Below are positions 1 through 64,000 of a stretch of 64,000 nt of DNA, in pieces. The translations under genes were made by a program, and so were the position numbers. The DNA is from Lancefieldella sp. Marseille-Q7238 (GTDB lineage: Bacteria; Actinomycetota; Coriobacteriia; Coriobacteriales; Atopobiaceae). The DNA lies in the NCBI RefSeq assembly GCF_949152215.1, contig NZ_OX424407.1, positions 500,530 through 564,529 on the forward strand. Reading direction: 5' to 3'. The notes under the pieces are model-generated. The model saw only the letters and a program-made list of their open reading frames with translations. It did not search any database and was not told the DNA's origin. Position 1 is the first letter of the stretch; each line of letters begins with the position of its first letter.

Positions 1-24
1 GCGCGGGTGCGATAACGCACACGA

Positions 25-47
25 GAGGCCTCGTCATACGAGGCCTC
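25..47. other. Perfect hairpin downstream of ftsL
   Basis: A 10-bp perfect inverted repeat (GAGGCCTCGT and its complement, loop of 3) lies 62 bases beyond the ftsL stop. No T-run follows on either strand, so it is not a clear intrinsic terminator. It could be an attenuator or processing site before the next division gene, which would lie left of the window. Confidence 0.4.
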
Positions 48-108
48 CGGAGCATTCCTCCGCCTGCGGCGGTTGTTATTTCTCGTCGTAGTACTCACAG
101 CATATAGT

Positions 109-534
109 TTACGCCTGCGGAGAGCCGTTGAGGTTCAGGACCGCACGGTTCTCAGAAAGTTTCATGCCATAGTTCTGCGTCGCGATTTTCTCGATTCGAG
201 TATTGCTGGAGAGAAGGGAGCGAGAGATGCGAAGGTTGTCGTTTTCCGTTGTCATCTGACGCATCGTCACACGCGTCTCATTGTTCGCTTGGAGTTTTGA
301 GACGGTCATTGTGGAGATTGCCACACGTCCCACGCCCACAGCGAAAACAAGTGCAAACGCGAGAACCGCCATCACAACGGCAGAGACAAATTGAGAGGAC
401 ACGCCACGGCGCGCATGGGCATCAAGGCCACCGCCGGTAACCACTTCAAATGAGGGACGAGCAGATGTCTGACGGCGCTCGTAGGCCCTCTCTTCTGCGG
501 TCATGTCAATCGCCTCTGATGCATAGCGTGCCAT
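109..534 (-). CDS. ftsL: FtsL-like cell division protein
   Basis: Bitopic inner-membrane protein of the divisome; in the family, FtsL pairs with FtsB/DivIC and links FtsQ to FtsWI septal synthesis. The 141-residue product has a cytoplasmic N-terminus, one membrane segment (about residues 48-68) and then a heptad-like stretch (75-110) as expected for the FtsL coiled coil. Sequence conservation in FtsL is weak, so the call rests on topology plus its place directly after rsmH in the mraZ-rsmH-ftsL order of the dcw cluster. I chose ATG at 534 because GAGAGG lies about 9 bases upstream; an in-frame TTG at 543 has no spaced ribosome site. ftsI would be expected next, outside the window. Confidence 0.75.
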   Translation of the reverse strand: MARYASEAIDMTAEERAYERRQTSARPSFEVVTGGGLDAHARRGVSSQFVSAVVMAVLAFALVFAVGVGRVAISTMTVSKLQANNETRVTMRQMTTENDNLRISRSLLSSNTRIEKIATQNYGMKLSENRAVLNLNGSPQA

Positions 535-590
535 GTTGTTCAATCCTCTCGTGGGCTTTCACCCGGTGCGCAGGCTTCCCTGCTCTTCTT

Positions 591-1568
591 TCATATGTTC
601 GCGTCGCGTTTTACCGCTACGCGCATGAGCGCGCTTCGCGCCCGTGGGTTTTTCGCAATCTCTTCCGGCGTGGCCGTCAGAGGTTTTTTGGTCTTCACAT
701 CGACTATCGACACTTGTCCGCACACGCAGACCGGAAGGTCAGGCGGACAGATACAACCCTGGCTGAGCTCGGAAAAAACATGCTTGACAATGCGATCTTC
801 AAGCGAGTGATACGAAATCACGCAGATTCTGCCCTTGGGATTTGCCCATGCAATCGCAGAACGAAGACCGCGCTCAAGCACGTCAAGTTCATGATTGACC
901 TCGATACGCAGCGCCTGAAAGGTCTTACGGGCGGGATGTCCGCCATGACGACGGGCCGCCGCGGGAATTCCTTCCTTGATAACCTCCACAAGTTGCAAGG
1001 TCGTCTCGATAGGAGCCTTCTTGCGCGCTTCCACAATGCTGCGCGCGATGCGCGGCGCAAACTTCTCGTCGCCAAAAACGCGAAGGATACGGGTGAGGTC
1101 GGCTTCGGTATAGGTGTTGATGACCTCTTGCGCGGTTGGAGTGTGTTTCCCCGGATCCATTCTCATATCCAACGGGGCGTCTTCGCGGTACGAAAAGCCC
1201 CTTTCTGGGATATCAAGCTGCGGTGACGACACGCCGATGTCAAAAAGGAAGCAGTCCACGCCGGGAACTTCCGCCTTGACGAGAAGTTCGTCAAGGTCCC
1301 CGAAGTTGCCCTTGAGCGGCAGAAACTCCGCGTCAGGAACTTCGCGCGCCATGCGGGCGGCTGCGGCCTCGTGCGCCATAGCATCCTGATCAATGCCAAT
1401 GGAAAGGCCGTCGGGCACGATACGCTTTGCAAGTTCAATGGTGTGCCCAGCTCCGCCCAGCGTGCAGTCGCATACGATTTCGCCCGGCTTGGGATTAAGT
1501 TCTCGAAGCACTTCGGCGAGCATCACAGGTTGGTGCCGATATTCAACTGTCAAGTTGCTACGTTCCAC
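591..1568 (-). CDS. rsmH: 16S rRNA (cytosine1402-N4)-methyltransferase RsmH
   Basis: Methylates N4 of C1402 in 16S rRNA using S-adenosylmethionine, tuning decoding at the P site. The 325-residue length is normal. Visible family motifs are the N-terminal YRHQPVML, the SAM-binding DCTLGGAGHT near residue 36, GIDQDAMA, the FDIGVSSPQLD block, RGFSYREDAPLDMRMD and the C-terminal ISYHSLEDR. Starts with GTG (position 1568) preceded by AAAGGCGAG. It lies 18 bases after mraZ and 56 before ftsL, all on the minus strand, so the three are probably cotranscribed. Confidence 0.97.
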   Translation of the reverse strand: MERSNLTVEYRHQPVMLAEVLRELNPKPGEIVCDCTLGGAGHTIELAKRIVPDGLSIGIDQDAMAHEAAAARMAREVPDAEFLPLKGNFGDLDELLVKAEVPGVDCFLFDIGVSSPQLDIPERGFSYREDAPLDMRMDPGKHTPTAQEVINTYTEADLTRILRVFGDEKFAPRIARSIVEARKKAPIETTLQLVEVIKEGIPAAARRHGGHPARKTFQALRIEVNHELDVLERGLRSAIAWANPKGRICVISYHSLEDRIVKHVFSELSQGCICPPDLPVCVCGQVSIVDVKTKKPLTATPEEIAKNPRARSALMRVAVKRDANI

Positions 1569-1586
1569 GTTCTTCTCGCCTTTGCC

Positions 1587-2024
1587 CTACGAGCCGAAGA
1601 TGAGATTCTCAAGAGCGTCGACACCGCTATCGGCATTGAAGTAGTCGTCCCACTTCTCGGTGTCCCAAATCTCAATGTGGTCACCGTTGCCAACGATAGT
1701 GACGTCGCGCTTGAGATCAAGATCCCCGCGGGCAGTCGGATCGGATTCGTCGATCTTGCCCAGAGCCACGCGGCCGGCCGAGTCGATATCGACCGTCGTC
1801 GCACGGGCATTGAGAGACCGCAAAGCCTTATCCACCTGACGGGGATCCTTACCTTCCATAGGAATGGACGCAACAAACGCCTCGTAGGCTTCAGGCGCGT
1901 AGCCGTGAAGCGCGTCCTTGCGGCGAATGAGAACGACAGAATCGCCCAGCTCTTTGCGCTGAGTTGCCGGAAGCGTGACACGAATCTTGGAGTCCAATGA
2001 GCGCTGATACTGACCAGTGAGCAT
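1587..2024 (-). CDS. mraZ: Transcriptional regulator MraZ
   Basis: Ring-forming AbrB-fold DNA-binding protein that represses its own dcw operon in the bacteria studied. The 145-residue product has the two tandem MraZ half-domains; the N-terminal MLTGQYQRSLDSKIRVTLPA matches the family's DxKGRvtiPa-like start, and a second swapped hairpin (AGRVALGKIDES) is seen around residues 88-99. ATG at 2024 is preceded by AAAGGAGGAGG. Four 10-bp-spaced repeats lie about 190-230 bases upstream, the expected arrangement for MraZ autoregulation. Confidence 0.96.
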   Translation of the reverse strand: MLTGQYQRSLDSKIRVTLPATQRKELGDSVVLIRRKDALHGYAPEAYEAFVASIPMEGKDPRQVDKALRSLNARATTVDIDSAGRVALGKIDESDPTARGDLDLKRDVTIVGNGDHIEIWDTEKWDDYFNADSGVDALENLIFGS

Positions 2025-2215
2025 GTCCTCCTCCTTTCGTATCGTCTCGAAGCCTTGAGCTTCAACGTCTTGGGTCCTTTGGGCCGCAAGACCGATGCCG
2101 GATCGTGTAGTCGCGTCTGCCGAGTGTGCCGCGCGTAGTGTGTTTAGGGTGTATGTGCGCGGCGGTCGTCGGCATAACGCTCATTCGCCATTCGAACGTG
2201 AGATAAATATAGCTC

Positions 2216-2255
2216 AATTCAACACTTTTAAACACTAGAAAACACTTTGCCCCAC
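2216..2255 (-). promoter_or_regulatory. Putative MraZ operator, four 10-bp direct repeats
   Basis: On the minus strand four GTG-starting repeats follow one another with an exact 10-bp period: GTGGGGCAAA, GTGTTTTCTA, GTGTTTAAAA, GTGTTGAATT. MraZ boxes known from E. coli (TGGGN repeats) and Mollicutes (AAAGTGKNNW repeats) also have a 10-bp period. A TATATTTAT stretch just downstream could be the -10 region, leaving a leader of about 170 bases before mraZ. Confidence 0.75.
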
Positions 2256-2333
2256 AAAATATTTTCTCCACTTTTAGCTGGGAGGATGTCGCTTGTATGA
2301 AATTTCGTCCTGTAACCACAATATCTAGTAGAA

Positions 2334-2364
2334 AACCCTGCTTCTCCATACAAGAAGCAGGGTT
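2334..2364 (-). terminator. Intrinsic terminator of the opp operon
   Basis: Perfect 12-bp stem (AACCCTGCTTCT and its complement) with a 7-base loop, followed on the minus strand by TTTTC. It lies about 70 bases past the stop of the last opp gene at 2433. The 2025-2432 spacer otherwise holds only the mraZ control region. Confidence 0.8.
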
Positions 2365-2432
2365 ACCAGTACAAATGTACTATTTTTTAGAAATGTGTTT
2401 AGATTATGTGGGAATCACACACAACGCCTCCG

Positions 2433-3467
2433 CTATAGCGGCTTACGCTCCTCAGCGCTCAGGCTCTCGTCATACAAATGGCACGCACACACATGGCCCG
2501 ATTTTGGTTCCAACAGCTCGGGCCTCCGCTTTGAGCAGACCTTCATAGCCTTGGGACAGCGCGTATGGAATACGCATCCCGAGGGCGGATCGGCCGGACT
2601 AGGAACATCTCCTTGCAGAATCTTTTTGTCCTGGATATGCTCATGACGAATGCGCGGAATGACGTCGAGAAGAGCCTGGGTATACGGGTGCAGCGGATCT
2701 TCGAACAGCTCTGACTTAGACGCAAACTCCATCTCATGGCCCAGATACATCACCATAACGGTATCGGCAATGTGGCGAACCACGGAAAGGTCGTGGCTGA
2801 TGAAGATATACGACAGCCCGTGTTCGCACTGAAGCTGCTCAAGCAAGTTGATTACTTTTGCCTGCACAGAAACGTCTAAGGCTGATACGGGCTCATCACA
2901 TACGACAATCTCAGGCTCAAGCACAATAGCGCGGGCGATACCAATACGCTGACGCTGGCCACCGGAGAACTCGTGCGGATAGCGGTACTTGAAGGCAAGG
3001 TCAAGTCCCACTTCCTGCATAACCTCTTCAATGCGGGCGTTACGCTCGGCGCGGGTCGGATATGCTTGTGCAATATCTATCGGCTCGCCGATGATATCCA
3101 TGACCGTCATGCGAGGGTTCAAGGAGCTGTACGGGTCCTGAAAAATGAGTTTCATCTTCTGCCGGGCGTCTTTCAGCGCGGAACCCTTGAGGCTGGTAAA
3201 GTCCACTCCATCAAGCATCACTTTGCCTGAGGTAGGCTCAGTCAAACGAAGCACGCACTTGCCGGTTGTAGACTTGCCGCAGCCGGACTCCCCGACAATA
3301 GCAAGCGTCTCGCCCCGGTGCAGCTCAAACGAAACGTCCTCAACGGCGTGAATAACAGCGCTCGAACGGCTGAACACACCCGACTTGATAGGATAGTGTT
3401 TGACCAGATGTGCAACGCTCAGCACCACATCGGCTGAATCATTGTTTTTTTGCAAGCTGTCGGCCAT
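2433..3467 (-). CDS. oppF: Oligopeptide/dipeptide ABC transporter ATPase (OppF/DppF type)
   Basis: Second ATPase of a peptide importer of the Opp/Dpp family; powers uptake through the OppBC-type permeases. The 344 residues show Walker [10 protein letters not shown] (59-67), Q-loop in [13 protein letters not shown], signature FSGGQRQR, Walker [12 protein letters not shown] and the switch His in FISHDLSVV. The C-terminal oligopeptide-transporter region with GCVFHTRCP and further Cys residues is present, as in OppD/F proteins that hold a C-terminal Cys cluster. Its ATG at 3467 overlaps the stop of the OppD gene, with GGGGTG upstream. Last gene of the operon. Confidence 0.93.
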
Positions 3468-4552
3468 TATTCACCCCACTCCTTACGATACTTCCAACAT
3501 GAGACGGTGTGACACTCGTTTCCCTCAACCGGCTCCGACTGCGGACGCTTCTCGCGGCAGATATCTTTCGCAAACGGACAGCGCGGATGAAACGGACAAC
3601 CCGTCGGCATCGCGGAAAGCATCGGCACGTTACCGGGAATGGCGTACAGTTCCTCAGAGCGCTCATCAAACGACGGAATGGACGCGATAAGACCCTGGGC
3701 GTAGGGATGTAAGGGATTCGTAAAGAGCTCCGCCGCCTGCGCATATTCAACACGGTGGCCCGCATACATAACAAGGACCCAGTCGGCCATCTCGGATACG
3801 ACACCCATGTCATGCGTGATGAGCATAATCGCCGTACCCATCTCAGATTTCATGCGGTCAATAATCTGCAGGATTTGAGCTTGTACGGTCACGTCGAGCG
3901 CAGTCGTAGGCTCATCGCAAATCAGAAGCGATGGCTGGCACGCCAGAGCCATGGCAATCATGACGCGCTGCCGCATACCGCCGGACAACTCATGCGGATA
4001 GCTGCCAAAGACCTTCTCGGGCGCGGGAATACCCACAAGCCTAATCATGTCGAGCGCGCGGGCTCCCGCCTCCTTCTTTCCCATTTTGGGATTGTGTACC
4101 AAGATACCCTCGCGGATCTGATCTCCCGCTTTCATAACAGGATTAAGCGAGGTCATGGGCTCCTGAAAAATCATGCCAATGCGGTTCCCGCGGAAAGGTC
4201 GCATGCCGTCACGCGAAAGCCCAGCTAGGTCAATGCCTTCAAAAACGATACTGCCGCCCGTGATCTTTGCCGGCGGCTGAGGCAGAAGTCCCATCACCGA
4301 AAGCGCAGTCATCGATTTGCCGCAGCCCGACTCACCCACCACAGCCAGCGTTTCACCGCGACGCATACTGAACGAAAGGTCGTCAACGGCGGGCAGCATT
4401 CCATCTTCGGTAAACAGCGTAACGTCCAAGTGACTGACGTCGAGAAGAACGTCTCTGTTGCGCTGTTCTTCTCGCTGCTCACGCGCTGTCTTTTTGGCAA
4501 GTTCACGCTCTTTAAGGCTGCAAAAGTCAGCGATTTTGGTAGTGTTTTCCAT
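3467..4552 (-). CDS. oppD: Oligopeptide/dipeptide ABC transporter ATPase (OppD/DppD type)
   Basis: First ATPase of the peptide importer, partner of the downstream OppF-type subunit. The 361-residue protein carries Walker [10 protein letters not shown] (73-81), [27 protein letters not shown], Walker [13 protein letters not shown] and LITHDMGVV, ending in the oligopeptide-transporter C-terminal region with [12 protein letters not shown]. About 35 charged residues precede the ATPase core, longer than usual. A strong ribosome site (GGGGAGGG) lies before the ATG. Gene order SBP-B-C-D-F on the minus strand is the classical Opp arrangement. Confidence 0.93.
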
Positions 4553-4564
4553 GGTGTCCCTCCC

Positions 4565-5521
4565 CTACGAGCGCATCTTCGGGTCAAGCGCGTCGCGCAG
4601 GGCATCGCCGAGCAGGTTGAACGCCATAACAGTAATGATAATGGCAATACCCGGGATAATACTGTACGTTGGGTTGCTTTGGATGTAGGGCTGTGAGGCC
4701 GAAATCATCTGCCCCCAACTTGCCGTCGGCGGCTGCACGCCAAGACCCAAAAACGAAAGGGAGGCCTCAGACAGAATGGCGCTTGGGATGCCGAGCGTCG
4801 AAACCACAATCAGCGTCGACACGCAGTTAGGAAGCAGGTGGCGCAAAATAATGCGCAGGTCGTTGCCACCGGATAAAACGCATGACTGAATGTACTCGGA
4901 ATTTTTGAGCCGCATGACATCGCCACGAATCAGCCGCGCTGTAGTTGTCCACATCAAGAGGCCAAGCGCCACATAAAGGTTAATGAGACCTGGTCCCATC
5001 ACAAACATGATGAGAATGGCAAACAGCAAGAACGGGAAGCTAGAGAAGACCTGAATAACAAAGGAGATAACCGCATCAACGCGGCCGCCGTAATAGCCGG
5101 CCACAACACCGGCGGTAAACCCAATCAACAGGGCTATCAGCTGCGAAACAACGCCTACGGAAAGCGAAATCTGGCAACCGTAAATGACGCGCGACAAAAT
5201 GTCACGGCCAAACTCATCGGTGCCAAAGGGGTGCGCCGCACCTGGAGCCGCCAGCATATTGGAGAGCTCCTGCGTCTTGAAGTCATAGGGCGCAAGCACC
5301 GGCGCGAGAAGCGCCACCAGCACCAAAATACCCACGATACCGAGGCAGAACACGCCCAAACGATTGCGCTTGAAAATGTTCCAACTTACCGCCCAATAGC
5401 TGGTTGCCCGAGTCTTGCCGGTGCGGACGGTTTCGGCTTGCTGAGCCTGCATGGCGTCGGCGGCAATGCGCTCCGCTTTTTGGACGCTCTTGCTGTTATT
5501 GTCTCCGGTAAATATCGCCAT
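4565..5521 (-). CDS. oppC: Peptide ABC transporter permease (OppC/DppC type)
   Basis: Inner-membrane permease subunit of the peptide importer. The 318-residue product starts with a long cytoplasmic stretch (about 60 residues), then a first membrane segment (FCLGIVGILVLVALLAPVLA), the periplasmic HPFGTDEFGRDILSR motif typical of OppC/DppC, and five further segments. The EAA-loop region is recognisable in ILSEASLSFLGLGVQPPTAS. Its ATG at 5521 overlaps the stop of the oppB-like gene, implying translational coupling. Confidence 0.92.
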   Translation of the reverse strand: MAIFTGDNNSKSVQKAERIAADAMQAQQAETVRTGKTRATSYWAVSWNIFKRNRLGVFCLGIVGILVLVALLAPVLAPYDFKTQELSNMLAAPGAAHPFGTDEFGRDILSRVIYGCQISLSVGVVSQLIALLIGFTAGVVAGYYGGRVDAVISFVIQVFSSFPFLLFAILIMFVMGPGLINLYVALGLLMWTTTARLIRGDVMRLKNSEYIQSCVLSGGNDLRIILRHLLPNCVSTLIVVSTLGIPSAILSEASLSFLGLGVQPPTASWGQMISASQPYIQSNPTYSIIPGIAIIITVMAFNLLGDALRDALDPKMRS

Positions 5522-6456
5522 TACTCCGACGCCTCCCCTCCGAGCCGAATACGCGGGTCGACAACTGCGTACAGGATATCCACCACAAGATAGATTGCCA
5601 CGCAGATGACCGCGATGTACATGACGCTTCCTTCAATGAGCGGCAGGTCACGCGCGTTAATTGCATCAAGTAGAAGCTTACCCATGCCGGGCATGGCAAA
5701 AATGGACTCAATCAGAATTGATCCCGTAAGAATGTCTCCCAGCTGCGTTCCCGCGATGGTAATGATGGGAATCAAGGCGTTGCGCAAACCGTGCTTGATA
5801 ATGATTGACCAGCGGGAAAGACCTTTTGCCTCAGCGGTTCGTATGTAATCTTGGTTGAGTACGTCCAACATGCTCGTGCGCGTAACGCGAGCAATGCTTG
5901 CAGCATAGCGGGTACCCAGCGCGATAATCGGCAGTACATACGCGGCAGACGTCTTGACGCCAGACAGCGGAAACCATTTCAGATTCAGCGCGAACACAAT
6001 CTGAAGCACGATAGCCACCCAAAACACCGGAGCCGAGATGCCAAAGACCGCCAGTGACATAAGCGTACGGTCCAGCCATTTTCCATGATTGACAGCAGCG
6101 ATAATGCCCATCAGCAGACCAAACACCACCGCAAACACATAGGCAAAAGCCGCCAGCTGTAGCGTTACCGTAAGCGCCTTGCTCATAAGCGCGATGACGG
6201 ATTTTTTCTGCATGTACGATGTGCCAAAATCGCCGTGCAGGATATTGCCAAACCAGTGCGCGTATTGCTCCGGCACGGGCCTATCGAGCCCCATGGTATG
6301 ACGTACCTGCTGGACGGTTTGCTCGTCAGCCATATCACCCATCATGACGCGGACCGGATCTCCCGGAACCACATTCAAAATGAAAAAGGTCAGCGCGGAG
6401 ATGCAGATAACAACTCCCACCGCCTGAAAGATTCGTTTGATGAGAAACGATCTCAC
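5521..6456 (-). CDS. oppB: Peptide ABC transporter permease (OppB/DppB type)
   Basis: Partner permease of OppC. It shows the OppB/DppB signature VVPGDPVRVMMGDMADEQ near the N-terminus, six membrane segments and the C-terminal EAA region (SILIESIFAMPGMGKLLLDAI). The reading frame is open to 6522, but I place the start at GTG 6456: GGAGAGGAG lies 5-6 bases upstream and the product then begins with the usual RSFLIKRIFQAV membrane entry (311 residues), close to the family length. The upstream arginine-rich extension looks like untranslated spacer. Confidence 0.9.
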   Translation of the reverse strand: MRSFLIKRIFQAVGVVICISALTFFILNVVPGDPVRVMMGDMADEQTVQQVRHTMGLDRPVPEQYAHWFGNILHGDFGTSYMQKKSVIALMSKALTVTLQLAAFAYVFAVVFGLLMGIIAAVNHGKWLDRTLMSLAVFGISAPVFWVAIVLQIVFALNLKWFPLSGVKTSAAYVLPIIALGTRYAASIARVTRTSMLDVLNQDYIRTAEAKGLSRWSIIIKHGLRNALIPIITIAGTQLGDILTGSILIESIFAMPGMGKLLLDAINARDLPLIEGSVMYIAVICVAIYLVVDILYAVVDPRIRLGGEASE

Positions 6457-6536
6457 CAGTGCTCCTCTCCTGGCCTTAAAGCGGACGGCGCGCGCGAAAA
6501 GCGGACGCCGCCGCCGGCTCAAACATAGGATATCGA

Positions 6537-8183
6537 TTAGTCTTCAGGTACTTTGTATTCAGCGTCAGACGTATCGATATCAAGGTCGAAGAAGTGGTAA
6601 ATCAGGTTTCCTACTTTAGCACCCTTGACGTAGCTCTTTGCCACAAAAGAGTTCTTTGGCCAAAACAGCGGAAGAGTCGCATACTCGGTGCGGGTCAGCA
6701 AATTATCCGCGGCCTTATAATCCTCCGCGCGTTTATCCTTGTCCGTTTCCTTGCGAGCATCCTCCAGATACTTGTCAAAGTCAGCGTTGTTATAAAACGA
6801 TGATTTCTTTACCGCATTCTTGCTGGAGAAATAGGTATCCAGATGCTGAGAGCCATCGGCAAAGAGCGCGTACCAGCCCAGCGTCGTTATCTGAAGATTG
6901 CCGTTCGCCCAATCCTGGTTCCACACGGCGTTATCTTCTACCTGCACGTCAAGCGTCACGCCTGCCTTTTGCCAGTAGTCTTGCACGGCAATGAGGAGTT
7001 TCTCGCTTGATTTTCGAACCTTGCCGGTCAGTTTGAGGTCGGAAACTCCCGCCTCAGCGAGAAGGGCCTTAGCCTTGTCAACATCATAGGCAAAGACCGG
7101 CGCATTCACATCGAAACCGGGAATTTGCTGCGGCAGCCATCCGGAACAGGCAATGCCATTGCCATTGGCGAAGGTGTCCACGAGCTCCTGACGGTTAATC
7201 GCATATGAAAGGGCCTGGCGAACCCTTACGTCAGTAAGGCCGTTGTCCTCCTTGAGATTCAGATTGATAAAATTCACGCCAAGCGTTGGATAGCTGGTGA
7301 TCTGGTCTTTGAGATCCGCGTCACCGGAGTATTGCTTAAAGAGGGCCGCCGGCAAATCACACCAGTCGAGGTCACCGTTTTTGTACGCCAACAGCTTTGT
7401 GTTGTCATCGTCATAATACGTAATGCGAATTTCATCAAGTGCAGGCGCACCATCATGATAGTCATCGAACCGTGTGAGCTTGACGGCCGTAGTGTCATCG
7501 TTTTCAGCAAGCCGATACTTGCCGGTACCGATAAGATTTGTACCGGTGCCCCAGTTCTTGCCGGCCGCCTCACAAGCCGCTTCCGGATAAATGCAAGCAT
7601 ACGAGATGCCAAGCACACTGATAAAAGCCATATTTGGCGCAGTAAGCGTAAAGGTAAGATGCGTATCGTCTTTGATACTCAGACCTTCAAGCTCTGTAGC
7701 GGTTCCCGCGAGCATCTCCTGAGCGCCTTTGATACCAGAAAAGAAACTGGTGGAAAGCGCTCCTGTTTCGGGCCTGAACATACGCTCAAAGGTGTATTTG
7801 ACATCCGTTGCCTTAAGTTCAGTACCGTCGTGAAACTTCACGCCGCTTTTGAGCTCAACGTTTAGTGTAATGCCATCGGGCTCAAAGGAAGGAACCGTCT
7901 TCGCAAGGCAGGGCACGAGTTCGTTTTCCTCGGTCCAGCGCAAGAGACCCTCACAGATAGAATCGGCCACGGCTGCTGATTGTGAGTTGTTCGCACGCTG
8001 CATATCCAGCCCCTGCTTGGAGTTGGTGGAACCAAAGCGCAGAATCTTCTTTTTATCACTGCCGCCGCTCTTCTCGCCTTCACCACCGCCGCATGCAGCA
8101 AGCATCATAGATGCGCCACCACCTGCTGCTGTCATAGCGGATGCCTTCAAGAAATCACGACGGCTTACAGAATTGTCCAGCAT
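6537..8183 (-). CDS. Family 5 extracellular solute-binding lipoprotein (peptide binding)
   Basis: Substrate-binding component of the peptide importer, anchored outside the membrane. The 548-residue precursor has a twin-arginine-like motif SRRDFLK (7-13), an Ala/Gly-rich hydrophobic stretch and a lipobox LAAC with Cys31, then a Gly/Ser linker. So it is probably a Tat-exported lipoprotein. Family 5 hallmarks are visible: GLLRWTEENELVPCLA, the FHDGTELKATDVKYTFER block and RVRQALSYAINRQELV. First gene of the operon with AGAGGT before the ATG. Ligand (dipeptide, oligopeptide or other) cannot be read from sequence. Confidence 0.93.
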   Translation of the reverse strand: MLDNSVSRRDFLKASAMTAAGGGASMMLAACGGGEGEKSGGSDKKKILRFGSTNSKQGLDMQRANNSQSAAVADSICEGLLRWTEENELVPCLAKTVPSFEPDGITLNVELKSGVKFHDGTELKATDVKYTFERMFRPETGALSTSFFSGIKGAQEMLAGTATELEGLSIKDDTHLTFTLTAPNMAFISVLGISYACIYPEAACEAAGKNWGTGTNLIGTGKYRLAENDDTTAVKLTRFDDYHDGAPALDEIRITYYDDDNTKLLAYKNGDLDWCDLPAALFKQYSGDADLKDQITSYPTLGVNFINLNLKEDNGLTDVRVRQALSYAINRQELVDTFANGNGIACSGWLPQQIPGFDVNAPVFAYDVDKAKALLAEAGVSDLKLTGKVRKSSEKLLIAVQDYWQKAGVTLDVQVEDNAVWNQDWANGNLQITTLGWYALFADGSQHLDTYFSSKNAVKKSSFYNNADFDKYLEDARKETDKDKRAEDYKAADNLLTRTEYATLPLFWPKNSFVAKSYVKGAKVGNLIYHFFDLDIDTSDAEYKVPED

Positions 8184-8380
8184 TGCGCACCTCTTTCATA
8201 ATCGACGTTGATAGGCTACCCTGCTGGGGGCCTGACTACTATACAAAAGCGCGCAGATTTCGTTTGCGAAAGCGAGCCGTGCGAAATAACCCGGTAACAA
8301 ACTATGAAATTGAAGGGTCTCTTAAAAACCACTATGCTTGACTAGATTTTGATATATCAACGCCAATGCAAGGAGAATCT

Positions 8381-9853
8381 ATGGAACGCCCTAGCGCATG
8401 GAAGTCTTACTCACCAGAACAGCTTGACGAGCTGCACTACTTCAGTGAAGGATACAAGGCGTTCATCTCCGACAACAAAACCGAACGCGAGTGCGCCGCA
8501 GCGGCTATCCATCTTGCCGAAGAGGCTGGCTACATTCGCCTTTCTGATGCCATAGCAGCCGACCAAAAACTCAAACCCGGCGATAAGGTCTACGCCGACA
8601 TTCGCGGTAAATCCGTCATCTTTATACAACTAGGGACACAGCCGCTTCAGAGCGGCCTCAATATTCTCGGAGCTCATATTGATTCGCCACGACTCGACGT
8701 CAAGCAAAATCCTCTGGAGGAGCGCAGCGAAATCGCAACGCTCGACACGCATTACTACGGCGGCGTAAAGAAATATCAGTGGGTTACCATTCCCTTGGCC
8801 ATTCACGGTGTCGTTGCTCTGAAAGACGGTTCAACCATCACTGTCACGGTTGGCGAAGACGACGAAGACCCTGTTTTTTGCATCTCTGACCTGCTTATCC
8901 ATCTAAGCCGTGAGCAACTGGGCAAGAAGGCTTCCAACGTTATCGAAGGAGAAATGCTCGATTTGATTGTCGGCAACCGCCCTCTTGTTCTTGACGAGAA
9001 GAGCCGTGAAACTGACGGCGGCGGTGCTGGCGCAGGTGCCCATAACGCCTCTACTGACAGCGCGTGCAAAGCCGATAGACCCTCTGCACAAGAGGCTGTT
9101 AAAGCCTCTATACTCTCACTGCTCAAAGACACCTACGGCATTGAGGAAGAAGATTTCCTTTCGGCCGAACTTGAAATCGTTCCCGCAGGCGCCGCGCGCG
9201 ACATGGGCTTTGACCGCTCAATGATTCTAGGTTATGGCCATGACGATCGCTCCTGCGCTTATCCGTCGCTCATCGCTCAACTTGACTCGGGAACAACCGA
9301 GCGCGCTGCCGTTACCGTGCTTGCCGACAAAGAAGAAATCGGATCGCGCGGCGCAACGGGTATGACCAGCCGTTTCTTTGAAAATACGATTGCTGAGGTC
9401 CTAGAGCTCGCAGGCGAAGGCGGCAGCCTGGCACTCCGGAGATGCCTCGAAAACTCCCGCATGCTTTCAAGCGATGTATCCGCCGCATTCGATCCTAATT
9501 TCCCAAACAGCTTTGAAGCAAAGAACTCGGCGTTTATGGGTCACGGCCTTGCATTCAACAAGTACACAGGCAGCGGCGGCAAGGGCAACTCAAACGATGC
9601 AGATGCCGAATATATCGCGCTGATTCGCCAAATCATGGACGGAGCCGGCATTGCGTGGCAGACTGCTGAGCTGGGTCGCGTTGACGCAGGCGGCGGCGGA
9701 ACCATCGCCTATATGCTTGCCCGCTACGGCATGCAGGTCATTGACTGCGGTGTTCCGGTACTTTCCATGCACGCTCCTTGGGAAATCGCAAGCAAGGCGG
9801 ATCTCTACGAAGCCTATCGAGGATATGTAGCGTTTTTGCGCCGCTCTGTGTAG
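8381..9853 (+). CDS. M18 family aminopeptidase
   Basis: Zinc-dependent aminopeptidase of the aspartyl aminopeptidase family, releasing N-terminal residues from peptides in the cytoplasm. The 490-residue protein has the M18 metal and catalytic blocks GAHIDSPRLD, GYGHDDRSCAY, DKEEIGSRGATGMTS, and the C-terminal PVLSMHAPWEI. A Gly/Ala-rich insertion (GGGAGAGAHNAST and on) lies around residues 211-237 between two conserved blocks and looks like a flexible loop. Start chosen at ATG 8381 with AAGGAG seven bases upstream, rather than the in-frame ATG at 8366. Divergent from the opp operon, so peptide import and hydrolysis may work together. Confidence 0.92.
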   Translation: MERPSAWKSYSPEQLDELHYFSEGYKAFISDNKTERECAAAAIHLAEEAGYIRLSDAIAADQKLKPGDKVYADIRGKSVIFIQLGTQPLQSGLNILGAHIDSPRLDVKQNPLEERSEIATLDTHYYGGVKKYQWVTIPLAIHGVVALKDGSTITVTVGEDDEDPVFCISDLLIHLSREQLGKKASNVIEGEMLDLIVGNRPLVLDEKSRETDGGGAGAGAHNASTDSACKADRPSAQEAVKASILSLLKDTYGIEEEDFLSAELEIVPAGAARDMGFDRSMILGYGHDDRSCAYPSLIAQLDSGTTERAAVTVLADKEEIGSRGATGMTSRFFENTIAEVLELAGEGGSLALRRCLENSRMLSSDVSAAFDPNFPNSFEAKNSAFMGHGLAFNKYTGSGGKGNSNDADAEYIALIRQIMDGAGIAWQTAELGRVDAGGGGTIAYMLARYGMQVIDCGVPVLSMHAPWEIASKADLYEAYRGYVAFLRRSV

Positions 9854-9856
9854 GCT

Positions 9857-10420
9857 TCAAGACAGACGCGCGTGTGTGACTTTATCATATAACTCCTTAT
9901 GAAAAGCCCTTGCAGCATCTTTGTTAGAAAACGCATGAAGCGGAACAATAAGCGCCTCATCGCCTCGTTGGAATATGAACATGTCAGGATATGAACTGAA
10001 ACAAGTGAATTCACCATAGGGAACTAGGTGTCGTTTCTTCCTTTCTGCTGTTTTCTCTGTAACGAGAAGTCCATTGTCCTGAATGGTATATATGACCGGA
10101 TACACCGCTTGAACAACCGGCGTATCCTTTTGCGCTTTACAAATTGTTTGGTACATGATGTAAGACCATAAAGACTTTGCGACCACCATGATCCACATGA
10201 CGCAAATCAGTAATACCGATAGGACAATCCAGGTATTTTTAGATGCATTGAAGAAAAAGAGAAGGCTTACCAACAGACACGGCGGGGCAATGTAAAAGAA
10301 AAGCCGTATGCCACGTACACTCTTCTCACTTTCAGCTCTATGAGCCAGAAAGTGAAGATATTCATCAGATGTAAGCAGCACCTCAACCGAGGTGCTGCTT
10401 TTTGGAGCAAATACTGTCAC
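9857..10420 (-). CDS. YcxB-like membrane protein
   Basis: Function unknown. The 187-residue product has two closely spaced membrane segments (about residues 42-60 and 64-86) followed by a soluble C-terminal domain with the YcxB-type pattern (YTIQDNGLLVTEKTAERKKRHLVPY, quoted in parts: DNGLLVTE, then VPYGEFTCF, then FIFQRGDEALIVPLHAF). This resembles the YcxB-like/PH-fold C-terminus of small Firmicute and actinobacterial membrane proteins. Starts with GTG at 10420. It lies 27 bases after the PTS IID gene and could be read with it; its stop is 3 bases from that of the convergent aminopeptidase gene. Confidence 0.6.
   Translation of the reverse strand: MTVFAPKSSTSVEVLLTSDEYLHFLAHRAESEKSVRGIRLFFYIAPPCLLVSLLFFFNASKNTWIVLSVLLICVMWIMVVAKSLWSYIMYQTICKAQKDTPVVQAVYPVIYTIQDNGLLVTEKTAERKKRHLVPYGEFTCFSSYPDMFIFQRGDEALIVPLHAFSNKDAARAFHKELYDKVTHARLS
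10374..10403 (+). terminator. Intrinsic terminator on the plus strand, inside the YcxB-like gene
   Basis: An 11-bp perfect stem (AGCAGCACCTC and its complement) with a 4-base loop is followed on the plus strand by five T. It covers codons 6-16 of the minus-strand YcxB-like gene. As a plus-strand terminator it would end transcripts of the aminopeptidase gene about 540 bases downstream of the stop. On the minus strand it has no T-run, so it is a poor PTS terminator. Confidence 0.6.
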
Positions 10421-10447
10421 AGAAACTCTTTTCCAACTTCCAACAAC

Positions 10448-11305
10448 TTATACAGCAAGAATGGTAGTAAAGTAACCGATGATAGCTATGGCAAGAAACA
10501 GGAGCATCGTCTTGCCTGCTGACCAACTCTTTTTCACCATAAGCCAATAGGTAAAGAACGCAAAGAGAAGTACTGGCAAGCCCGGCAAAATGGAATTGAA
10601 GATAGCGGCAAGATTTACTTGCAAATCGCCACTGGTATACACAAGACCAATGTTGAACTTAGCATAGAGCGCCGTAATGGCGCCAACCACAATGAGTCCC
10701 ACTGTTTCTGCGGCACGTGTCACGATATCCTTGACTCCGCCCGAAAGCACCAACTCAGCCGCATTTGCGCCAGCCTTAACGCCGTAGGAAAAGAGGAACC
10801 AGGTCAGAGGAATCATTATGGCTAAAAAGGTCACGATATAGAAGAGAGGACCGATAACCTCGCCATGCTGACACATGCCAAGCGCAATGCTCAGCAGAAT
10901 CGGAATGAGCGTACCGGGAAGCAGCGAATCGCCGATTCCGGCAAACGGTCCCATAAGCGCCGTTTTGATAGCATTTATAAACTCAGCAGAAACTTCATCA
11001 TTACCTTCAGCCTTGGACTTTTCCATGCCAAGCACAATACCCGGAACGATAGCACCTAAAAACGGTTCGGTATTAAAGAAGACTTCGTGGCGCTCCAACA
11101 TCTCCTTTTGCGCTTCTTTGTCCCCGGGGTACAGGTCATCTCCTACATCGGCAAGCATCTTGATGATGGCTGGTCCTTCCATCCTTTCAAAGTTCTGAAC
11201 TGAAAGATTGAAAAACATCCAGTCCATATATGCGCGCCTGATAGCAGCTTTACTCAATTTACCCTGAGTTTCAGTGATTTTCTCGTCAATCATGTTATCA
11301 GCCAT
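10448..11305 (-). CDS. manZ: PTS mannose/fructose/sorbose family IID component
   Basis: Membrane subunit IID of a mannose-class phosphotransferase system; forms the sugar channel with IIC. The 285 residues include the IID N-terminus with QNFERMEGPA, the conserved HxxFFNTEPFLGAIVPGIVLGME block, the GPFAGIGDSLLPGTLIPI block and three C-terminal hydrophobic stretches. ATG at 11305 lies 2 bases before the IIC stop, suggesting coupling. Substrate is not predictable: the class covers mannose, glucosamine, N-acetylgalactosamine, fructose, sorbose and others. Confidence 0.93.
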   Translation of the reverse strand: MADNMIDEKITETQGKLSKAAIRRAYMDWMFFNLSVQNFERMEGPAIIKMLADVGDDLYPGDKEAQKEMLERHEVFFNTEPFLGAIVPGIVLGMEKSKAEGNDEVSAEFINAIKTALMGPFAGIGDSLLPGTLIPILLSIALGMCQHGEVIGPLFYIVTFLAIMIPLTWFLFSYGVKAGANAAELVLSGGVKDIVTRAAETVGLIVVGAITALYAKFNIGLVYTSGDLQVNLAAIFNSILPGLPVLLFAFFTYWLMVKKSWSAGKTMLLFLAIAIIGYFTTILAV

Positions 11306-11307
11306 GT

Positions 11308-12078
11308 TTATTCACCATCCTTAACAGCCTGCGCCGCTGCGTTTCCCTTGTATTCAAGATAAGCAACGCCAAGAGCGAGAATAACAATCGGCACCATGCC
11401 AAGCTGTAACACTGACACAAGTACAAAACCGATTGCAAAGAAGATAAGATCGAGATCTTTTTTGCAAATCATACGCATCAACAGCATGAATCCCACGAGT
11501 GGTAACATGTTGGCAAAGATCTGGAGGATAGCAGTGACTTGCTCAGGCATCATACCTACAAGCTGAGCAATAAGATCGGCACCAAAATAGTTAATGAGGA
11601 AAATTGGGAAGAAACGCAGAACAAAGTTGGTAACCTGTCCAACAACAGGAATCATCGCAGCTCCCTTGAGATCTCCTGCCTCGATGAGAGCGTCTTGCCG
11701 ATGAACAAAGAAAAGGTTAATAGCACAAAGACCATATACTGCAAGAACACCAAGAGAACTCAGAGGCACCGCTAGGGCAAGGGCATATTCCTTTCCGGCG
11801 CCTGCAACCATTGCAAGCGGAATGCCAATCCATGCGGCAAAGTTGACATCAGCCGGCATCGTACCACCGGGAGTAACAAGGCCAATATAGAGCATCTGAA
11901 TAGCTGCACCCATGATAATACCTGTGGGGATATCGCCCAAAATTGCACCGATAATGAAGCCTGATACCAACGGGCGACCAATGGTGTACCAGCCTCCTAG
12001 CCCACCGATAAGCACCGGCGAATAGATGGAGCCCATCCATCCAAAAAGAGCAAGGAGTAGCGCCTGAATGATACTCAT
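11308..12078 (-). CDS. manY: PTS mannose/fructose/sorbose family IIC component
   Basis: Polytopic IIC subunit (256 residues, about seven hydrophobic segments) that binds and translocates the sugar with IID. Family blocks seen are the GGWYTIGRPLVSGFIIG N-terminal segment, GDIPTGIIMGAAIQMLYIGLVTPGG, and PADVNFAAWIGIPLAM. Cotranscribed between IIB and IID genes on the minus strand, with AAAGGATCG before its ATG. Confidence 0.94.
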   Translation of the reverse strand: MSIIQALLLALFGWMGSIYSPVLIGGLGGWYTIGRPLVSGFIIGAILGDIPTGIIMGAAIQMLYIGLVTPGGTMPADVNFAAWIGIPLAMVAGAGKEYALALAVPLSSLGVLAVYGLCAINLFFVHRQDALIEAGDLKGAAMIPVVGQVTNFVLRFFPIFLINYFGADLIAQLVGMMPEQVTAILQIFANMLPLVGFMLLMRMICKKDLDLIFFAIGFVLVSVLQLGMVPIVILALGVAYLEYKGNAAAQAVKDGE

Positions 12079-12101
12079 AACGATCCTTTCTCCTACATCC
12101 G

Positions 12102-12584
12102 CTAAAAGCGGTCTTTAACATCGTTCCACTCAACCACTGGCTGAGAAGGAATCTGCTGGAAATAAACGTGCGCGCCCTTTGCAACCACATCCTTGATGGC
12201 CTGTGCTTCATCAGGAAGCAGGTGCGCAGCCGGATGCACCTCAGTTGTACCCTTCCGCTTGGAGACAGGTCCCACATTAAGTTCAAGCGGAAGCTCGGGG
12301 ACTTTCTCCAATAAGTCGCGATAGGTAACGGGGGTCTTCATAAGCACGAGCGTCGGAACATCATTAGCAAGAGCTGCCTCGATCTTTGGTACAGCTTCGT
12401 CGACGGTATACACGCCCGCCTTCATGTTGGCGGGGACCGCTGTTTTGAAAACCGCCTTCAATATCGAATTGCTGGCAGTAAGATTATCAACCACAATAAT
12501 GTCTTGAATGTGATTGATCTTAACAACCACCGTCATAGTCTGCCCATGAATCAGTCGGTCATCGCATCGAACAAGCGTAATCAT
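12102..12584 (-). CDS. PTS mannose/fructose/sorbose family IIB component
   Basis: Cytoplasmic phosphocarrier IIB (160 residues) that passes phosphate from IIA to the incoming sugar. The phosphorylated His is visible in RCDDRLIHGQ (His13). The rest (VVVDNLTASN-like, TPVTYRDLLE, LNVGPVSKRKGT) fits the PTSIIB sorbose family. There is no IIA domain in this gene, nor in its neighbours, so phosphate must come from a IIA encoded elsewhere. First PTS gene, 32 bases after the ROK-type regulator gene on the same strand. Confidence 0.94.
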   Translation of the reverse strand: MITLVRCDDRLIHGQTMTVVVKINHIQDIIVVDNLTASNSILKAVFKTAVPANMKAGVYTVDEAVPKIEAALANDVPTLVLMKTPVTYRDLLEKVPELPLELNVGPVSKRKGTTEVHPAAHLLPDEAQAIKDVVAKGAHVYFQQIPSQPVVEWNDVKDRF

Positions 12585-12616
12585 GCAAACTCCTTCTCTT
12601 AGGCGTCAGCCTTTTC

Positions 12617-13672
12617 CTAATACACATCCTGAGTTGACAGAATGTCGTAATACAACGCGCTTTGACGCAGCTGACTCACCATTAAAAAAACGTTATCAAT
12701 ATCGGAAACCGCCATTGACACAAGACTGGGATATGTCTTCTTACCTGTCGAACCCTGTAGCGAAGAAATAAAATTCTTAATCACTTTAAAGATTTCCTGC
12801 TGCTCATCCCTATACAAAAGATATACTGCGCAGATATTAAAAAGCGTAGCGAGAAGAGCTAGAGACTGCGAAAGACGCTCGATTACCTTTGCCTGAGTCT
12901 CTCCAGTCCCGAATACCTGGCTGGTTATATCAGTCTGAATCCCATCTTTAAAAGCAACGGGTTCACCGTCTTGCGTAATGGTTAGTAAAATTCTTGATCC
13001 AAAGCTAACCACAGCATGATTAAGAGGAGCCTGGTCATCTTGAGTTGCAGCCGTCGCATTGGTACGTATCATTTGCTCAATTCCTGCATTGCCTTCTTCC
13101 TCAATAACGGGCACGTCCAAGTAGGATGAAATGAGTTTGACAAGCTGAGCTTTATCAAAAGATATTGCAGGAGGTTCGCCAAAAGATTTATCACAACTGT
13201 TTTCTGAAGAGTTATCGAACGTATCTCCAAAAAGGATACCGAAAGCACGAAGTGGGGCTAAAGAACGCCCTGCACTTGAAACCCTCAGCTGCTTCAGGGT
13301 TGCAGTGGAAACTGACATTGCATCGAAAACTTCAAGCTCAAAGGTTGTTTTAGAAAGCTGATTGAGCCCCATATCAAACTCAAAAAGCGTTGCCTTGTCT
13401 GAGTTGATTGAAAGAACTCCTAGACTCCCAAAACTTGCATTGATAACAAGTGGTATGCGGCTTCTTCCGACCGTCCGTATGTGGTTAGTATCCTCTGCAA
13501 TAACACCGCGTGTCATAAGCGCAGCTATAACCCGCGTCACGGTACTCGGCGAAAGTCCTGTTTTCTCAGCAAGCTCAATGCGGGACAGAGAGCCATTATC
13601 CAGAATGGTTTGAACAACAATACGCCGATTGTTGATGGCAACATCTTTTGTACTTTGTTGCTTCACCCTCAT
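12617..13672 (-). CDS. ROK-type winged-helix transcriptional regulator
   Basis: Probable sugar-responsive regulator of the PTS genes downstream. N-terminal residues 15-75 form a MarR-like winged helix (NGSLSRIELAEKTGLSPSTVTRVIAAL, in parts GLSPSTVTRV) as in NagC/XylR/ROK repressors. The C-terminal part is about 270 residues and looks like an eroded ROK domain: an effector-like SLGVLSINSDKATLFEFD strand pair and VIEEEGNAGIEQMIR (usual ENDANAAALGE) are seen, but the Cys-rich zinc motif and the glycine-rich DxGxT are not. So ligand binding may be altered. Same strand as the PTS, so probably one operon. Confidence 0.75.
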   Translation of the reverse strand: MRVKQQSTKDVAINNRRIVVQTILDNGSLSRIELAEKTGLSPSTVTRVIAALMTRGVIAEDTNHIRTVGRSRIPLVINASFGSLGVLSINSDKATLFEFDMGLNQLSKTTFELEVFDAMSVSTATLKQLRVSSAGRSLAPLRAFGILFGDTFDNSSENSCDKSFGEPPAISFDKAQLVKLISSYLDVPVIEEEGNAGIEQMIRTNATAATQDDQAPLNHAVVSFGSRILLTITQDGEPVAFKDGIQTDITSQVFGTGETQAKVIERLSQSLALLATLFNICAVYLLYRDEQQEIFKVIKNFISSLQGSTGKKTYPSLVSMAVSDIDNVFLMVSQLRQSALYYDILSTQDVY

Positions 13673-13788
13673 ATCTCCTGCGTATACTCAAAAACCTATA
13701 GATATACTGAGCTCCTTGCTCATTAGAGCGCATCCCTTAATTTCACTCTGAAAATTAGCATTTAAAAGGAAGATTTTTAATGATTTTT

Positions 13789-13826
13789 TACAAGCACTAC
13801 GGTAAACGGTAGGTCTAGTACTTGTA
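13789..13826. promoter_or_regulatory. Imperfect dyad between the ROK gene and glmS
   Basis: TACAAGCACTA and TAGTACTTGTA form an inverted repeat matching at 10 of 11 positions with a 16-base spacer, in the 320-base divergent spacer. It could be an operator of the ROK regulator or part of the glmS leader. I see no glmS ribozyme core in this spacer. Confidence 0.4.
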
Positions 13827-13992
13827 AGCGGTATCTTACTTTATGTCTATGCATATCCCATGCACATCCGGTCTCTGTTTTTCAGTACCACATAAACCTA
13901 TCGCTGTCCAAACCGCTACAATAGACAACATTGGCATGAAAGATTGCTCCTTTAGCTATATTCACGCTCAGGAGCTTATGATTGGAGTTTAC

Positions 13993-15822
13993 ATGTGCGG
14001 TATCGTTGGCTTTACTGGTCACCAGCGCGCAAAGAACATTCTCATCCAGGGTCTTGAGCGCCTGGAATATCGCGGCTATGATTCCGCCGGCATCGCACTT
14101 CAAAACGCTTCCGACAAAGAACTCACCGTAGTACACCGTGTCGGAAAAGTCGCGGGACTTGCCGAAGCGGTCAAGTATCTCGATAATGAAAGCCCCTGTG
14201 GCATCGGACATACTCGTTGGGCAACGCACGGCGCTCCAAGCGAGCGTAATGCTCATCCACATACCTCTTGTGACAATACAATCGCTGTCGTACACAATGG
14301 CATTATCGAAAATTTCGCCGAGCTCCGCGAGCAACTTGAATCACGCGGACACAAATTCCGCAGCGACACGGATACCGAAGTCGTAGCCCATCTTGTGGAG
14401 GAAGCTTACAACGGCAACCTTCGCAACGCCGTCGCCAAGGCATGCTCACAGATTGTAGGCACCTACGGCCTCGCCGTTATATGCTCCCAAGAGCCCGGAC
14501 GCATCGTGGTTACCCGCAAAGATTCCCCTATCGTCCTTGCTCATGGTGAGAAGGGCAGCTATGTTGCATCCGACATCATTGCGGTCATTGAAGCCTCCCG
14601 AGACGTTGCTGTCCTTGGCGACAATGAGTTTGCCATTATGGAGCCTGACGGCATCAGCTATACCGACGCTGAAGGCAATCCCGTTCAACCTAAAATTATG
14701 CATGTTGATTGGGACGTTGATGTTGCCGAGAAGGGCGGCTACCCCGACTTTATGCTCAAGGAAATCCATGAGCAGCCGCGCGTCATTCGCGACACGCTTG
14801 CGGGACGCCTGACTAACGGCGTGCTTTCCATTGACGAGCTGGGCATGACCCTGGAGCAACTTCGTTTAATCGACCGCGTCTACATCATTGCTTGCGGCAC
14901 CAGCTACCACGCCGGTCTTATTGCCCGCCAACTTATCGAGGGTTGGGCGCGCATACCTGTTGAAGTTGAAGCCGCAAGCGAGTTTCGCTATCGCAATCCT
15001 ATTATCACTCCGTCAACGCTGGTAGTTGCTGTATCTCAGTCCGGTGAGACCGCTGATACCCTGGCTGCCATCCGCGATGCTCGCATCAAGGGCGCCAAGG
15101 TCTTTGGTATCACCAACGTCATTGGAAGTCCCGTGGCCCGTGAGTCTGACGGTGTTATCTACACCAAGGCCAACAAGGAAATTGCCGTCGCTTCCACCAA
15201 ATCATTTTTGGGGCAGATTGTCAGCCTGACACTTCTTGCCATGGTTCTTGCGCAGGCAAAAGGAAAGCTCTCAATTGCTCAGATACGCTTGCTCTTTAAA
15301 GAACTTGCCGATATCGCCGAGCAAGTTGAAGAAGTCCTCAGTGACACGAAGGCTATCGACGTCGCGGCGCAGGCCTGCAAAGACGCCAATGACGCTCTGT
15401 TCATTGGCCGCGGTATGGGCGCCGCTATCTGCTATGAGGGAGCTCTCAAGCTCAAAGAGATCAGCTACCTGCATGCCGAGGCATACGCTGCCGGAGAAAT
15501 GAAGCACGGCCCTATTGCGCTTCTATCTGAAGGCTATCCTGTCATTGCTGTAGCAACAAATTCTCCGGTTTATGACAAGATGATCTCCAATATCCAGGAA
15601 TCCCGAGCACGCGGCGCCATGATTATTGCCATTGCAACCGAGGGTGATCAGGAAATCAAGAAGCATGCTGACTATATCATCTACGTGCCAAAAGTCAGAG
15701 ACGCATTCTCACCGATCATTGCCTCGGTACCTCTTCAGCTGTTTGCGCGCTCTGTGGCTCTTGCCCGTGGCTGTGACGTCGATAAGCCGAGAAACCTTGC
15801 GAAGTCAGTAACGGTTGAATAA
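13993..15822 (+). CDS. glmS: Glutamine--fructose-6-phosphate aminotransferase (isomerizing)
   Basis: Makes glucosamine-6-phosphate from fructose-6-phosphate and glutamine, the entry step to UDP-GlcNAc for peptidoglycan. The product must start at MCGIVGF so that Cys2 becomes the N-terminal nucleophile; this fixes the start at 13993 (609 residues) although the frame is open from 13843. The class II glutaminase domain fills residues 1-240 (GHTRWATHG, HNGIIENF), and two SIS domains follow (ACGTSYHAG, VSQSGETADT, ASTKSF, EISYLHAEAYAAGEMKHGP). Ends with the usual KSVTVE. Confidence 0.98.
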   Translation: MCGIVGFTGHQRAKNILIQGLERLEYRGYDSAGIALQNASDKELTVVHRVGKVAGLAEAVKYLDNESPCGIGHTRWATHGAPSERNAHPHTSCDNTIAVVHNGIIENFAELREQLESRGHKFRSDTDTEVVAHLVEEAYNGNLRNAVAKACSQIVGTYGLAVICSQEPGRIVVTRKDSPIVLAHGEKGSYVASDIIAVIEASRDVAVLGDNEFAIMEPDGISYTDAEGNPVQPKIMHVDWDVDVAEKGGYPDFMLKEIHEQPRVIRDTLAGRLTNGVLSIDELGMTLEQLRLIDRVYIIACGTSYHAGLIARQLIEGWARIPVEVEAASEFRYRNPIITPSTLVVAVSQSGETADTLAAIRDARIKGAKVFGITNVIGSPVARESDGVIYTKANKEIAVASTKSFLGQIVSLTLLAMVLAQAKGKLSIAQIRLLFKELADIAEQVEEVLSDTKAIDVAAQACKDANDALFIGRGMGAAICYEGALKLKEISYLHAEAYAAGEMKHGPIALLSEGYPVIAVATNSPVYDKMISNIQESRARGAMIIAIATEGDQEIKKHADYIIYVPKVRDAFSPIIASVPLQLFARSVALARGCDVDKPRNLAKSVTVE

Positions 15823-15880
15823 CACGCGAAGCAAAACGAGACGAAAACTCTTTCAAAAGCCTAACAAATTACGATAAAAC

Positions 15881-15911
15881 GACCCCGAACACCATGTAGA
15901 TGTTCGGGGTC
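15881..15911. terminator. Bidirectional terminator between glmS and fba
   Basis: An 11-bp perfect stem (GACCCCGAACA and its complement) with a 9-base loop sits between the converging glmS and fba genes. The minus-strand copy is followed by GTTTTAT, and the plus-strand copy by a pyrimidine-rich TCTTAC. It probably serves fba and perhaps glmS. Confidence 0.75.
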
Positions 15912-15990
15912 TCTTACGGGAAGCAGATTAAAACTCAATACATCAGAACCCGCTCAACGCACGATGTGGTTGCCACCAGACCGATACAGC

Positions 15991-16863
15991 CTAGTTCCAA
16001 CCCTTGCCGTCAGAGCCGAACTGCTTGATGAGTTCTTCTGTGCGGGCAGTAATAGCTTCACGACCAGGCTTCAGGAGCTTACGCGGATCGTAGCCCTTGC
16101 CCTCTTCAATCTTTCCAGCCTCAACATACTTCTTAGTTGCATCAGCAAAGACAAGCTGAAGATCGGTATTGACGTTAATCTTGGAAACACCCATGGTGAT
16201 GGCCTTTTGCACCTGCTCAACAGGAATACCCGAGCCTCCGTGTAGAACAAGCGGCAAATCGCCAACCTTATCCTTAATCTTCTGGAGCTGCTCAAAGGAG
16301 AGGCCCTCCCAGTTTGCAGGATAAATGCCGTGAATATTGCCAATGCCGCATGCGAGGAAATCAACGCCGAGATTGGCGATCTTCTCGCATTCTTCAGGAT
16401 CGGCAAGCTCGCCCCTTGCAGTCACGCCATCTTCTGTGCCACCGATGCCGCCGACCTCTGCCTCAACAGAAATGCCCTTAGCGTGCGCGGCCTTGATGAC
16501 TTCTTCGGTACGCTTGAGATTGGTCTCAAAATCGGGCTCATGGGAGCCATCGTACATAACGGAAGTAAATCCTGCCTCAATCGCCTTGAACGCGTCCTCA
16601 TAGGAACCATGGTCAAGGTGCATAGCAACGGGAACGGTAATGTTCATATCCTCTACGAGGTCACGAACAAGGTCAGCAACGACGCGATAGCTGATTTGCC
16701 ACTTTGCCGCGCCGCCGGTGCACTGGATGATAACAGGAGACTGAGTCTTCTCCGCCGCATCTAAAATGGCAGCTGCCCACTCAAGGTTGTTAGTGTTGAA
16801 TGCGCCGATGCCATAATGACCCTTTTCAGCACTTTGGAGCATAGCTTTTGCGCTTACTAACAT
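15991..16863 (-). CDS. fba: Class II fructose-1,6-bisphosphate aldolase
   Basis: Zinc-dependent aldolase of glycolysis and gluconeogenesis. The 290-residue product has the class II pattern: GAFNTNNLEW at the N-terminus, the metal-binding MHLDHGS, the VEAEVGGIGGTEDG loop, ACGIGNIHGIYP and LVLHGGSGIP. Start at ATG 16863 preceded by GGAGG; the frame is open to 16941 but that extension is not conserved in the family. Transcribed toward glmS, with a shared terminator. Confidence 0.96.
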   Translation of the reverse strand: MLVSAKAMLQSAEKGHYGIGAFNTNNLEWAAAILDAAEKTQSPVIIQCTGGAAKWQISYRVVADLVRDLVEDMNITVPVAMHLDHGSYEDAFKAIEAGFTSVMYDGSHEPDFETNLKRTEEVIKAAHAKGISVEAEVGGIGGTEDGVTARGELADPEECEKIANLGVDFLACGIGNIHGIYPANWEGLSFEQLQKIKDKVGDLPLVLHGGSGIPVEQVQKAITMGVSKINVNTDLQLVFADATKKYVEAGKIEEGKGYDPRKLLKPGREAITARTEELIKQFGSDGKGWN

Positions 16864-17070
16864 AGTAAAACCTCCGTTTGACGGACGACCAATACAACTA
16901 AATGATACCGCTATTCTGGGGGAATTATTCCCCGTAATCAAGCTTTGGAAAATTATTTAATCCTGGCTGCGCCGGTTGACATCTTTGAGAAGCGGCGTAA
17001 CATCAAGTGCTCTACGATTACATCGCCCCCGTTTACCCGGGCTCCTTGTAGTGCGTAGGGAGGAGATACT

Positions 17071-18036
17071 ATGACTTCTTTTAATCGTGAGCGCAACAGT
17101 GCGCAAGAACCTCATCACACCTCATGCGACACTTCGAGCGCTGCACGCCATTTTACAGGCTCCGTTGCCGAGAAGAATCCTGCAACCGACAGTTCTGACG
17201 AATCCCCCTCACTTTTGAAAGATTTGTCCCTAGCCCAAGTCATCGCTTCATCTTTGGCTGCTGTAACGGCTTTCGCTCTATCGTCACGCATAGGCATTGC
17301 AGGCTCCGTCATTGGCGTCGCTGTCGGCGCAGCAGCATCTGGCATCGCGTCTCAAATCTATCAGAATATTCTTAAGAAATCCGCATATACGTTGCGTAGC
17401 CTTACCAACAGCGACAACGATGGCAGCAACGGCAGCAATGACGGTGACGGCGGCAGCAGCAACTCCCCTGCTCGCAGAGTATATGCTGCAGCCTCTGAAA
17501 ATCATGGTCGTATGGCACCGGATAGTCTGTGCCAGCAGGCGGCTCATAACCATAAGGTCAGAATTGCTCGACGCGCAGCCATTGTGTCGGCACTTTTTGC
17601 CATTGTCGCGGTACTGCTATATGCACTTCTCGTCAACGTCTTTACACAAGGAACGGGCATCGGTCCTCAAATACACGTTTCGTCAATCGTTTCTTCTTCC
17701 GGCAGCGACGCAGGCGAGCAATCCGGCACCTCGGCAGACGACTCAAACAAAAATGACACTCAAGACACGACAGCCGACAAAGAGTTTTCCGACACCAGCG
17801 ACTCAGAGACTTCAAAGAGCACGTCTAACAAAGACTCGAACAACACTGATACATCATCCACGGACAGCAATTCAACCGATTCGAAAAAGGATTCCGGATC
17901 TTCGTCAGATAGCGAATCGACAAGTGATACTTCGAAAACATCACCGTCCAATCAGGGAACTGCCGGCTCCGATTCAACAAACAGCGGAGGCGCAACGGCC
18001 AACTCTGACAGCTCTACTTCAAAAACGTCAAACTGA
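17071..18036 (+). CDS. Membrane protein with Ser/Thr/Asp-rich extracellular tail
   Basis: Not recognised. The 321-residue protein has a first glycine-zipper-like hydrophobic region (about residues 52-92, SRIGIAGSVIGVAVGAAASG), a short Asn/Gly/Asp-rich linker (NDGSNGSNDGDGG), a second membrane segment (about 172-196) and then 120 residues made almost only of Ser, Thr, Asp, Asn and Lys. The tail is presumably outside the cell and has no sorting signal. The composition suggests a flexible, possibly glycosylated wall-spanning stalk. Ribosome site GGGAGGAG. It converges on the nicotinamidase gene with only 11 bases between. Confidence 0.7.
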   Translation: MTSFNRERNSAQEPHHTSCDTSSAARHFTGSVAEKNPATDSSDESPSLLKDLSLAQVIASSLAAVTAFALSSRIGIAGSVIGVAVGAAASGIASQIYQNILKKSAYTLRSLTNSDNDGSNGSNDGDGGSSNSPARRVYAAASENHGRMAPDSLCQQAAHNHKVRIARRAAIVSALFAIVAVLLYALLVNVFTQGTGIGPQIHVSSIVSSSGSDAGEQSGTSADDSNKNDTQDTTADKEFSDTSDSETSKSTSNKDSNNTDTSSTDSNSTDSKKDSGSSSDSESTSDTSKTSPSNQGTAGSDSTNSGGATANSDSSTSKTSN

Positions 18037-18047
18037 GACCTGAAAAC

Positions 18048-18635
18048 TCAGCGTAAAACTTGAACGCCTGCGTCCTTAAATTCATGGTCGATGAGGGCCT
18101 CCACAGTGGCGTGGTTTATTCCCACCGTATAGTCTTGCATGAGATAGGTCTTGAAACCATTTTTTACCGCGTCAAATGCAGTTTCCTTAACGCAATAATC
18201 AGTGGCAATACCGCTGATGTAGACGGTATCTACGCCAAGTTTTTTGAGCGTCTCAGCAAGCGAGCTGCCCGTAGCTTCATCTACGCCATCAAAGCCCGAG
18301 TATGCCGCCTCATACATACCCTTATGGATACACGCGTCTCTCCCATGTGCCTGTATTGACGATGCGAGTGGCTCCACGATTTTTGCGCCATGCGTATCGG
18401 CGACACAGTGACGGGGCCACGTATCAACGTAATCCGGCATATCGGCAAAATGTTTACCTGGATCAATATGCCAGTCCTGCGTGGTAACAATATGCGCGAT
18501 TCCATTTGCGCCGGCATCGACAAAAGCTGCCAGCCGTTGTGCAAGATCTGTGCCGCCTTCGACCGCAAGACTGCCACCTTCCACAAAGTCATACTGAACA
18601 TCTACGATTATCAGCGCTTCATTGTTGCGTGCCAT
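18048..18635 (-). CDS. pncA: Nicotinamidase/isochorismatase family hydrolase
   Basis: Probably converts nicotinamide to nicotinate in the NAD salvage pathway. The 195-residue product has the catalytic Asp in LIIVDVQYDF, the zinc-site block TTQDWHIDPGKHF, and the nucleophile Cys in SGIATDYCVKETAFDA. WPRHCV in the middle fits nicotinamidases rather than other isochorismatases. Start at ATG 18635 after AGGGG; the frame is open to 18698 without a better ribosome site. Confidence 0.88.
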   Translation of the reverse strand: MARNNEALIIVDVQYDFVEGGSLAVEGGTDLAQRLAAFVDAGANGIAHIVTTQDWHIDPGKHFADMPDYVDTWPRHCVADTHGAKIVEPLASSIQAHGRDACIHKGMYEAAYSGFDGVDEATGSSLAETLKKLGVDTVYISGIATDYCVKETAFDAVKNGFKTYLMQDYTVGINHATVEALIDHEFKDAGVQVLR

Positions 18636-18733
18636 ATGACCCCTATCGCCTTCTTTTGTGACTGTCCTTAAGAATCCTAACAGTATTTCGTGTTTCATGC
18701 TTTGTGTTTCAGTATGTACATCTCACATGAAAA

Positions 18734-18762
18734 AAGGGGCGGTCGAAACCGCCCCTTACTAT
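18734..18762 (-). terminator. Intrinsic terminator of rpsA
   Basis: A 10-bp stem (AAGGGGCGGT and its complement, loop CGAA on plus) ends on the plus side in A-run 18730-18735, so the minus-strand transcript reads a run of six T after the stem. It lies about 110 bases past the S1 gene stop. Confidence 0.85.
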
Positions 18763-18868
18763 GCGCATTATAAAGCTGCTTCCACAGCGTTCGTGCTAAC
18801 AGATGCTGCGCTGCATTTGAGCTTATTTGAAGCCCTTGCGCCAAACTTGAAGCTCTTGCGTCAAACGC

Positions 18869-20179
18869 TTACTCAGCGCTCTCTTCAGTCACTTCAGCCT
18901 CGACGTTCTTCTCGGCCTCGGCCTCAGTGGCCTCAGTCTCCGTATCCGCGGCTTCTTCGGCTTCCATTGCCTCAGCAGCGGCTTCGTCCGCTTCAATGGC
19001 TGCCTCTGCTTCAGCGGCGGCAGCCTCAGCTGCGGCGCGCTCCTCTTCCGGAAGAGGCTTAACGTCAATGTCAATGCCAAGCGTCTCAGCAGCAGCTTTC
19101 ATGGACAGAGAAATGCGGCGGCGATCAAGATCAATCTCCATGACCTTGACCTGTACCTTGTCGCCCACGGTGCATACCTGAGAAGGAGCAGTGACGTGCT
19201 GCTTTGCCATCTCGGAAATGTGGACAAGGCCCTCAACACCGTCGCCGAGGTCAACAAAGGCGCCAAAGGTAACGAGCTTGGTAACGGTGCCCTCAACAAT
19301 AGCGTCAACGGGGAACTTGGAAACGAGAACGCGCCACGGATCCTCGGTTGTCTGCTTGAGACCAAGGGAGATGCGCTCACGGTTCAGGTCAACGTCGAGA
19401 ACCTGAACCTCAACTTCCTGACCGACCTTAACGACCTCGGACGGGTGATTAACGTGATTCCAAGAAAGCTCGGAAATGTGAACCAGACCGTCAATGCCGC
19501 CCAAATCAACGAAGGCGCCAAACTCAACGATGGAAGAAACGGTGCCCTGAAGCTTCATGCCAACCTTGAGCTTGCCCAGGATGTCCTGACGCTCCGCCTT
19601 ACGAGCCTCTTCAAGAACCACACGACGGGAAAGAACAACGTTGTTGCGGTTGCGATCCATCTCAATAACGCGTGCCTCAATGCGTGTGCCCATAAAGGTG
19701 CTGAGATCCTTCACGCGGCGAAGGTCGACAAGGGATGCGGGCAAGAAGCCGCGAAGACCGATGTCAAGGATCAAGCCGCCCTTAACAACCTCAATGACTT
19801 CACCCTCAACAGTCTCGCCAGCATTGAACTTCTCTTCAACGGCCTTCCAAGCGCGCTCGTACTCAGCACGCTTCTTTGAAAGGACCAAGCGGCCCTCTTT
19901 GTCCTCTTTCTGAAGGACAAGAGCCTCGACCTCTTCGCCCATGGAAACAAGCTCGGAGGGCTCGACATCCTTGCGAATAGAAAGCTCACGAGCAGGGATG
20001 ACTCCTTCGGACTTATATCCGATGTCAAGCAGGACCTCATCGCGTTCAATCTTGACGACGGTGCCGTTAACAAGGTCTCCCTCGTTAAAATCGGTGACAG
20101 TGCCGTCGATGAGATTGTTCATCTCCTCATCGGAGATGTCATCCAGCGCAAAGATGGACGAATTCTGAATCTCACTCAA
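18869..20179 (-). CDS. rpsA: 30S ribosomal protein S1
   Basis: Ribosome-associated RNA-binding protein that helps mRNA loading. The 436-residue protein holds four S1/OB domains (about residues 34-103, 121-188, 203-272 and 289-360), each with the VxGxVxx...GAFVDLG pattern. It ends in an acidic Ala/Glu-rich tail of about 60 residues. Four domains is typical of actinobacterial S1, not the six of proteobacteria. The start is TTG at 20179 with AAGGGG seven bases upstream. Monocistronic, with its own terminator. Confidence 0.95.
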   Translation of the reverse strand: MSEIQNSSIFALDDISDEEMNNLIDGTVTDFNEGDLVNGTVVKIERDEVLLDIGYKSEGVIPARELSIRKDVEPSELVSMGEEVEALVLQKEDKEGRLVLSKKRAEYERAWKAVEEKFNAGETVEGEVIEVVKGGLILDIGLRGFLPASLVDLRRVKDLSTFMGTRIEARVIEMDRNRNNVVLSRRVVLEEARKAERQDILGKLKVGMKLQGTVSSIVEFGAFVDLGGIDGLVHISELSWNHVNHPSEVVKVGQEVEVQVLDVDLNRERISLGLKQTTEDPWRVLVSKFPVDAIVEGTVTKLVTFGAFVDLGDGVEGLVHISEMAKQHVTAPSQVCTVGDKVQVKVMEIDLDRRRISLSMKAAAETLGIDIDVKPLPEEERAAAEAAAAEAEAAIEADEAAAEAMEAEEAADTETEATEAEAEKNVEAEVTEESAE

Positions 20180-20614
20180 AGGTGGACCCCTTCCAAAACG
20201 GGGCCCCGGTCGTCATGGTCGCTGCCTGCAGTGCCAAATCCTAGTGGGCGTCTACGGAAACTTACATGCTCTCGGGGGCCAATAGATACGGTGCATGTCC
20301 TTGTGGGCATGCAGTTCATAAGCATAGCGAAAAGTACCTCTAGCGGCAAGTGTTTCTCGCGAAAAACGCATGAAAACCCGGAGGTTTCACATAAAGCTTT
20401 TACACGCTTTTATAAGTTTTTACACAGGCCCCGCGCGAAAGATTGCAGAGGTTTACGCGGAGTTTATCGGGCTTGTGTAAGTCGGCGCAGAGTTTATACG
20501 AAGCTCACGCGGAGGATTGCGCGAGTCTGTGCGGAGTTTTTGTGACCGTTATGATGATTCGGTGCGGCTGCTGCGATGATTTGGCACGGCAGCAGCGGAG
20601 ATTCGCCGTGGCGT
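20180..20614. other. Spacer upstream of rpsA with degenerate GCGGAGTTT-type repeats
   Basis: This 435-base spacer carries the rpsA leader. A GC-rich TGCATG/CATGCA inverted repeat lies at about 20292-20313. A stretch at about 20440-20545 reuses GCGGAGTTTAT-like words at irregular 20-30 base intervals. I see no protein-coding or RNA gene here. Confidence 0.4.
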
Positions 20615-21004
20615 TTACGCAAGAAGCCTATAGCCTGCGGATTCGACGGCCTTCCTATACGCGTCAACATCAAGTGGAGACTTTGAACGAACGCGAGCCT
20701 GACCGCCCGCAAGCGTAACTGTCGCCCAAGTTCCCGGTACGGAATCAAGCGCTGCAGTCACATGGCGAACGCAGTTCTCGCACGTCATTCCGCCGATTTC
20801 GTAGGTTGCTACATACGGATAATGGGACTCGTCCTGATCCTTCGGGGCCGCAACCTCAGGGGCTTTTGCGGTATTGCAGGTTGAGACGCCGGTGCCTTCA
20901 TCGCTGCAGCAGCCCTTTTTACCCGAGGCAACGCCTACAAATCTGCGTACCGCAACAACAAGTATCAACACGACAATGATGCCGATAACGATATTGATAT
21001 CCAT
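20615..21004 (-). CDS. Membrane-anchored heavy-metal-associated (HMA) domain protein
   Basis: Probable metal-trafficking protein. The 129 residues start with a membrane anchor (residues 2-20, INIVIGIIVVLILVVAVRRF), then a Cys-rich segment GCCSDEGTGVSTC, and end in an HMA fold with the metal site GGMTCENCVRHV and the usual C-terminal VESAGYRL. Anchor plus Cys cluster plus HMA resembles a fusion of a FeoB-associated-like Cys-rich anchor to a CopZ-like domain. Start at ATG 21004 (AAGGGGAG upstream). The open frame extends to 21109 but that part has no ribosome site. Confidence 0.85.
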   Translation of the reverse strand: MDINIVIGIIVVLILVVAVRRFVGVASGKKGCCSDEGTGVSTCNTAKAPEVAAPKDQDESHYPYVATYEIGGMTCENCVRHVTAALDSVPGTWATVTLAGGQARVRSKSPLDVDAYRKAVESAGYRLLA

Positions 21005-21163
21005 AGTCACCGCTCCCCTTCTTGTATGCGCGCTTCGCACGTCTTCTGGTGTACCGCAACACCGTTTGTGTGCACTGCACGCCGTTCTCGTACACTGCAT
21101 GCGCCTCACGCGTCATTCCCGCACGTCGCTTCCGTCCACCGCACGCGTATCTTAGTTATATAT

Positions 21164-21181
21164 GGTGAACTTTCTTTCACC
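21164..21181. promoter_or_regulatory. Dyad GGTGAA-n6-TTCACC in the HMA-gene promoter region
   Basis: Perfect 6-bp arms with a 6-base spacer, next to a TATATATAA-like stretch on the minus strand about 160 bases before the HMA gene. The position suggests an operator overlapping a promoter. No known regulator site is recognised. Confidence 0.4.
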
Positions 21182-21251
21182 TCTCTGCAAGTGAATATGC
21201 CAGAGGATACCTACTGCACGCGCAAAGCTTGCGATAGCACTCCTACGCAAA

Positions 21252-21278
21252 GAAGAACCCGGAGATTCCGGGTTCTTC
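21252..21278 (-). terminator. Intrinsic terminator downstream of flavodoxin
   Basis: An 11-bp perfect stem (GAAGAACCCGG and its complement), loop of 5, followed on the minus strand by TTTG within a pyrimidine-rich run. It lies 35 bases past the flavodoxin stop. The stem edge contains the abundant CTTCTCG heptamer. Confidence 0.75.
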
Positions 21279-21312
21279 TCGCCAAGTCAATTTCAAGCAG
21301 AGGGACTCGGAG

Positions 21313-21717
21313 TTAGGCCGAAAGCTTCGCGCCAAGCGCCTGCAGCGCAGTGATTGCCTCGTCATCGGGCTCAAGGTTGCAGATGAGCGTCTCGACAACA
21401 TTGACGCCTGCTGCCTCGGCATTCTCGCGCCATGTGTCCATCCAGTCACCGGTACCCCAGTCATACGAACCAAAAAGGGCAACGGGCTTGCCGTCAAATT
21501 TGGAAGCGCAGTCGTTCCAAACTTCCTCGAAATCGGGATCGAGCTCTTCGTCGCCCATCGCAGGGCAGCCAAACGCAAAGGCGTCATAGTCAGCTACGGA
21601 ATCCGGTGAGAAGGTTGAAACCTCAATGGCCTCGGTTCCGGCGGCAGAAGCAAGTTCATTAGCCATGGCCTCGGTGTTTCCGGTCTGGGACCAGTACACA
21701 ACAGCAACTTTACTCAT
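21313..21717 (-). CDS. Flavodoxin
   Basis: Short-chain flavodoxin (134 residues), an FMN electron carrier that can replace ferredoxin under iron limitation. The phosphate loop SQTGNTEAMA (residues 10-19) and the later FMN-binding FGCPAMGDEEL and FGSYDWGTGDW loops are clear. It follows the DUF3793 gene on the minus strand, 69 bases after its stop, and the pair shares the upstream dyad at 22656-22698. The context suggests an iron-regulated unit. Confidence 0.95.
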   Translation of the reverse strand: MSKVAVVYWSQTGNTEAMANELASAAGTEAIEVSTFSPDSVADYDAFAFGCPAMGDEELDPDFEEVWNDCASKFDGKPVALFGSYDWGTGDWMDTWRENAEAAGVNVVETLICNLEPDDEAITALQALGAKLSA

Positions 21718-21786
21718 GTTTCCTCCTTTTGCCCGAATTATCGGGCCTCGCCCAAGCTTAGTCGCATAAGCTCGGGAATTTCCATC

Positions 21787-22488
21787 TTATGCAGCAGATA
21801 CATTGGTATCGCCTGCAGACTGAAGTAATGCGAAAAGTGACTCTCCTTGAGAAAATCTTGTGCGAAAAGCCTGTTCAGCAGTGGCAAGCCTTTTGAAGCG
21901 CACGCGAGCAGCCTCCACGTTTCCGTAAGCTCGCCACGGACCGCGGCAAGTCTCGCGCCCTCCTGATATAAAACCTTTAACGTCTTCAAGGGGATATCCG
22001 AGAATAACCCCAATTTCATGCGGATACTTCTGTGACAAGCCGCAGTGATATCGTGTCAGTCTCGCGCGGAAGTCCCTTATGACGCGCTGCCAGGAAGACG
22101 GCATGAAACCGCGCTCACGCAAAAACTCTTGCGTCTGAACATCTGAAATGATGCGCTCTACCTGATCGGCTCGGTATACGAGAAAATGAACCCTCGTACT
22201 CACGGGACTGATCGGTAAAATTTTTATACCAAAAAGCTCCACTTCATAAGCAAAATCGCACATCATCGACCGATACTGCGCCACAGGGCATGCTCGCAAA
22301 ACACATGACGAACACCGGGAAGTGATTTTAAATGAATACACGGCAGCAGGTTTTACTCCGGCAATAACACCGGCAGCGGAACGCACGAAAGCGCCTATGA
22401 ACTCTTGGCAAAAATCTGACGAGAAGAGCTTCTCGCAATGCGATGGCGCGTGCATATCAGAACTATCTGACAGAGGCGTAACGTCCAC
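21787..22488 (-). CDS. DUF3793 family protein
   Basis: Function unknown. The 233-residue protein has the DUF3793 pattern: an N-terminal KPAAVYSF segment, a Cys-rich middle and the C-terminal HEIGVILGYPLEDVKGFI block followed by GPWRAYGN. DUF3793 genes in anaerobes often sit beside flavodoxin and ferrous-iron transport genes, as here. I chose GTG 22488 because AAAGGAG lies just upstream. The frame stays open to a TTG at 22506 lacking a site. Several Cys (CSSCVLRACPVAQ) might bind metal, but this is conjecture. Confidence 0.8.
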   Translation of the reverse strand: MDVTPLSDSSDMHAPSHCEKLFSSDFCQEFIGAFVRSAAGVIAGVKPAAVYSFKITSRCSSCVLRACPVAQYRSMMCDFAYEVELFGIKILPISPVSTRVHFLVYRADQVERIISDVQTQEFLRERGFMPSSWQRVIRDFRARLTRYHCGLSQKYPHEIGVILGYPLEDVKGFISGGRETCRGPWRAYGNVEAARVRFKRLATAEQAFRTRFSQGESLFALLQSAGDTNVSAA

Positions 22489-22655
22489 AAAGCTCCTTTC
22501 GCACAAAGTGGCGATGCCAGCCAGGTAGGAGCTGGCATCGCCGAGAGGTACCGGTTGCTTGGGGAGAGGGGTCCAAGTTCCGGTCGGATAAAACAGACTC
22601 GAAAACCAAGACTACACAGATTAGAAGACAGGCCGCAGCCACCGCTCACCATGCG

Positions 22656-22698
22656 AGTTAGTCTCGGTTAACATGAAAAGTGTAAACCAAGTCTAACT
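22656..22698. promoter_or_regulatory. Large imperfect dyad upstream of DUF3793-flavodoxin
   Basis: AGTTAGTCTCGGTTAACA and TGTAAACCAAGTCTAACT are mirror images at 15 of 18 positions with a 7-base spacer. It lies about 170-210 bases before the DUF3793 start. The GTTA/TAAC cores recall DtxR/IdeR-type iron boxes, which would fit flavodoxin control, but this is inference. Confidence 0.5.
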
Positions 22699-22766
22699 AT
22701 TTGCCTAGAGTCTTTTTTAACTTTTGGGTATTCGGCACTGGAGCCGGATAAGAAGTCTATTAGCAT

Positions 22767-22889
22767 TTCCAAAAAAGTGCCACAGTTGTGATAAAAATAC
22801 TTCACAACTCATGGCATTTTTAGGGGATTTATCACAACTGATGCCTTTTTTAGGAGTTTTCATATCACAACTCATGCACTTTTTTGGAA
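22767..22889 (+). repeat. 123-bp interspersed repeat, copy A
   Basis: Runs from TTCCAAAAAAGTGCC to CACTTTTTTGGAA, giving near-perfect inverted ends. It holds four related monomers around CACAACT (one inverted, three direct, starts at 22803, 22833 and 22866). It differs from copies B and C only in its right end. It lies 97 bases downstream of the P-type ATPase stop (minus gene). Confidence 0.9.
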
Positions 22890-22890
22890 T

Positions 22891-22986
22891 CGCCTCGCGT
22901 GCACCTACATGCAAGTACTTCTCGCCTCGCGTGCACCTACATGCAAGTACTTCTCACCTCTGCATGGCACCTACACGCAAGTACAT
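22891..22986 (+). repeat. Tandem 32-bp repeat, two exact units and one decayed
   Basis: The 32-base unit starting CGCCTCGCGTGCACCTACAT occurs exactly at 22891-22922 and 22923-22954. A diverged third unit follows to about 22986, just at the end of the P-type ATPase gene. It directly adjoins repeat copy A. Confidence 0.85.
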
Positions 22987-25101
22987 TTACGTGAGAGCGC
23001 CTGTCAACAAGGGTCGCGTATTAGCCACCGTCACCGCAAAGGTCAACTCATTATGCAGCGACGCCGCCGTTGTCGTAGTGATAAGCCCGGTCACGCCTCC
23101 GGCAATAAATCCCGTGTTCAAAGCGACAATGGCTCGATAATCACGATGAATGCGCTGCATCACGCGCTGCGAAAGCAGGCGCATAACAACCAGCGATTCA
23201 AGCGACGCATTGCGAATGGAAATGTCCGCGACGGCTCGCGCGATATCGCTTGCGTCCGACATTGCCAGCGACACGTCCGATGCCGCCAGCGCTGGCGAGT
23301 CGTTGATGCCATCGCCGACCATAGCGACGGTATAACCTTCCGCCCGGTACTTCTCGACGTAAGAGCGCTTGTCCTCCGGAAGCACACGCGAAATGTATTC
23401 GTCAAGGCCAAGCTGCGCCGCCACATTTGCAGCGACATTTTCGGAATCGCCTGTCAACATCACAAAGCGCTTGACGCCCAATGCACGCAGCCGCGAGATG
23501 ACCGAAGCAGCCTCTTCGCGCAGCGGGTCACTGATGCAGATTGCGCCTACCAGCTTTCCGTCTTCCGCCACGTAAATAATGGACGCGGTTGGCGCCGATG
23601 CGTAAATGCGCTCACGTGCGCCGTCCGGATACACCACGCCCTCATCGTCAAACAGAAAGTGCGAGGAGCCTATGCAGACTTCCTTACCGTTGACCTGCGT
23701 GCGAATACCATGTGCCACAACATATTTGACCTCAGCGTGGAGCTCTTTTTGGTGATCAAGGCCACGGCGCTCGGCCTCGGAGACAATCGCGCGAGCCATG
23801 CTGTGCGGAAAGTGCTCCTCAATACAGGCAGCCAGCTTCAAAAGCTCGTTTTTAGAGCGGTCGTCAAAGCTAATGACACCCTCAACATGCGGTACGGCTC
23901 GGGTCAGAGTGCCCGTTTTGTCAAAAACGATAAGATCGGCGGCGGCGAACTTCTCGAGATATTTACCGCCTTTGACAGTCATTCCAAACTTGGCGGCCTC
24001 ATCCATCGCGCTGCCCACGGCAACCGGCGTCGACAGCTTAATGGCGCACGAATAATCGACCATCAACACCGTCATGGCCTTTTGGATGTTGCGCGTTATA
24101 GCGAGAAGAGCGAAGAACGCCACGAAGTTATAGGGAACCAGCGCGTCAGACAGACGTTCAGCCTTTGACTGAGCTCCAGCTTTAAGCTGAGCCGACTGCT
24201 CAACCATCTCAACGATACCGTCAATGCGAGAAACGCCGGGAGGCGCGGTAACCCGAATCTTCAAATCACCGTCTTCAAGAGCTGTACCTGCATAAACGGT
24301 AGAACCTTCATGCTTGTGCACAAGACGGGACTCTCCGGTCATGGACGCTTCGTTAAGCTCGCCCTCACCCTCCACGACACTGCCATCAACAGGCAAAACA
24401 CTGCCCGCGTTAAGATGCAGAATCTGTCCTTTTGTGACGGATGCAATAGGGATGCGAACGTCCTGACCGTCAATAACTACCCAGACGTTATCGGCTCGGG
24501 TAATCAAGCCGTTGCGCAGCGCAAGACGCGCGCGGCTGGCTACATGATCTTCCATAACGCCCGACAGGTTAAGCAGGAACATGATTTGGCCTGCTTCTCC
24601 CCAATTACCGCTCATGATGGATGCGGAAATGGCCGCCGCGTCAAGAAGTTCAACCTTGAGCTCGCGCTGCACAAGACGCTGCCAGCCCGCTCTCAAAAAC
24701 GGAACGGCGCGAAGCATCACCCAAACGCGCTGCATAACCAAAGGAAGTGGCAGGAAGCGGAACAGCCACCGGCGCATAAAGACATAGACCAGCTGCATCT
24801 GAAAGCGGTTATTCTCGCTTGCCATCTCAATGGCATTGCAAAAGTCTTCAAGGCCCGCTTCGTCTTCGCGAGGAAGTTTAAGCGGGTCAAAGGCCGCTAT
24901 AAAAGCCAGAACCTCCGCGCGCTTCGCGGGGTCGAACCGCACCAGCAACGAGCAGTTGGCGGGATGGACTTCCGCATGCCGCACCAGCCCCGAACGCATA
25001 AGGTCATAAGCGATACCGCGAGCTTCTCCCTCATCAATGAAACCAAGGTCGCACCGCATACGGATGCGACCGGCTATTTCATTTGTAATGGTAAAACGCA
25101 T
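22987..25101 (-). CDS. Heavy-metal (P1B-type) P-type ATPase
   Basis: ATP-driven transition-metal exporter. The 704-residue protein has TGE (255-257), the phosphorylation motif DKTGT (394-398) and GDGINDSPALAASD in the hinge. The intramembrane metal motif is SCA (351-353, in VDYSCAIKLSTP) rather than the CPC of copper pumps, and the usual SEHPLA motif reads EEHFPHS. There is no CxxC HMA domain; the N-terminal 85 residues (GRIRMRC and on) look like a degenerate HMA fold. The combination matches a subgroup lacking clear copper features. Cotranscribed with the small DUF6110-type gene 3 bases upstream. The metal cannot be assigned from sequence. Confidence 0.9.
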   Translation of the reverse strand: MRFTITNEIAGRIRMRCDLGFIDEGEARGIAYDLMRSGLVRHAEVHPANCSLLVRFDPAKRAEVLAFIAAFDPLKLPREDEAGLEDFCNAIEMASENNRFQMQLVYVFMRRWLFRFLPLPLVMQRVWVMLRAVPFLRAGWQRLVQRELKVELLDAAAISASIMSGNWGEAGQIMFLLNLSGVMEDHVASRARLALRNGLITRADNVWVVIDGQDVRIPIASVTKGQILHLNAGSVLPVDGSVVEGEGELNEASMTGESRLVHKHEGSTVYAGTALEDGDLKIRVTAPPGVSRIDGIVEMVEQSAQLKAGAQSKAERLSDALVPYNFVAFFALLAITRNIQKAMTVLMVDYSCAIKLSTPVAVGSAMDEAAKFGMTVKGGKYLEKFAAADLIVFDKTGTLTRAVPHVEGVISFDDRSKNELLKLAACIEEHFPHSMARAIVSEAERRGLDHQKELHAEVKYVVAHGIRTQVNGKEVCIGSSHFLFDDEGVVYPDGARERIYASAPTASIIYVAEDGKLVGAICISDPLREEAASVISRLRALGVKRFVMLTGDSENVAANVAAQLGLDEYISRVLPEDKRSYVEKYRAEGYTVAMVGDGINDSPALAASDVSLAMSDASDIARAVADISIRNASLESLVVMRLLSQRVMQRIHRDYRAIVALNTGFIAGGVTGLITTTTAASLHNELTFAVTVANTRPLLTGALT

Positions 25102-25104
25102 GCG

Positions 25105-25410
25105 TTATGCCTGAGCGCCTTCGGTATCAATCTGCTTGATGACCTCTTCGCGAATACCTTCTTCCAGCTGAGCCAGGCGGGCGTCAACCGCTGCCTGAAT
25201 CTTAGCCTCACGACGAGCTTCGGCAACGACGTCGTTAGCCTCATCGACAACATTTTGCGTTTCCGCAGCGACACAATCAGAAACACGCAGGCCGCAGGCG
25301 GTCGCCTTCACCGCTGCCTTATGAAGCGTTCCGTTTGACGCGAAACCTGCGACAACGCCAGCAAGAGCCGCACCAGCAGCGCCAATACAAAAGCCAGTTC
25401 TCTTCTTCAT
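25105..25410 (-). CDS. Small DUF6110/PacL-like membrane protein
   Basis: The 101-residue protein has an N-terminal glycine-zipper membrane segment (about residues 7-24, FCIGAAGAALAGVVAGFA) followed by a long charged helix rich in Glu, Ala and Arg (VAEARREAKIQAAVDARL). It ends without an obvious metal motif. It is the first gene of the ATPase operon. It looks like DUF6110 proteins found beside such ATPases, and by architecture and position like mycobacterial PacL1 (DUF1490), a partner of the CtpC pump. Homology to PacL is my inference. Confidence 0.7.
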   Translation of the reverse strand: MKKRTGFCIGAAGAALAGVVAGFASNGTLHKAAVKATACGLRVSDCVAAETQNVVDEANDVVAEARREAKIQAAVDARLAQLEEGIREEVIKQIDTEGAQA

Positions 25411-25590
25411 AGCAACTCCTTATCCTTTATGCTTCCCTTCCCGCGCAAGACCGCACGACAAGAAGTAGTGCAACAAAATAGCGTATTTGAACATACGAAG
25501 TTTTTCGCCACAATGCAAGACTCAATTTCACTTTTTTGGATTCTGGAATTTTGGGTCCTGAAATCCTGAACTCCTGGAATTCTGGAAATT

Positions 25591-25608
25591 TAAATTGTGC
25601 ACAATTTA
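25591..25608. promoter_or_regulatory. Perfect 18-bp palindrome, probable OhrR/MarR operator
   Basis: TAAATTGTGCACAATTTA is a perfect palindrome 81 bases before the glutathione peroxidase gene. It lies just upstream of a TTGCAC...TACACT promoter-like pair. The AATTGT/ACAATT arms recall OhrR boxes, and the operon's second gene is OhrR-like, so autoregulation is likely. Confidence 0.7.
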
Positions 25609-25640
25609 TCTCTTGCACAAGCGAGAAAACCGCTACACTT

Positions 25641-25667
25641 CTCTTGTCCCACTAACGGAGACAAGAG
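25641..25667 (+). other. Hairpin in the gpx leader
   Basis: Perfect 8-bp arms CTCTTGTC and GACAAGAG with an 11-base loop lie 22-48 bases before the gpx start codon. No T-run follows. It may stabilise the 5' end of the mRNA. Confidence 0.4.
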
Positions 25668-25688
25668 ATTCACTACGAAAGGATCACC

Positions 25689-26252
25689 ATGAGCACCAAC
25701 ATATATGATTTGTCTGTTACCGACCGCACGGGCACGTCCGTTCCTCTTTTCTCCTATAAGGGAAAGGTGCTGCTTGTTGTCAACACCGCGACCGGCTGCG
25801 GTTTCACCCCGCAGTACGAGGACCTGGAGAAGATTTATTCTGAGTTTCGCGACAAGGGCTTTGAGATTCTCGACTTCCCGTGCAACCAATTTGCCGGCCA
25901 GGCTCCTGAATCTGACGATGAAATTCATCAATTCTGCACCATGAAATTCGGGACTGAGTTTCCACAGTTCAAGAAAATTGATGTCAACGGCGAGACAGCA
26001 GATCCACTCTTTTCTCGCCTTGCCACCGCGCTGCCGTTTAAGGGATTCGGCCACAGCCCCAAAGCGCTTCTGCTCAAGCCTTTCTCGGATAAGAACAACA
26101 AACAATTTGGCGACAAGGCCTACATCATGTGGAACTTCACCAAGTTTTTGATTGACCGAAAGGGCAATCTTGTCTCGCGCTTTGAGCCGACGGTCGACAT
26201 GAAAAAGGTTGAAGCCGCCGTTAAGGACCTCGTTGAGACCAATGTCGAATAA
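25689..26252 (+). CDS. Glutathione peroxidase-family thiol peroxidase
   Basis: Reduces hydrogen peroxide or organic peroxides. The 187-residue protein has the catalytic tetrad in family positions: Cys37 in NTATGCGFT, Gln71 in FPCNQFAGQ, and Trp148-Asn149 in MWNFTKFLID. It uses Cys rather than selenocysteine, so, as in most bacterial homologues, the reductant is probably thioredoxin rather than glutathione. Its stop overlaps the start of the OhrR-like gene by 11 bases, and a palindromic operator lies upstream. Confidence 0.94.
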   Translation: MSTNIYDLSVTDRTGTSVPLFSYKGKVLLVVNTATGCGFTPQYEDLEKIYSEFRDKGFEILDFPCNQFAGQAPESDDEIHQFCTMKFGTEFPQFKKIDVNGETADPLFSRLATALPFKGFGHSPKALLLKPFSDKNNKQFGDKAYIMWNFTKFLIDRKGNLVSRFEPTVDMKKVEAAVKDLVETNVE

Positions 26253-26757
26253 GAGCGAGCTTTCCGTGAATGACACATCCCCGCAAGACGCGCCCGAAAG
26301 CAGTATGTCCCTCGAGGACATGCTGCTTCTCGACAATCAACTGTGCTTTCCGCTCTACGCGACAGCTAAAGAGGTGGTGAGGCGCTACACACCATTTCTG
26401 GCGCCGTTTGACCTCACCTACACGCAATACATCACTATGATGGTTTTGTGGGAGACAAAAACCGTCGGCGTTAGCGAGCTTGGCGAGCGCCTCATGCTTG
26501 ACTCGGGAACCTTAACTCCCCTGCTTCGTAAGCTTGAAGACAAGAAGTATCTGGTTCGCGAGAAGAGCAAAGTAGACGGTCGTCGGCTGGTTGTCTCACT
26601 TACGCAAGAGGGAGTCTCCCTCAAGCACAAAATGACTGTCGTTCCGCAAGAAATGGGGAGCTGCGTGCACTTATCGCCAGCAGAAATCTCCGAGTTGAAA
26701 AGGCTGCTCAAAAAGGTAACGGACAATATTCTCAAGAGCGCGGACAGCCGCGAGTAA
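26242..26757 (+). CDS. ohrR: OhrR-type MarR family regulator
   Basis: Peroxide-sensing repressor. The 171-residue product has the OhrR N-terminal signature LDNQLCFPLY with the redox-active Cys (Cys35), then the winged helix with VSELGERLMLDSGTLTPLLRKLE in parts (LGERL, LDSGTLTPLL) and the wing VDGRRLVVSLT. ATG at 26242 lies inside the end of the gpx gene. OhrR-type repressors typically bind palindromes near their own operon, matching the site at 25591. An extra 20 N-terminal residues precede the usual OhrR start. Confidence 0.88.
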   Translation: MSNKSELSVNDTSPQDAPESSMSLEDMLLLDNQLCFPLYATAKEVVRRYTPFLAPFDLTYTQYITMMVLWETKTVGVSELGERLMLDSGTLTPLLRKLEDKKYLVREKSKVDGRRLVVSLTQEGVSLKHKMTVVPQEMGSCVHLSPAEISELKRLLKKVTDNILKSADSRE

Positions 26758-26767
26758 AGAAGGCGTC

Positions 26768-27988
26768 ATGAGCGATACCTCACATACCTCAAATCATCCC
26801 GGAACAAACTCCGCGGCAGGCCGCGTCCATGTGCGAAATCGCGAGAAGGTCATTGTTCGCACCAGCATTATCGGCATCGCAGTAAATGTGGCGCTTGCCG
26901 CGTTCAAAGCCGCGGTCGGGCTGCTTTCAAATTCCATCGCGGTAGTGCTTGACGCTGTCAACAACCTGTCCGATGCCATCTCGTCCATCATCACGATTGC
27001 GGGCACCAAGCTTTCCAACCGCGAAGCTGACCGTGAGCATCCGTTTGGCCACGGGCGCATCGAATACATCACCACGACCGTTATCGCCGCAATCATCATG
27101 TACGCGGGCATCTCTTCGCTGATAGAGTCTATTAAAGGGATTGTGAACCCTGAAACGCCCGCCTACTCCACCACCTCATTAGTCATCATTGCCGTGGCGG
27201 TTGTCGTAAAAATTCTTCTCGGGCGCTTTGTGCAGGCTAAGGGCCGGCAAGTCCGCTCCGACACGCTCATTGCTTCAGGCTCCGATGCCCTGTTCGACGC
27301 TGTGATTTCCACGTCAGTCCTCGCCGCCGCGTTGATTTTCACGTTCACGAGCATCAGCTTGGAAGCGTACGTTGGCGTCGTGATTGCAGGCTTCATCATC
27401 AAGGCTGCCATTGAGATGCTCAGAGACGCCATGAAAGAGATTATCGGCATGCGCTCGGACTCCGAGCTTTCCATCCGCGTTGCCGAAATTGTCGCGAATG
27501 ATCCCGAAGCTGAAGGAGTATACGACCTCATCCTGCACAGCTACGGACCCGACCGCTATGTTGGCTCATTTCACACCGAGATTTCCGACCAAATGACGGC
27601 AAGCGAGATTGACACCATGACACGCCGTCTGACCAATGAAATCTATGACCAGACGGACGGCCAGATTATCATGGCCGCAATCGGCATCTACGCGCGCAAC
27701 ACGCAGGACAACGCTGTCATCGAAATGCGCACGGAAGTCACCAAAATTGCCATGCAGCATGACGGCGTCATTCAGGTCCACGGATTCACGGCCAACATGG
27801 ACGAAAAATACATGGCGTTCGATATGGTCGTTGTCTTTGGCATTGACTCCGAAGCACTTATGCACCATATCATGAGCGACATTAGCGAGAAGTACCCGGA
27901 TTTCTCGCTCAACATTAAAATCGACCGCGATACCAGCGATCTTGCTTCCATGTCCTGCGAGTTGGATGCCGATCCATACCGGAAGTAA
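26768..27988 (+). CDS. Cation diffusion facilitator family transporter
   Basis: Proton-coupled efflux of divalent metal ions (zinc, manganese, iron or similar). The 406-residue protein has six membrane segments with metal-site residues in VLDAVNNLSDA (TM2) and ASGSDALFDAVI (TM5), then a cytoplasmic C-terminal domain with HSYGPDRYVGSFHTEI. After the normal CTD there is a further 100 residues that repeat a CTD-like pattern (VHGFTANMDEKYMAFDMVVVF, in parts), so two CTD-like modules may be present. It follows the OhrR gene by 10 bases, probably in the same operon. Confidence 0.9.
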   Translation: MSDTSHTSNHPGTNSAAGRVHVRNREKVIVRTSIIGIAVNVALAAFKAAVGLLSNSIAVVLDAVNNLSDAISSIITIAGTKLSNREADREHPFGHGRIEYITTTVIAAIIMYAGISSLIESIKGIVNPETPAYSTTSLVIIAVAVVVKILLGRFVQAKGRQVRSDTLIASGSDALFDAVISTSVLAAALIFTFTSISLEAYVGVVIAGFIIKAAIEMLRDAMKEIIGMRSDSELSIRVAEIVANDPEAEGVYDLILHSYGPDRYVGSFHTEISDQMTASEIDTMTRRLTNEIYDQTDGQIIMAAIGIYARNTQDNAVIEMRTEVTKIAMQHDGVIQVHGFTANMDEKYMAFDMVVVFGIDSEALMHHIMSDISEKYPDFSLNIKIDRDTSDLASMSCELDADPYRK

Positions 27989-28003
27989 GCCGGCAGCACA
28001 CCG

Positions 28004-28120
28004 TTTGCAGCGCGAGCACGCTTGCGGCCGCAGGTACACTTGCGCTGCGAGTGCGTTTGCGTTGTGGGTACGTTTGCGGTCGCGGATACACTTGCGGCTG
28101 CGAACACATTTGCAGTCGCC
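28004..28120 (+). repeat. Degenerate 17-18 bp tandem repeat
   Basis: Six or so imperfect units of the type GCGGCTGCGAACACATTT follow the CDF stop. Units are 17 or 18 bases and share a GCGxxxGCG...ACxxTT pattern. No coding role is seen. Confidence 0.6.
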
Positions 28121-28203
28121 TATAGCGTGCGCACCTGCCGCGACACTCTCCCCAATATCTCCCTCTCTTTCACAACATCTTCTAAAATCGCTGTAAAAAG
28201 GGG

Positions 28204-28234
28204 CGAGCCGCCGACACCCAGAGTCAGCGGCTCG
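28204..28234. terminator. Stem-loop downstream of the CDF gene
   Basis: A perfect 8-bp inverted repeat (CGAGCCGC and GCGGCTCG) with a 15-base loop, followed by TGTTCTTT on the plus strand. It is a weak terminator candidate for the gpx-ohrR-CDF operon. Confidence 0.45.
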
Positions 28235-28243
28235 TGTTCTTTG

Positions 28244-28380
28244 CCTAGAAAGTAGGGAGAGGGTCTACCATCTCAGGCATGTGGAACCAAAGAAGAGAAC
28301 GATTAGGGAAATCGTCTCCCGGAAAGGAAGTAATCCGTTCCGTGGTGTAAGAATAAGTTAACCTGATGATACTTTCTAGT
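28244..28380 (+). ncRNA. Possible structured RNA or element closed by a 10-bp stem
   Basis: CTAGAAAGTA (28245-28254) pairs perfectly with TACTTTCTAG (28370-28379). Inside, TCAGG (28273) can pair with CCTGA (28362), and two further hairpins are seen: ACGATT/AATCGT (28299-28315) and CGGAA-GGA/TCC-TTCCG around an AGTAA loop (28320-28342). No known riboswitch, 6S, SRP or RNase P core is recognised. The strand is a guess; a short mobile element with inverted ends is an alternative. Confidence 0.3.
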
Positions 28381-28528
28381 CAGAAGGCACTTCTCGCTAT
28401 TCCTTCACAAAATCTCCAAAGTTAGATATGGCTTACTTGTATTACTCCACTCAATCCTGCTGCTTTGCTTGGCAGCCCTTCTGAATTCCATATTCCTTTC
28501 AAAGAGATACATAAGCTGCGACAGAAGA

Positions 28529-28651
28529 TTCCAGATTTAGGCATGAGTTGTGATATGAAAACTCCTAAAAAAGGCATCAGTTGTGATAAATCCCCTAAAA
28601 ATGCCATGAGTTGTGAAGTATTTTTATCACAACTGTGGCACTTTTTTGGAA
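28529..28651 (-). repeat. 123-bp interspersed repeat, copy B
   Basis: Inverted relative to copies A and C. On the minus strand it is identical to copy C except for one base (GTGCC versus GTACC near the left end). Its other end reads TTCCAGATTTAGGC on plus. It lies in the convergent spacer between the CDF and feoB genes. Confidence 0.9.
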
Positions 28652-28773
28652 ATGTGAGCGGAACTGTGAAGATACAACCAGCGTATCGGAAATACAGCCA
28701 AAGCCTCGATAAACGCGCACGAAAAAGCATGAGAAAACAACAGGAAGCGAGAGAAAAAGTAAGCTTACTTGTA

Positions 28774-28812
28774 AAACAGACTGCAAGCACACTAAATGCC
28801 TGCAGCCTGTTT
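28774..28812 (-). terminator. Terminator of the feo operon
   Basis: Fifteen-base arms (AAACAGACTGCAAGC and GCCTGCAGCCTGTTT) pair with two mismatches across a 9-base loop, and the minus-strand transcript ends in TTTT. It lies about 120 bases past the feoB stop. Confidence 0.65.
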
Positions 28813-28933
28813 GAAAATCCTCGTTGATCCCCTATCCCCTAGACACGGGTACCGTAGGTGACCTGAACGCCGTGAGCAGCCCGGGTACTCCAAATACCCT
28901 AGGACGCCCAGACGCGATTCCCGCCTTTAGCCT

Positions 28934-31594
28934 TTACTTCGCAGAAGCAACGTTCAGGCTGGAGAGAATCTTGTCGTCTTTCTTATCCCACTTGGGAACC
29001 GGACGGAAGAGCTGGAAGAGAATGGCCGCTAGGAAGATCAACGCGACCACGGTCCACACGCCAAACGTACCGAGGACGAAGAGCTCCCAAAGCTGATTGA
29101 TAATCAAGCCGACGACCCAGGCAAAGATGCACTGATAGCCAATGGCAAACCAGAACCACTTGGGGCTGTCCATCTGACGACGGATAGTACCGATTGCAGC
29201 GAAGCACGGAGCGTCAAGCATATTGAACGCCACAAACGCGCACATAGCGCCGACGTGGAGAACGCCGTTGGGATCGGTAAACATGCTGCCGAAGCCGGTC
29301 CACATGGTAACGGACTTCTCCGAAGCTTCACCCAGACCGTACAGAACGCCAAAGGTGGAAACAAGGTTCTCCTTCGCGATAAGCGCGGAGATAGACGCCG
29401 CGGTGGCTTGCCAGTTTGCAAAACCAAGCGGTGCGAAAATAACGCTCAGGAAGCCGCCAACAGCCGCAAGCAGCGAGTAGTCCATAACAGCGTCAGGAGC
29501 GCCGTCAAAGCCGGGAAGGAACCCGAAGGCGCCATTGCCACCGTCCCAGGTAGCCCAGCCGAAGTTGGAAAGAGCCCAGATACCGACAGCTGCGGCAAAG
29601 ATAATCGTACCCGCTTTTACGATGTAAGCGGAGATGCGCTCCCACACGTGCATGGCCCACGATCTGATGGACGGCATGTGGTAGTCCGGCAGCTCCATGA
29701 CGAACGGAGCGGGCTCGCCGGCAAAGGGCTTCGTCTTCTTCAGCATAATCGCCGAAATGATAATAGCGGCAACGCCCATGAAGTAGAACATGGGGGCAAT
29801 CCACCAGTCGCTGGAGCCACCGATAAGAACGCCCATGACTAAGGCGATGATCGGCTGCTTAGCAGAGCACGGAATCATCGTGGTAAGCATGGCGGTCATA
29901 CGACGGTCCTTCTCGTTTTCAATAGTACGCGTAGAAAGAACGCCGGGAACGCCACAGCCAGAAGAAATCAGAAGCGGAATGAAGGACTTGCCGGACAGAC
30001 CAAAGCGACGGAACACACGGTCCATAACGAAGGCCACACGGCTCATGTAGCCGCAGTCCTCAAGGAAGGACAGCAAGATGAAGAAGACGAGCATCTGCGG
30101 AATGAAGCCAAGAACGGCACCAACGCCGCCAATGATACCGTCAACGACCAGGCTGACAACAGCAGGACTTGCACCTGCTCCCTCAAGAGCATCCTTCACC
30201 ACGTCAGGAATACTTGGTGACCAGACGCCGTAATCGGAAGCCTCGGGTTCAGTGGCCGCGCCCTCGATAGCAGTCTTAAAGCCATCAGCGGTTACGCCGC
30301 CGGCTGTCTTGAGCACCTGACCTTCAGCAAGAATCGGCTGACCATCAGCATCCAGTCTGACCGGATTATCATCGGTATCAATCAGGTTGCCGTCCTCATC
30401 ATGCAGTGGCGTGGTTGTCGCAATGACATTTTGCTTGGAGGCTTCCTCAATGAAATTCGCGAGGTCCTCAGAGTCCCATTCCTTTGCCTCAACCGCAGCT
30501 TTAGCGGCCTCAACATCAATGCCAGCCTCTTCAGCGGCATCAAAGTAGGCGTCGATGGTATCTCCGTAGTGGTGCTCATCAAATTCTTCTTTGGCCTCGT
30601 TATATTCAGCATCACCAATGCCAAACACATGGAAGCCTTCACCGAACAGGTTATCGTTCACCCAGTCGGTCGCGGCGGTGCCCACCGTTGAAATGGCCAG
30701 GAAATATACGAGCGTCATAACCGCGATAAAGATAGGAAGACCCAGGATACGATTGGTAACGATGCGGTCGATCTTCTCGGAACGCGTCAGCTTCTTGGGA
30801 GCCTTCTTAACGGCCGCCGCCATGACCGTTGCGATCCACTCGTAGCGGTCAGACGTAATAATCGACTCCGCGTCATCATCGCGAGACTTCTCGACAGCAG
30901 AAATAATGTCTTCAAGCTGGGCGTCCTTCTCGGCAGAAAGACCGAGAGGAGCAATGGCAGACGCGTCGCGCTCAAAGACCTTAATGGAGTACCAGCGAGA
31001 AAGCGCGGCGGGAGCGGCGTCGGCGATAAGGTCGGCAATCTTTTCGAGCGCCTTTTCCACCTCTGGCGAGAAGCACTTGGGACCCTGCGAAGGCACACCC
31101 TTCTTGCCAGCCTCAACTGCGGTCTTAATGAGTTCCGTAACGTTTGTGTTGCGCAGCGCTGAAACCTCGACAACAGGTACGCCGAGCTTCTCGGACAACA
31201 CTGCCGTATCAATGACGTCGCCGCGCTCCTTGAGCAGGTCGATCATGTTCAGACCGACAACTACCGGACGACCCGCCTCAAGAACCTGCGTCGTCAGATA
31301 GAGGTTGCGCTCGAGGTTGGTAACGTCAAGCAGGTTGATGATGGCGTCGGGGCGCTCGTTTACGATGTAGTCTCGCGAAACCGTTTCTTCAGGAGAGTAC
31401 GGTGACAACGAGTAAATGCCAGGCAAATCGACAAAGGTGACGTTTTTATCGGCGCGCCATGTCGCCTGCTTCTTTTCAACGGTAACGCCCGGCCAGTTGC
31501 CGACGTATCCGTTTGAGCCAGTAAGCTCGTTAAACAAAGTGGTCTTACCGCAGTTTGGGTTACCTGCGAGACCGATGATGGTTTTATCGGACAT
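28934..31594 (-). CDS. feoB: Ferrous iron transporter B
   Basis: GTP-linked Fe(II) importer. The 886-residue protein has the N-terminal G domain with G1 GNPNCGKTT (11-19), G3 DLPGIYS (57-63) and NMID (116-119), then the FeoB membrane region with Gate motifs (IPCSAKQPIIALVMG; NMLDAPCFAAIG). Unusual: about 140 acidic and Ala-rich residues (about 320-460) are inserted after the first membrane segment, in a loop expected outside the membrane. It follows two feoA genes on the minus strand. Confidence 0.95.
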   Translation of the reverse strand: MSDKTIIGLAGNPNCGKTTLFNELTGSNGYVGNWPGVTVEKKQATWRADKNVTFVDLPGIYSLSPYSPEETVSRDYIVNERPDAIINLLDVTNLERNLYLTTQVLEAGRPVVVGLNMIDLLKERGDVIDTAVLSEKLGVPVVEVSALRNTNVTELIKTAVEAGKKGVPSQGPKCFSPEVEKALEKIADLIADAAPAALSRWYSIKVFERDASAIAPLGLSAEKDAQLEDIISAVEKSRDDDAESIITSDRYEWIATVMAAAVKKAPKKLTRSEKIDRIVTNRILGLPIFIAVMTLVYFLAISTVGTAATDWVNDNLFGEGFHVFGIGDAEYNEAKEEFDEHHYGDTIDAYFDAAEEAGIDVEAAKAAVEAKEWDSEDLANFIEEASKQNVIATTTPLHDEDGNLIDTDDNPVRLDADGQPILAEGQVLKTAGGVTADGFKTAIEGAATEPEASDYGVWSPSIPDVVKDALEGAGASPAVVSLVVDGIIGGVGAVLGFIPQMLVFFILLSFLEDCGYMSRVAFVMDRVFRRFGLSGKSFIPLLISSGCGVPGVLSTRTIENEKDRRMTAMLTTMIPCSAKQPIIALVMGVLIGGSSDWWIAPMFYFMGVAAIIISAIMLKKTKPFAGEPAPFVMELPDYHMPSIRSWAMHVWERISAYIVKAGTIIFAAAVGIWALSNFGWATWDGGNGAFGFLPGFDGAPDAVMDYSLLAAVGGFLSVIFAPLGFANWQATAASISALIAKENLVSTFGVLYGLGEASEKSVTMWTGFGSMFTDPNGVLHVGAMCAFVAFNMLDAPCFAAIGTIRRQMDSPKWFWFAIGYQCIFAWVVGLIINQLWELFVLGTFGVWTVVALIFLAAILFQLFRPVPKWDKKDDKILSSLNVASAK

Positions 31595-31605
31595 CCGCTA
31601 CTCCT

Positions 31606-31836
31606 CTAGTGAACATCGGTGACTTCGATACTTGCCGCTTCATCCTTGCGGATGGAGAGCTCATAGCCGCGAACGGTGAGCTCAATAGGGTCACCGAGCG
31701 GGGCAACCTTTTTTACATGAACCTCAGTTCCTTTGGTAAGGCCCATATCCATGATGCGGCGCTTTACCGCACCGGTGCCAGTCAATTTGGCAACAGTGCA
31801 ACTCTGCCCCACCTTCACTTCCTTCAGAGTGGACAT
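31606..31836 (-). CDS. feoA: FeoA domain protein (second copy)
   Basis: Small SH3-like cytoplasmic protein (76 residues) that supports FeoB. The pattern TVAKLTGTGAVKRRIMDMGLTKGTEV then APLGDPIELTVRGYELSIRKDEA is standard FeoA (given in parts: RRIMDMGLTKG, GYELSIRK). It ends 11 bases before feoB. GGAGG lies before its ATG. Together with the gene at 31898 it makes a tandem feoA pair, common in Gram-positive anaerobes. Confidence 0.93.
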   Translation of the reverse strand: MSTLKEVKVGQSCTVAKLTGTGAVKRRIMDMGLTKGTEVHVKKVAPLGDPIELTVRGYELSIRKDEAASIEVTDVH

Positions 31837-31897
31837 GTTTCCTCCTTTTGCCAGCTTTCTGGCACATCAAGCCGCAAAATGCAGCGTTATACAACGA

Positions 31898-32152
31898 TTA
31901 AAGAGTCACCATGATGTGACTGGACATTTGACGATTGAGACCTAAGCGAGCGCCTTTAACGCTCACAATCACGTCTCCATTGACGCGTGAAGCGACCGTC
32001 ACCTCAGCTCCCTCGACAAATCCCAAAGTTGCCAGATGCTGGCGCAGCTCAGACGCTCCTTTAACCTGCACGATACGGGCAGTCTCGCCCTCGCCAAGCA
32101 TTGCCAGCGGAAGCTGAGACGTCCCTTGAGTGTCTGTATGTTCTACGGCCAT
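31898..32152 (-). CDS. feoA: FeoA domain protein (first copy)
   Basis: An 84-residue FeoA homologue: RQHLATLGFVEGAEV and the C-terminal VKGARLGLNRQMSSHIMV fit the family. It is more divergent and carries about 20 extra N-terminal residues. Start at ATG 32152 (AGAGGT upstream); the frame is open to 32194. First gene of the feoA-feoA-feoB operon, behind a set of AAGTT/AACTT inverted repeats. Confidence 0.88.
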   Translation of the reverse strand: MAVEHTDTQGTSQLPLAMLGEGETARIVQVKGASELRQHLATLGFVEGAEVTVASRVNGDVIVSVKGARLGLNRQMSSHIMVTL

Positions 32153-32183
32153 ACCTCTCCCAACATGTAACAGCAAGCTCACT

Positions 32184-32272
32184 AAGTTCGCCATAATGAA
32201 CTTTTATCAGAGTTAGTATAGGCGCATAAGTTATACAAATTCAACTTTAATTATCAAAAAGTTAGCCAACTT
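32184..32272. promoter_or_regulatory. Three AAGTT/AACTT inverted repeats upstream of feo
   Basis: Arms AAGTT and AACTT occur with a 10-base spacer at 32184-32203 and 32228-32247, and with a 4-base spacer at 32259-32272 (AAGTTAGCCAACTT). Placed 30-120 bases before the first feoA start, they are plausible sites for an iron-responsive repressor of the Fur or DtxR type. Confidence 0.5.
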
Positions 32273-32287
32273 CATCTTTGCTGCATA

Positions 32288-35200
32288 TCAGCCGGTATTT
32301 TGCAAGCCCGCAGCTACGCCGGACACCGTGCAGAGAATGAGATAGAGGAAGCGTTCGCGCTCTTCCGGCGTCAGCGTCTCCTTGCGAATGCGCAGTTCAG
32401 ACAAGGCGTGTACCTGCGTGACAGAAAGCACGTTCACAAAGGGAAGGCGCAAACGGATAACCGGACCAAGCACGCGACGGTTCTCGAGCGGCCATTTATT
32501 ACCCGTAATGGCCAGCACCCATTTGCGGGTCAAAGCCATTTCCGAGAGCACCATTTCCGCAAGATCATCGCGATTGTCCAGCGAGAGATACAGTCGAGCT
32601 ATGCGCGTATCAACTTTTGAAAGCGACATCTCTATGTTGTCGATAAACGTTGTAAACAGTGGCCATTCCTTATATGCCGAACGCAAGCGGCCCAAATCTC
32701 CCACCGCCTCGCACGCGGTGCCCAAACCATACCAGGCAGCCAGATTGATGCGCGCCTGCGACCAAGAAAAAATCCACGGAATCGCGCGGAGATCTTCTAG
32801 CGACTTCGCGCCAAGACCGCGCTTGGCAGGTCGTGATCCGATGGGAAGAAGACCAATCTCCGTCAGCGGAGTCACCGCGGAAAACCACTCGGCAAAACCT
32901 TCGGCGTCCAAAAGACTATGGAATCGTTCCTGAGAGGTGCGGTCAAGCTCAATCGCAAGGTCAGTATATTTATCCGTCGTTTCGGTGATACGTCGCTCCA
33001 CAGATGGAGCCGACTGTAAAAGCGTGGCGCCGGCGACCGACTCCACATGGCGGCGAGCCAGTGTCGGATCTCCATAGCGAGCAAAAATAACCTCTCCCTG
33101 CTCGGTAAGCTTAAAGCGACAGTTCACCGAACCCTTTGGCTGGGACAGGACGGCGCGGTTCGCAGGTCCTCCTCCGCGTCCGACAGCGCCGCCACGCCCG
33201 TGCATCAAAACGAGGTCGATATCGTGCTTCTCGGCCCATTGCGCAAGGGCTGCCTGCGTAGCATGAAGTACCAACGTAGCTGAGGTAGGACCGGCTTCCT
33301 TGGAAGAGTCGGAATACCCCAGCATCACTTCGAGCCGGCGATGCGTCTGCGCAAGACGGCGCTGCACGTCTGGCAGCTGGATAACCTTTTCCATTGTCGT
33401 TACAGCGTTTTCAAGGTCCTCAAGCTGCTCAAATAAAGGAATGACGTCAAGCACGGGAGCGTCTTCCTCATGCGAAAACGAGAGGCGCGCCAATTTGTAG
33501 ACGTTTTCTATATCCTCAGCCGTTCTCGTGAAAGAAATGATATAGCGCCGCGCCGCGTTGACGCCGTTCTTGCGTTGGATAGAGCCGATGGCACGGAAGG
33601 TGTCCATCACCTCGTGCGTCATATGGTCAAGCTCGCCCTTCTCTCCCGCTCGGCCGTGCTTGAGAATATCCTCAAGAGCGCGCTTGTGCACCAGTGAATG
33701 CTGACGGAATTCCATCTCAACAAGGTGGAACCCAAAGGTTTGCGCTTGCCAGATAAGCTTTTGCATGGGGCCGTACGCGGCGCGGACAGCACCGGCCTGA
33801 GCCAGAGAATCCTGAACAATGCGCAGATCAGCAATGTACTCGTCCGCGTTTTGATACATGAGATCGGAATTGCGTTTGATAGTAGCGTTCAGACGGTCGG
33901 AAATGACGCGCATCGTGGCGCGATGCAGCTCGGACCCCGCCTTGTCAAACGCGTGAGATGACAGTGACTCACTCATTTCGGTCTGATGACTCCACAGCTG
34001 CGCAAGCTCGTCTGAAGGCGGCGTTGAAATGCCATCAAGCGTCAAAGAGCGAGAAATTTCATGCGTCGCTCGGGCAAGGGCGTCCAGCACGTGCACACGG
34101 TACTTCTCGGCAACTTTGCGAGAAACCTGCGCGGTCACGTTAGGATTTCCATCCCTATCAGAACCAATCCAGCTGCCCGGGTGGAAAAACGGCGGACAGA
34201 CGGGAGGCACTGTACCGGCAAGCTCTCCGAGTTCCCAATCGTCAAAGCGACGATACACGCTGGGCACCATCTCAAAGAGCGTTGCATCAAAGATGTTCAA
34301 AATGGTATCGGCTTCTTCGAGAGGCGTTGGTTTTTTGTGGGCAATCGGAGACGTGCGGAACAGCGCGTCAATCTCCTCAAGCATGCGGCGCTCGTTCTCA
34401 AGACGCGCGATGCCGCCCAAATCGGAGCGCTCATCCAACAGCTCGGAGATAGTGCGGATACGCTTCTCGATGGTTTTTCGGCGCGCTTCCGTAGGATGGG
34501 CGGTAAAGACAGGATGGAACTCCAGGCGCTCAAGGCGCTTTCGAGCGACTTCTTCACCGCATTCATCAATGAGCTGGCGGTATGCCACGGTAATATCATT
34601 GATGGGATCATCGACCGACGTAGTGGACACCGATGCCTCACGGGCGCGCAGACTCTGTACGCGGTAGTTTTCCTCGCAGAGGTTAGCGAGGTGGAAGTAG
34701 GTTACAAACGCCCGCATCAAAAGGGTGGATTTTCCGACCGAAAGATCATCAATCTTTGAAGCAAACTGCAAAAACGAGTTGAGCGACTTTTTCTCCGCGT
34801 CAGCCGTCCGAGCGGAGTCGATAGCCGCCGCAATGGAAGCCACAAAGCCCGCCGGCGACCCTTTTCCACTCACACGCATCTCTTCAAGGCGCGCCGCCGT
34901 ATCATCGGGGCCGGCGGCAATGGCGTTTATCAGCAGCGTATCAAAGCTCACACGAAGTTCGACATCATACTCAGACAGCACCTTGCGCACCAGGCGCAAA
35001 AAAAGCGCCAGATTATCACGCAGCTCAGCCGGAGCGTTCACCGCGTCAATGACTGTGCGGGCCGCCGCAATCTCAGCGTCGCGACGCTCTATACCATAGT
35101 CACCGCGATGCACAGCGCCTCGAATCTCATCAAGATCCTGGCGAACAGCACGCGCCTCTTCTCTGCCGGAGCGAATCGTATCTCTACCACTGTCAGACAT
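32288..35200 (-). CDS. ppc: Phosphoenolpyruvate carboxylase
   Basis: Carboxylates PEP to oxaloacetate, an anaplerotic step that also feeds the reductive branch to succinate. The 970-residue protein shows the catalytic His in VFTAHPTEARRKT (His235), the GYSDSSKEAG block, HGRGGAVGRGGGPA, and the C-terminal LRLPFVNVLSVTQV and ending NTG. It is some 50-60 residues longer than typical, mainly in the N-terminal 50 residues and the region before His235. Monocistronic, minus strand. Confidence 0.96.
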   Translation of the reverse strand: MSDSGRDTIRSGREEARAVRQDLDEIRGAVHRGDYGIERRDAEIAAARTVIDAVNAPAELRDNLALFLRLVRKVLSEYDVELRVSFDTLLINAIAAGPDDTAARLEEMRVSGKGSPAGFVASIAAAIDSARTADAEKKSLNSFLQFASKIDDLSVGKSTLLMRAFVTYFHLANLCEENYRVQSLRAREASVSTTSVDDPINDITVAYRQLIDECGEEVARKRLERLEFHPVFTAHPTEARRKTIEKRIRTISELLDERSDLGGIARLENERRMLEEIDALFRTSPIAHKKPTPLEEADTILNIFDATLFEMVPSVYRRFDDWELGELAGTVPPVCPPFFHPGSWIGSDRDGNPNVTAQVSRKVAEKYRVHVLDALARATHEISRSLTLDGISTPPSDELAQLWSHQTEMSESLSSHAFDKAGSELHRATMRVISDRLNATIKRNSDLMYQNADEYIADLRIVQDSLAQAGAVRAAYGPMQKLIWQAQTFGFHLVEMEFRQHSLVHKRALEDILKHGRAGEKGELDHMTHEVMDTFRAIGSIQRKNGVNAARRYIISFTRTAEDIENVYKLARLSFSHEEDAPVLDVIPLFEQLEDLENAVTTMEKVIQLPDVQRRLAQTHRRLEVMLGYSDSSKEAGPTSATLVLHATQAALAQWAEKHDIDLVLMHGRGGAVGRGGGPANRAVLSQPKGSVNCRFKLTEQGEVIFARYGDPTLARRHVESVAGATLLQSAPSVERRITETTDKYTDLAIELDRTSQERFHSLLDAEGFAEWFSAVTPLTEIGLLPIGSRPAKRGLGAKSLEDLRAIPWIFSWSQARINLAAWYGLGTACEAVGDLGRLRSAYKEWPLFTTFIDNIEMSLSKVDTRIARLYLSLDNRDDLAEMVLSEMALTRKWVLAITGNKWPLENRRVLGPVIRLRLPFVNVLSVTQVHALSELRIRKETLTPEERERFLYLILCTVSGVAAGLQNTG

Positions 35201-35429
35201 TGCAAGGAGTTCCCTTCAAATCCGAACACGCGTTATCAATATTCTCTCTATACCGTACTTCTCTCTATACCCTACTCGTTTGTGGCGACTTTTACACAAA
35301 ATTGCGTCATTCGTAATCAGATGTACATCGTGCCGTACAATCAAGAGAGAACACGGGTAAGAAGAACGTGTAATCCATACGCTTCTTATCCGCAGCAGGC
35401 ACTCCACCCGAAAGGACCTTCGCTCGTTT

Positions 35430-36848
35430 ATGTTTGGCCGTACACCTCAGAAAACCGAAGCACCCAGATATCGCACCCCTCGCTACTCAGATCGCGCTGC
35501 CACTGATACTTCTGGCAAAGATACCTCAAACGCGTTCACATCACTCGTTGGGCAGTGGTGGGACCGTGTAATCTCTTCGATTTTTTCCGGCGGACTTGCC
35601 AAACAGAGCGCGCAATACCTCGCTCATCAAACCAAACGAGACTACCTCGCCAACATCGTAGGGCAAAGTTCGTGGGGGGCGCTTTTCCCCTTGCTTGCCG
35701 TTGTCTGTTCGCAACTCGTCGGCGTTGAGCAGGCGGGACTCTTTTCTATGGCTTTTGTCATAGGCATGCTCCTGCTTTTTGTGGCGCAGTACGGCGTACG
35801 CACCTTCCAGGTCTCTGACCTTGACGAGATGCTGTCCTTCTCCGATTACCAGGCACAGCGCCTTTTGTCCTGCCTTGCGATGCTGGCGCTCGGAGGTATG
35901 TGGTGCCTGTTTCGCGGCTACGGCGAGCCTATGTTTTCACTATGTACAGGCGTCTTTGTATTTCGATTTGCCGATGGCATGGCTGACGTATACGAAGGAA
36001 GACTTCAGCAAAAAGACAAACTGTATCTGGCTGGCATTTCACAGGCTCTTCGGTGCATCCTGGGAGGTATCATCTTTTCCCTCACGCTCTTGATAACGAG
36101 AAATCTCACCTGGGCCTCATGGGCAATGGGCATCATCGCAATGCTGACCCTTGTTGCGGTAACCATTCCGCTTGCGCTTCTGGAAACAGAGAAGAGCGCA
36201 CCTTTAACCATACAAGGCGTTAAGAAAATCTTTGTCCAATGCTGGCCCCTCTTTTTGGGACTCTTTTTGTACAACCTTATTGATTCAATACCAAAGTTCG
36301 CTATGGAGGGAACGCTCTCCTACGACAATCAGCTTTATTTCAACGCGCTCTACTTCCCTGCTCATATGATTTTAATGGCATCGATTTTGATATACCGTCC
36401 GCAGCTGGTAAGGCTTGCCAATATATGGGAAGATCCCGATTCCAAACATCGGTTTGGACTGGTAGTGCTTGCTATGCTTGGCGTCATCGTCCTCATTACC
36501 GCGGCTACTGTTCTTTTTGTTGACCTTATCGGCATCCCTCTTAATACCTTTTTGTACGGCACCGATTTTGAGCAGTATCGAAATCTTGCCCGCGTCATGG
36601 TAGTTACCGGCGGGCTTTGCGCGGGCATCGATTATCTCTATCAGATTATTACAATTCTCCGGGCTCAACGCGACGTGACGCGTATCTACGTTATTTCGTT
36701 TATTATCGCAATTCCCGTCATATATATGATGGTTGGATTCGACGGACTTAACGGCGCTGTCATCGGCAGCTTTACCACTATGGCAATCCTCTTTTTATTG
36801 CTGGTCAGCGACTATATCAGTCTTCGGCGCCGGTATAGAAATGAATAG
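35430..36848 (+). CDS. Polysaccharide-flippase-like membrane protein (Wzx/MATE type)
   Basis: Polytopic protein of 472 residues with about 12 membrane segments after a 65-residue hydrophilic N-terminus. The order of segments and features such as GLFSMAFVIGMLLLFVAQYGVRTFQVSD (in parts GLFSMAF, YGVRTFQVSD) match Wzx-like oligosaccharide flippases of the MOP superfamily. No glycan genes adjoin it, so the lipid-linked substrate is unknown. Divergent from ppc. A ribosome site AAAGGA lies about 13 bases before the ATG, a little far. Confidence 0.7.
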   Translation: MFGRTPQKTEAPRYRTPRYSDRAATDTSGKDTSNAFTSLVGQWWDRVISSIFSGGLAKQSAQYLAHQTKRDYLANIVGQSSWGALFPLLAVVCSQLVGVEQAGLFSMAFVIGMLLLFVAQYGVRTFQVSDLDEMLSFSDYQAQRLLSCLAMLALGGMWCLFRGYGEPMFSLCTGVFVFRFADGMADVYEGRLQQKDKLYLAGISQALRCILGGIIFSLTLLITRNLTWASWAMGIIAMLTLVAVTIPLALLETEKSAPLTIQGVKKIFVQCWPLFLGLFLYNLIDSIPKFAMEGTLSYDNQLYFNALYFPAHMILMASILIYRPQLVRLANIWEDPDSKHRFGLVVLAMLGVIVLITAATVLFVDLIGIPLNTFLYGTDFEQYRNLARVMVVTGGLCAGIDYLYQIITILRAQRDVTRIYVISFIIAIPVIYMMVGFDGLNGAVIGSFTTMAILFLLLVSDYISLRRRYRNE

Positions 36849-36897
36849 GCTCGAACACCTGAGTGCCGAGCCTGAATTTCTTACAACCTTTTTCGTT

Positions 36898-37221
36898 TTA
36901 GAAAGAACAGCCGCCACCGATGGTGCATGAGCCGCCGGTCGAAGTGCTGCTGTCCTTCTCGCCCTCGCCCGTGCTGCTAGCGCCGAACGTCTTTTTCAGA
37001 TACTCAATGATGTCATTGGACTCATAAAGCGCCGTACCGTCGATAAAAAGACAGGGAACCTGACGCTTACCTCCCTCGTTGATAAGACGCTCACGAGACG
37101 CCTCATCAGCTTCAATATCATGCAGGGGCAACTTGATGTTGTTGGCGTCCATAAAAGACAGAACCTTATGGCAATACGGACAGGATGGCTTAAAGAAGAG
37201 TTCAAGATTGGCTGTAGCCAT
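36898..37221 (-). CDS. Glutaredoxin-like protein with Cys tail
   Basis: A 107-residue thioredoxin-fold protein: redox motif CPYC in FFKPSCPYCHKVL, cis-Pro region RQVPCLFIDGTALYES and a C-terminal YLKKTF. It resembles the glutaredoxin/GST N-terminal type. After the domain there is a Gly/Ser/Thr tail ending GGSCTIGGGCSF with two more Cys, an unusual addition. Start at ATG 37221 is preferred; a GTG at 37233 is possible. Stop lies 49 bases from that of the flippase gene (convergent). Confidence 0.82.
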   Translation of the reverse strand: MATANLELFFKPSCPYCHKVLSFMDANNIKLPLHDIEADEASRERLINEGGKRQVPCLFIDGTALYESNDIIEYLKKTFGASSTGEGEKDSSTSTGGSCTIGGGCSF

Positions 37222-37244
37222 GATATAGCTCACTTTCTGTCAGA

Positions 37245-37258
37245 CAGCGCATGCGCTG
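37245..37258. promoter_or_regulatory. Perfect 14-bp palindrome upstream of the glutaredoxin gene
   Basis: CAGCGCATGCGCTG lies 24 bases before the glutaredoxin start, in the 298-base divergent spacer to the DUF5692 gene. It may be an operator. Elsewhere in the spacer a TTGCAC...TATTTG pair near 37475-37500 may promote the DUF5692 gene. Confidence 0.35.
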
Positions 37259-37519
37259 CAATGGTCAAACTATCCCTCGTATACCCGCTTCACAGCAAGC
37301 CTTTCAGCGCCGTCTTGCATCTCAGCCCGCCCTCAGCGGCCGATGCTTGCGTTCACCGGAAAATGCCGCCGCATCACCGATGATTCGCCACGTATCAATT
37401 CAAATAGCTATACTTGGAATACATCAGAAAAGTCGTTTCGCAGAAACGCCCTGTGCAATGTGCACCTTACCCCTTGCACTTTGCAAAATGTATTTGATGA
37501 GGTATTCGAAGGAGAGAAT

Positions 37520-38518
37520 ATGTTATTCAACGTCTATGGCGATCATGCCGCTTTTCAGTGGCTTGGTTGGATTGCTGTCTTTGTGGCTCTTATCGTCACA
37601 AATGAAATCGCGCGACGCTCAAAAGCCGGCGGCATCTTTATGTTCGTTGTCTTGCCCGTTGCCATGACCATCTACTGCGTCGCAATTGCCGTAGGCGTTG
37701 CAAACGGCCAGGAATGGGCTATCAATAACCCTACGAACATCTATCAAAACAGCTGGTTTCACTATGCCAAGGTATACGCAGCCCTTGCAGGTTGTTTGGG
37801 CTTCATGGTTATCAAGTATCACTGGGGCGCACTGGGTAAAGCGCATTGGTTTAAGGCATTTCCCTTTGTCATTGTCGCTATCAATATCTTGATTGCCGTT
37901 GTCTCAGACTTCGAGAGCGCGTATCACTTCTTTGCGCTTGGTGAGCAGACATGGGTTACCTCCGAGGGAGCCACGCAGGTCGCCGGCTGGAACAACGTAT
38001 TTAACGGCATCGCGGGACTTTTGAACATCTTTTGCATGACCGCCTGGTGGAACGTCTATTCCTCCAAGGACGGACACGATATGCTTTGGCCCGACATGAC
38101 GTGGGTCTTCATCATCGCCTACGACATCTGGAACTTCTGCTACACCTATAACTGCCTGCCGCACCACGCGTTCTTCTGCGGCTTCGCGCTCTTGCTTGCC
38201 CCGACCGTTGCTAACGCGATTTGGAATAAGGGCGCGTGGATTCAAAACCGCGCTAATACGCTTGCTATCTGGTGTATGTTCGCGCAGGTCTTCCCTGCTT
38301 TTCAGGAGAACAGCGTGTTTGTCACGCACTCCGTGCTGAACTACAACACCAACGTCATTGTCTCAGTCATCGCTTTGGTGGCAAACGTTTTGGCGCTCGG
38401 CTACATCATCTATCGCTCCAAGATGCAAGACATCAATCCCTACACGCACGATGTCTTCCGCAGCACCCGCGATTACGATCAGGCGCTGGCTCGCGTCGCT
38501 CCGGGCGAAATTGACTAG
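37520..38518 (+). CDS. DUF5692 family membrane protein
   Basis: Function unknown. A 332-residue polytopic protein with eight or more hydrophobic segments and many conserved aromatic residues (WPDMTWVFIIAYDIWNFCYTYNCLPHHAF, in parts DIWNFCYTYN and LPHHAFFCG). This Trp/Tyr/His-rich centre is typical of DUF5692 proteins of Coriobacteria and Firmicutes. Start fixed at ATG 37520 by GAAGGAGAG just upstream; the frame is open to 37343 without support. Monocistronic, followed by repeat copy C. Confidence 0.8.
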   Translation: MLFNVYGDHAAFQWLGWIAVFVALIVTNEIARRSKAGGIFMFVVLPVAMTIYCVAIAVGVANGQEWAINNPTNIYQNSWFHYAKVYAALAGCLGFMVIKYHWGALGKAHWFKAFPFVIVAINILIAVVSDFESAYHFFALGEQTWVTSEGATQVAGWNNVFNGIAGLLNIFCMTAWWNVYSSKDGHDMLWPDMTWVFIIAYDIWNFCYTYNCLPHHAFFCGFALLLAPTVANAIWNKGAWIQNRANTLAIWCMFAQVFPAFQENSVFVTHSVLNYNTNVIVSVIALVANVLALGYIIYRSKMQDINPYTHDVFRSTRDYDQALARVAPGEID

Positions 38519-38640
38519 CCGCCACGAGCAAAGTCGCATAACCGCTACATAACGTTTGCTACCGTAATCCAACGGGCAAATGACGGTTCATATTTCACGG
38601 TTCTGCTCGCAATTCCAAGCTCGTAATTCCAAGCTCGCAA

Positions 38641-38763
38641 TTCCAAAAAAGTACCACAGTTGTGATAAAAATACTTCACAACTCATGGCATTTTTAGGGG
38701 ATTTATCACAACTGATGCCTTTTTTAGGAGTTTTCATATCACAACTCATGCCTAAATCTGGAA
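38641..38763 (+). repeat. 123-bp interspersed repeat, copy C
   Basis: Same orientation as copy A. It is one base different from copy B over the full 123 bases, and both share six further flanking bases (TCTTCT). Its left flank carries a short 16-bp repeat of the type AATTCCAAGCTCG. It lies between the DUF5692 gene and an msrA remnant. Confidence 0.9.
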
Positions 38764-38810
38764 TCTTCTTCTATAGCTCACGCGACTCTTTGAGAAGAAT
38801 ATAGGATTGC

Positions 38811-38984
38811 GTCATCATCGCGCAGGAGCAACACCTCAAACGTAAGGTAGCCGTTGAGGTTGATCCCCTGCGCAATTACATCCTTGCTGAGGACTACCAT
38901 CAAAGCTACCTCAAGAAGAACCCAGGAGGTTACTGTCACATTGATGTCAATGCGGCAGGCAAACCGCTCACTTCTGAGGAGTAG
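38811..38984 (+). pseudogene. msrA: C-terminal remnant of peptide methionine sulfoxide reductase MsrA
   Basis: The 57 codons to the stop at 38982-38984 read VEVDPLRNYILAEDYHQSYL then KKNPGGYCHIDV, the unmistakable end of MsrA. The N-terminal three quarters, including the GCFW active site, are absent: a stop lies just upstream in frame, then repeat copy C. No start codon or ribosome site serves the fragment. It is a decayed gene, perhaps truncated by a rearrangement involving the repeat. Confidence 0.85.
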
Positions 38985-39034
38985 CTCTTACTCGCCTTCT
39001 CAAATTGTTCACAAGCGCTCAGAGGCATCTGGCG

Positions 39035-40642
39035 CTAGTTGACAAACAGCGAAACCAGTCCCGAGAGCATCCTGTAAAAAGAAGTTACAATCTTTTCAAA
39101 AATAGTGAGTTGGTCGAACTTGTCCTTATAAATCCAATCAGATCCGTCAACGCCCAAAAGGTGATCAATAAGCTCGTTGACCGGATCAATCTTATTGGTA
39201 TTCTCGCGAGAATCATTTGGTGATTCAGAGTCGTCCTCAGTATCACCCTCAACGTCGCCTTCGCCTTCCTCGCCTTCTTCGCCTTCCTGATCGTCTTGAT
39301 CCTGATTTTTCTGTTTAAGACTATTCGGAGTGTTATCTTCACCCTTCTTCTTCAGGCTACTCAAAGCCTCATCAGAGCCAAGAGTTACCTTGAACGTCTT
39401 GCTCTCGCCGTCTCGAATAACATCAACTGTAACGACATCGCCAATCGAATGAGAACGCACTTCCACCAGGACCTCATCAGAGGACGAAATTTTCTTACCA
39501 TTAATGGAGACGATGATATCGCCGTTTTTAATTCCCGCTTTTGTCGCTGGCCCTGTGGGATCTGAATCGGCAACATAGGCGCCATAATCGATGTCCAGGT
39601 CGTTTGACTTGGCGTTTCGCTCGTTTACCGTCTGCATCGACAGACCCAGATACGCATGGGTCACCTGCTTACCGGAAATAATCTGCCTCGCGATATCCAC
39701 CGCGTAATTTCCCGGAATAGCAAAGCCTATGCCGGCAAACGACTTGGTATCTGACGAGAAGAGCGTGCAAATTCCCACCAGCTTACCGTTGGAGTCAACG
39801 AGCGCTCCGCCGGAGTTCCCCGGATTGATAGCCGCGTCCACCTGAATGAGGTTTGCATACACGGCAATCTCGCCGCTCTCGGTTTGCATAAGGTCCCCGC
39901 GGGAAAGCGCTGATACGATGCCGGCGGAAACGGAATGCTCCAGTCCAAACGGACTTCCAACGCTCATCACCCAACTGCCGGGAACAAGCTTAGAGGAATC
40001 GCCTATCTCAATGGGAACGATTGAAGTTCCCTTGAAGTCCGCGTGGAGAACCGCCAGGTCAGAAGAGGCGTCATATCCCACAACAGTCGCGTCGTACTCC
40101 GTGTTTCCCATCGATACCGTTACTTTTTCGCAATTTTCTATAACGTGATAATTGGTAACGATATTTCCGTCTTTATCAAAGATGACACCTGAGCCTGATC
40201 CTTGCTTTCCGTCTTTATAGGTGACATATACCGACACAACCGAAGGGAGAGCCTTGGATGCGACAGCTTCGCTTACGTCTGCATTTTGCCGACTGGCGTT
40301 GATGGTCACATCCTGTACGGGCTGATTTGAACCACTCACTGTTACATTGGTAGACCGGTTGACCACCTGTCCGGATTGACCAAAGACACCTGCCGCAAAA
40401 AGGATGCCCACAATGAGCGCCGCGCCAATGCCGCCTCCCAGCACACTTACCAGAAAACGAAGCGCCATCCCGCCCCCGCCGCGTTTCTCTGGCGTTGGCT
40501 TCGGTGCTAGCGTTGGCTCTTCTGGTTGCCCTTGCGCCTGCACATGCGACATCTCAAGCGTTTGCTCTGCTTGAGGTGACGTCTCTGAAGGCGACACAAC
40601 GGCGCCGGGTATCTCTGACATGCCGTTTTCGTGGCTGTCCAT
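39035..40642 (-). CDS. HtrA/DegP-type membrane-anchored serine protease
   Basis: Surface or periplasm-side protease of the HtrA family with one N-terminal membrane anchor (about residues 62-87). The trypsin-like domain carries His166 (TNYHVIEN), Asp195 (SSDLAVL) and Ser277 (NPGNSGGA); one PDZ domain follows (about 330-425). Beyond it is an acidic linker (about 455-480, EGEEGEEGEG) and a C-terminal 50 residues ending in a hydrophobic IVTSFYRMLSGLVSLFVN. That end is not usual for HtrA and might be a second membrane-contacting helix. ATG at 40642 with GGGAGAT upstream. Confidence 0.92.
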   Translation of the reverse strand: MDSHENGMSEIPGAVVSPSETSPQAEQTLEMSHVQAQGQPEEPTLAPKPTPEKRGGGGMALRFLVSVLGGGIGAALIVGILFAAGVFGQSGQVVNRSTNVTVSGSNQPVQDVTINASRQNADVSEAVASKALPSVVSVYVTYKDGKQGSGSGVIFDKDGNIVTNYHVIENCEKVTVSMGNTEYDATVVGYDASSDLAVLHADFKGTSIVPIEIGDSSKLVPGSWVMSVGSPFGLEHSVSAGIVSALSRGDLMQTESGEIAVYANLIQVDAAINPGNSGGALVDSNGKLVGICTLFSSDTKSFAGIGFAIPGNYAVDIARQIISGKQVTHAYLGLSMQTVNERNAKSNDLDIDYGAYVADSDPTGPATKAGIKNGDIIVSINGKKISSSDEVLVEVRSHSIGDVVTVDVIRDGESKTFKVTLGSDEALSSLKKKGEDNTPNSLKQKNQDQDDQEGEEGEEGEGDVEGDTEDDSESPNDSRENTNKIDPVNELIDHLLGVDGSDWIYKDKFDQLTIFEKIVTSFYRMLSGLVSLFVN

Positions 40643-40723
40643 GATACATCTCCCTTACGTTCTTATCGAACAAACCGATAGGCTGTCACCACATGACAGG
40701 ACTATCAGCCATCGTTTCTCGTG

Positions 40724-40779
40724 CGCATACCTCATACTCATACGCATACATGTTATACGCATACGCTTTATGCGCATAC
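40724..40779 (-). promoter_or_regulatory. GTATGCG direct repeats upstream of the htrA-type gene
   Basis: Four copies of GTATGCG (minus strand) lie at 40724, 40743, 40758 and 40773 (left edges), the last three at an exact 15-bp period. They are 80-135 bases before the protease start and may bind a response regulator. The element is otherwise unexplained. Confidence 0.45.
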
Positions 40780-40815
40780 TATTCTACAAAAGGATTTCAT
40801 TTCCATGCGCGCGCG

Positions 40816-41490
40816 TTACACGCGGAATAGGTAACCGACGCCGCGCACTGTTTCGATATGACCCGCCGCCTGTGGGCCAATCTTGGAGCGAACACGACGA
40901 ACATGCACGTCAACGGTGCGAGTGCCACCGCAATATTCAAACCCCCACACGCGCTGCAAAAGCACTTCTCGAGAATACGCGCGCGATGGGTGACTTGCCA
41001 AAAACGAAAGCAACAAATACTCCATATACGTTAAATCAACCGGAGCATCGTCAATATAGACCTGATACGTTGCAAGGTTGATTTTGATATTGTCTACAAT
41101 CACCAAATCACGAGAAGTACTTTCGGCCCCCGGCCAAAGCAGCAACGAACAGCGCAAGCTGAGTTCCGGAAGACCCGCCGTCGCGACAATGAAATCATTG
41201 TGTCCCTGAGATGGAGGAGTAAAACTGACAAGCGCCTCCAAATCACAAACAAACAGCCGTGGAATGGAGCTGTTTTGCGTACAGAACGCATCAACGGCAG
41301 TAGCAAACTCGGACGATAGGCCCTTCTCGTCAATGATAACAAGGTCAAAGGTGCGTCCTGATATCGGTACCTGCGAAAACGTCGCTTCAGTAGCAAGGGC
41401 GACAGAAACATCAATCACACGCGTAAGCTCACGCATGCGCTCATGCAGACGCGCGGTAGCTGAAATGAGCAGGATGTTCTTATGGTGCAT
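40816..41490 (-). CDS. glnR: GlnR-like OmpR-family response regulator
   Basis: Likely nitrogen regulator. The 224-residue protein has a degenerate receiver (no acidic pair after the first strand: NILLISATA; Asp54 kept in DLVIIDEK) and a C-terminal winged helix with LTYMEYLLLSFLASHPSRAYSRE and GGTRTVDVHVRRVRSKIG (in parts SREVLLQRVWG, TRTVDVHVRRVRSK). This is very close to the actinobacterial GlnR pattern, which also has an atypical receiver and an orphan status. No sensor kinase gene adjoins it. It lies 51 bases after the glutamine-synthetase homologue on the same strand. Confidence 0.75.
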   Translation of the reverse strand: MHHKNILLISATARLHERMRELTRVIDVSVALATEATFSQVPISGRTFDLVIIDEKGLSSEFATAVDAFCTQNSSIPRLFVCDLEALVSFTPPSQGHNDFIVATAGLPELSLRCSLLLWPGAESTSRDLVIVDNIKINLATYQVYIDDAPVDLTYMEYLLLSFLASHPSRAYSREVLLQRVWGFEYCGGTRTVDVHVRRVRSKIGPQAAGHIETVRGVGYLFRV

Positions 41491-41541
41491 GAAACTCTCC
41501 TCGGAAGCGTACGTTTAGCTAGCGTAGCACAAATGCAGCGC

Positions 41542-42855
41542 TCAGACGCCCGCGTAATACTTCATACGATCCCAATCGGTCACGGCAATGCAGCTCTCGC
41601 GCCATTCCTGCTCCTTGCGCTCACACAAATAGCCAAAGATGTGATCACCCAACGTCTTACGCATGAGCTCGGACTCTTTGAAGCGAACAAGGGCTTCTCC
41701 CAGCGTTGCTGGCAGAGGCTCGCCAAAATCGGCGGGATTCCCTCCCTCATATTCAGGAGGAAGCGGGAGTTCGTCCTCAATGCCCTTCAACCCCGCCATC
41801 AACGTCGCTGCAAGCGCGAGATACGGGTTTGCACAGGGATCGGGATTGAGAAGCTCCGCGCGCGTGGCAATATGCTTGCCCGGCTTATGCGCAGGAATGC
41901 GAACCAAAGCCGCCCGATTCTTGCAGCCCCACGTTGTGTAATGTGGAATAGCCTCGCGATCAAAGCGCTTGTACGAGTTGACCGTCGGATTGGTAATCAA
42001 CATGAATTCCGGCGCGTATTTCAGAAGGCCGGCAACATAGTGCTGCGCCAACGGCGACAGATGCGCCGGATGACTTGATTTAGGAGCCCAGAACAGATTT
42101 TCGCCTTTGTGGTCAAGGAGCGACTCATACAAAAACATCGCGGACCCCGGCACACCCTGCAGGGGCTTGGGCATAAAGGTTGCAAAGACGCCGTGAAGCG
42201 TTGCAATGTGACGGATGACCAAACGTGCGGTCATGATACTGTCAGCGCAGCTCACGGCTTCGGAATAACGCAGCTCCACGCCATTTTGCGACGGGCCGGC
42301 CGCATGGAAGGAATACTGCACCGGAACGGACATGGCTTCAAGCGCTCGCGCTGTGGCGTAGCGCAAATCATGCGATAAGTCCGCCGAGGCGAGGTCAAGA
42401 TAGCCCGCATGATCGATAGGGGTTGGGTGCACGCTGTCGGTAAAATAAAAATACTCGAGCTTAGGACCAACGTTCATGGCATAGCCCTTTTCGTCAGCCT
42501 TCATAAACGCGCGCTCAAGCACACGGCGCGGGTCTCCCTCAAAAGGTTCGCGCGACGGCGTTTGAATATCGCAAAACACATTGGCGACTGTTTCGCCATC
42601 GTTTTCCCAGGGCAGGACTTGAAACGTTGCTACATCGGGAAACGCCAAAAGATCAGACTGTTCATGGGACGCGAAGCCCTCGACAGCGGAACCGTCAAAG
42701 CCAATGCCCTCAACAAAAGCCTCTTCAAGCTCCTCCGGCGAAATCGACAGCGCCTTCAGATTCCCCTGCACATCCGTAAAGCAAAGGCGCAAGTAGCGAA
42801 TGTCGCGCTCTTCGACCGTGCGTAGTATATAGTCAATTTTCTTATCGTCAGTCAT
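41542..42855 (-). CDS. glnA: Glutamine-synthetase homologue with degenerate metal site
   Basis: 437 residues, collinear with the GSI-alpha enzymes of Bacillus (FDGSAVEGF, ATFMPKPL, TNPTVNSYKR, NRAALVRIP, NPYLALAATL). Key residues differ: the GPEPEFF site reads GPKLEYF (Glu to Lys132, Glu134 kept); HHEVAPGQHEI reads FHAAGPSQNGV (two Glu lost, at 185 and 192); GSGMHC reads GSAMFL (His to Phe241). Only Glu134 and Glu334 of the six metal ligands remain. It is therefore probably not a normal synthetase; a sensor, regulator or new ligase are possibilities. Start at ATG 42855 (GGAGGAAC upstream). A GlnR-type box lies upstream and a GlnR-like gene downstream. No adenylylation insert. Confidence 0.85.
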   Translation of the reverse strand: MTDDKKIDYILRTVEERDIRYLRLCFTDVQGNLKALSISPEELEEAFVEGIGFDGSAVEGFASHEQSDLLAFPDVATFQVLPWENDGETVANVFCDIQTPSREPFEGDPRRVLERAFMKADEKGYAMNVGPKLEYFYFTDSVHPTPIDHAGYLDLASADLSHDLRYATARALEAMSVPVQYSFHAAGPSQNGVELRYSEAVSCADSIMTARLVIRHIATLHGVFATFMPKPLQGVPGSAMFLYESLLDHKGENLFWAPKSSHPAHLSPLAQHYVAGLLKYAPEFMLITNPTVNSYKRFDREAIPHYTTWGCKNRAALVRIPAHKPGKHIATRAELLNPDPCANPYLALAATLMAGLKGIEDELPLPPEYEGGNPADFGEPLPATLGEALVRFKESELMRKTLGDHIFGYLCERKEQEWRESCIAVTDWDRMKYYAGV

Positions 42856-42897
42856 AAGTTCCTCCGAGACAGCTGCACAATGCGACACCTATACATT

Positions 42898-42924
42898 CTC
42901 ACAAAAATGTTTCGTGACTGTTTC
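42898..42924 (-). promoter_or_regulatory. GlnR-type operator, three half-sites at 11-bp period
   Basis: On the minus strand GAAAC (42920-42924), GAAAC (42909-42913) and GTGAG (42898-42902) follow at an exact 11-base period. This fits the actinobacterial GlnR pattern of AC-n9-AC with GTnAC/GAAAC half-sites. The box is 43-69 bases before the start of the glutamine-synthetase homologue. Confidence 0.6.
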
Positions 42925-42959
42925 GTCTTTTTGGGACACTACGCTAAAGCCGGCCTCGA

Positions 42960-43181
42960 CTATGCTGAAACTCCATCATGCGCGGATATGGCCGCGTCCG
43001 CGTCTGCAATCATCTTTTCGGCAACACCACAGTGTCCGTCTCCGGTTTCATGAGCAGAGCAGCTCTTTGACGAAGCACAGCCGGAGCACTTCCCTCCTTT
43101 GAAACCTTTGACCAGCGAGCGGATACAAAAAGCAACTGCAGCTACAACCACAAGCACAACTACAATGTCAATCACGTGCAT
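42960..43181 (-). CDS. FeoB-associated Cys-rich membrane protein
   Basis: 73 residues: one N-terminal membrane segment (about 3-22, VIDIVVVLVVVAAVAFCIRS), a short basic stretch and then GGKCSGCASSKSC with a later HC. This is the FeoB-associated Cys-rich family, thought to help iron uptake, though its exact job is unsettled. It lies far from the feo operon (11 kb). ATG at 43181 with AAAGG upstream; a TTG at 43187 is less likely. Confidence 0.85.
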   Translation of the reverse strand: MHVIDIVVVLVVVAAVAFCIRSLVKGFKGGKCSGCASSKSCSAHETGDGHCGVAEKMIADADAAISAHDGVSA

Positions 43182-43355
43182 AACCAAGACCTTTCATTTG
43201 CGCGGCAAAAAAATACCACACATGATTTTGATGTTAACTGGAGCAAACTATACCCAAGTGAGGCATACTAATACCTGTAAAGAGTCGCTCACACATAATT
43301 CGGTGAGCGGCGGCGCGGCTGGCGTCGCGCAGATTTCTAGAGAAGGGACACCTTC

Positions 43356-44120
43356 ATGGCAAAAGACGAGTACATGCACCTTGTTATTGTGCGCCACGGC
43401 GAATCTGAGTGGAACAAGCTCAATCTCTTTACCGGCTGGACCGATGTTGATCTTACTGAGACCGGCCACGAGGAGGCAATCGCAGGCGGCAAGGCTCTCC
43501 ATGAGGCCGGCTACGACTTTGACGTTTGCTATACCTCCCTTCTGAAGCGCGCAATCCACACGCTCAATCATGTCCTTGACGAGCTCGACCGCAATTGGCT
43601 ACCCGTTCACAAGACCTGGCGTTTGAACGAGCGTCACTACGGCGCGCTCCAGGGCCTCAACAAGGCTGACGCTGCCGCTGAGCACGGCGAAGATCAAGTT
43701 AAGATTTGGCGCCGCTCCTTTGACGTCCAGCCCCCGGCGCTTGAGCCCGGCGATGAGCGCGACCCCCACGTACAGGAAATGTTCCGCGAGGTTCCCAAAG
43801 AAGATCTGCCTTACACCGAGTGCCTGAAAGACACTATCGCTCGCGCATGGCCGTATTTTGAGTCTGAGATTAAACCCCAGATGGAAGCTGGCAAGCGTGT
43901 CCTCATTGCTGCCCACGGCAACAGCCTGCGCGCTCTTGTGATGCAGTTTGAGCATCTTACTCCTGAGCAAATTCTTGAGGTCAACATCCCTACCGGCATT
44001 CCTTGCGCGTACACCTTCGACAAAGACTGGAACGTAGTCGACAAGCACTATATCGGCGATCCGGCAACCATCGAAGCTAAAATTAACGCCGTAGCTAACC
44101 AGGGAAAAGTTAAAAAGTAG
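43356..44120 (+). CDS. gpmA: 2,3-bisphosphoglycerate-dependent phosphoglycerate mutase
   Basis: Interconverts 3- and 2-phosphoglycerate in glycolysis. The 254-residue product shows the phosphohistidine motif VRHGESEWN, TGWTDVDLTE, the RLNERHYGALQGLNK block and the second His in AAHGNSLRAL, followed by NIPTGIP. A strong terminator follows 28 bases after the stop. Translation signal GAAGGGA lies before ATG 43356. Confidence 0.97.
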   Translation: MAKDEYMHLVIVRHGESEWNKLNLFTGWTDVDLTETGHEEAIAGGKALHEAGYDFDVCYTSLLKRAIHTLNHVLDELDRNWLPVHKTWRLNERHYGALQGLNKADAAAEHGEDQVKIWRRSFDVQPPALEPGDERDPHVQEMFREVPKEDLPYTECLKDTIARAWPYFESEIKPQMEAGKRVLIAAHGNSLRALVMQFEHLTPEQILEVNIPTGIPCAYTFDKDWNVVDKHYIGDPATIEAKINAVANQGKVKK

Positions 44121-44148
44121 TTGTTCTTCTCGGCATGTAAGATTGCAA

Positions 44149-44181
44149 CGGAGTCGTATCGTTTGATGCGACTCCGTTTTT
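44149..44181 (+). terminator. Intrinsic terminator of gpmA
   Basis: An 8-bp perfect stem (CGGAGTCG and CGACTCCG, extended by further inner pairs) is followed by five T on the plus strand, 28 bases after the gpmA stop. Confidence 0.88.
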
Positions 44182-44301
44182 GCGTTTTGTGCATCTTGTA
44201 CGTTTTGACGCAACTCGCCACCCGTGAGCCCTTTCTTAGCAGGTTTTGCAAGCAAGCGAGCAAGCGCAAACTGCCAAGCGCAAGTTGCCCTTACTCTGCC
44301 T

Positions 44302-46164
44302 TTACTCCAGCTCGCGGGAACCGGTATAGAGTTGGTAGTATTCGCCGTGTTGGGCGAGAAGTTCCTCGTGAGTGCCGCGCTCAATGATGCACCCGTGCTC
44401 AAGCACCATGATGGCGTCAGCGTTGCGCACGGTGGACAGGCGATGCGCAATTACAAAGACGGTACGTCCTGCCATAAGAGCGTCCATGCCACGCTCAATC
44501 AGCGCCTCAGTGCGAGTATCAATACTAGATGTTGCCTCGTCCAGTATGAGGACCGGCGGGTCAGCGATAGCCGCACGAGCAATAGCTAAAAGCTGGCGCT
44601 GGCCTTGAGAAAGATTGGCGCCGTCAGAGGTAAGCATAGTCTGGTACCCCTTGGGCATACGGCGAATGAACTTATCAGCGTTGGCTATCTTAGCGGCAGC
44701 CACTACCTCATCATCGCTGGCGTCGAGCTTGCCAAAGCGAATATTGTCCGCAATGGTGCCGGTAAACAGGTGCGTATCCTGGAGCACGATGCCAAGTGAG
44801 GACCGCAGCGCCGCCTTTTTGATGTCATTTACGGGAATACCGTCATAGGTGATGGCACCGCTACGCACATCATAGAAACGGTTGATTAGGTTGGTAATCG
44901 TTGTCTTGCCGGCGCCGGTAGAGCCGACAAACGCGATTTTCTGACCCGGCTTCGCAAAAAGCGAAAGATTGGCAAGAACCGTCTGGCCCTCGTCGTAACC
45001 AAAGGTCACATGGTCAAAACGAACGTCTCCGGCAAGCGGGATCTTCTCGCCATCGGGCCTTCGCCATGCCCATCGCTCATCACCCGTATCGTAGCCGCTT
45101 GTACGAACCAAGGTAACGCTACCATCATCTACCTCGGACGAGAGTTCCATAACGCCAAAGATACGCTCCGCGCCGGCAAGCGCCGTCATGAGAAAGTTGC
45201 CAAGCTGCGTGAACTGGTTGAAAGGCATAGCGGCTTGTCGAACAAAGACCAGATACGAGGCGAGGCTTGCCACATCGGCGTAACCATTGACGGCAAGAAC
45301 AGCGCCCACAACGGTAACCACGGCATAATTGATGTACGTCAATGACACTGTAATGGGAACCATAGTTGCCACATACATCTGGGCGCTGGTGCCAGCAGCT
45401 CGAAGCTCTTCATTACGCTTCTGGAATTTCTTGAGATTTTCAGCCTCGTGATTGAATACCTTTACCACTTTCAGCCCCGAGATGCTTTCTTCAGAGTACC
45501 CGTTAAGCGCCGCGAGCGATGTTTGCTGCCTGGCATAATACGCTGCCGAACGTCCGCTTGAATAGCGCGCATACCAAGCAATCAGCACGTCAAAGGCCAC
45601 GGTAATGATAGTGAGGCGCCAATTCAAAACAAACAGCAGGACAAGCGTGCCAACCATCTGGATAGATGCCAAAACGAGATTGGCAAAGCTGTTATTGAGC
45701 GCCTCGGAAATAGTGTCGACATCGTTGGTAAAGTAACTCATGATGTCGCCGCGAGTCTGTCCATCAAAGAATTTCAGGGGCAAGGTCAGAATATGCTCAA
45801 AAAGGTCGCGGCGAATGTCAAATACGATTGTCTGGGCTGCTCGAACCATAACCTGCGTATAGCCTACGCTGGCAAGAGAGCCCAGCAGATAGACGACCGC
45901 CGTAAAAATCACCAGATGCGTAAAGCCGGAAACATCGCCTGTTCCTACCGCGGTGACGACCGGTTTGATCATATAGGTACCGAGAAGCGCGGCAAGGCCG
46001 CTCACGGTCACAAGAAACGCCACCAGAAGCAGGCGTTTCTTCGCATGGTCAAGATACGTTATAAAGCGGCGCAGCGTGTGGCCGACATCTTGAGGACGGG
46101 CAACCGCTCCGCGAGAAGCTGCGACTCCGCCTCCCTGAGCAGTTGAACCTCCGCGGTTAGCCAT
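44302..46164 (-). CDS. ABC exporter half-transporter, consensus ATPase site
   Basis: Fusion of six membrane segments and an ATPase domain (620 residues), type IV exporter fold, as in multidrug or lipid exporters. Nucleotide motifs: Walker A GSTGAGKTT, signature NLSQGQRQL, Walker B VLILDEATSSID with the catalytic Glu, and switch His in VIAHRLS. It overlaps the upstream half-transporter gene by 8 bases, so the two probably make a heterodimer. Last gene of the aspS-ABC-ABC unit. Substrate unknown. Confidence 0.92.
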   Translation of the reverse strand: MANRGGSTAQGGGVAASRGAVARPQDVGHTLRRFITYLDHAKKRLLLVAFLVTVSGLAALLGTYMIKPVVTAVGTGDVSGFTHLVIFTAVVYLLGSLASVGYTQVMVRAAQTIVFDIRRDLFEHILTLPLKFFDGQTRGDIMSYFTNDVDTISEALNNSFANLVLASIQMVGTLVLLFVLNWRLTIITVAFDVLIAWYARYSSGRSAAYYARQQTSLAALNGYSEESISGLKVVKVFNHEAENLKKFQKRNEELRAAGTSAQMYVATMVPITVSLTYINYAVVTVVGAVLAVNGYADVASLASYLVFVRQAAMPFNQFTQLGNFLMTALAGAERIFGVMELSSEVDDGSVTLVRTSGYDTGDERWAWRRPDGEKIPLAGDVRFDHVTFGYDEGQTVLANLSLFAKPGQKIAFVGSTGAGKTTITNLINRFYDVRSGAITYDGIPVNDIKKAALRSSLGIVLQDTHLFTGTIADNIRFGKLDASDDEVVAAAKIANADKFIRRMPKGYQTMLTSDGANLSQGQRQLLAIARAAIADPPVLILDEATSSIDTRTEALIERGMDALMAGRTVFVIAHRLSTVRNADAIMVLEHGCIIERGTHEELLAQHGEYYQLYTGSRELE

Positions 46165-48007
46165 GGCGCACCTCCCCCTTCACCGCAGCAGTCTCCTGCG
46201 CATCAGAGCTGTGCAGCTGCGACTCGTACAACTCCCTGTAGATAGGGCTTGCGGCGAGAAGTTCCTCATGCGTTCCTGTCATATGAACGCGACCGTTATC
46301 GAGAACGACAATCTGGTCCGCCTCCATAACGGAGTTCACGCGCTGAGCGATAATGATCTTCGTCGTCCCCTTAAGACGCGCGAGACCGCTTCTGATTTTG
46401 GCGTCAGTCGCCATGTCAACGGCGCTTGTTGAGTCGTCACAAACAATAATCTTGGGGTGTTTCAAAAGCGCTCGTGCAATACACAGGCGCTGCTTTTGAC
46501 CACCGGAAACGTTCACGCCACCTTGACCCAAATCACCATCAAGGCCGCCAATACGATCGAGAAACTCATCCACACAGGCAATTCTACAAGCTTCAAGCAG
46601 CTCTTCGTCAGTTGCCTGAGAATCACCCCACTGCAGATTGTCACGAACGGTTCCTGAGAACAGAACGTTTTTCTGGAGCACCACGGCCACAGCATCACGG
46701 AGAGCAGCCAGATCATAGGCGCGGACATCATGGCCGCCAACCTCAACCACGCCCGTCGTCGCGTCGTAGAGGCGCGCAATCAACTGTACCAGCGTAGTCT
46801 TGCCCGAACCGGTTCCGCCAAGGATTCCAACGGTAGACCCGGCTGCAAAAGAAAGCGTAACGTCTTCGAGAACGTCTTCTTCAGCATCAAGGCTGTACTT
46901 GAAAGAAACGTCTCTAAACGCAACTGCGCCATCTGAAACCTCAGTCAAACCGTCTTGTGGCGACTGAATGACAGGTACCTCTAAAAGTATCTCGCCAATA
47001 CGATGCACGCTGGTAATGGCGCGAGCGGTAAGTAGAAAAATGCCGGAAATCATCATGAGCGAGTTCATAATAAGCAGGACATAGCTCATGAAACCAGTAA
47101 GCTCTCCAACGCCAAGCGTACCTGCCATAATCATCTGACCGCCAAAAAGCAGGATGGCAACGTTTGCCACATACATGGCCGTCTGAAATGCCGGAACATT
47201 CATAACCGATGTACCAAATGTGCGCGTTGCCGTTTGAGCGTAAGCGCCGTTAACAGCGGCAAATCGATCAGACACAAAGCCTTCGCGCACATACGCCTTA
47301 ATCGCGCGGATAGCGGCGAAGTCCTCCTGAAGCGCCTCGTTGATTTTATCCATGGAGCCTTGGAGCGCCTGGTAGAGCGGACTCACGCGGGTCACAATAA
47401 AGACGAGGCAAAGCGCCAGAAAAGGCAGGACAGTAAAGTAAACGAAAGCCAGCTCAGGGCTCATTAAAAACGCCAAAAGGACGCCCATGACCAGCATGAT
47501 AGGTCCGCGCATAAACGGACGCGTACCCATAGCGACAGCGTTTTGAATAACCGTAATATCGGAGGTCAGACGAGTCACCAGAGAAGACGTATCGAACCGG
47601 TCAAGGTTTGCAAAAGCGAAGCCTTGCATGCGGGCAAACTCATCCTCACGAAGGCGCGCACCAAGCCCCATGGCGGCACGAGCCGAGAAGCGCGCGTAAC
47701 CAATGCCTGCTCCCATGGCGAGAAGCGCGAAAGCAACCATGGCAATACCGTTTACCAGCACCGTTTGCAAATTGGCCCGCATGATACCGTCATCAACGAT
47801 ACGCGCCATCAAAAATGGAATGAAAATCTCCAGCACGGACTCCGCAAACACGCAGAGTCCTGACTTGATAAAGTCGCTGCGATACGCGCCCAGATGTGAA
47901 ACGAGCACTTTGATGTCGGAAAGCGCCGTAGCGTTTCCAGAAGCCGCAACGACATTGTTCTTCTCGCTAGATGAAATGGTTGCCGTATAAGAAACGTCTT
48001 CAGACAC
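46157..48007 (-). CDS. ABC exporter half-transporter, degenerate ATPase site
   Basis: 616 residues with the same membrane-plus-ATPase fusion. Walker A GGTGSGKTT and signature NVSGGQKQR are intact. Walker B reads IIVCDDSTSAVD with Asp in place of the catalytic Glu, and the switch reads IIAQRVNS with Gln for His. This is the pattern of the non-catalytic partner in TM287/288-like heterodimers. Starts with GTG at 48007 (GGGGAGAC upstream), 11 bases after aspS. Confidence 0.92.
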   Translation of the reverse strand: MSEDVSYTATISSSEKNNVVAASGNATALSDIKVLVSHLGAYRSDFIKSGLCVFAESVLEIFIPFLMARIVDDGIMRANLQTVLVNGIAMVAFALLAMGAGIGYARFSARAAMGLGARLREDEFARMQGFAFANLDRFDTSSLVTRLTSDITVIQNAVAMGTRPFMRGPIMLVMGVLLAFLMSPELAFVYFTVLPFLALCLVFIVTRVSPLYQALQGSMDKINEALQEDFAAIRAIKAYVREGFVSDRFAAVNGAYAQTATRTFGTSVMNVPAFQTAMYVANVAILLFGGQMIMAGTLGVGELTGFMSYVLLIMNSLMMISGIFLLTARAITSVHRIGEILLEVPVIQSPQDGLTEVSDGAVAFRDVSFKYSLDAEEDVLEDVTLSFAAGSTVGILGGTGSGKTTLVQLIARLYDATTGVVEVGGHDVRAYDLAALRDAVAVVLQKNVLFSGTVRDNLQWGDSQATDEELLEACRIACVDEFLDRIGGLDGDLGQGGVNVSGGQKQRLCIARALLKHPKIIVCDDSTSAVDMATDAKIRSGLARLKGTTKIIIAQRVNSVMEADQIVVLDNGRVHMTGTHEELLAASPIYRELYESQLHSSDAQETAAVKGEVRHG

Positions 48008-48018
48008 AACAGTCTCCC

Positions 48019-49905
48019 CTACAACGTGCGGAGAGACACCTCCTTCAGCTGATCGTCAGTCACCGGCGACGGCGCGGCGGACATGAGATCCGAGCCGGAG
48101 GTCGTCTTAGGAAATGCCATGACGTCACGGATGGAATCGGCACCCGCCAGCAGCATACACACACGGTCGAGACCGAGCGCGAAGCCGCCCATAGGAGGCG
48201 CGCCGTAGGTCAGCGCTTCCATCAAAAAGCCAAACTGAGCCTCAGCGCGCTCCCTGGTAAAGCCAAGTTTCTCAAGAATACGAAGCTGCAAGTCTGCATT
48301 GTGAATACGCATGCCACCGCCGCCGGCTTCAAAGCCGTCCATAACAAAGTCGTAGGTATGAGAACCGATAGACAAAGGATCTGTATCCAGAAGGTCAATC
48401 TGGTTTTCATTCGGCTGTGTAAAGGGCATATGTTCGGAGGCGTAGCTTTGCGTTTCCTCGTCCCAATGGAAGAGCGGGAAATTAACTACCCAGAGAAAAT
48501 CATGACCTTCGCGAGGAATCTCCAGCACGCGCGCCATGTGCAAGCGCATGCCACCCAAAATCTCATCCGTCTCAAGTCGAGCGCCAACCGCAAAGAGGAT
48601 AAGGTCACCCGGCTGCACCTTCATCTCTAAACGCAAAGCGTCAAGCTCTTCTGACGAGAAGAACTTGGCAATGGGGCCACCCACGCTGCCGTCTTCCTTG
48701 TACGCAATCCATGCGAGGCCTTTAGCGCCAAAGGTAGCGGCGATGTCGCTAAGCCTATCAATTTGCGAACGGGGCCAACTACCGGCGCCACGCGCGTTGA
48801 TAGCCTTTACATAGCTGCCTTCGGCAGACGCGGCGCTGCTGAAGAGCTTGAAACCGGAATTCTTAAAAATCTCGGACACATCGTGAAGCTCCATTCCAAA
48901 CCGTGTATCGGGCTTGTCGGTGCCGTAGGTATCCAACGCGTCCCAATACTGCATGCGGCGCAGCGGAGTCTGCATGCGAATACCCATCTTTTCAAAAGCA
49001 TCAGAGAGGATATCCTCAAGCTCAGACATCACGTCGTCCTGGGTGACAAAGGACATCTCCATATCAACCTGGGTAAATTCAGGCTGACGATCCGCACGGA
49101 GGTCCTCATCGCGGAAGCACTTGGCAATCTGGTAATAACGCTCCACGCCGCCAATCATCAGAAGCTGCTTTAAGAGCTGCGGAGATTGCGGAAGTGCGTA
49201 GAAGCTGCCTCCCTGCATGCGGGAGGGTACCAGAAAGTCTCGCGCACCTTCAGGCGTCGACTTAAACAGCGCGGGAGTTTCTACCTCGGTGAAGTCACGT
49301 TTGTGGAAGGCCTCACGGAGCGCGAAGGCAAAATCCGAACGCAGACGAAGGTTACGCGCCATGTACGGTCTGCGCAGGTCAACGTAGCGATACTTGAGGC
49401 GCAGGTCCTCGTTCACGTCAACATGATTTTCAATTTGAAACGGCGGGGTCTGAGCGGTATTCAGCACCTCAATCTCAGATGCCAAAACCTCAATTTCACC
49501 GGTTGCCAGCAATTCATTAGTCTGCCCCTCGGAGCGATGCTGAACCACGCCTTTGATAAGAACAGGCCACTCAGGGCGGATGCCCTCAGCCGTCTTAAAC
49601 GCCGCGGGCGCTACGTCAGGATCAAAAAGCACCTGCGTCAGTCCTTCACGATCGCGAAGGTCGACAAAAACGAGACCGCCGAAGTCACGGCGCCGCCAAA
49701 CCCATCCGGTCAGCGTAACAACTTCGCCGATATTCTCGGCACGCAACTCACCGCAGGTGTGCGTATGCATGCTGTGCTGATCTACAGCGCTATGCTGTTC
49801 AGCGGCGATGTGCCGACCAACGGCGCCATGTTGCTCGGCGGCGTCATGCGAAATTGTATCTGTCTGGAGTGTTGAAAAAGCGTCGCTTGAGTTGGATATA
49901 GCCAC
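48019..49905 (-). CDS. aspS: Aspartate--tRNA ligase
   Basis: Charges tRNA-Asp. The class II core has motif 1 region, FRDEDLRADRQPEFTQ (motif 2) and GLDRVCMLLAG (motif 3), after an N-terminal OB domain (VVTLTGWVWRRRDFGG). The bacterial insertion (GAD) domain is present. I choose GTG 49905, because AAAGGA lies 6 bases upstream; this gives 628 residues. The usual start MHTHTCGELR is then preceded by 45 extra residues rich in Ala, Gln and His (AEQHGAVGRH, AEQHSAVDQH). A later start at 49770 would remove this but has no ribosome site. Confidence 0.95.
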   Translation of the reverse strand: MAISNSSDAFSTLQTDTISHDAAEQHGAVGRHIAAEQHSAVDQHSMHTHTCGELRAENIGEVVTLTGWVWRRRDFGGLVFVDLRDREGLTQVLFDPDVAPAAFKTAEGIRPEWPVLIKGVVQHRSEGQTNELLATGEIEVLASEIEVLNTAQTPPFQIENHVDVNEDLRLKYRYVDLRRPYMARNLRLRSDFAFALREAFHKRDFTEVETPALFKSTPEGARDFLVPSRMQGGSFYALPQSPQLLKQLLMIGGVERYYQIAKCFRDEDLRADRQPEFTQVDMEMSFVTQDDVMSELEDILSDAFEKMGIRMQTPLRRMQYWDALDTYGTDKPDTRFGMELHDVSEIFKNSGFKLFSSAASAEGSYVKAINARGAGSWPRSQIDRLSDIAATFGAKGLAWIAYKEDGSVGGPIAKFFSSEELDALRLEMKVQPGDLILFAVGARLETDEILGGMRLHMARVLEIPREGHDFLWVVNFPLFHWDEETQSYASEHMPFTQPNENQIDLLDTDPLSIGSHTYDFVMDGFEAGGGGMRIHNADLQLRILEKLGFTRERAEAQFGFLMEALTYGAPPMGGFALGLDRVCMLLAGADSIRDVMAFPKTTSGSDLMSAAPSPVTDDQLKEVSLRTL

Positions 49906-50131
49906 TAAAAATCCTTTCGTCTCTCTGCCCTGTGTCAAATCGGGCAGTGCTCAGCAGACGGCAAACGTGCGTAGACGGCGCACCCTTACACTGGTTTGAC
50001 ATTGTACTCCGCAGAGGTGACTTTCGAGTGGGTAACTACTATATTGGTAACGGTTTCACGCAATTGTTACGTTGACGCATCGCCGCGGCTCAGGCTTTTT
50101 CTTCCACGGCGAGAAGAGCGAGGTTTTGGCT

Positions 50132-50791
50132 ATGCCCTATAAAGCTGCAGTATTTGATCTTGACGGAACGCTTCTAAACACAATCACCGATCTTGCCTGG
50201 GCAACTAATTATGCTCTCAAGCACTACCATATGCCTACCTATACCGTTGAAGACGTCAAGCACATGGTAGGCAATGGCGTCGCAAAGCTCATTCGCGATG
50301 CCGTACCTGCGAACACTTCGGAAGAGCTTTATCAGAAAGTCCTCGCGACGTTTAAGGAGCATTATGCTGACCATAGCCTCGACACCACCGCTCCCTATCC
50401 CGGCGTTACTGAAGCTGTAGACCAACTGCGCGCCGCAGGCGTAAAGTGCGCCGTTGTTTCCAACAAACCCGATTTTGCCATCGCGGATCTTATGAACCAC
50501 TTCTTCCCAAACAAATTTGACTTCGCCTTGGGCCAGCGCGACGATCTCAAGCGAAAACCGGACGCGGAACCGGTTCTCTTTGCACTCAAGCAGATTGGAG
50601 TTTCCCCAAACGATGCCGTCTACATCGGAGACTCAGAGGTTGATGTCGCAACCGCACGCAACAGTGGCATGCCGTGCATTAGCGTCACCTGGGGATTTAG
50701 GGATAAAGAGGTTCTTCTCGCCGCAGGAGCAACCGCATGCGCAGACACTGCCGACGAGATGACCGCTCTGATTCTCGGACATGAAGTGTAA
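50132..50791 (+). CDS. gph: HAD-family phosphatase, phosphoglycolate phosphatase-like
   Basis: A 219-residue HAD hydrolase. Motif I is FDLDGTLLNT, motif II VVSNKPD, motif III with Lys in LKRKPDAEP and motif IV YIGDSEVD. The cap domain (residues 20-80) places it with phosphoglycolate phosphatase and related sugar phosphatases (subfamily IA). Start at ATG 50132 preceded by GAGG; the open frame begins at 50072. The true substrate may differ. Confidence 0.85.
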   Translation: MPYKAAVFDLDGTLLNTITDLAWATNYALKHYHMPTYTVEDVKHMVGNGVAKLIRDAVPANTSEELYQKVLATFKEHYADHSLDTTAPYPGVTEAVDQLRAAGVKCAVVSNKPDFAIADLMNHFFPNKFDFALGQRDDLKRKPDAEPVLFALKQIGVSPNDAVYIGDSEVDVATARNSGMPCISVTWGFRDKEVLLAAGATACADTADEMTALILGHEV

Positions 50792-50957
50792 GCCGCAAGC
50801 CGCACGCTCGCTGCGCAGATAGTACGCCTACCGTGCAAAAGCGTACGTTTGACCGATGAATCAAAAACGTTTGAATAGTGAAGCCTGGTAGGCGGTATAT
50901 TCAGTAAAAGTGCGTCCCACAAGATGGTTTTGCCATCTACGGAGAAAGGATAGCATC

Positions 50958-51263
50958 ATGGGCAAGAAAAGTTCTGAGGCACTTGAAATCTCTTACGAGA
51001 ACCTGGCCGACTACCTGCATAATCATCATTCGGTATATATGAAGGTCGGCAACCAGGTATACTATCTCACAGACGTTAATTTTGAAGCATGGCGCGCGCA
51101 AGACACCAGCATTCGTAATTCCAAGAACCATTTCGTTGATTGTTCTGAACTTGTCCCTACCGTTGACGAGTTCCTCAGTCTTCCTTTCATTAACGGAAAA
51201 ACTATCCAGGACGTATTTTCACATGCGACCTTCTATGAGTCCGTTAAAGATACGAAGGACTAA
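50958..51263 (+). CDS. Conserved-looking small protein of unknown function
   Basis: Not recognised. A 101-residue soluble acidic protein with an aromatic-rich N-terminal half (ENLADYLHNHHSVYMKVGNQ and VYYLTDVNFEAWRAQD). It has no membrane segment, signal or repeated motif. A good ribosome site (GGAGAAAGG) and its own terminator at 51307 support a real, separately expressed gene. Neighbours are gph (plus) and a hydrogenase gene (convergent). Confidence 0.7.
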   Translation: MGKKSSEALEISYENLADYLHNHHSVYMKVGNQVYYLTDVNFEAWRAQDTSIRNSKNHFVDCSELVPTVDEFLSLPFINGKTIQDVFSHATFYESVKDTKD

Positions 51264-51306
51264 CCCTATTTTTTTCTTCATGCTCGTAACTTAATCGGAA
51301 ACCCTG

Positions 51307-51361
51307 ACTTCGGCTTTGATTGTTTCGCGCAACCGCGTCTGAATCTCAGCCGAAGTTTTTT
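51307..51361 (+). terminator. Terminator of the small unknown gene
   Basis: ACTTCGGCT (51307-51315) pairs with AGCCGAAGT (51348-51356) and six T follow. The loop is long (32 bases) but has some inner pairing (GCGCAACCGCG region). It lies 44 bases after the stop at 51263. Confidence 0.7.
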
Positions 51362-51486
51362 GTGTCATTTTCCGCCATCGCCGAGCAGTGCCAAACTCAT
51401 GTTTTTCTCGGCGCAAGCACCGCAGTCTGAAACCAGCCACTTTGCAGAATCAGTCACTTTGCAGAGTCAACACTTTTCAAAGTCGC

Positions 51487-53085
51487 TTACTTTGTTTTAG
51501 GTTTCTGTACCTCTCTGACCTCAGCGATTTCAACCTCAGGAGAAACGGAGCCTGCAAGCTCGGGAATGAGCGGGTTGTACTCGTTTTTGGTGGCAACATC
51601 TAAAGCCGCCGTCTTCGCGTAGCGCTTTACCGCAGCAGAAGCTCGATTGATAGCGGAAAGCGTGCCGGCACCGGCAACGCAGCCTCCCGGGCACGCCATG
51701 CCCTCCAGCAAATATCCCGGATACTTGCCTTTAACGGCGTCTTTCATCATCGATCGGCAGTTATCGAGGCCTTCCGCCGCCATAACATGGACCTCAAGAT
51801 CGGGATGTTTGTCGTGAATGGCGTTGACTACGGCCGTAGCGACGCCACCAGAAACAGCAAACCCTCGGCCGTCCCGTGATGACGCTGCAAAATCGCTCTT
51901 ATCGTCAGCAAGTGACTCGAACTTGATATCCTTTGCCTCCATCATGCCGGCAAGCTCTTCAAAGGTCAGAACAAAATCGACCTCGGATTTAACGGAACGA
52001 CGCATGGCTTCCAACTTCTTGGCAGAACACGGTCCTACAAAGACAATCTTCGCTTTGGGGTGCTGTTTGCGTATCAGACGCGCCGACAAAACCATGGGCG
52101 TCAGCGCCATCGAAATGGCGTCCGCATTATCGGGAAATTCCATCTTTGCCATGACTGACCAGGACGGACAGCAGCTTGTACCCATAAACGGAAGTTTCTC
52201 AGGCACCTCATCTAAAAAGTCTTCGGCTTCCTGCACTGTACACATGTCAGCACCGGTTGCAACCTCTTCAAGACCAGCAAAGCCAAGCTGCTTGAACGCC
52301 TCGCGGAGCTTACCGACACTGCCTTTGCCAAACTGACCGACAAATGAAGGCGCGACTGTCGCGATGACCTCGTTTCCCTGGTTGATAGCGGTAATAACCT
52401 GAAAGATCTGGCTCTTGTCGGCAATGGCGCCGAAGGGGCAGTTGACCAGACATTGTCCGCAGGAAACGCACTTCTCGTAATCAATGTCTGCGCGGCCGTA
52501 CTCATCGGAGCCAATAGCATGCATGCCGCACGCCTCGGCGCAGGGACGCAGGTGGTGCAAGATAGCATGATACGGACAGACCTTCTCGCACATACCGCAC
52601 TTGATGCACTTTTCCTGATCGATAAAGGCTTTTTTGTCGACAAAGCTGATGGCGCCCTTGGGACAGATTTCGCGGCACGGGTGCGCAAGGCAACCCTGAC
52701 AGGCGTTTGACACGCGAAACACATTATCTTCGCAGGCATTGCAGGCGAATTTGATGATATTGATGAGCGGGGGCTGGTAGTACACCTCAGGAATAGCGGC
52801 TTTTTCAATGCCTTCGGAGAGGTGCTCGGGATGGTCGACACCCTGCATCGGCATACCCATAGTCATGCGCACGCGCTCTCCGGCCACCGCGCGCTCCAAA
52901 AACACGCTTTCGCGATAGGTTGCAATTTCTCCCGGAACGATAGCATACGGGAGATTTTCCATCTTGTGAGCTACGTCCTCAAGGGGCTTCTCGCCACTTT
53001 CATAGGCAAGTTTGGAAACCTCTCGAAACACCTTACGGCGAATCTCCGTAAGATTAGTGTACACACCACGCATAGTACCTGGCAT
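51487..53085 (-). CDS. Monomeric [FeFe] hydrogenase, group B type
   Basis: 532 residues. H-cluster motifs: L1 TSCCPSW (303-309), L2 GPCSAK (351-356) and L3 EGMACPGGC...G (461-474). L2 beginning GPC instead of MPC points to group B. Ahead of them are several Cys clusters for [4Fe-4S] centres (Cys129-141, 160-170, 206-216 as CxxCxxCxxxC) and further Cys at 115-118 and 182-186. Probably disposes of ferredoxin electrons as hydrogen, or acts as a sensor. No maturation genes are seen in this window. Start at ATG 53085 (GAGGGGGAT upstream). Confidence 0.9.
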   Translation of the reverse strand: MPGTMRGVYTNLTEIRRKVFREVSKLAYESGEKPLEDVAHKMENLPYAIVPGEIATYRESVFLERAVAGERVRMTMGMPMQGVDHPEHLSEGIEKAAIPEVYYQPPLINIIKFACNACEDNVFRVSNACQGCLAHPCREICPKGAISFVDKKAFIDQEKCIKCGMCEKVCPYHAILHHLRPCAEACGMHAIGSDEYGRADIDYEKCVSCGQCLVNCPFGAIADKSQIFQVITAINQGNEVIATVAPSFVGQFGKGSVGKLREAFKQLGFAGLEEVATGADMCTVQEAEDFLDEVPEKLPFMGTSCCPSWSVMAKMEFPDNADAISMALTPMVLSARLIRKQHPKAKIVFVGPCSAKKLEAMRRSVKSEVDFVLTFEELAGMMEAKDIKFESLADDKSDFAASSRDGRGFAVSGGVATAVVNAIHDKHPDLEVHVMAAEGLDNCRSMMKDAVKGKYPGYLLEGMACPGGCVAGAGTLSAINRASAAVKRYAKTAALDVATKNEYNPLIPELAGSVSPEVEIAEVREVQKPKTK

Positions 53086-53218
53086 GAAATCCCCCTCGCT
53101 TTGTCTCGGCGGCGCATCCCTCATACGCTGCCGACAGAAATCGTCTACCTGCCTGTACGCGCGTCAACAATCATCACACGCGCAACGATTTCACCTTATG
53201 GTTTAGTATGACCGACTT

Positions 53219-53941
53219 TTAGAGATTCTGCACGCTCCAGCCGGAAAAACGCGCGGGCCACTCCGTCCGCAACGTATGATTCTCACCCGTTACAGGATGA
53301 ATAAACGCGAGCTCATAGGCGTGCAGCATGAGCGGCTCCCGAGAAGTGACATCCCCATACAGACAATCCCCGACAATCGGAAAGCCCAATGCCGAGAAGT
53401 GCACGCGAATCTGATGCTTTCTTCCCGTACCCAACTCGATGAGCATAAGAGAGCGTTTACCTGAACCCTCACGGCGCACCTCAAGACGTCTGACATGTGT
53501 CAACGCTGGCTTTCCCGTCTTTGATACGCGCATCTTCCGGGCATCGTGGCGGTCTTTTCCAAGCGGCAACGCGATGCCACGCTCCTTTTCCGGAAATTCT
53601 CCCCTCACTATCGCGAGATAGTATTTGCGCAAGTCACGGTTGCTTATCAGCGCGTCAAACAGCGACTGCGTTTCCTTGTTAAGCGAGAAGAGCACGATGC
53701 CCGTGGTATCCCTGTCAAGACGGTGCAGCGCTTGAAGATCGCGCGCCTGTTGCAAACAGCCGTTGCCCTCCAGGTACGCGCGGACTTGATCGGTCAGAGT
53801 TTCAGCGGCAACGCCGGAGGTGCGCGCTGTACCGTCGCTATGGATAAGTGTGCCAACGCGCTTATCAACCGCAAGGATGTAGTCGTCCTGGTAGATGACA
53901 CTCACGGGAGCACTCATGAAGTTACTCACGGGGCCGCTCAT
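53219..53941 (-). CDS. RluA-family pseudouridine synthase
   Basis: A 240-residue pseudouridine synthase without an S4 domain. The catalytic Asp sits in LHRLDRDTTGIVLF; other family blocks are DDYILAVDKRVGTLIHSDG (in parts VDKRVGTLIHSDG), RKYYLAIVRGEF, TGRKHQIRVHF and GFPIVGDCLYG. The RNA target (rRNA or tRNA) is not deducible. Its ATG overlaps the LysR stop as ATGA, suggesting coupling. An in-frame ATG at 53917 is an alternative start. Confidence 0.9.
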   Translation of the reverse strand: MSGPVSNFMSAPVSVIYQDDYILAVDKRVGTLIHSDGTARTSGVAAETLTDQVRAYLEGNGCLQQARDLQALHRLDRDTTGIVLFSLNKETQSLFDALISNRDLRKYYLAIVRGEFPEKERGIALPLGKDRHDARKMRVSKTGKPALTHVRRLEVRREGSGKRSLMLIELGTGRKHQIRVHFSALGFPIVGDCLYGDVTSREPLMLHAYELAFIHPVTGENHTLRTEWPARFSGWSVQNL

Positions 53942-54888
53942 GAAGCGCTCGTCTCAGAAGCGACTTCCGTAAGCTGTTCTTTAAGCACCTCGTCAAAAGA
54001 CGTGATGGCGCTCCATACATGTTCGGCCTTTCGCCATGCAACACTTACGGAATAGGTCATGTTTCGGCCAAGCTCTATCACATACAAGCCCGCGTCCTCG
54101 GGATTTGCGAATGTAGAGGCAATCAGCTCGGATGGCAGAAAACAAGCGCCGACACCGCGCAATGCCAGAGCCAAAAGGGTTTCCGAGTTTCGAGACATGA
54201 CTTTGATATGCGGCGTAATGCCCGCGCTCGCAAACGCTTGTCGAGCCAAATTGCCCGCGACATCTCGCTTCCCCACCGTCAAAAACGGAAGATCCGCAAA
54301 AGATGAGAGATTGTTGGTTTTCTCAACCTTGGCGACAAGCCCCTCAGCGTCGTTTCCATACAGTTCGCTCAGAAGACTATGGGCTACGACCAGCACGATT
54401 TTCTCGCGAAAAAGATCATGAATCACCAGATCATAGGCATGATCTTTTATAGTAGCCACCACAAGGTCAAGCTGGCCGCCTGAAAGCCATTCCACAAGCT
54501 GGTCATTCTCCCCTTCATGCAACTCGATGGAGATGAGAGGATGTTGCTTTTGAAAGGCTGCTATCGAGCGCGGCATGATGATATGGCCGCGTGTCGCCGT
54601 TACGCCAACACGCAGGCGTCCACGCTCATTACCCGAAATATCTCTGAACTCCTGACGCATGGCACGGCGTGTGGTCTGGAAGCGCCGCGCGTATTTGAGA
54701 AACTCTTCCCCTGCGTAGGTCAACGTCAGCGGTACGCTGCGATCAAGCAGCCTGGTACCGAGCTCCTTTTCTGCCTGAGCGATATTTGCCGAAAGCGTCT
54801 GCTGCGTTACATTAAGCCGCTCGGCGGCCCGCGTAAAACTGCGCTCCTCAGCAACAGCTACAAAGTAGTCCATGGTTTGGAAGTTCAT
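53938..54888 (-). CDS. LysR-family transcriptional regulator
   Basis: 316 residues with the N-terminal LysR winged helix (AAERLNVTQQTLSANIAQAEKELG in parts: LNVTQQTLSANI, ELGTRLLDRS) and a periplasmic-binding-like effector domain (GVTATRGHIIMP and on). Divergent from the NhaC gene across a 70-150 base promoter region, the usual LysR target arrangement. It may control the antiporter or its own operon with the pseudouridine synthase. Confidence 0.93.
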   Translation of the reverse strand: MNFQTMDYFVAVAEERSFTRAAERLNVTQQTLSANIAQAEKELGTRLLDRSVPLTLTYAGEEFLKYARRFQTTRRAMRQEFRDISGNERGRLRVGVTATRGHIIMPRSIAAFQKQHPLISIELHEGENDQLVEWLSGGQLDLVVATIKDHAYDLVIHDLFREKIVLVVAHSLLSELYGNDAEGLVAKVEKTNNLSSFADLPFLTVGKRDVAGNLARQAFASAGITPHIKVMSRNSETLLALALRGVGACFLPSELIASTFANPEDAGLYVIELGRNMTYSVSVAWRKAEHVWSAITSFDEVLKEQLTEVASETSAS

Positions 54889-55038
54889 ACCGTCTCCAAG
54901 CGTACGTTCTCTTGTTTTTCCAGTTCAACTTAACACAAATTTTATCTGTAATAATGACCAATGAAAACAGTTAGACATATCTTTTTTGAGCACGTACGCT
55001 ATACCTTGAAAGGACAGATCTTTCAGGAAGTTGGTTGC

Positions 55039-56463
55039 ATGACAGAATTTGTGATTATCGGTACCTTCGCCGTGCTCCTTATTATCGGCACCGTCCTGTC
55101 TGTTCCCCTTATCTATACCTTACTTATGGGTTTTGTCCTCTTTTTTAGCTACGGTATTTCCCGTAGTATTTCCGCCAAAGCCCTCTTGCGCTCAGCCGCA
55201 AAATCCATTTGGGAAGTCCGCTCTGTTATTGCTCTTTTTGCCATTGTCGGTGCCATGAGCGCCGCATGGCGAGCCTCCGGAACCATTCCTGAAATTGTCA
55301 GCATTTCATCCAACCTACTCTCGCCCTCAGTTTTTGTACTGGCAACATTTCTTTTATGTTCCATGATGTCCATGCTCATCGGCACCGCTTTCGGAACCGC
55401 CGCCACTATGGGCATTATCTGCATGTCAATAGGCCGCGCCATCAATGCAAACGAGCTTCTCATTGGCGGAGCAGTGCTTGCCGGAAGCTACTTTGGTGAC
55501 CGCTGTTCTCCCATGTCCACAAGCGCCATGTTGGTTTCACAGCTCACCGATACCAACCTGTCAAAAAATATTGGTCGCATGCTCCGAACCAGCGTGGTTC
55601 CCTTCATTATTGCCTGTCTCATCTATGTTGTGTGGGACACGTTTATGGGCGGATCGGGTACCGTACCTGATGTAACTTCCATTCTTTCACGCGCATTTCG
55701 TCTTTCATGGGTCGCGCTCGCACCCGCTATTTTGGTAATTGTTCTTGCCCTTTTGAAGGTCGATGTCATTATTACCATGCTCTCCAGCCTCCTGCTCGCC
55801 TGTGGCATCTGTATCTTTGTCCAGCACGTTCCCATCATGGAGCTCCCTCGAATCCTGCTTTTTGGTCTACGCGCCCCGGGAGCTACCGTCGCCAACATGG
55901 TCAACGGCGGCGGAGTATTCTCAATGCTGAATGTGGTATTTATCGTAGCTATTTCTTCAAGTTACGCAGGTCTTTTCCAAAGCACGCATCTGCTTCGACG
56001 TATGTGCGAGATGGTCGCCGATCTAAGCGATAAGTCCACGCCCTTCTTGAGCATCCTTATTACCAGCATGTTTACTTCAATGGTCTCCTGTAATCAAACA
56101 CTTGCCATTATGTTGACCAACAACCTTTGCGAGCATACGGAAAAATCTTCAAGCGCACTTGCCCTTGATATCGAGAATAGCGCCGTTATCTTGGCTCCTT
56201 TGGTTCCCTGGTCCATCTCAAACATCTCGGTACTTTCCGCTATTGGTGCGCCCTCTATGAGCCTTCTGGCAGCATCATTTTTGTATCTGCTGCCTCTGTG
56301 GTCACTGGGCATTTCTATCTGGCTGCACCATCGCCCCGAGAACATCAATTGCCGCCGCGCTCGCTTGCTTGGACTTTCACCTGACGACCTTGCGTCCTCT
56401 GCATGGGCGCGAGCACATCAAGAGGCTGATCTGGAGAAATGCCTGGAAGTGCAAACGGCGTAA
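55039..56463 (+). CDS. Na+/H+ antiporter NhaC family protein
   Basis: A polytopic protein of 474 residues with about 11 membrane segments, of the NhaC/IT superfamily. GTAFGTAATMGIICM, GGAVLAGSYFGDRCSPMS and the late VSCNQTLAIMLTNNL match NhaC-like exchangers; the D-R-C-S-P-M-S segment is characteristic. Substrates in the family include sodium/proton and malate/lactate exchange. Start at ATG 55039 (GGAAG upstream); the frame opens at 54961. Divergent from a LysR gene that may control it. Confidence 0.85.
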   Translation: MTEFVIIGTFAVLLIIGTVLSVPLIYTLLMGFVLFFSYGISRSISAKALLRSAAKSIWEVRSVIALFAIVGAMSAAWRASGTIPEIVSISSNLLSPSVFVLATFLLCSMMSMLIGTAFGTAATMGIICMSIGRAINANELLIGGAVLAGSYFGDRCSPMSTSAMLVSQLTDTNLSKNIGRMLRTSVVPFIIACLIYVVWDTFMGGSGTVPDVTSILSRAFRLSWVALAPAILVIVLALLKVDVIITMLSSLLLACGICIFVQHVPIMELPRILLFGLRAPGATVANMVNGGGVFSMLNVVFIVAISSSYAGLFQSTHLLRRMCEMVADLSDKSTPFLSILITSMFTSMVSCNQTLAIMLTNNLCEHTEKSSSALALDIENSAVILAPLVPWSISNISVLSAIGAPSMSLLAASFLYLLPLWSLGISIWLHHRPENINCRRARLLGLSPDDLASSAWARAHQEADLEKCLEVQTA

Positions 56464-56469
56464 GGTCTC

Positions 56470-56928
56470 TTATGAACCCTCCCTATGCTCTCTCTTATCA
56501 GTATGTATCTTTGGTGTTTGCTCATCTTCCCACACCCGATCTCGCTGTTCGTCAAAGATTTCGATAGAATCGGCATCAATATATGATCCTTTACGATCAT
56601 AGGGAAAATAACTTATCGTGACACGGTCCCCAATTTTGTAGTCAGATACATTTACCAGAACACCGCTCACAGGTTTTTCACCAAAATGCACGGTTAAGAC
56701 TCTCTCAGAGCCATCCTCGACGAGCACGCGTAGTTGAAAGGTATTTACCTCCTCGTCAATGCTGACAATATGACCCGTTACACAAAGCAGGTAAGAGTCT
56801 CCCACCTTATGACCTATACTTCTTTCTTCATCAACCCTTTTGTAGATCATACAAATGGTTCCAATCAAAAGAAAGACTACTGTAATTAAAAATATATGGA
56901 AATACTTCCTTAAAATACTCATGGACAC
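56470..56928 (-). CDS. Single-pass membrane protein of unknown function
   Basis: Not recognised. 152 residues with an N-terminal membrane anchor (about 8-28, YFHIFLITVVFLLIGTICMIY) and a charged outer domain rich in beta-prone stretches (LRVLVEDGSERVLTVHFGE, VGDRVTISYFPYD) that look OB-like. It lies 5 bases after the secreted cysteine-peptidase-like gene and should be cotranscribed with it. The A+T content is above that of neighbouring genes. Confidence 0.65.
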   Translation of the reverse strand: MSMSILRKYFHIFLITVVFLLIGTICMIYKRVDEERSIGHKVGDSYLLCVTGHIVSIDEEVNTFQLRVLVEDGSERVLTVHFGEKPVSGVLVNVSDYKIGDRVTISYFPYDRKGSYIDADSIEIFDEQRDRVWEDEQTPKIHTDKREHREGS

Positions 56929-56933
56929 ACTGT

Positions 56934-58091
56934 CTATCGTGAAAAAAATACACCGAAAGTATCAGTATATCTTGCATAGTTAGGGTTAAGGTATCGAGCT
57001 GTGCCATACCATCCGTCCGACACACAAAGAGCGGCCATAAAACTCCCCATAGACTCTGCAATTTGAAACCGCATATATCCTTCAACTGGCATGATATGTC
57101 CTTTACGCTGTCCATTTTGATTAATTCCACAACCAAAGATTCCAAAGTTTTTGCTAATAACTGTATTTTTAAATTTTAAAAATACAGGAGTTGTCGAAGA
57201 TTCAAACTGTATCGTTTGCCAATACTGCGAACAATATGAAACTAATGCGGGACCCAAGTCACTAAAATTAGTAGAGCCAAATTTAACTCCACCTGACGAA
57301 TAGATCTCTTTAGTATTAGAAAGTGACCAAAGAGTATCGTAATGGTATTTTGTTCCATACTTAAAAAATGATTCAGCTGGAATATAGAACTCTGCGCAGC
57401 ATAACAAAGCCGAAACACCACATGCATAACTTTTTGTTTTTTGTTTGATGATATCTTCTCGATAAGCAATAAACTCTCCTGAGGAATATGCTTTCTCAAT
57501 AATCTTGAATCTAGGATTTACTGAGAGATTGTCTGCAAAAAATATATCATTCCAACTGCCCGAATCAGGAGTACTACTCAGCGGAATAACCGCATCCGAA
57601 TCATACCCATACGGCTCTGGAGCGCTAAGGACTATCCCAGAATCCCTCTCAACAGCAACGTAGGAGAACGGTCCTGTCTTGAGAGCAATTACCGAAGAGT
57701 CATCATCACGATAAAGCATAGGTACATCTTGAGAAACTGATGCATACGGACTAATCACATCAGGTTCAAAAGAGTATTCGGAAATCAAACTGTCATCAGT
57801 CACGTCGTAAATAATATATCCATGAGGACTTCCGAACGTATCAGCTATATCAACTATATATCCGATGGCACCCAAATCAGGATCATAGATTTTCGTAGTC
57901 CCAGTAGGCACAAGGCCAGAAGTTTCTCCCATACCTTGGACGAATGTCTTAGCGAACTCAAGCGCCATTTCTTCTGTAAACTGAACCCTGTTCGATTCTT
58001 TCTTTCCCGCCGCAAGCACAGTCCTTGGCGCTCCGATAAGAGAAGCGGCATATGCTGCAATAAGAAGAAACGCCCGCCTGCTAACCTTCAT
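56934..58091 (-). CDS. Exported papain-fold (C39-like) cysteine-peptidase-like protein
   Basis: 385 residues from ATG 58091 (GGAAAG upstream). It has an export signal with SRRAFLLIAAYAASLIGAP (twin-arginine-like), then a propeptide-like region (about 36-160: GYIVDIAD, SPHGYIIYDV) as in the inhibitor-like prodomains of C10 peptidases. The C-terminal half has Cys224 in YACGVSALLCC, His332 in GHIMPVEGY and SDGWYG, consistent with a Cys-His-Asp/Asn catalytic set of C39-like enzymes. Not close to any family I can name. Markedly A+T-rich compared with neighbours, so perhaps acquired. Operon with the 152-residue membrane protein. Confidence 0.7.
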   Translation of the reverse strand: MKVSRRAFLLIAAYAASLIGAPRTVLAAGKKESNRVQFTEEMALEFAKTFVQGMGETSGLVPTGTTKIYDPDLGAIGYIVDIADTFGSPHGYIIYDVTDDSLISEYSFEPDVISPYASVSQDVPMLYRDDDSSVIALKTGPFSYVAVERDSGIVLSAPEPYGYDSDAVIPLSSTPDSGSWNDIFFADNLSVNPRFKIIEKAYSSGEFIAYREDIIKQKTKSYACGVSALLCCAEFYIPAESFFKYGTKYHYDTLWSLSNTKEIYSSGGVKFGSTNFSDLGPALVSYCSQYWQTIQFESSTTPVFLKFKNTVISKNFGIFGCGINQNGQRKGHIMPVEGYMRFQIAESMGSFMAALCVSDGWYGTARYLNPNYARYTDTFGVFFSR

Positions 58092-58204
58092 GACAACTTT
58101 CTTTCCGCCTGACACTACCATGCCTTTTCCGTTGCCGGAAAACGAACCCAAAGCCATCACAATCAGCTGCGACATATCATTCGTAGCTCAGTATTTAAAA
58201 CATC

Positions 58205-58233
58205 ATTATACCTCCACATCCGCACTGTTGGAA
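58205..58233 (-). promoter_or_regulatory. Promoter of the C39-like operon
   Basis: Minus-strand TTCCAA, 17 bases, TATAAT. The -10 is a perfect consensus. It would give a leader of about 105 bases before ATG 58091. The rest of the spacer 58234-58395 shows nothing clear. Confidence 0.6.
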
Positions 58234-58395
58234 AGATGTCGAGAAGGTCTTGGAGTTTTAAGTATTTAACGGATAAGGTACTCTGACGAATCAGGACGGT
58301 CATGCGAGTCTCTGCCGTACAGACACTCATATTCCGGCACCAACTTTACTCGGATCTCCAGGTAATTCTCGCCATTTGAGCCGGAAGTCTCAAAG

Positions 58396-59709
58396 CTACG
58401 CCAAGCGCTGACGTACCTCTTCAACAAGTTGATCTGCAGGAACCTGTACTTGTTCGTGAGTTGTCATATCTCGAAGAGTCGCTACACCCGCAGCTACCTC
58501 ATCGGGTCCGAGCACGACACAAAGCTTTGCTCCCAACTTATCTGCCTGCTTGAACTGAGCTTTGAGAGAGCGGCCTGTACGATCAGCTTCCGTGCGGATG
58601 CCGGCACCACGAAGTGCGAGCACGGCAGAAAATGCCTCACGCGCCTCTTCGGCAGAGGTAGTTGCAACGTACACGCAACAAGGAGCTGCGATATCCGTTT
58701 CAATGCCCTGTGCCGCCAGCGCCAACATGATGCGCTCAAAGCCGACGGCAAAGCCAACGCCCGGTGTAGGCTTTCCACCTTCAAGCTCCATAAGACCATC
58801 GTATCGACCGCCACCACCGATGGCACCAACGCCCGTATCCAACGCCTCAACTTCAAAAACGGTGCGCGTGTAGTAATCGAGACCGCGTACCAGCGTCGGA
58901 TCTTCAACATACGCAATACCGGCTGCATCAAGATATGCTTTAACCTGCTCATAATGTGCTCGGCAGTCGTCGCAGAGATTGTCGGAAATGAGAGGCGCAT
59001 CTTTCATGACGGCTTGACAGCTCTCGTTTTTACAGTCAAAGGCACGGAGCGGATTGATCTCGGCGCGCTCAATGCAGTCGTCACACATGTGGTCTGTATG
59101 ATCAAGAATAAACTGCTTGACCTTCTCGCGATATGCCGGACGGCACGCGACATCCCCCATGGAGTTAATCATGAGTTTCAGGCGAGATGTATCAAAGCCC
59201 AGCTCTTTAAAGAACTGCATGAGCATGATAATGGACTCAGCGTCAGAGGCGGGATCGGACGCGCCAAGCCACTCCACACCTACCTGGTGGAACTGGCGAA
59301 GCCTTCCTTTTTGCGGACGTTCTCCGCGAAACATCGCTTCCGCGTACCACATCTTGGCGGGAGCAGCCCCCTGCGGCACGAAGTTATGCTCGACAGCCGC
59401 ACGCACGACGCCTGCAGTCCCTTCAGGGCGCATGGCCATGCGCTGACGAGCCTTCAAGCCCCTCTCGCTTCTCGAAGCCAGAAGGTCTTCCAAAAGCGCG
59501 CCGGAAAATACACGGAACATCTCCTTGCGCACCACATCAGTTGACTCGCCGATACCGTGAACAAAGGTGTCTACCTGCTCGATTGCAGGCGTTTCAATAC
59601 GGTCAAAGCCATAGGTCCCAAACAAATGGCGCGCGATATTCTGCATGCGCTCCCATGAGCGCATATAACCGCCGTACAGATCCTCGGTACCTTGAATTCG
59701 CTGGCCCAT
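58396..59709 (-). CDS. hisS: Histidine--tRNA ligase
   Basis: Charges tRNA-His. The 437-residue class II synthetase shows motif 1 around IETPAIEQ, motif 2 FRGERPQKGRLRQFHQ, the histidine-binding LVRGLDYYTRTVFE and motif 3 GVGFAVGFERIM, then an anticodon-binding domain with AGIRTEADRTGRSLKAQFKQADK in parts. The start is ATG 59709. I see no T-box in its upstream spacer. Confidence 0.97.
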   Translation of the reverse strand: MGQRIQGTEDLYGGYMRSWERMQNIARHLFGTYGFDRIETPAIEQVDTFVHGIGESTDVVRKEMFRVFSGALLEDLLASRSERGLKARQRMAMRPEGTAGVVRAAVEHNFVPQGAAPAKMWYAEAMFRGERPQKGRLRQFHQVGVEWLGASDPASDAESIIMLMQFFKELGFDTSRLKLMINSMGDVACRPAYREKVKQFILDHTDHMCDDCIERAEINPLRAFDCKNESCQAVMKDAPLISDNLCDDCRAHYEQVKAYLDAAGIAYVEDPTLVRGLDYYTRTVFEVEALDTGVGAIGGGGRYDGLMELEGGKPTPGVGFAVGFERIMLALAAQGIETDIAAPCCVYVATTSAEEAREAFSAVLALRGAGIRTEADRTGRSLKAQFKQADKLGAKLCVVLGPDEVAAGVATLRDMTTHEQVQVPADQLVEEVRQRLA

Positions 59710-59831
59710 GTACCCTCCTGTCGTGATTCACAGATGGTGCAAGTATACCCGCATGCGCAAAAGGTTGTGCAAAAAGATTGCGCATCGCATAAAGATCGCT
59801 CCACATTTTTCGACAAACTGTCCCCCGAGGC

Positions 59832-59859
59832 TTGTTTTTTAATTCCTATAACTTAGTAT
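59832..59859 (+). promoter_or_regulatory. Probable suf operon promoter
   Basis: TTGTTT, 16 bases, TAGTAT at about 59832-59859, roughly 90 bases before sufC. No SufR/IscR gene precedes the operon here, and no clear operator was recognised. Confidence 0.45.
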
Positions 59860-59947
59860 GAATTAGTCAGCCTTCGGGTATGACTCAGTCGTTACCAGTA
59901 TGCGCATACCAACCCAGGGCCTGCGTATAGCGATACAGGAGAGATAT

Positions 59948-60742
59948 ATGACAGATACACTCCTCCGCGTAAGCGGTGTCTCTGCAGGTATAGAGGATAA
60001 ACCTATTCTGCATGACATTAATCTCACCGTCGGTTTCGGTGAAACCCATGTGCTCATGGGGCCAAACGGCGCGGGCAAGTCAACGCTTGGCCGTGTTGTT
60101 ATGGGAGACCCGACATACGGCGTCACGTCCGGCTCCATCGTATTTGACGGCCAGGACGTCACCGACGTTTCTCCCGACAAGCGTTCTCTTGCCGGCATGT
60201 TCCTTTCATATCAGGCGCCCGTGGAAATTCCCGGCGTGCCTCTCTATTCCTTCCTACGTACCATCACGCAGATGCGCCCGGAACTCAAAGCTACCGCTCG
60301 CAGCTTCCGCAAGCGCGTAGGAGAAATTTCCGACCAGCTTGAGCTTGACCAGAGTTTTCTGATGCGCGAGCTTAACGTAGGCTTCTCAGGCGGTGAGAAG
60401 AAAAAGATTGAAATGCTTCAGCTTCTGCTGTTGAAGCCCAAGCTCGCCATTCTCGACGAAACCGATTCCGGCCTGGATATCGATGCGCTCGCTGTCGTTT
60501 CGCGCGGCATCGAAGCTTACCGCACATCCTGCGACGGCTCGCTCTTGATCATCACCCACAACACCCGCATCCTTGAGCGCCTGGACGTTGATCACACGCA
60601 CGTGATGGTTAAAGGCTATCTTGTGGCCGACGGTCCCGCCTCTCTCATTGACGAGATTGACCGCACCGGATTCGAACGTTTTGAGCGCGAGAAGGACGTC
60701 GAGAAGGACGTCGAAGTTTCCGAAGGCGGTGCCCACGAGTGA
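59948..60742 (+). CDS. sufC: Fe-S cluster assembly ATPase SufC
   Basis: ABC-type ATPase of the SufBCD scaffold that drives cluster assembly. 264 residues: Walker A GPNGAGKST, signature GFSGGEKKKIEMLQ, Walker B LAILDETDSGLDIDAL, His in ITHN. The last 30 residues are a charged Glu/Lys/Asp tail. Start at ATG 59948 after AGGAGAG. It overlaps the SufB start by 4 bases (ATGA-type). Order sufC-B-D-S is that of Gram-positive and actinobacterial suf operons without sufR. Confidence 0.96.
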   Translation: MTDTLLRVSGVSAGIEDKPILHDINLTVGFGETHVLMGPNGAGKSTLGRVVMGDPTYGVTSGSIVFDGQDVTDVSPDKRSLAGMFLSYQAPVEIPGVPLYSFLRTITQMRPELKATARSFRKRVGEISDQLELDQSFLMRELNVGFSGGEKKKIEMLQLLLLKPKLAILDETDSGLDIDALAVVSRGIEAYRTSCDGSLLIITHNTRILERLDVDHTHVMVKGYLVADGPASLIDEIDRTGFERFEREKDVEKDVEVSEGGAHE

Positions 60743-62157
60743 GCGAGAAGAAGCGGTCAGAGGTCGCTGACATTAACCGCTCCCTGTATGACTTCACCAA
60801 GTCCGAAGAGGGCTATGAGCGCTATGAAGACGGCCTTACTCCTGAGATTGTACGTGCCATCTCGGCCAAAAAAGACGAACCGGAATGGATGCTTCAGTTC
60901 CGCCTTTCGGCGCTGGAAACCTATCATGCGCGCGCCATGGCGTCCAACTGGGGGCCATCCATTGCGGGACTTGATATGGATCATATCTCCACGTACGTCT
61001 CGCCTCAAACAAAGCAATCAAACAACTGGGAAGACGTTCCCGAAGATATTCGTGACACCTTTGAGCGTCTGGGCATCCCTAAGGCGGAGGCAGAAAGCCT
61101 TGCCGGCGTCGGCGCTCAATACGATTCCGAGATTGTCTACCACAACATGCGTGAAGAGGTCGCCAAACAGGGCGTCATTTACACCACGATTGAAGATGCT
61201 CTGCATGACCCTGTGTGGGAGCCCGTTGTTAAACAGTACTTCGGCACGTTGATTCCTCCTTCCGACCATAAGTTCGCGGCGCTTCATTATGCCGTCTGGT
61301 CAGGCGGATCATTTGTCTTTGTGCCGGCCGGCGTGAGCCTTGACTATCCGCTACAAAGCTACTTCCGTCTGAACGCCCAGGGTGCCGGACAGTTTGAGCA
61401 TACGCTCATTATTGTTGAGGAAGGCGCTGACCTGCACTTCATTGAAGGTTGTTCTGCGCCGAAGTACTATGCCGCAAACCTCCACGCGGGGGCCGTTGAG
61501 CTCTTTGTCAAAGACGGAGCGCGACTGCGCTACTCAACCATCGAAAATTGGTCCAAGAACATGTACAACCTCAACACCAAGCGTGCTCTTATCGGCTCTG
61601 ACGCCCGCATGGAGTGGGTCTCCGGCTCTTTTGGCAGCCACGTTTCGTATCTCTACCCATCGACCATTCTCAAGGGCGACCGCTCCAACTGCGATTTTAC
61701 GGGCATTACCTTTGCCGGCGCTACGCAGGATCTGGACACTGGCTGCAAGGTCATCATTAACGGCGCTGACAATACGGCGTCAGTTGACACGAAGTCCATC
61801 TCCAAGGACGGCGGCATCAATACCTTCCGCTCCGCCGTCACGATTGGACGCAAAGCGGCCAACGCCCGTGTATCCGTTTCTTGTCAATCGCTCATGCTCG
61901 ACGATATCAGCCGCTCAGACACTATTCCGGAAATGGACGTCCGAAACGCCACCGCGCAGGTTGGCCATGAGGCAACTATCGGTCGCATTTCTGACGACAC
62001 CATCCTCTATCTCATGAGCCGCGGCTGTTCTGAATCCGAGGCGCGTACGCTCGTGGTTAACGGTTTCGCAAATCCCGTCTCAAAAGAACTCCCTATGGAA
62101 TACGCCGTTGAGATGAACAATCTTATTAAACTAGAAATGGAAGGAGCGATTGGCTAA
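60739..62157 (+). CDS. sufB: Fe-S cluster assembly scaffold SufB
   Basis: Scaffold subunit with a right-handed beta-helix, 472 residues. Family blocks seen: WGPSIAGLDMDHIS, PPSDHKFAALHYAVWSGGSFVFVPAGV (in parts), EGCSAPKY, SKNMYNLNTKRA and HEATIGRISDDTILYLMSRG. The GTG start at 60739 overlaps the sufC stop, and the stop at 62157 overlaps the sufD start by one base. Confidence 0.97.
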   Translation: MSEKKRSEVADINRSLYDFTKSEEGYERYEDGLTPEIVRAISAKKDEPEWMLQFRLSALETYHARAMASNWGPSIAGLDMDHISTYVSPQTKQSNNWEDVPEDIRDTFERLGIPKAEAESLAGVGAQYDSEIVYHNMREEVAKQGVIYTTIEDALHDPVWEPVVKQYFGTLIPPSDHKFAALHYAVWSGGSFVFVPAGVSLDYPLQSYFRLNAQGAGQFEHTLIIVEEGADLHFIEGCSAPKYYAANLHAGAVELFVKDGARLRYSTIENWSKNMYNLNTKRALIGSDARMEWVSGSFGSHVSYLYPSTILKGDRSNCDFTGITFAGATQDLDTGCKVIINGADNTASVDTKSISKDGGINTFRSAVTIGRKAANARVSVSCQSLMLDDISRSDTIPEMDVRNATAQVGHEATIGRISDDTILYLMSRGCSESEARTLVVNGFANPVSKELPMEYAVEMNNLIKLEMEGAIG

Positions 62158-63317
62158 TGGCTGAACACAGAGCTGAAAACATCCGTATCGAATCCGCCAA
62201 TGTTCCTCCCGCGCAAACATGGAACCGCCTGCACGCTAACGCGCTGACGCTGACAGTCCCAAAGACAACCAATGCGGGAACGGTATATCTTCCACTCCCC
62301 CGTCTTTTTGAGCGTATTGAATGTGGCATGGGAGCTGAGGTCACAAGCTACATAGACTCTCAGGTCTTTGAAGCAGCCTACTATGAAGTTCCCGCTCATA
62401 CCAAGCGCAAAGAACCTGTTGTCATCTCGGTATCGGCTGCCACAAACGAATGCGCAAACGCGGGCATTATGGTGCGCGAAGGCGCTGAAGCAACTGTCGT
62501 TGTCGTTGCTCGCGCTGGCGAGAAGAACGCCGAAGCCGCAGGCGGCAATAACAACACAAACGGCGCGGACAATACGGACGTTCCAGCGACAAGCGGAGCT
62601 CTCGTGCGCATTGTCGCCGAAGCAGGCGCTCATGTGCACCTCATAGAAATGCTCGGCATTGATGATGATCAGCAGCATCTTGAAAGCATCGGCATTGAAG
62701 CGCATAAGGACGCCCTTATTGACGTGCACCAATATGCGCTTGGCGGAGGCGCTCTCGGCATAGGATTTGCAGCCAACCTCGCGGGTGACCGTGCGCATCT
62801 TGACTTGAACAGCCGCTATCATGCCGATCACGAGGAACTTCTCGACATCAACCACGTCGCCCGCATGCGCGGACGGACCACGCGCGCCGAAATCGCCGAG
62901 TCCGGCATCTTGAACGACTCCGCGCGAAAGACCCTGCGCGCCACTATCGACCTCATCCGCGGCTCCAAGGACGCCAAGGGCAACGAGGTCGAGACGGTGC
63001 AGATTCTTGGCGATAGCGTTGTCAGCAAAACCATGCCCGTCATCCTCTGCGATGAAGACGACGTTGCCGGAAACCACGGCGCCACTATCGGATCAGTTTC
63101 TCCCGAGCAGATCGAATATCTGCAGGCCCGCGGGCTTTCTCGTCGTGAAGCGGAGCGTCTCTTTGTACGCGCTCTCTTTGAAGACGCCATCATCCATGCG
63201 CCTGAAGCCCTCTCCCATGACGTTGCAGTCGAGCGTGCCGAGAAGGTCCTGGGTGCTGACGTTGCTCATGACTTCGACGATGCCTCAGGGCTGGCGTTTA
63301 AGGACGGTGTCGCGTAA
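62157..63317 (+). CDS. sufD: Fe-S cluster assembly protein SufD
   Basis: Partner of SufB in the SufBC2D complex, 386 residues. The C-terminal half is typical: HHxx region, MRGRTTRAEIAESGIL, GDSVVSKTMPVILCDEDDVAGNHGATIG in parts (DEDDVAGNHGATIGSV, EQIEYLQARGLS). An Asn/Gly/Ala-rich low-complexity stretch (GGNNNTNGADNTD) lies around residues 125-145, probably an exposed loop. Its stop overlaps the sufS start. Confidence 0.93.
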   Translation: MAEHRAENIRIESANVPPAQTWNRLHANALTLTVPKTTNAGTVYLPLPRLFERIECGMGAEVTSYIDSQVFEAAYYEVPAHTKRKEPVVISVSAATNECANAGIMVREGAEATVVVVARAGEKNAEAAGGNNNTNGADNTDVPATSGALVRIVAEAGAHVHLIEMLGIDDDQQHLESIGIEAHKDALIDVHQYALGGGALGIGFAANLAGDRAHLDLNSRYHADHEELLDINHVARMRGRTTRAEIAESGILNDSARKTLRATIDLIRGSKDAKGNEVETVQILGDSVVSKTMPVILCDEDDVAGNHGATIGSVSPEQIEYLQARGLSRREAERLFVRALFEDAIIHAPEALSHDVAVERAEKVLGADVAHDFDDASGLAFKDGVA

Positions 63318-64000
63318 TGGCTTCTCGTCTTAGCGCCTCAGAGCTCGCTGAAATCACCGAAAGTCCCTATAAGAAAGACTTTCCTCTCCTGGCCCATAAT
63401 CCCAAAATCGCTTATTTGGACAGCGCGGCAACCTCGCAGCGTCCCGGCGCAGTCATCGAGGCGCACAAACGCTTCTACGAGACCATCAACGCGAACGCCC
63501 TGCGTGGCCTGTACCGTCTTTCTGTTGAGGCAACCGCGGCTATCGGAGACGCCCGCAAGGCGTTGGCGCGCTTTATCGGAGCGGTGGATGCTGATGGCGC
63601 GCCGCGTGATCGCGAGATTATTTTTACCCGCAATACCTCGGAGTCATTGAATCTTGTGGCATCCAGCCTCGGACGCTTGGTGTTGAAGCCCGGTGATGAC
63701 GTGGTCATTTCCATTATGGAGCATCATTCCAACCTCATTCCCTGGCAGCAAATCTGCGCCCAAACAGGCGCTCACCTTGTTTACCTGTACATGAACGATG
63801 ACTTTAAAATCACGCAAGAGGAGCTCGAGTCCAAAATCACTGAACGCGCCAAGATTGTTTCAGTCACGCAGGTATCCAATGTACTGGGAGTTTCCAACGA
63901 TATCTCCGCTCTGGCCAAACGCGCGCATGCCATGGGCGCTTATATGGTGGTCGACGCTGCTCAAAGCGCACCTCACCTCCCCATTGATGTTCGCGCGCTT
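63317..64000 (+). CDS. sufS: Cysteine desulfurase SufS (partial, runs off the window)
   Basis: PLP enzyme that supplies sulfane sulfur to SufB. The first 228 codons are in the window: YLDSAATSQRPGAVI, the substrate-side ETINANALRGLYRLS, RNTSESLNLVA, SIMEHHSNLIPWQ (PLP-stacking His) and VVDAAQSAPHLP (usual DGAQ). The PLP-binding Lys and the catalytic Cys would lie beyond the edge. ATG at 63317 overlaps the SufD stop. Confidence 0.95.
   Translation, partial: MASRLSASELAEITESPYKKDFPLLAHNPKIAYLDSAATSQRPGAVIEAHKRFYETINANALRGLYRLSVEATAAIGDARKALARFIGAVDADGAPRDREIIFTRNTSESLNLVASSLGRLVLKPGDDVVISIMEHHSNLIPWQQICAQTGAHLVYLYMNDDFKITQEELESKITERAKIVSVTQVSNVLGVSNDISALAKRAHAMGAYMVVDAAQSAPHLPIDVRAL

Follow-up and report, generated by a model that had tools for sequence, protein, structure and literature searches.

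The locus

The window analysed here is a stretch of 64,000 nucleotides from Lancefieldella sp. Marseille-Q7238. On its minus strand it carries a gene for a glutamine synthetase (GS)-like protein with a GlnR-like regulator gene downstream, and a ribosome-binding site and a GlnR box upstream (Table 1). A sequence-only reading of the locus had described an intact frame with a good ribosome site, an apparent GlnR box and an adjoining GlnR-like gene, and each of these elements was recovered in our analysis. The GS-like frame is open from a GTG at 42888 (41542-42888, minus strand, 448 aa) and its extension between GTG and ATG is without homology. As homology begins at the ATG at 42855 and the ribosome-binding site lies just upstream of it, this ATG is the likelier start.

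Table 1: Features of the GS-like locus and positions of the replaced metal ligands.
Feature	Position in window	Strand	Remarks
GSI-like pseudoenzyme gene	41542..42855	-	PF00120 289 bits, PF03951 84 bits; ligands lost
Ribosome-binding site GGAGGAAC	42859..42866	-	read directly from the sequence
Predicted GlnR box GAAACAGTCACGAAAC = GAAAC-AGTCAC-GAAAC	42909..42924	-	54-69 bp upstream of the ATG
GlnR-like OmpR-type regulator, winged helix and degenerate receiver	40816..41490	-	51 bp downstream of the GS-like gene
E132 (metal n2) equivalent, now Lys	42460..42462	-	alignment; K132 from ATG, K143 from GTG
E189 (metal n1) equivalent, now Ala	42301..42303	-	alignment
E196 (metal n1) equivalent, now Gly	42280..42282	-	alignment
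H245 (metal n2) equivalent, now Phe	42133..42135	-	alignment

A GS fold with most metal ligands lost

Both GS domains were found in the product using Pfam, while the score for NCBIfam TIGR00653 (GlnA) is 335 bits and below the curated cut-off of 429. An AlphaFold model built from 75 sequences (pLDDT 91.4, pTM 0.92), which was used instead of an earlier one from 15 sequences (pLDDT 68), has GS structures as its best PDB matches with a TM of about 0.9. Pfam and the structure model thereby place the GS fold, with its beta-grasp and catalytic domains, in this protein. The loss of four of the six metal ligands, which had been proposed by comparison with Bacillus GlnA, could be confirmed: in HMMER alignments against the GS of Paenibacillus and Methanosarcina all ligands are in register and show the replacements E132K, E189A, E196G and H245F (E132, E134, E189, E196, N240, H245, E304, E333, R335 and R62 refer to the Bacillus numbering). 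MAFFT alignments gave the substitutions in register too, no shifted ligands were seen, and the alignment gap nearest to a ligand is a three-residue insertion before E333 (HMMER). Counting from the ATG reproduces exactly the positions K132, A185, G192 and F241 given by the sequence-only reading. The motifs GPKLEYF, FHAAGPSQNGV and GSAMFL of the window protein correspond to GPEPEFF, HHEVAPGQHEI and GSGMHC in the reference GS.

Only E134 and E333 are left as metal ligands in the window protein, which additionally shows Pro for N240 and Leu for R335. The E-flap glutamate E304, which is lost in the genus of the window, and the Gln-feedback arginine R62 are replaced by Ala and Ser, respectively. The catalytic Asp is retained. 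The product of 41542-42855 is therefore a protein of the GSI-alpha fold with two of the six metal ligands remaining. ATP transfer in the GS fold requires these metals, and judging from the residues present two-metal catalysis is very unlikely, in line with the original statement that the protein can hardly bind both metals.

Single origin and selection

To follow the GS-like gene through related bacteria, 60 genomes around that of the window were searched for homologues. The gene is present in every Atopobiaceae genome of at least 95% completeness, and a single internal stop occurs in two Atopobiaceae copies among the surveyed genomes. We reconstructed a maximum-likelihood tree of 85 sequences (quick search, SH-aLRT support), in which E189, E196 and H245 each change once, on the same branch and with a support of 100. 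All three are replaced in 36 of 36 tree sequences from Atopobiaceae and Collinsella (here called the dead clade), and in other Coriobacteriia families the metal ligands are mostly intact. A single loss of E189, E196 and H245 took place in the ancestor shared by Atopobiaceae and Coriobacteriaceae, and chance or sequencing error is excluded as the same three losses are found in all 36 sampled sequences. In contrast, Lys at E132 is present in only part of the 36 sequences and is a later and variable change. The survey of Coriobacteriia showed the losses beside the GlnR-like gene as well. The trait is not specific for the strain and goes back to one ancient event. Many columns with lowered conservation in the dead clade belong to the metal and nucleotide site (194, 196, 203, 205, 252, 254), whereas the pocket residues R308, R325, R330, K335 and R343 are invariant across it.

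The maintenance of the gene, assumed earlier from its open frame, is also reflected in its sequence divergence. Compared to the nearest species the pN/pS is 0.064 for the GS-like gene, 0.049 for the type III GS (GSIII) and 0.144 for the neighbouring regulator, values that are crude because synonymous sites are near saturation. Compared to a second genome (G001) it is 0.21 for the GS-like gene, the faster evolving of the two GS, and 0.13 for GSIII. Raw pN/pS was used since this saturation made the dN/dS from Biopython unusable for the GS. The GS-like gene is under purifying selection.

One Atopobiaceae locus (L012, G027:C1:806494-808748) carries two tandem pseudo-GS copies, one of them truncated, with a further fragment on contig C16. 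Outside the dead clade, the GS of Slackia isoflavoniconvertens (L078), of an uncultured member of the Eggerthellaceae (L122) and of family f3 (L043/L045) have kept E189, E196 and H245 and have changed n2 ligands independently (E132A/T, E333A/V/D). These are possible further cases of GS decay, and the GS genes L078 and L122 also adjoin a GlnR-like gene.

The neighbouring regulator, its box and the gene order

Describing the neighbouring gene as GlnR-like was appropriate, but it encodes an OmpR-type actinobacterial regulator and not a MerR-type GlnR as in Bacillus. Its receiver is atypical and without phosphorylation pocket, as there is no match to Response_reg in Pfam and the acidic position is not conserved. 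The closest solved relatives are 8hig, 8hih and 8hml, which the result table names as OmpR-family only and which we take to be actinobacterial GlnR entries. The recognition helix is nearly identical to theirs, with GGTRTVDVHVRR being identical, and the protein ends at GYLF and is without C-terminal tail. Judging from these features, the neighbour is an orthologue of the actinobacterial OmpR-type GlnR.

Of 29 Atopobiaceae loci, 24 carry a box like that of the window ahead of the GS gene, compared to a background rate of 0.0008 per 200 bp. Among 19 loci with intact ligands the number is 7, and these come mainly from Anaerosomatales and relatives. Three genomes, including one of the Atopobiaceae, have such a box in front of amtB-glnK as well. 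The form GAAAC-N6-GAAAC is strongly conserved upstream of the operon and represents a predicted GlnR-binding site, and the box of the window matches GlnR boxes listed for actinobacteria (PMC10704036). A regulon search with GWAAC-N6-GAAAY or GWAAC-N6-GWAAC in the genome of the window and two congeners gave no excess over a control with the reversed pattern, and the genome of the window yielded no further gene with a conserved box. A candidate box at a gene for a 4Fe-4S protein (G000:C1:822895) is probably due to chance, as the gene of the nearest relative has no counterpart. Control of GSIII by GlnR was discarded, because a strict box is missing upstream of its gene in almost all genomes. With neither a second conserved box gene in this genome nor a box at GSIII, the regulon may be tiny.

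The order of GS followed by GlnR on the same strand occurs in Atopobiaceae, Collinsella, Eggerthellaceae and Anaerosomatales. At 12 further loci, mostly from Acidimicrobiia and unclassified actinobacteria, a GlnR-like gene lies directly downstream of a GSI gene (L132, L109, L093, L084, L116, L082, L096, L123, L105, L112, L098 and L094), and the GS ligands are intact where checked. These deep-branching loci suggest that the pair is ancestral. As Anaerosomatales, Eggerthellaceae and Acidimicrobiia show this order next to a GS whose ligands are intact, the pair is older than the loss of catalysis. Many Atopobiaceae have a polar amino-acid ABC transporter with a GlnQ-type ATPase between GS and GlnR, which is gone in the window. 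The presence of both genes agrees in 58 of 60 genomes (49 with both, one with GS alone, one with GlnR alone, nine with neither; Fisher 6.6e-9, which ignores kinship), a count that is inflated by their adjacency on incomplete assemblies. Yet one genome of 94% completeness (G035, 1.0 Mb) lacks both. Three other Atopobiaceae genomes without GS-like gene and GlnR (G004, G010, G012) are 57-86% complete, and G042 is the one genome with GS but without GlnR.

Glutamine synthesis and nitrogen genes elsewhere in the genome

If the protein is dead, a true GS should exist elsewhere, as the sequence-only reading had predicted, and the genome search revealed a single further GS outside the window, an unrelated GSIII with a length of 715 aa (G000:C1:602411). 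GSIII is present in 36 of 36 genomes with a ligand-lost GSI versus 11 of 14 with an intact GSI (Fisher p 0.019), and in the other three GSI is the sole GS. AmtB was looked for in the genome of the window and is absent, as is PII from all four genomes of its genus, and PII/AmtB was discarded as a sensing route here.

A proposed regulatory role for the dead GS

We think that the catalytically dead GSI is probably kept for a non-catalytic, regulatory role together with GlnR. Following this model, early Actinomycetota would have had an active GSI and GlnR as a gene pair under its own control. Glutamine synthesis would have been taken over by GSIII, and the ancestor shared by Atopobiaceae and Coriobacteriaceae would have dropped three metal ligands from its GSI. 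The loss would have spared the fold, the arginines that bind phosphate and glutamate, and both the gene and the box of GlnR, and the GS protein would have been retained for a second, non-catalytic job with the adjacent OmpR-type GlnR. The box would control its own operon, to which a GlnQ-type amino-acid transporter belongs in many relatives, and in some genomes also amtB-glnK. We infer the oligomer, the contact with GlnR, the effector and the sign of regulation that such a role would involve.

The original proposal of a glutamine or nitrogen sensor that acts on the regulator survives in part. Synteny, co-occurrence and the loss of catalysis with the pair being kept speak indirectly for it, but not in its glutamine version. 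Of 33 members of the dead clade, 31 no longer have the Gln-feedback arginine (R62 in Bacillus, R66 in M. mazei), so that glutamine is not the obvious effector, and as the window protein also lacks E304 and R335 a binding of glutamine in the known way is doubtful. A docking of the GlnR tail into GS as in Bacillus was likewise discarded, since the regulator has no such tail.

As a more specific form of the regulatory role, 2-oxoglutarate bound between the subunits might assemble a dodecamer and switch GlnR on under nitrogen limitation, by analogy to GlnA1 from Methanosarcina mazei, which is activated by 2-oxoglutarate (contact residues from PMC11957540). With the metals and the Gln-feedback arginine gone, 2-oxoglutarate has the best-preserved site among the known GS effectors: the full set of seven M. 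mazei contacts (F24, R26, S38, R87, R172, R173 and S189) is present in 25 of the 33 proteins of the dead clade and in 20 of 24 intact GSI from Coriobacteriia, compared to 5 of 18 other GSI. However, these columns are not retained significantly better than others of equal conservation (p 0.09 without the genus of the window, 0.27 with it). Four of the seven are changed in all four members of this genus (F24Y, S38A, R87E/K, R173Y), and the window protein itself has kept R26, R172 and S189 and shows Tyr for F24. We therefore regard this version as rather unlikely. The erosion of the known ligand sites in this genus, despite persisting selection and synteny, would also fit a purely structural partner that stabilises GlnR or sequesters it, as a titration scaffold would, and that responds to no small molecule. 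Outside the genus, however, both the pocket arginines and the 2-oxoglutarate site are retained, which argues against it, and we consider it unlikely.

Strong purifying selection together with the conserved active-site arginines and catalytic Asp could also be explained by an altered enzyme, a ligase or another reaction using fewer or other metals, as had been offered as the second possibility in the sequence-only reading. However, neither of the n1 glutamates nor the n2 histidine is left, and phosphoryl transfer of the GS type needs exactly the lost metals. Moreover, the replacements in the dead clade vary in kind (A/S/G/T/D and G/A/V/S for the n1 glutamates, F/L/Y/P for the n2 histidine), a pattern that resembles relaxed constraint more than the making of another metal site, and a new ligase is highly improbable. 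Since the GS-like gene is the first of its operon, it could finally be a relic without own function that is carried along by selection on the promoter and the downstream genes. This is scarcely credible and already largely refuted by the pN/pS in the nearest pair, by long open frames across many genera and by the retention of the gene even where the order of GS and GlnR is interrupted or changed.

Comparison with known systems

With type I-alpha GS such as GlnA of Bacillus, Paenibacillus and Methanosarcina, the window protein shares fold, length, about 40% identity and a TM of about 0.9 as well as the catalytic Asp and the pocket arginines. It differs in the four lost metal ligands, the lost Gln-feedback arginine, the loss of E304 in its genus and the score below the NCBIfam cut-off. 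Lengsin is a GS-fold protein of the lens and thus an example for the use of this fold without or apart from catalysis, as is a GS from Fusarium with separable sensing and catalytic roles (PMC3829961). In contrast to the dead GS, these are a eukaryotic GS and a lens protein, without an operon shared with a bacterial regulator. In the glnRA system of Bacillus and Paenibacillus the GS under feedback inhibition by glutamine binds and controls the MerR-type GlnR, docking by the C-terminal tail of the regulator (PMC9249791). Our locus has in common with it a GS gene paired with a regulator called GlnR and, as proposed logic, the GS as sensor, but its regulator is of the unrelated OmpR-type and without GS-binding tail, and its GS is dead.

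The OmpR-type GlnR of Streptomyces and Mycobacterium (PMC10704036) shows the same near-identical recognition helix, 5+6+5 box and atypical receiver. Unlike these, the regulator described here is encoded with a GS gene, is shorter by the lack of the C-terminal extension and, as far as known, has a box only at its own operon in the genome of the window. Compared to M. mazei GlnA1, most of the dead clade appears to share the 2-oxoglutarate contacts, but no catalysis is expected and the site is eroded in the window's genus.

Both modules of GS with a regulator and pseudoenzymes are known in kind. In the open-access literature searched, no paper was found on a dead GS that is ancient, extends through a whole lineage and shares an operon with an OmpR-type GlnR, and within this literature the combination appears to be unreported. 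A lineage in which the GS encoded with GlnR is no longer catalytic yet still under selection provides a natural separation-of-function experiment, and if GS talks to GlnR, these genomes show the effect without the confounding enzyme activity. According to a 2023 review, signal and kinases of the actinobacterial GlnR are unknown (PMC10704036), and the dead GS lineage makes the question of its nitrogen signal testable. Tentatively, and with some doubt, it is even possible that the sensor long sought for the OmpR-type GlnR of actinobacteria is GS itself, that GS-GlnR is an ancestral sensor-regulator module and that the GS of Atopobiaceae and Coriobacteriaceae is a dedicated dead metabolite sensor, most likely for 2-oxoglutarate. 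In the gut and oral genera Collinsella, Olsenella and Lancefieldella the dead proteins are presumably annotated as glutamine synthetase, which would mislead metabolic models.

Other observations

A scan with Rfam gave nothing at the GS-like locus and an aspS RNA motif (RF02930, 67.8 bits) at positions 49912-49989 on the minus strand of the window. Elsewhere in the genome, two near-identical copies of one region (L223 and L234, at G000:C1:77251 and 1023669), coding for proteins of 599 and 282 aa, are probably a duplicated mobile element.
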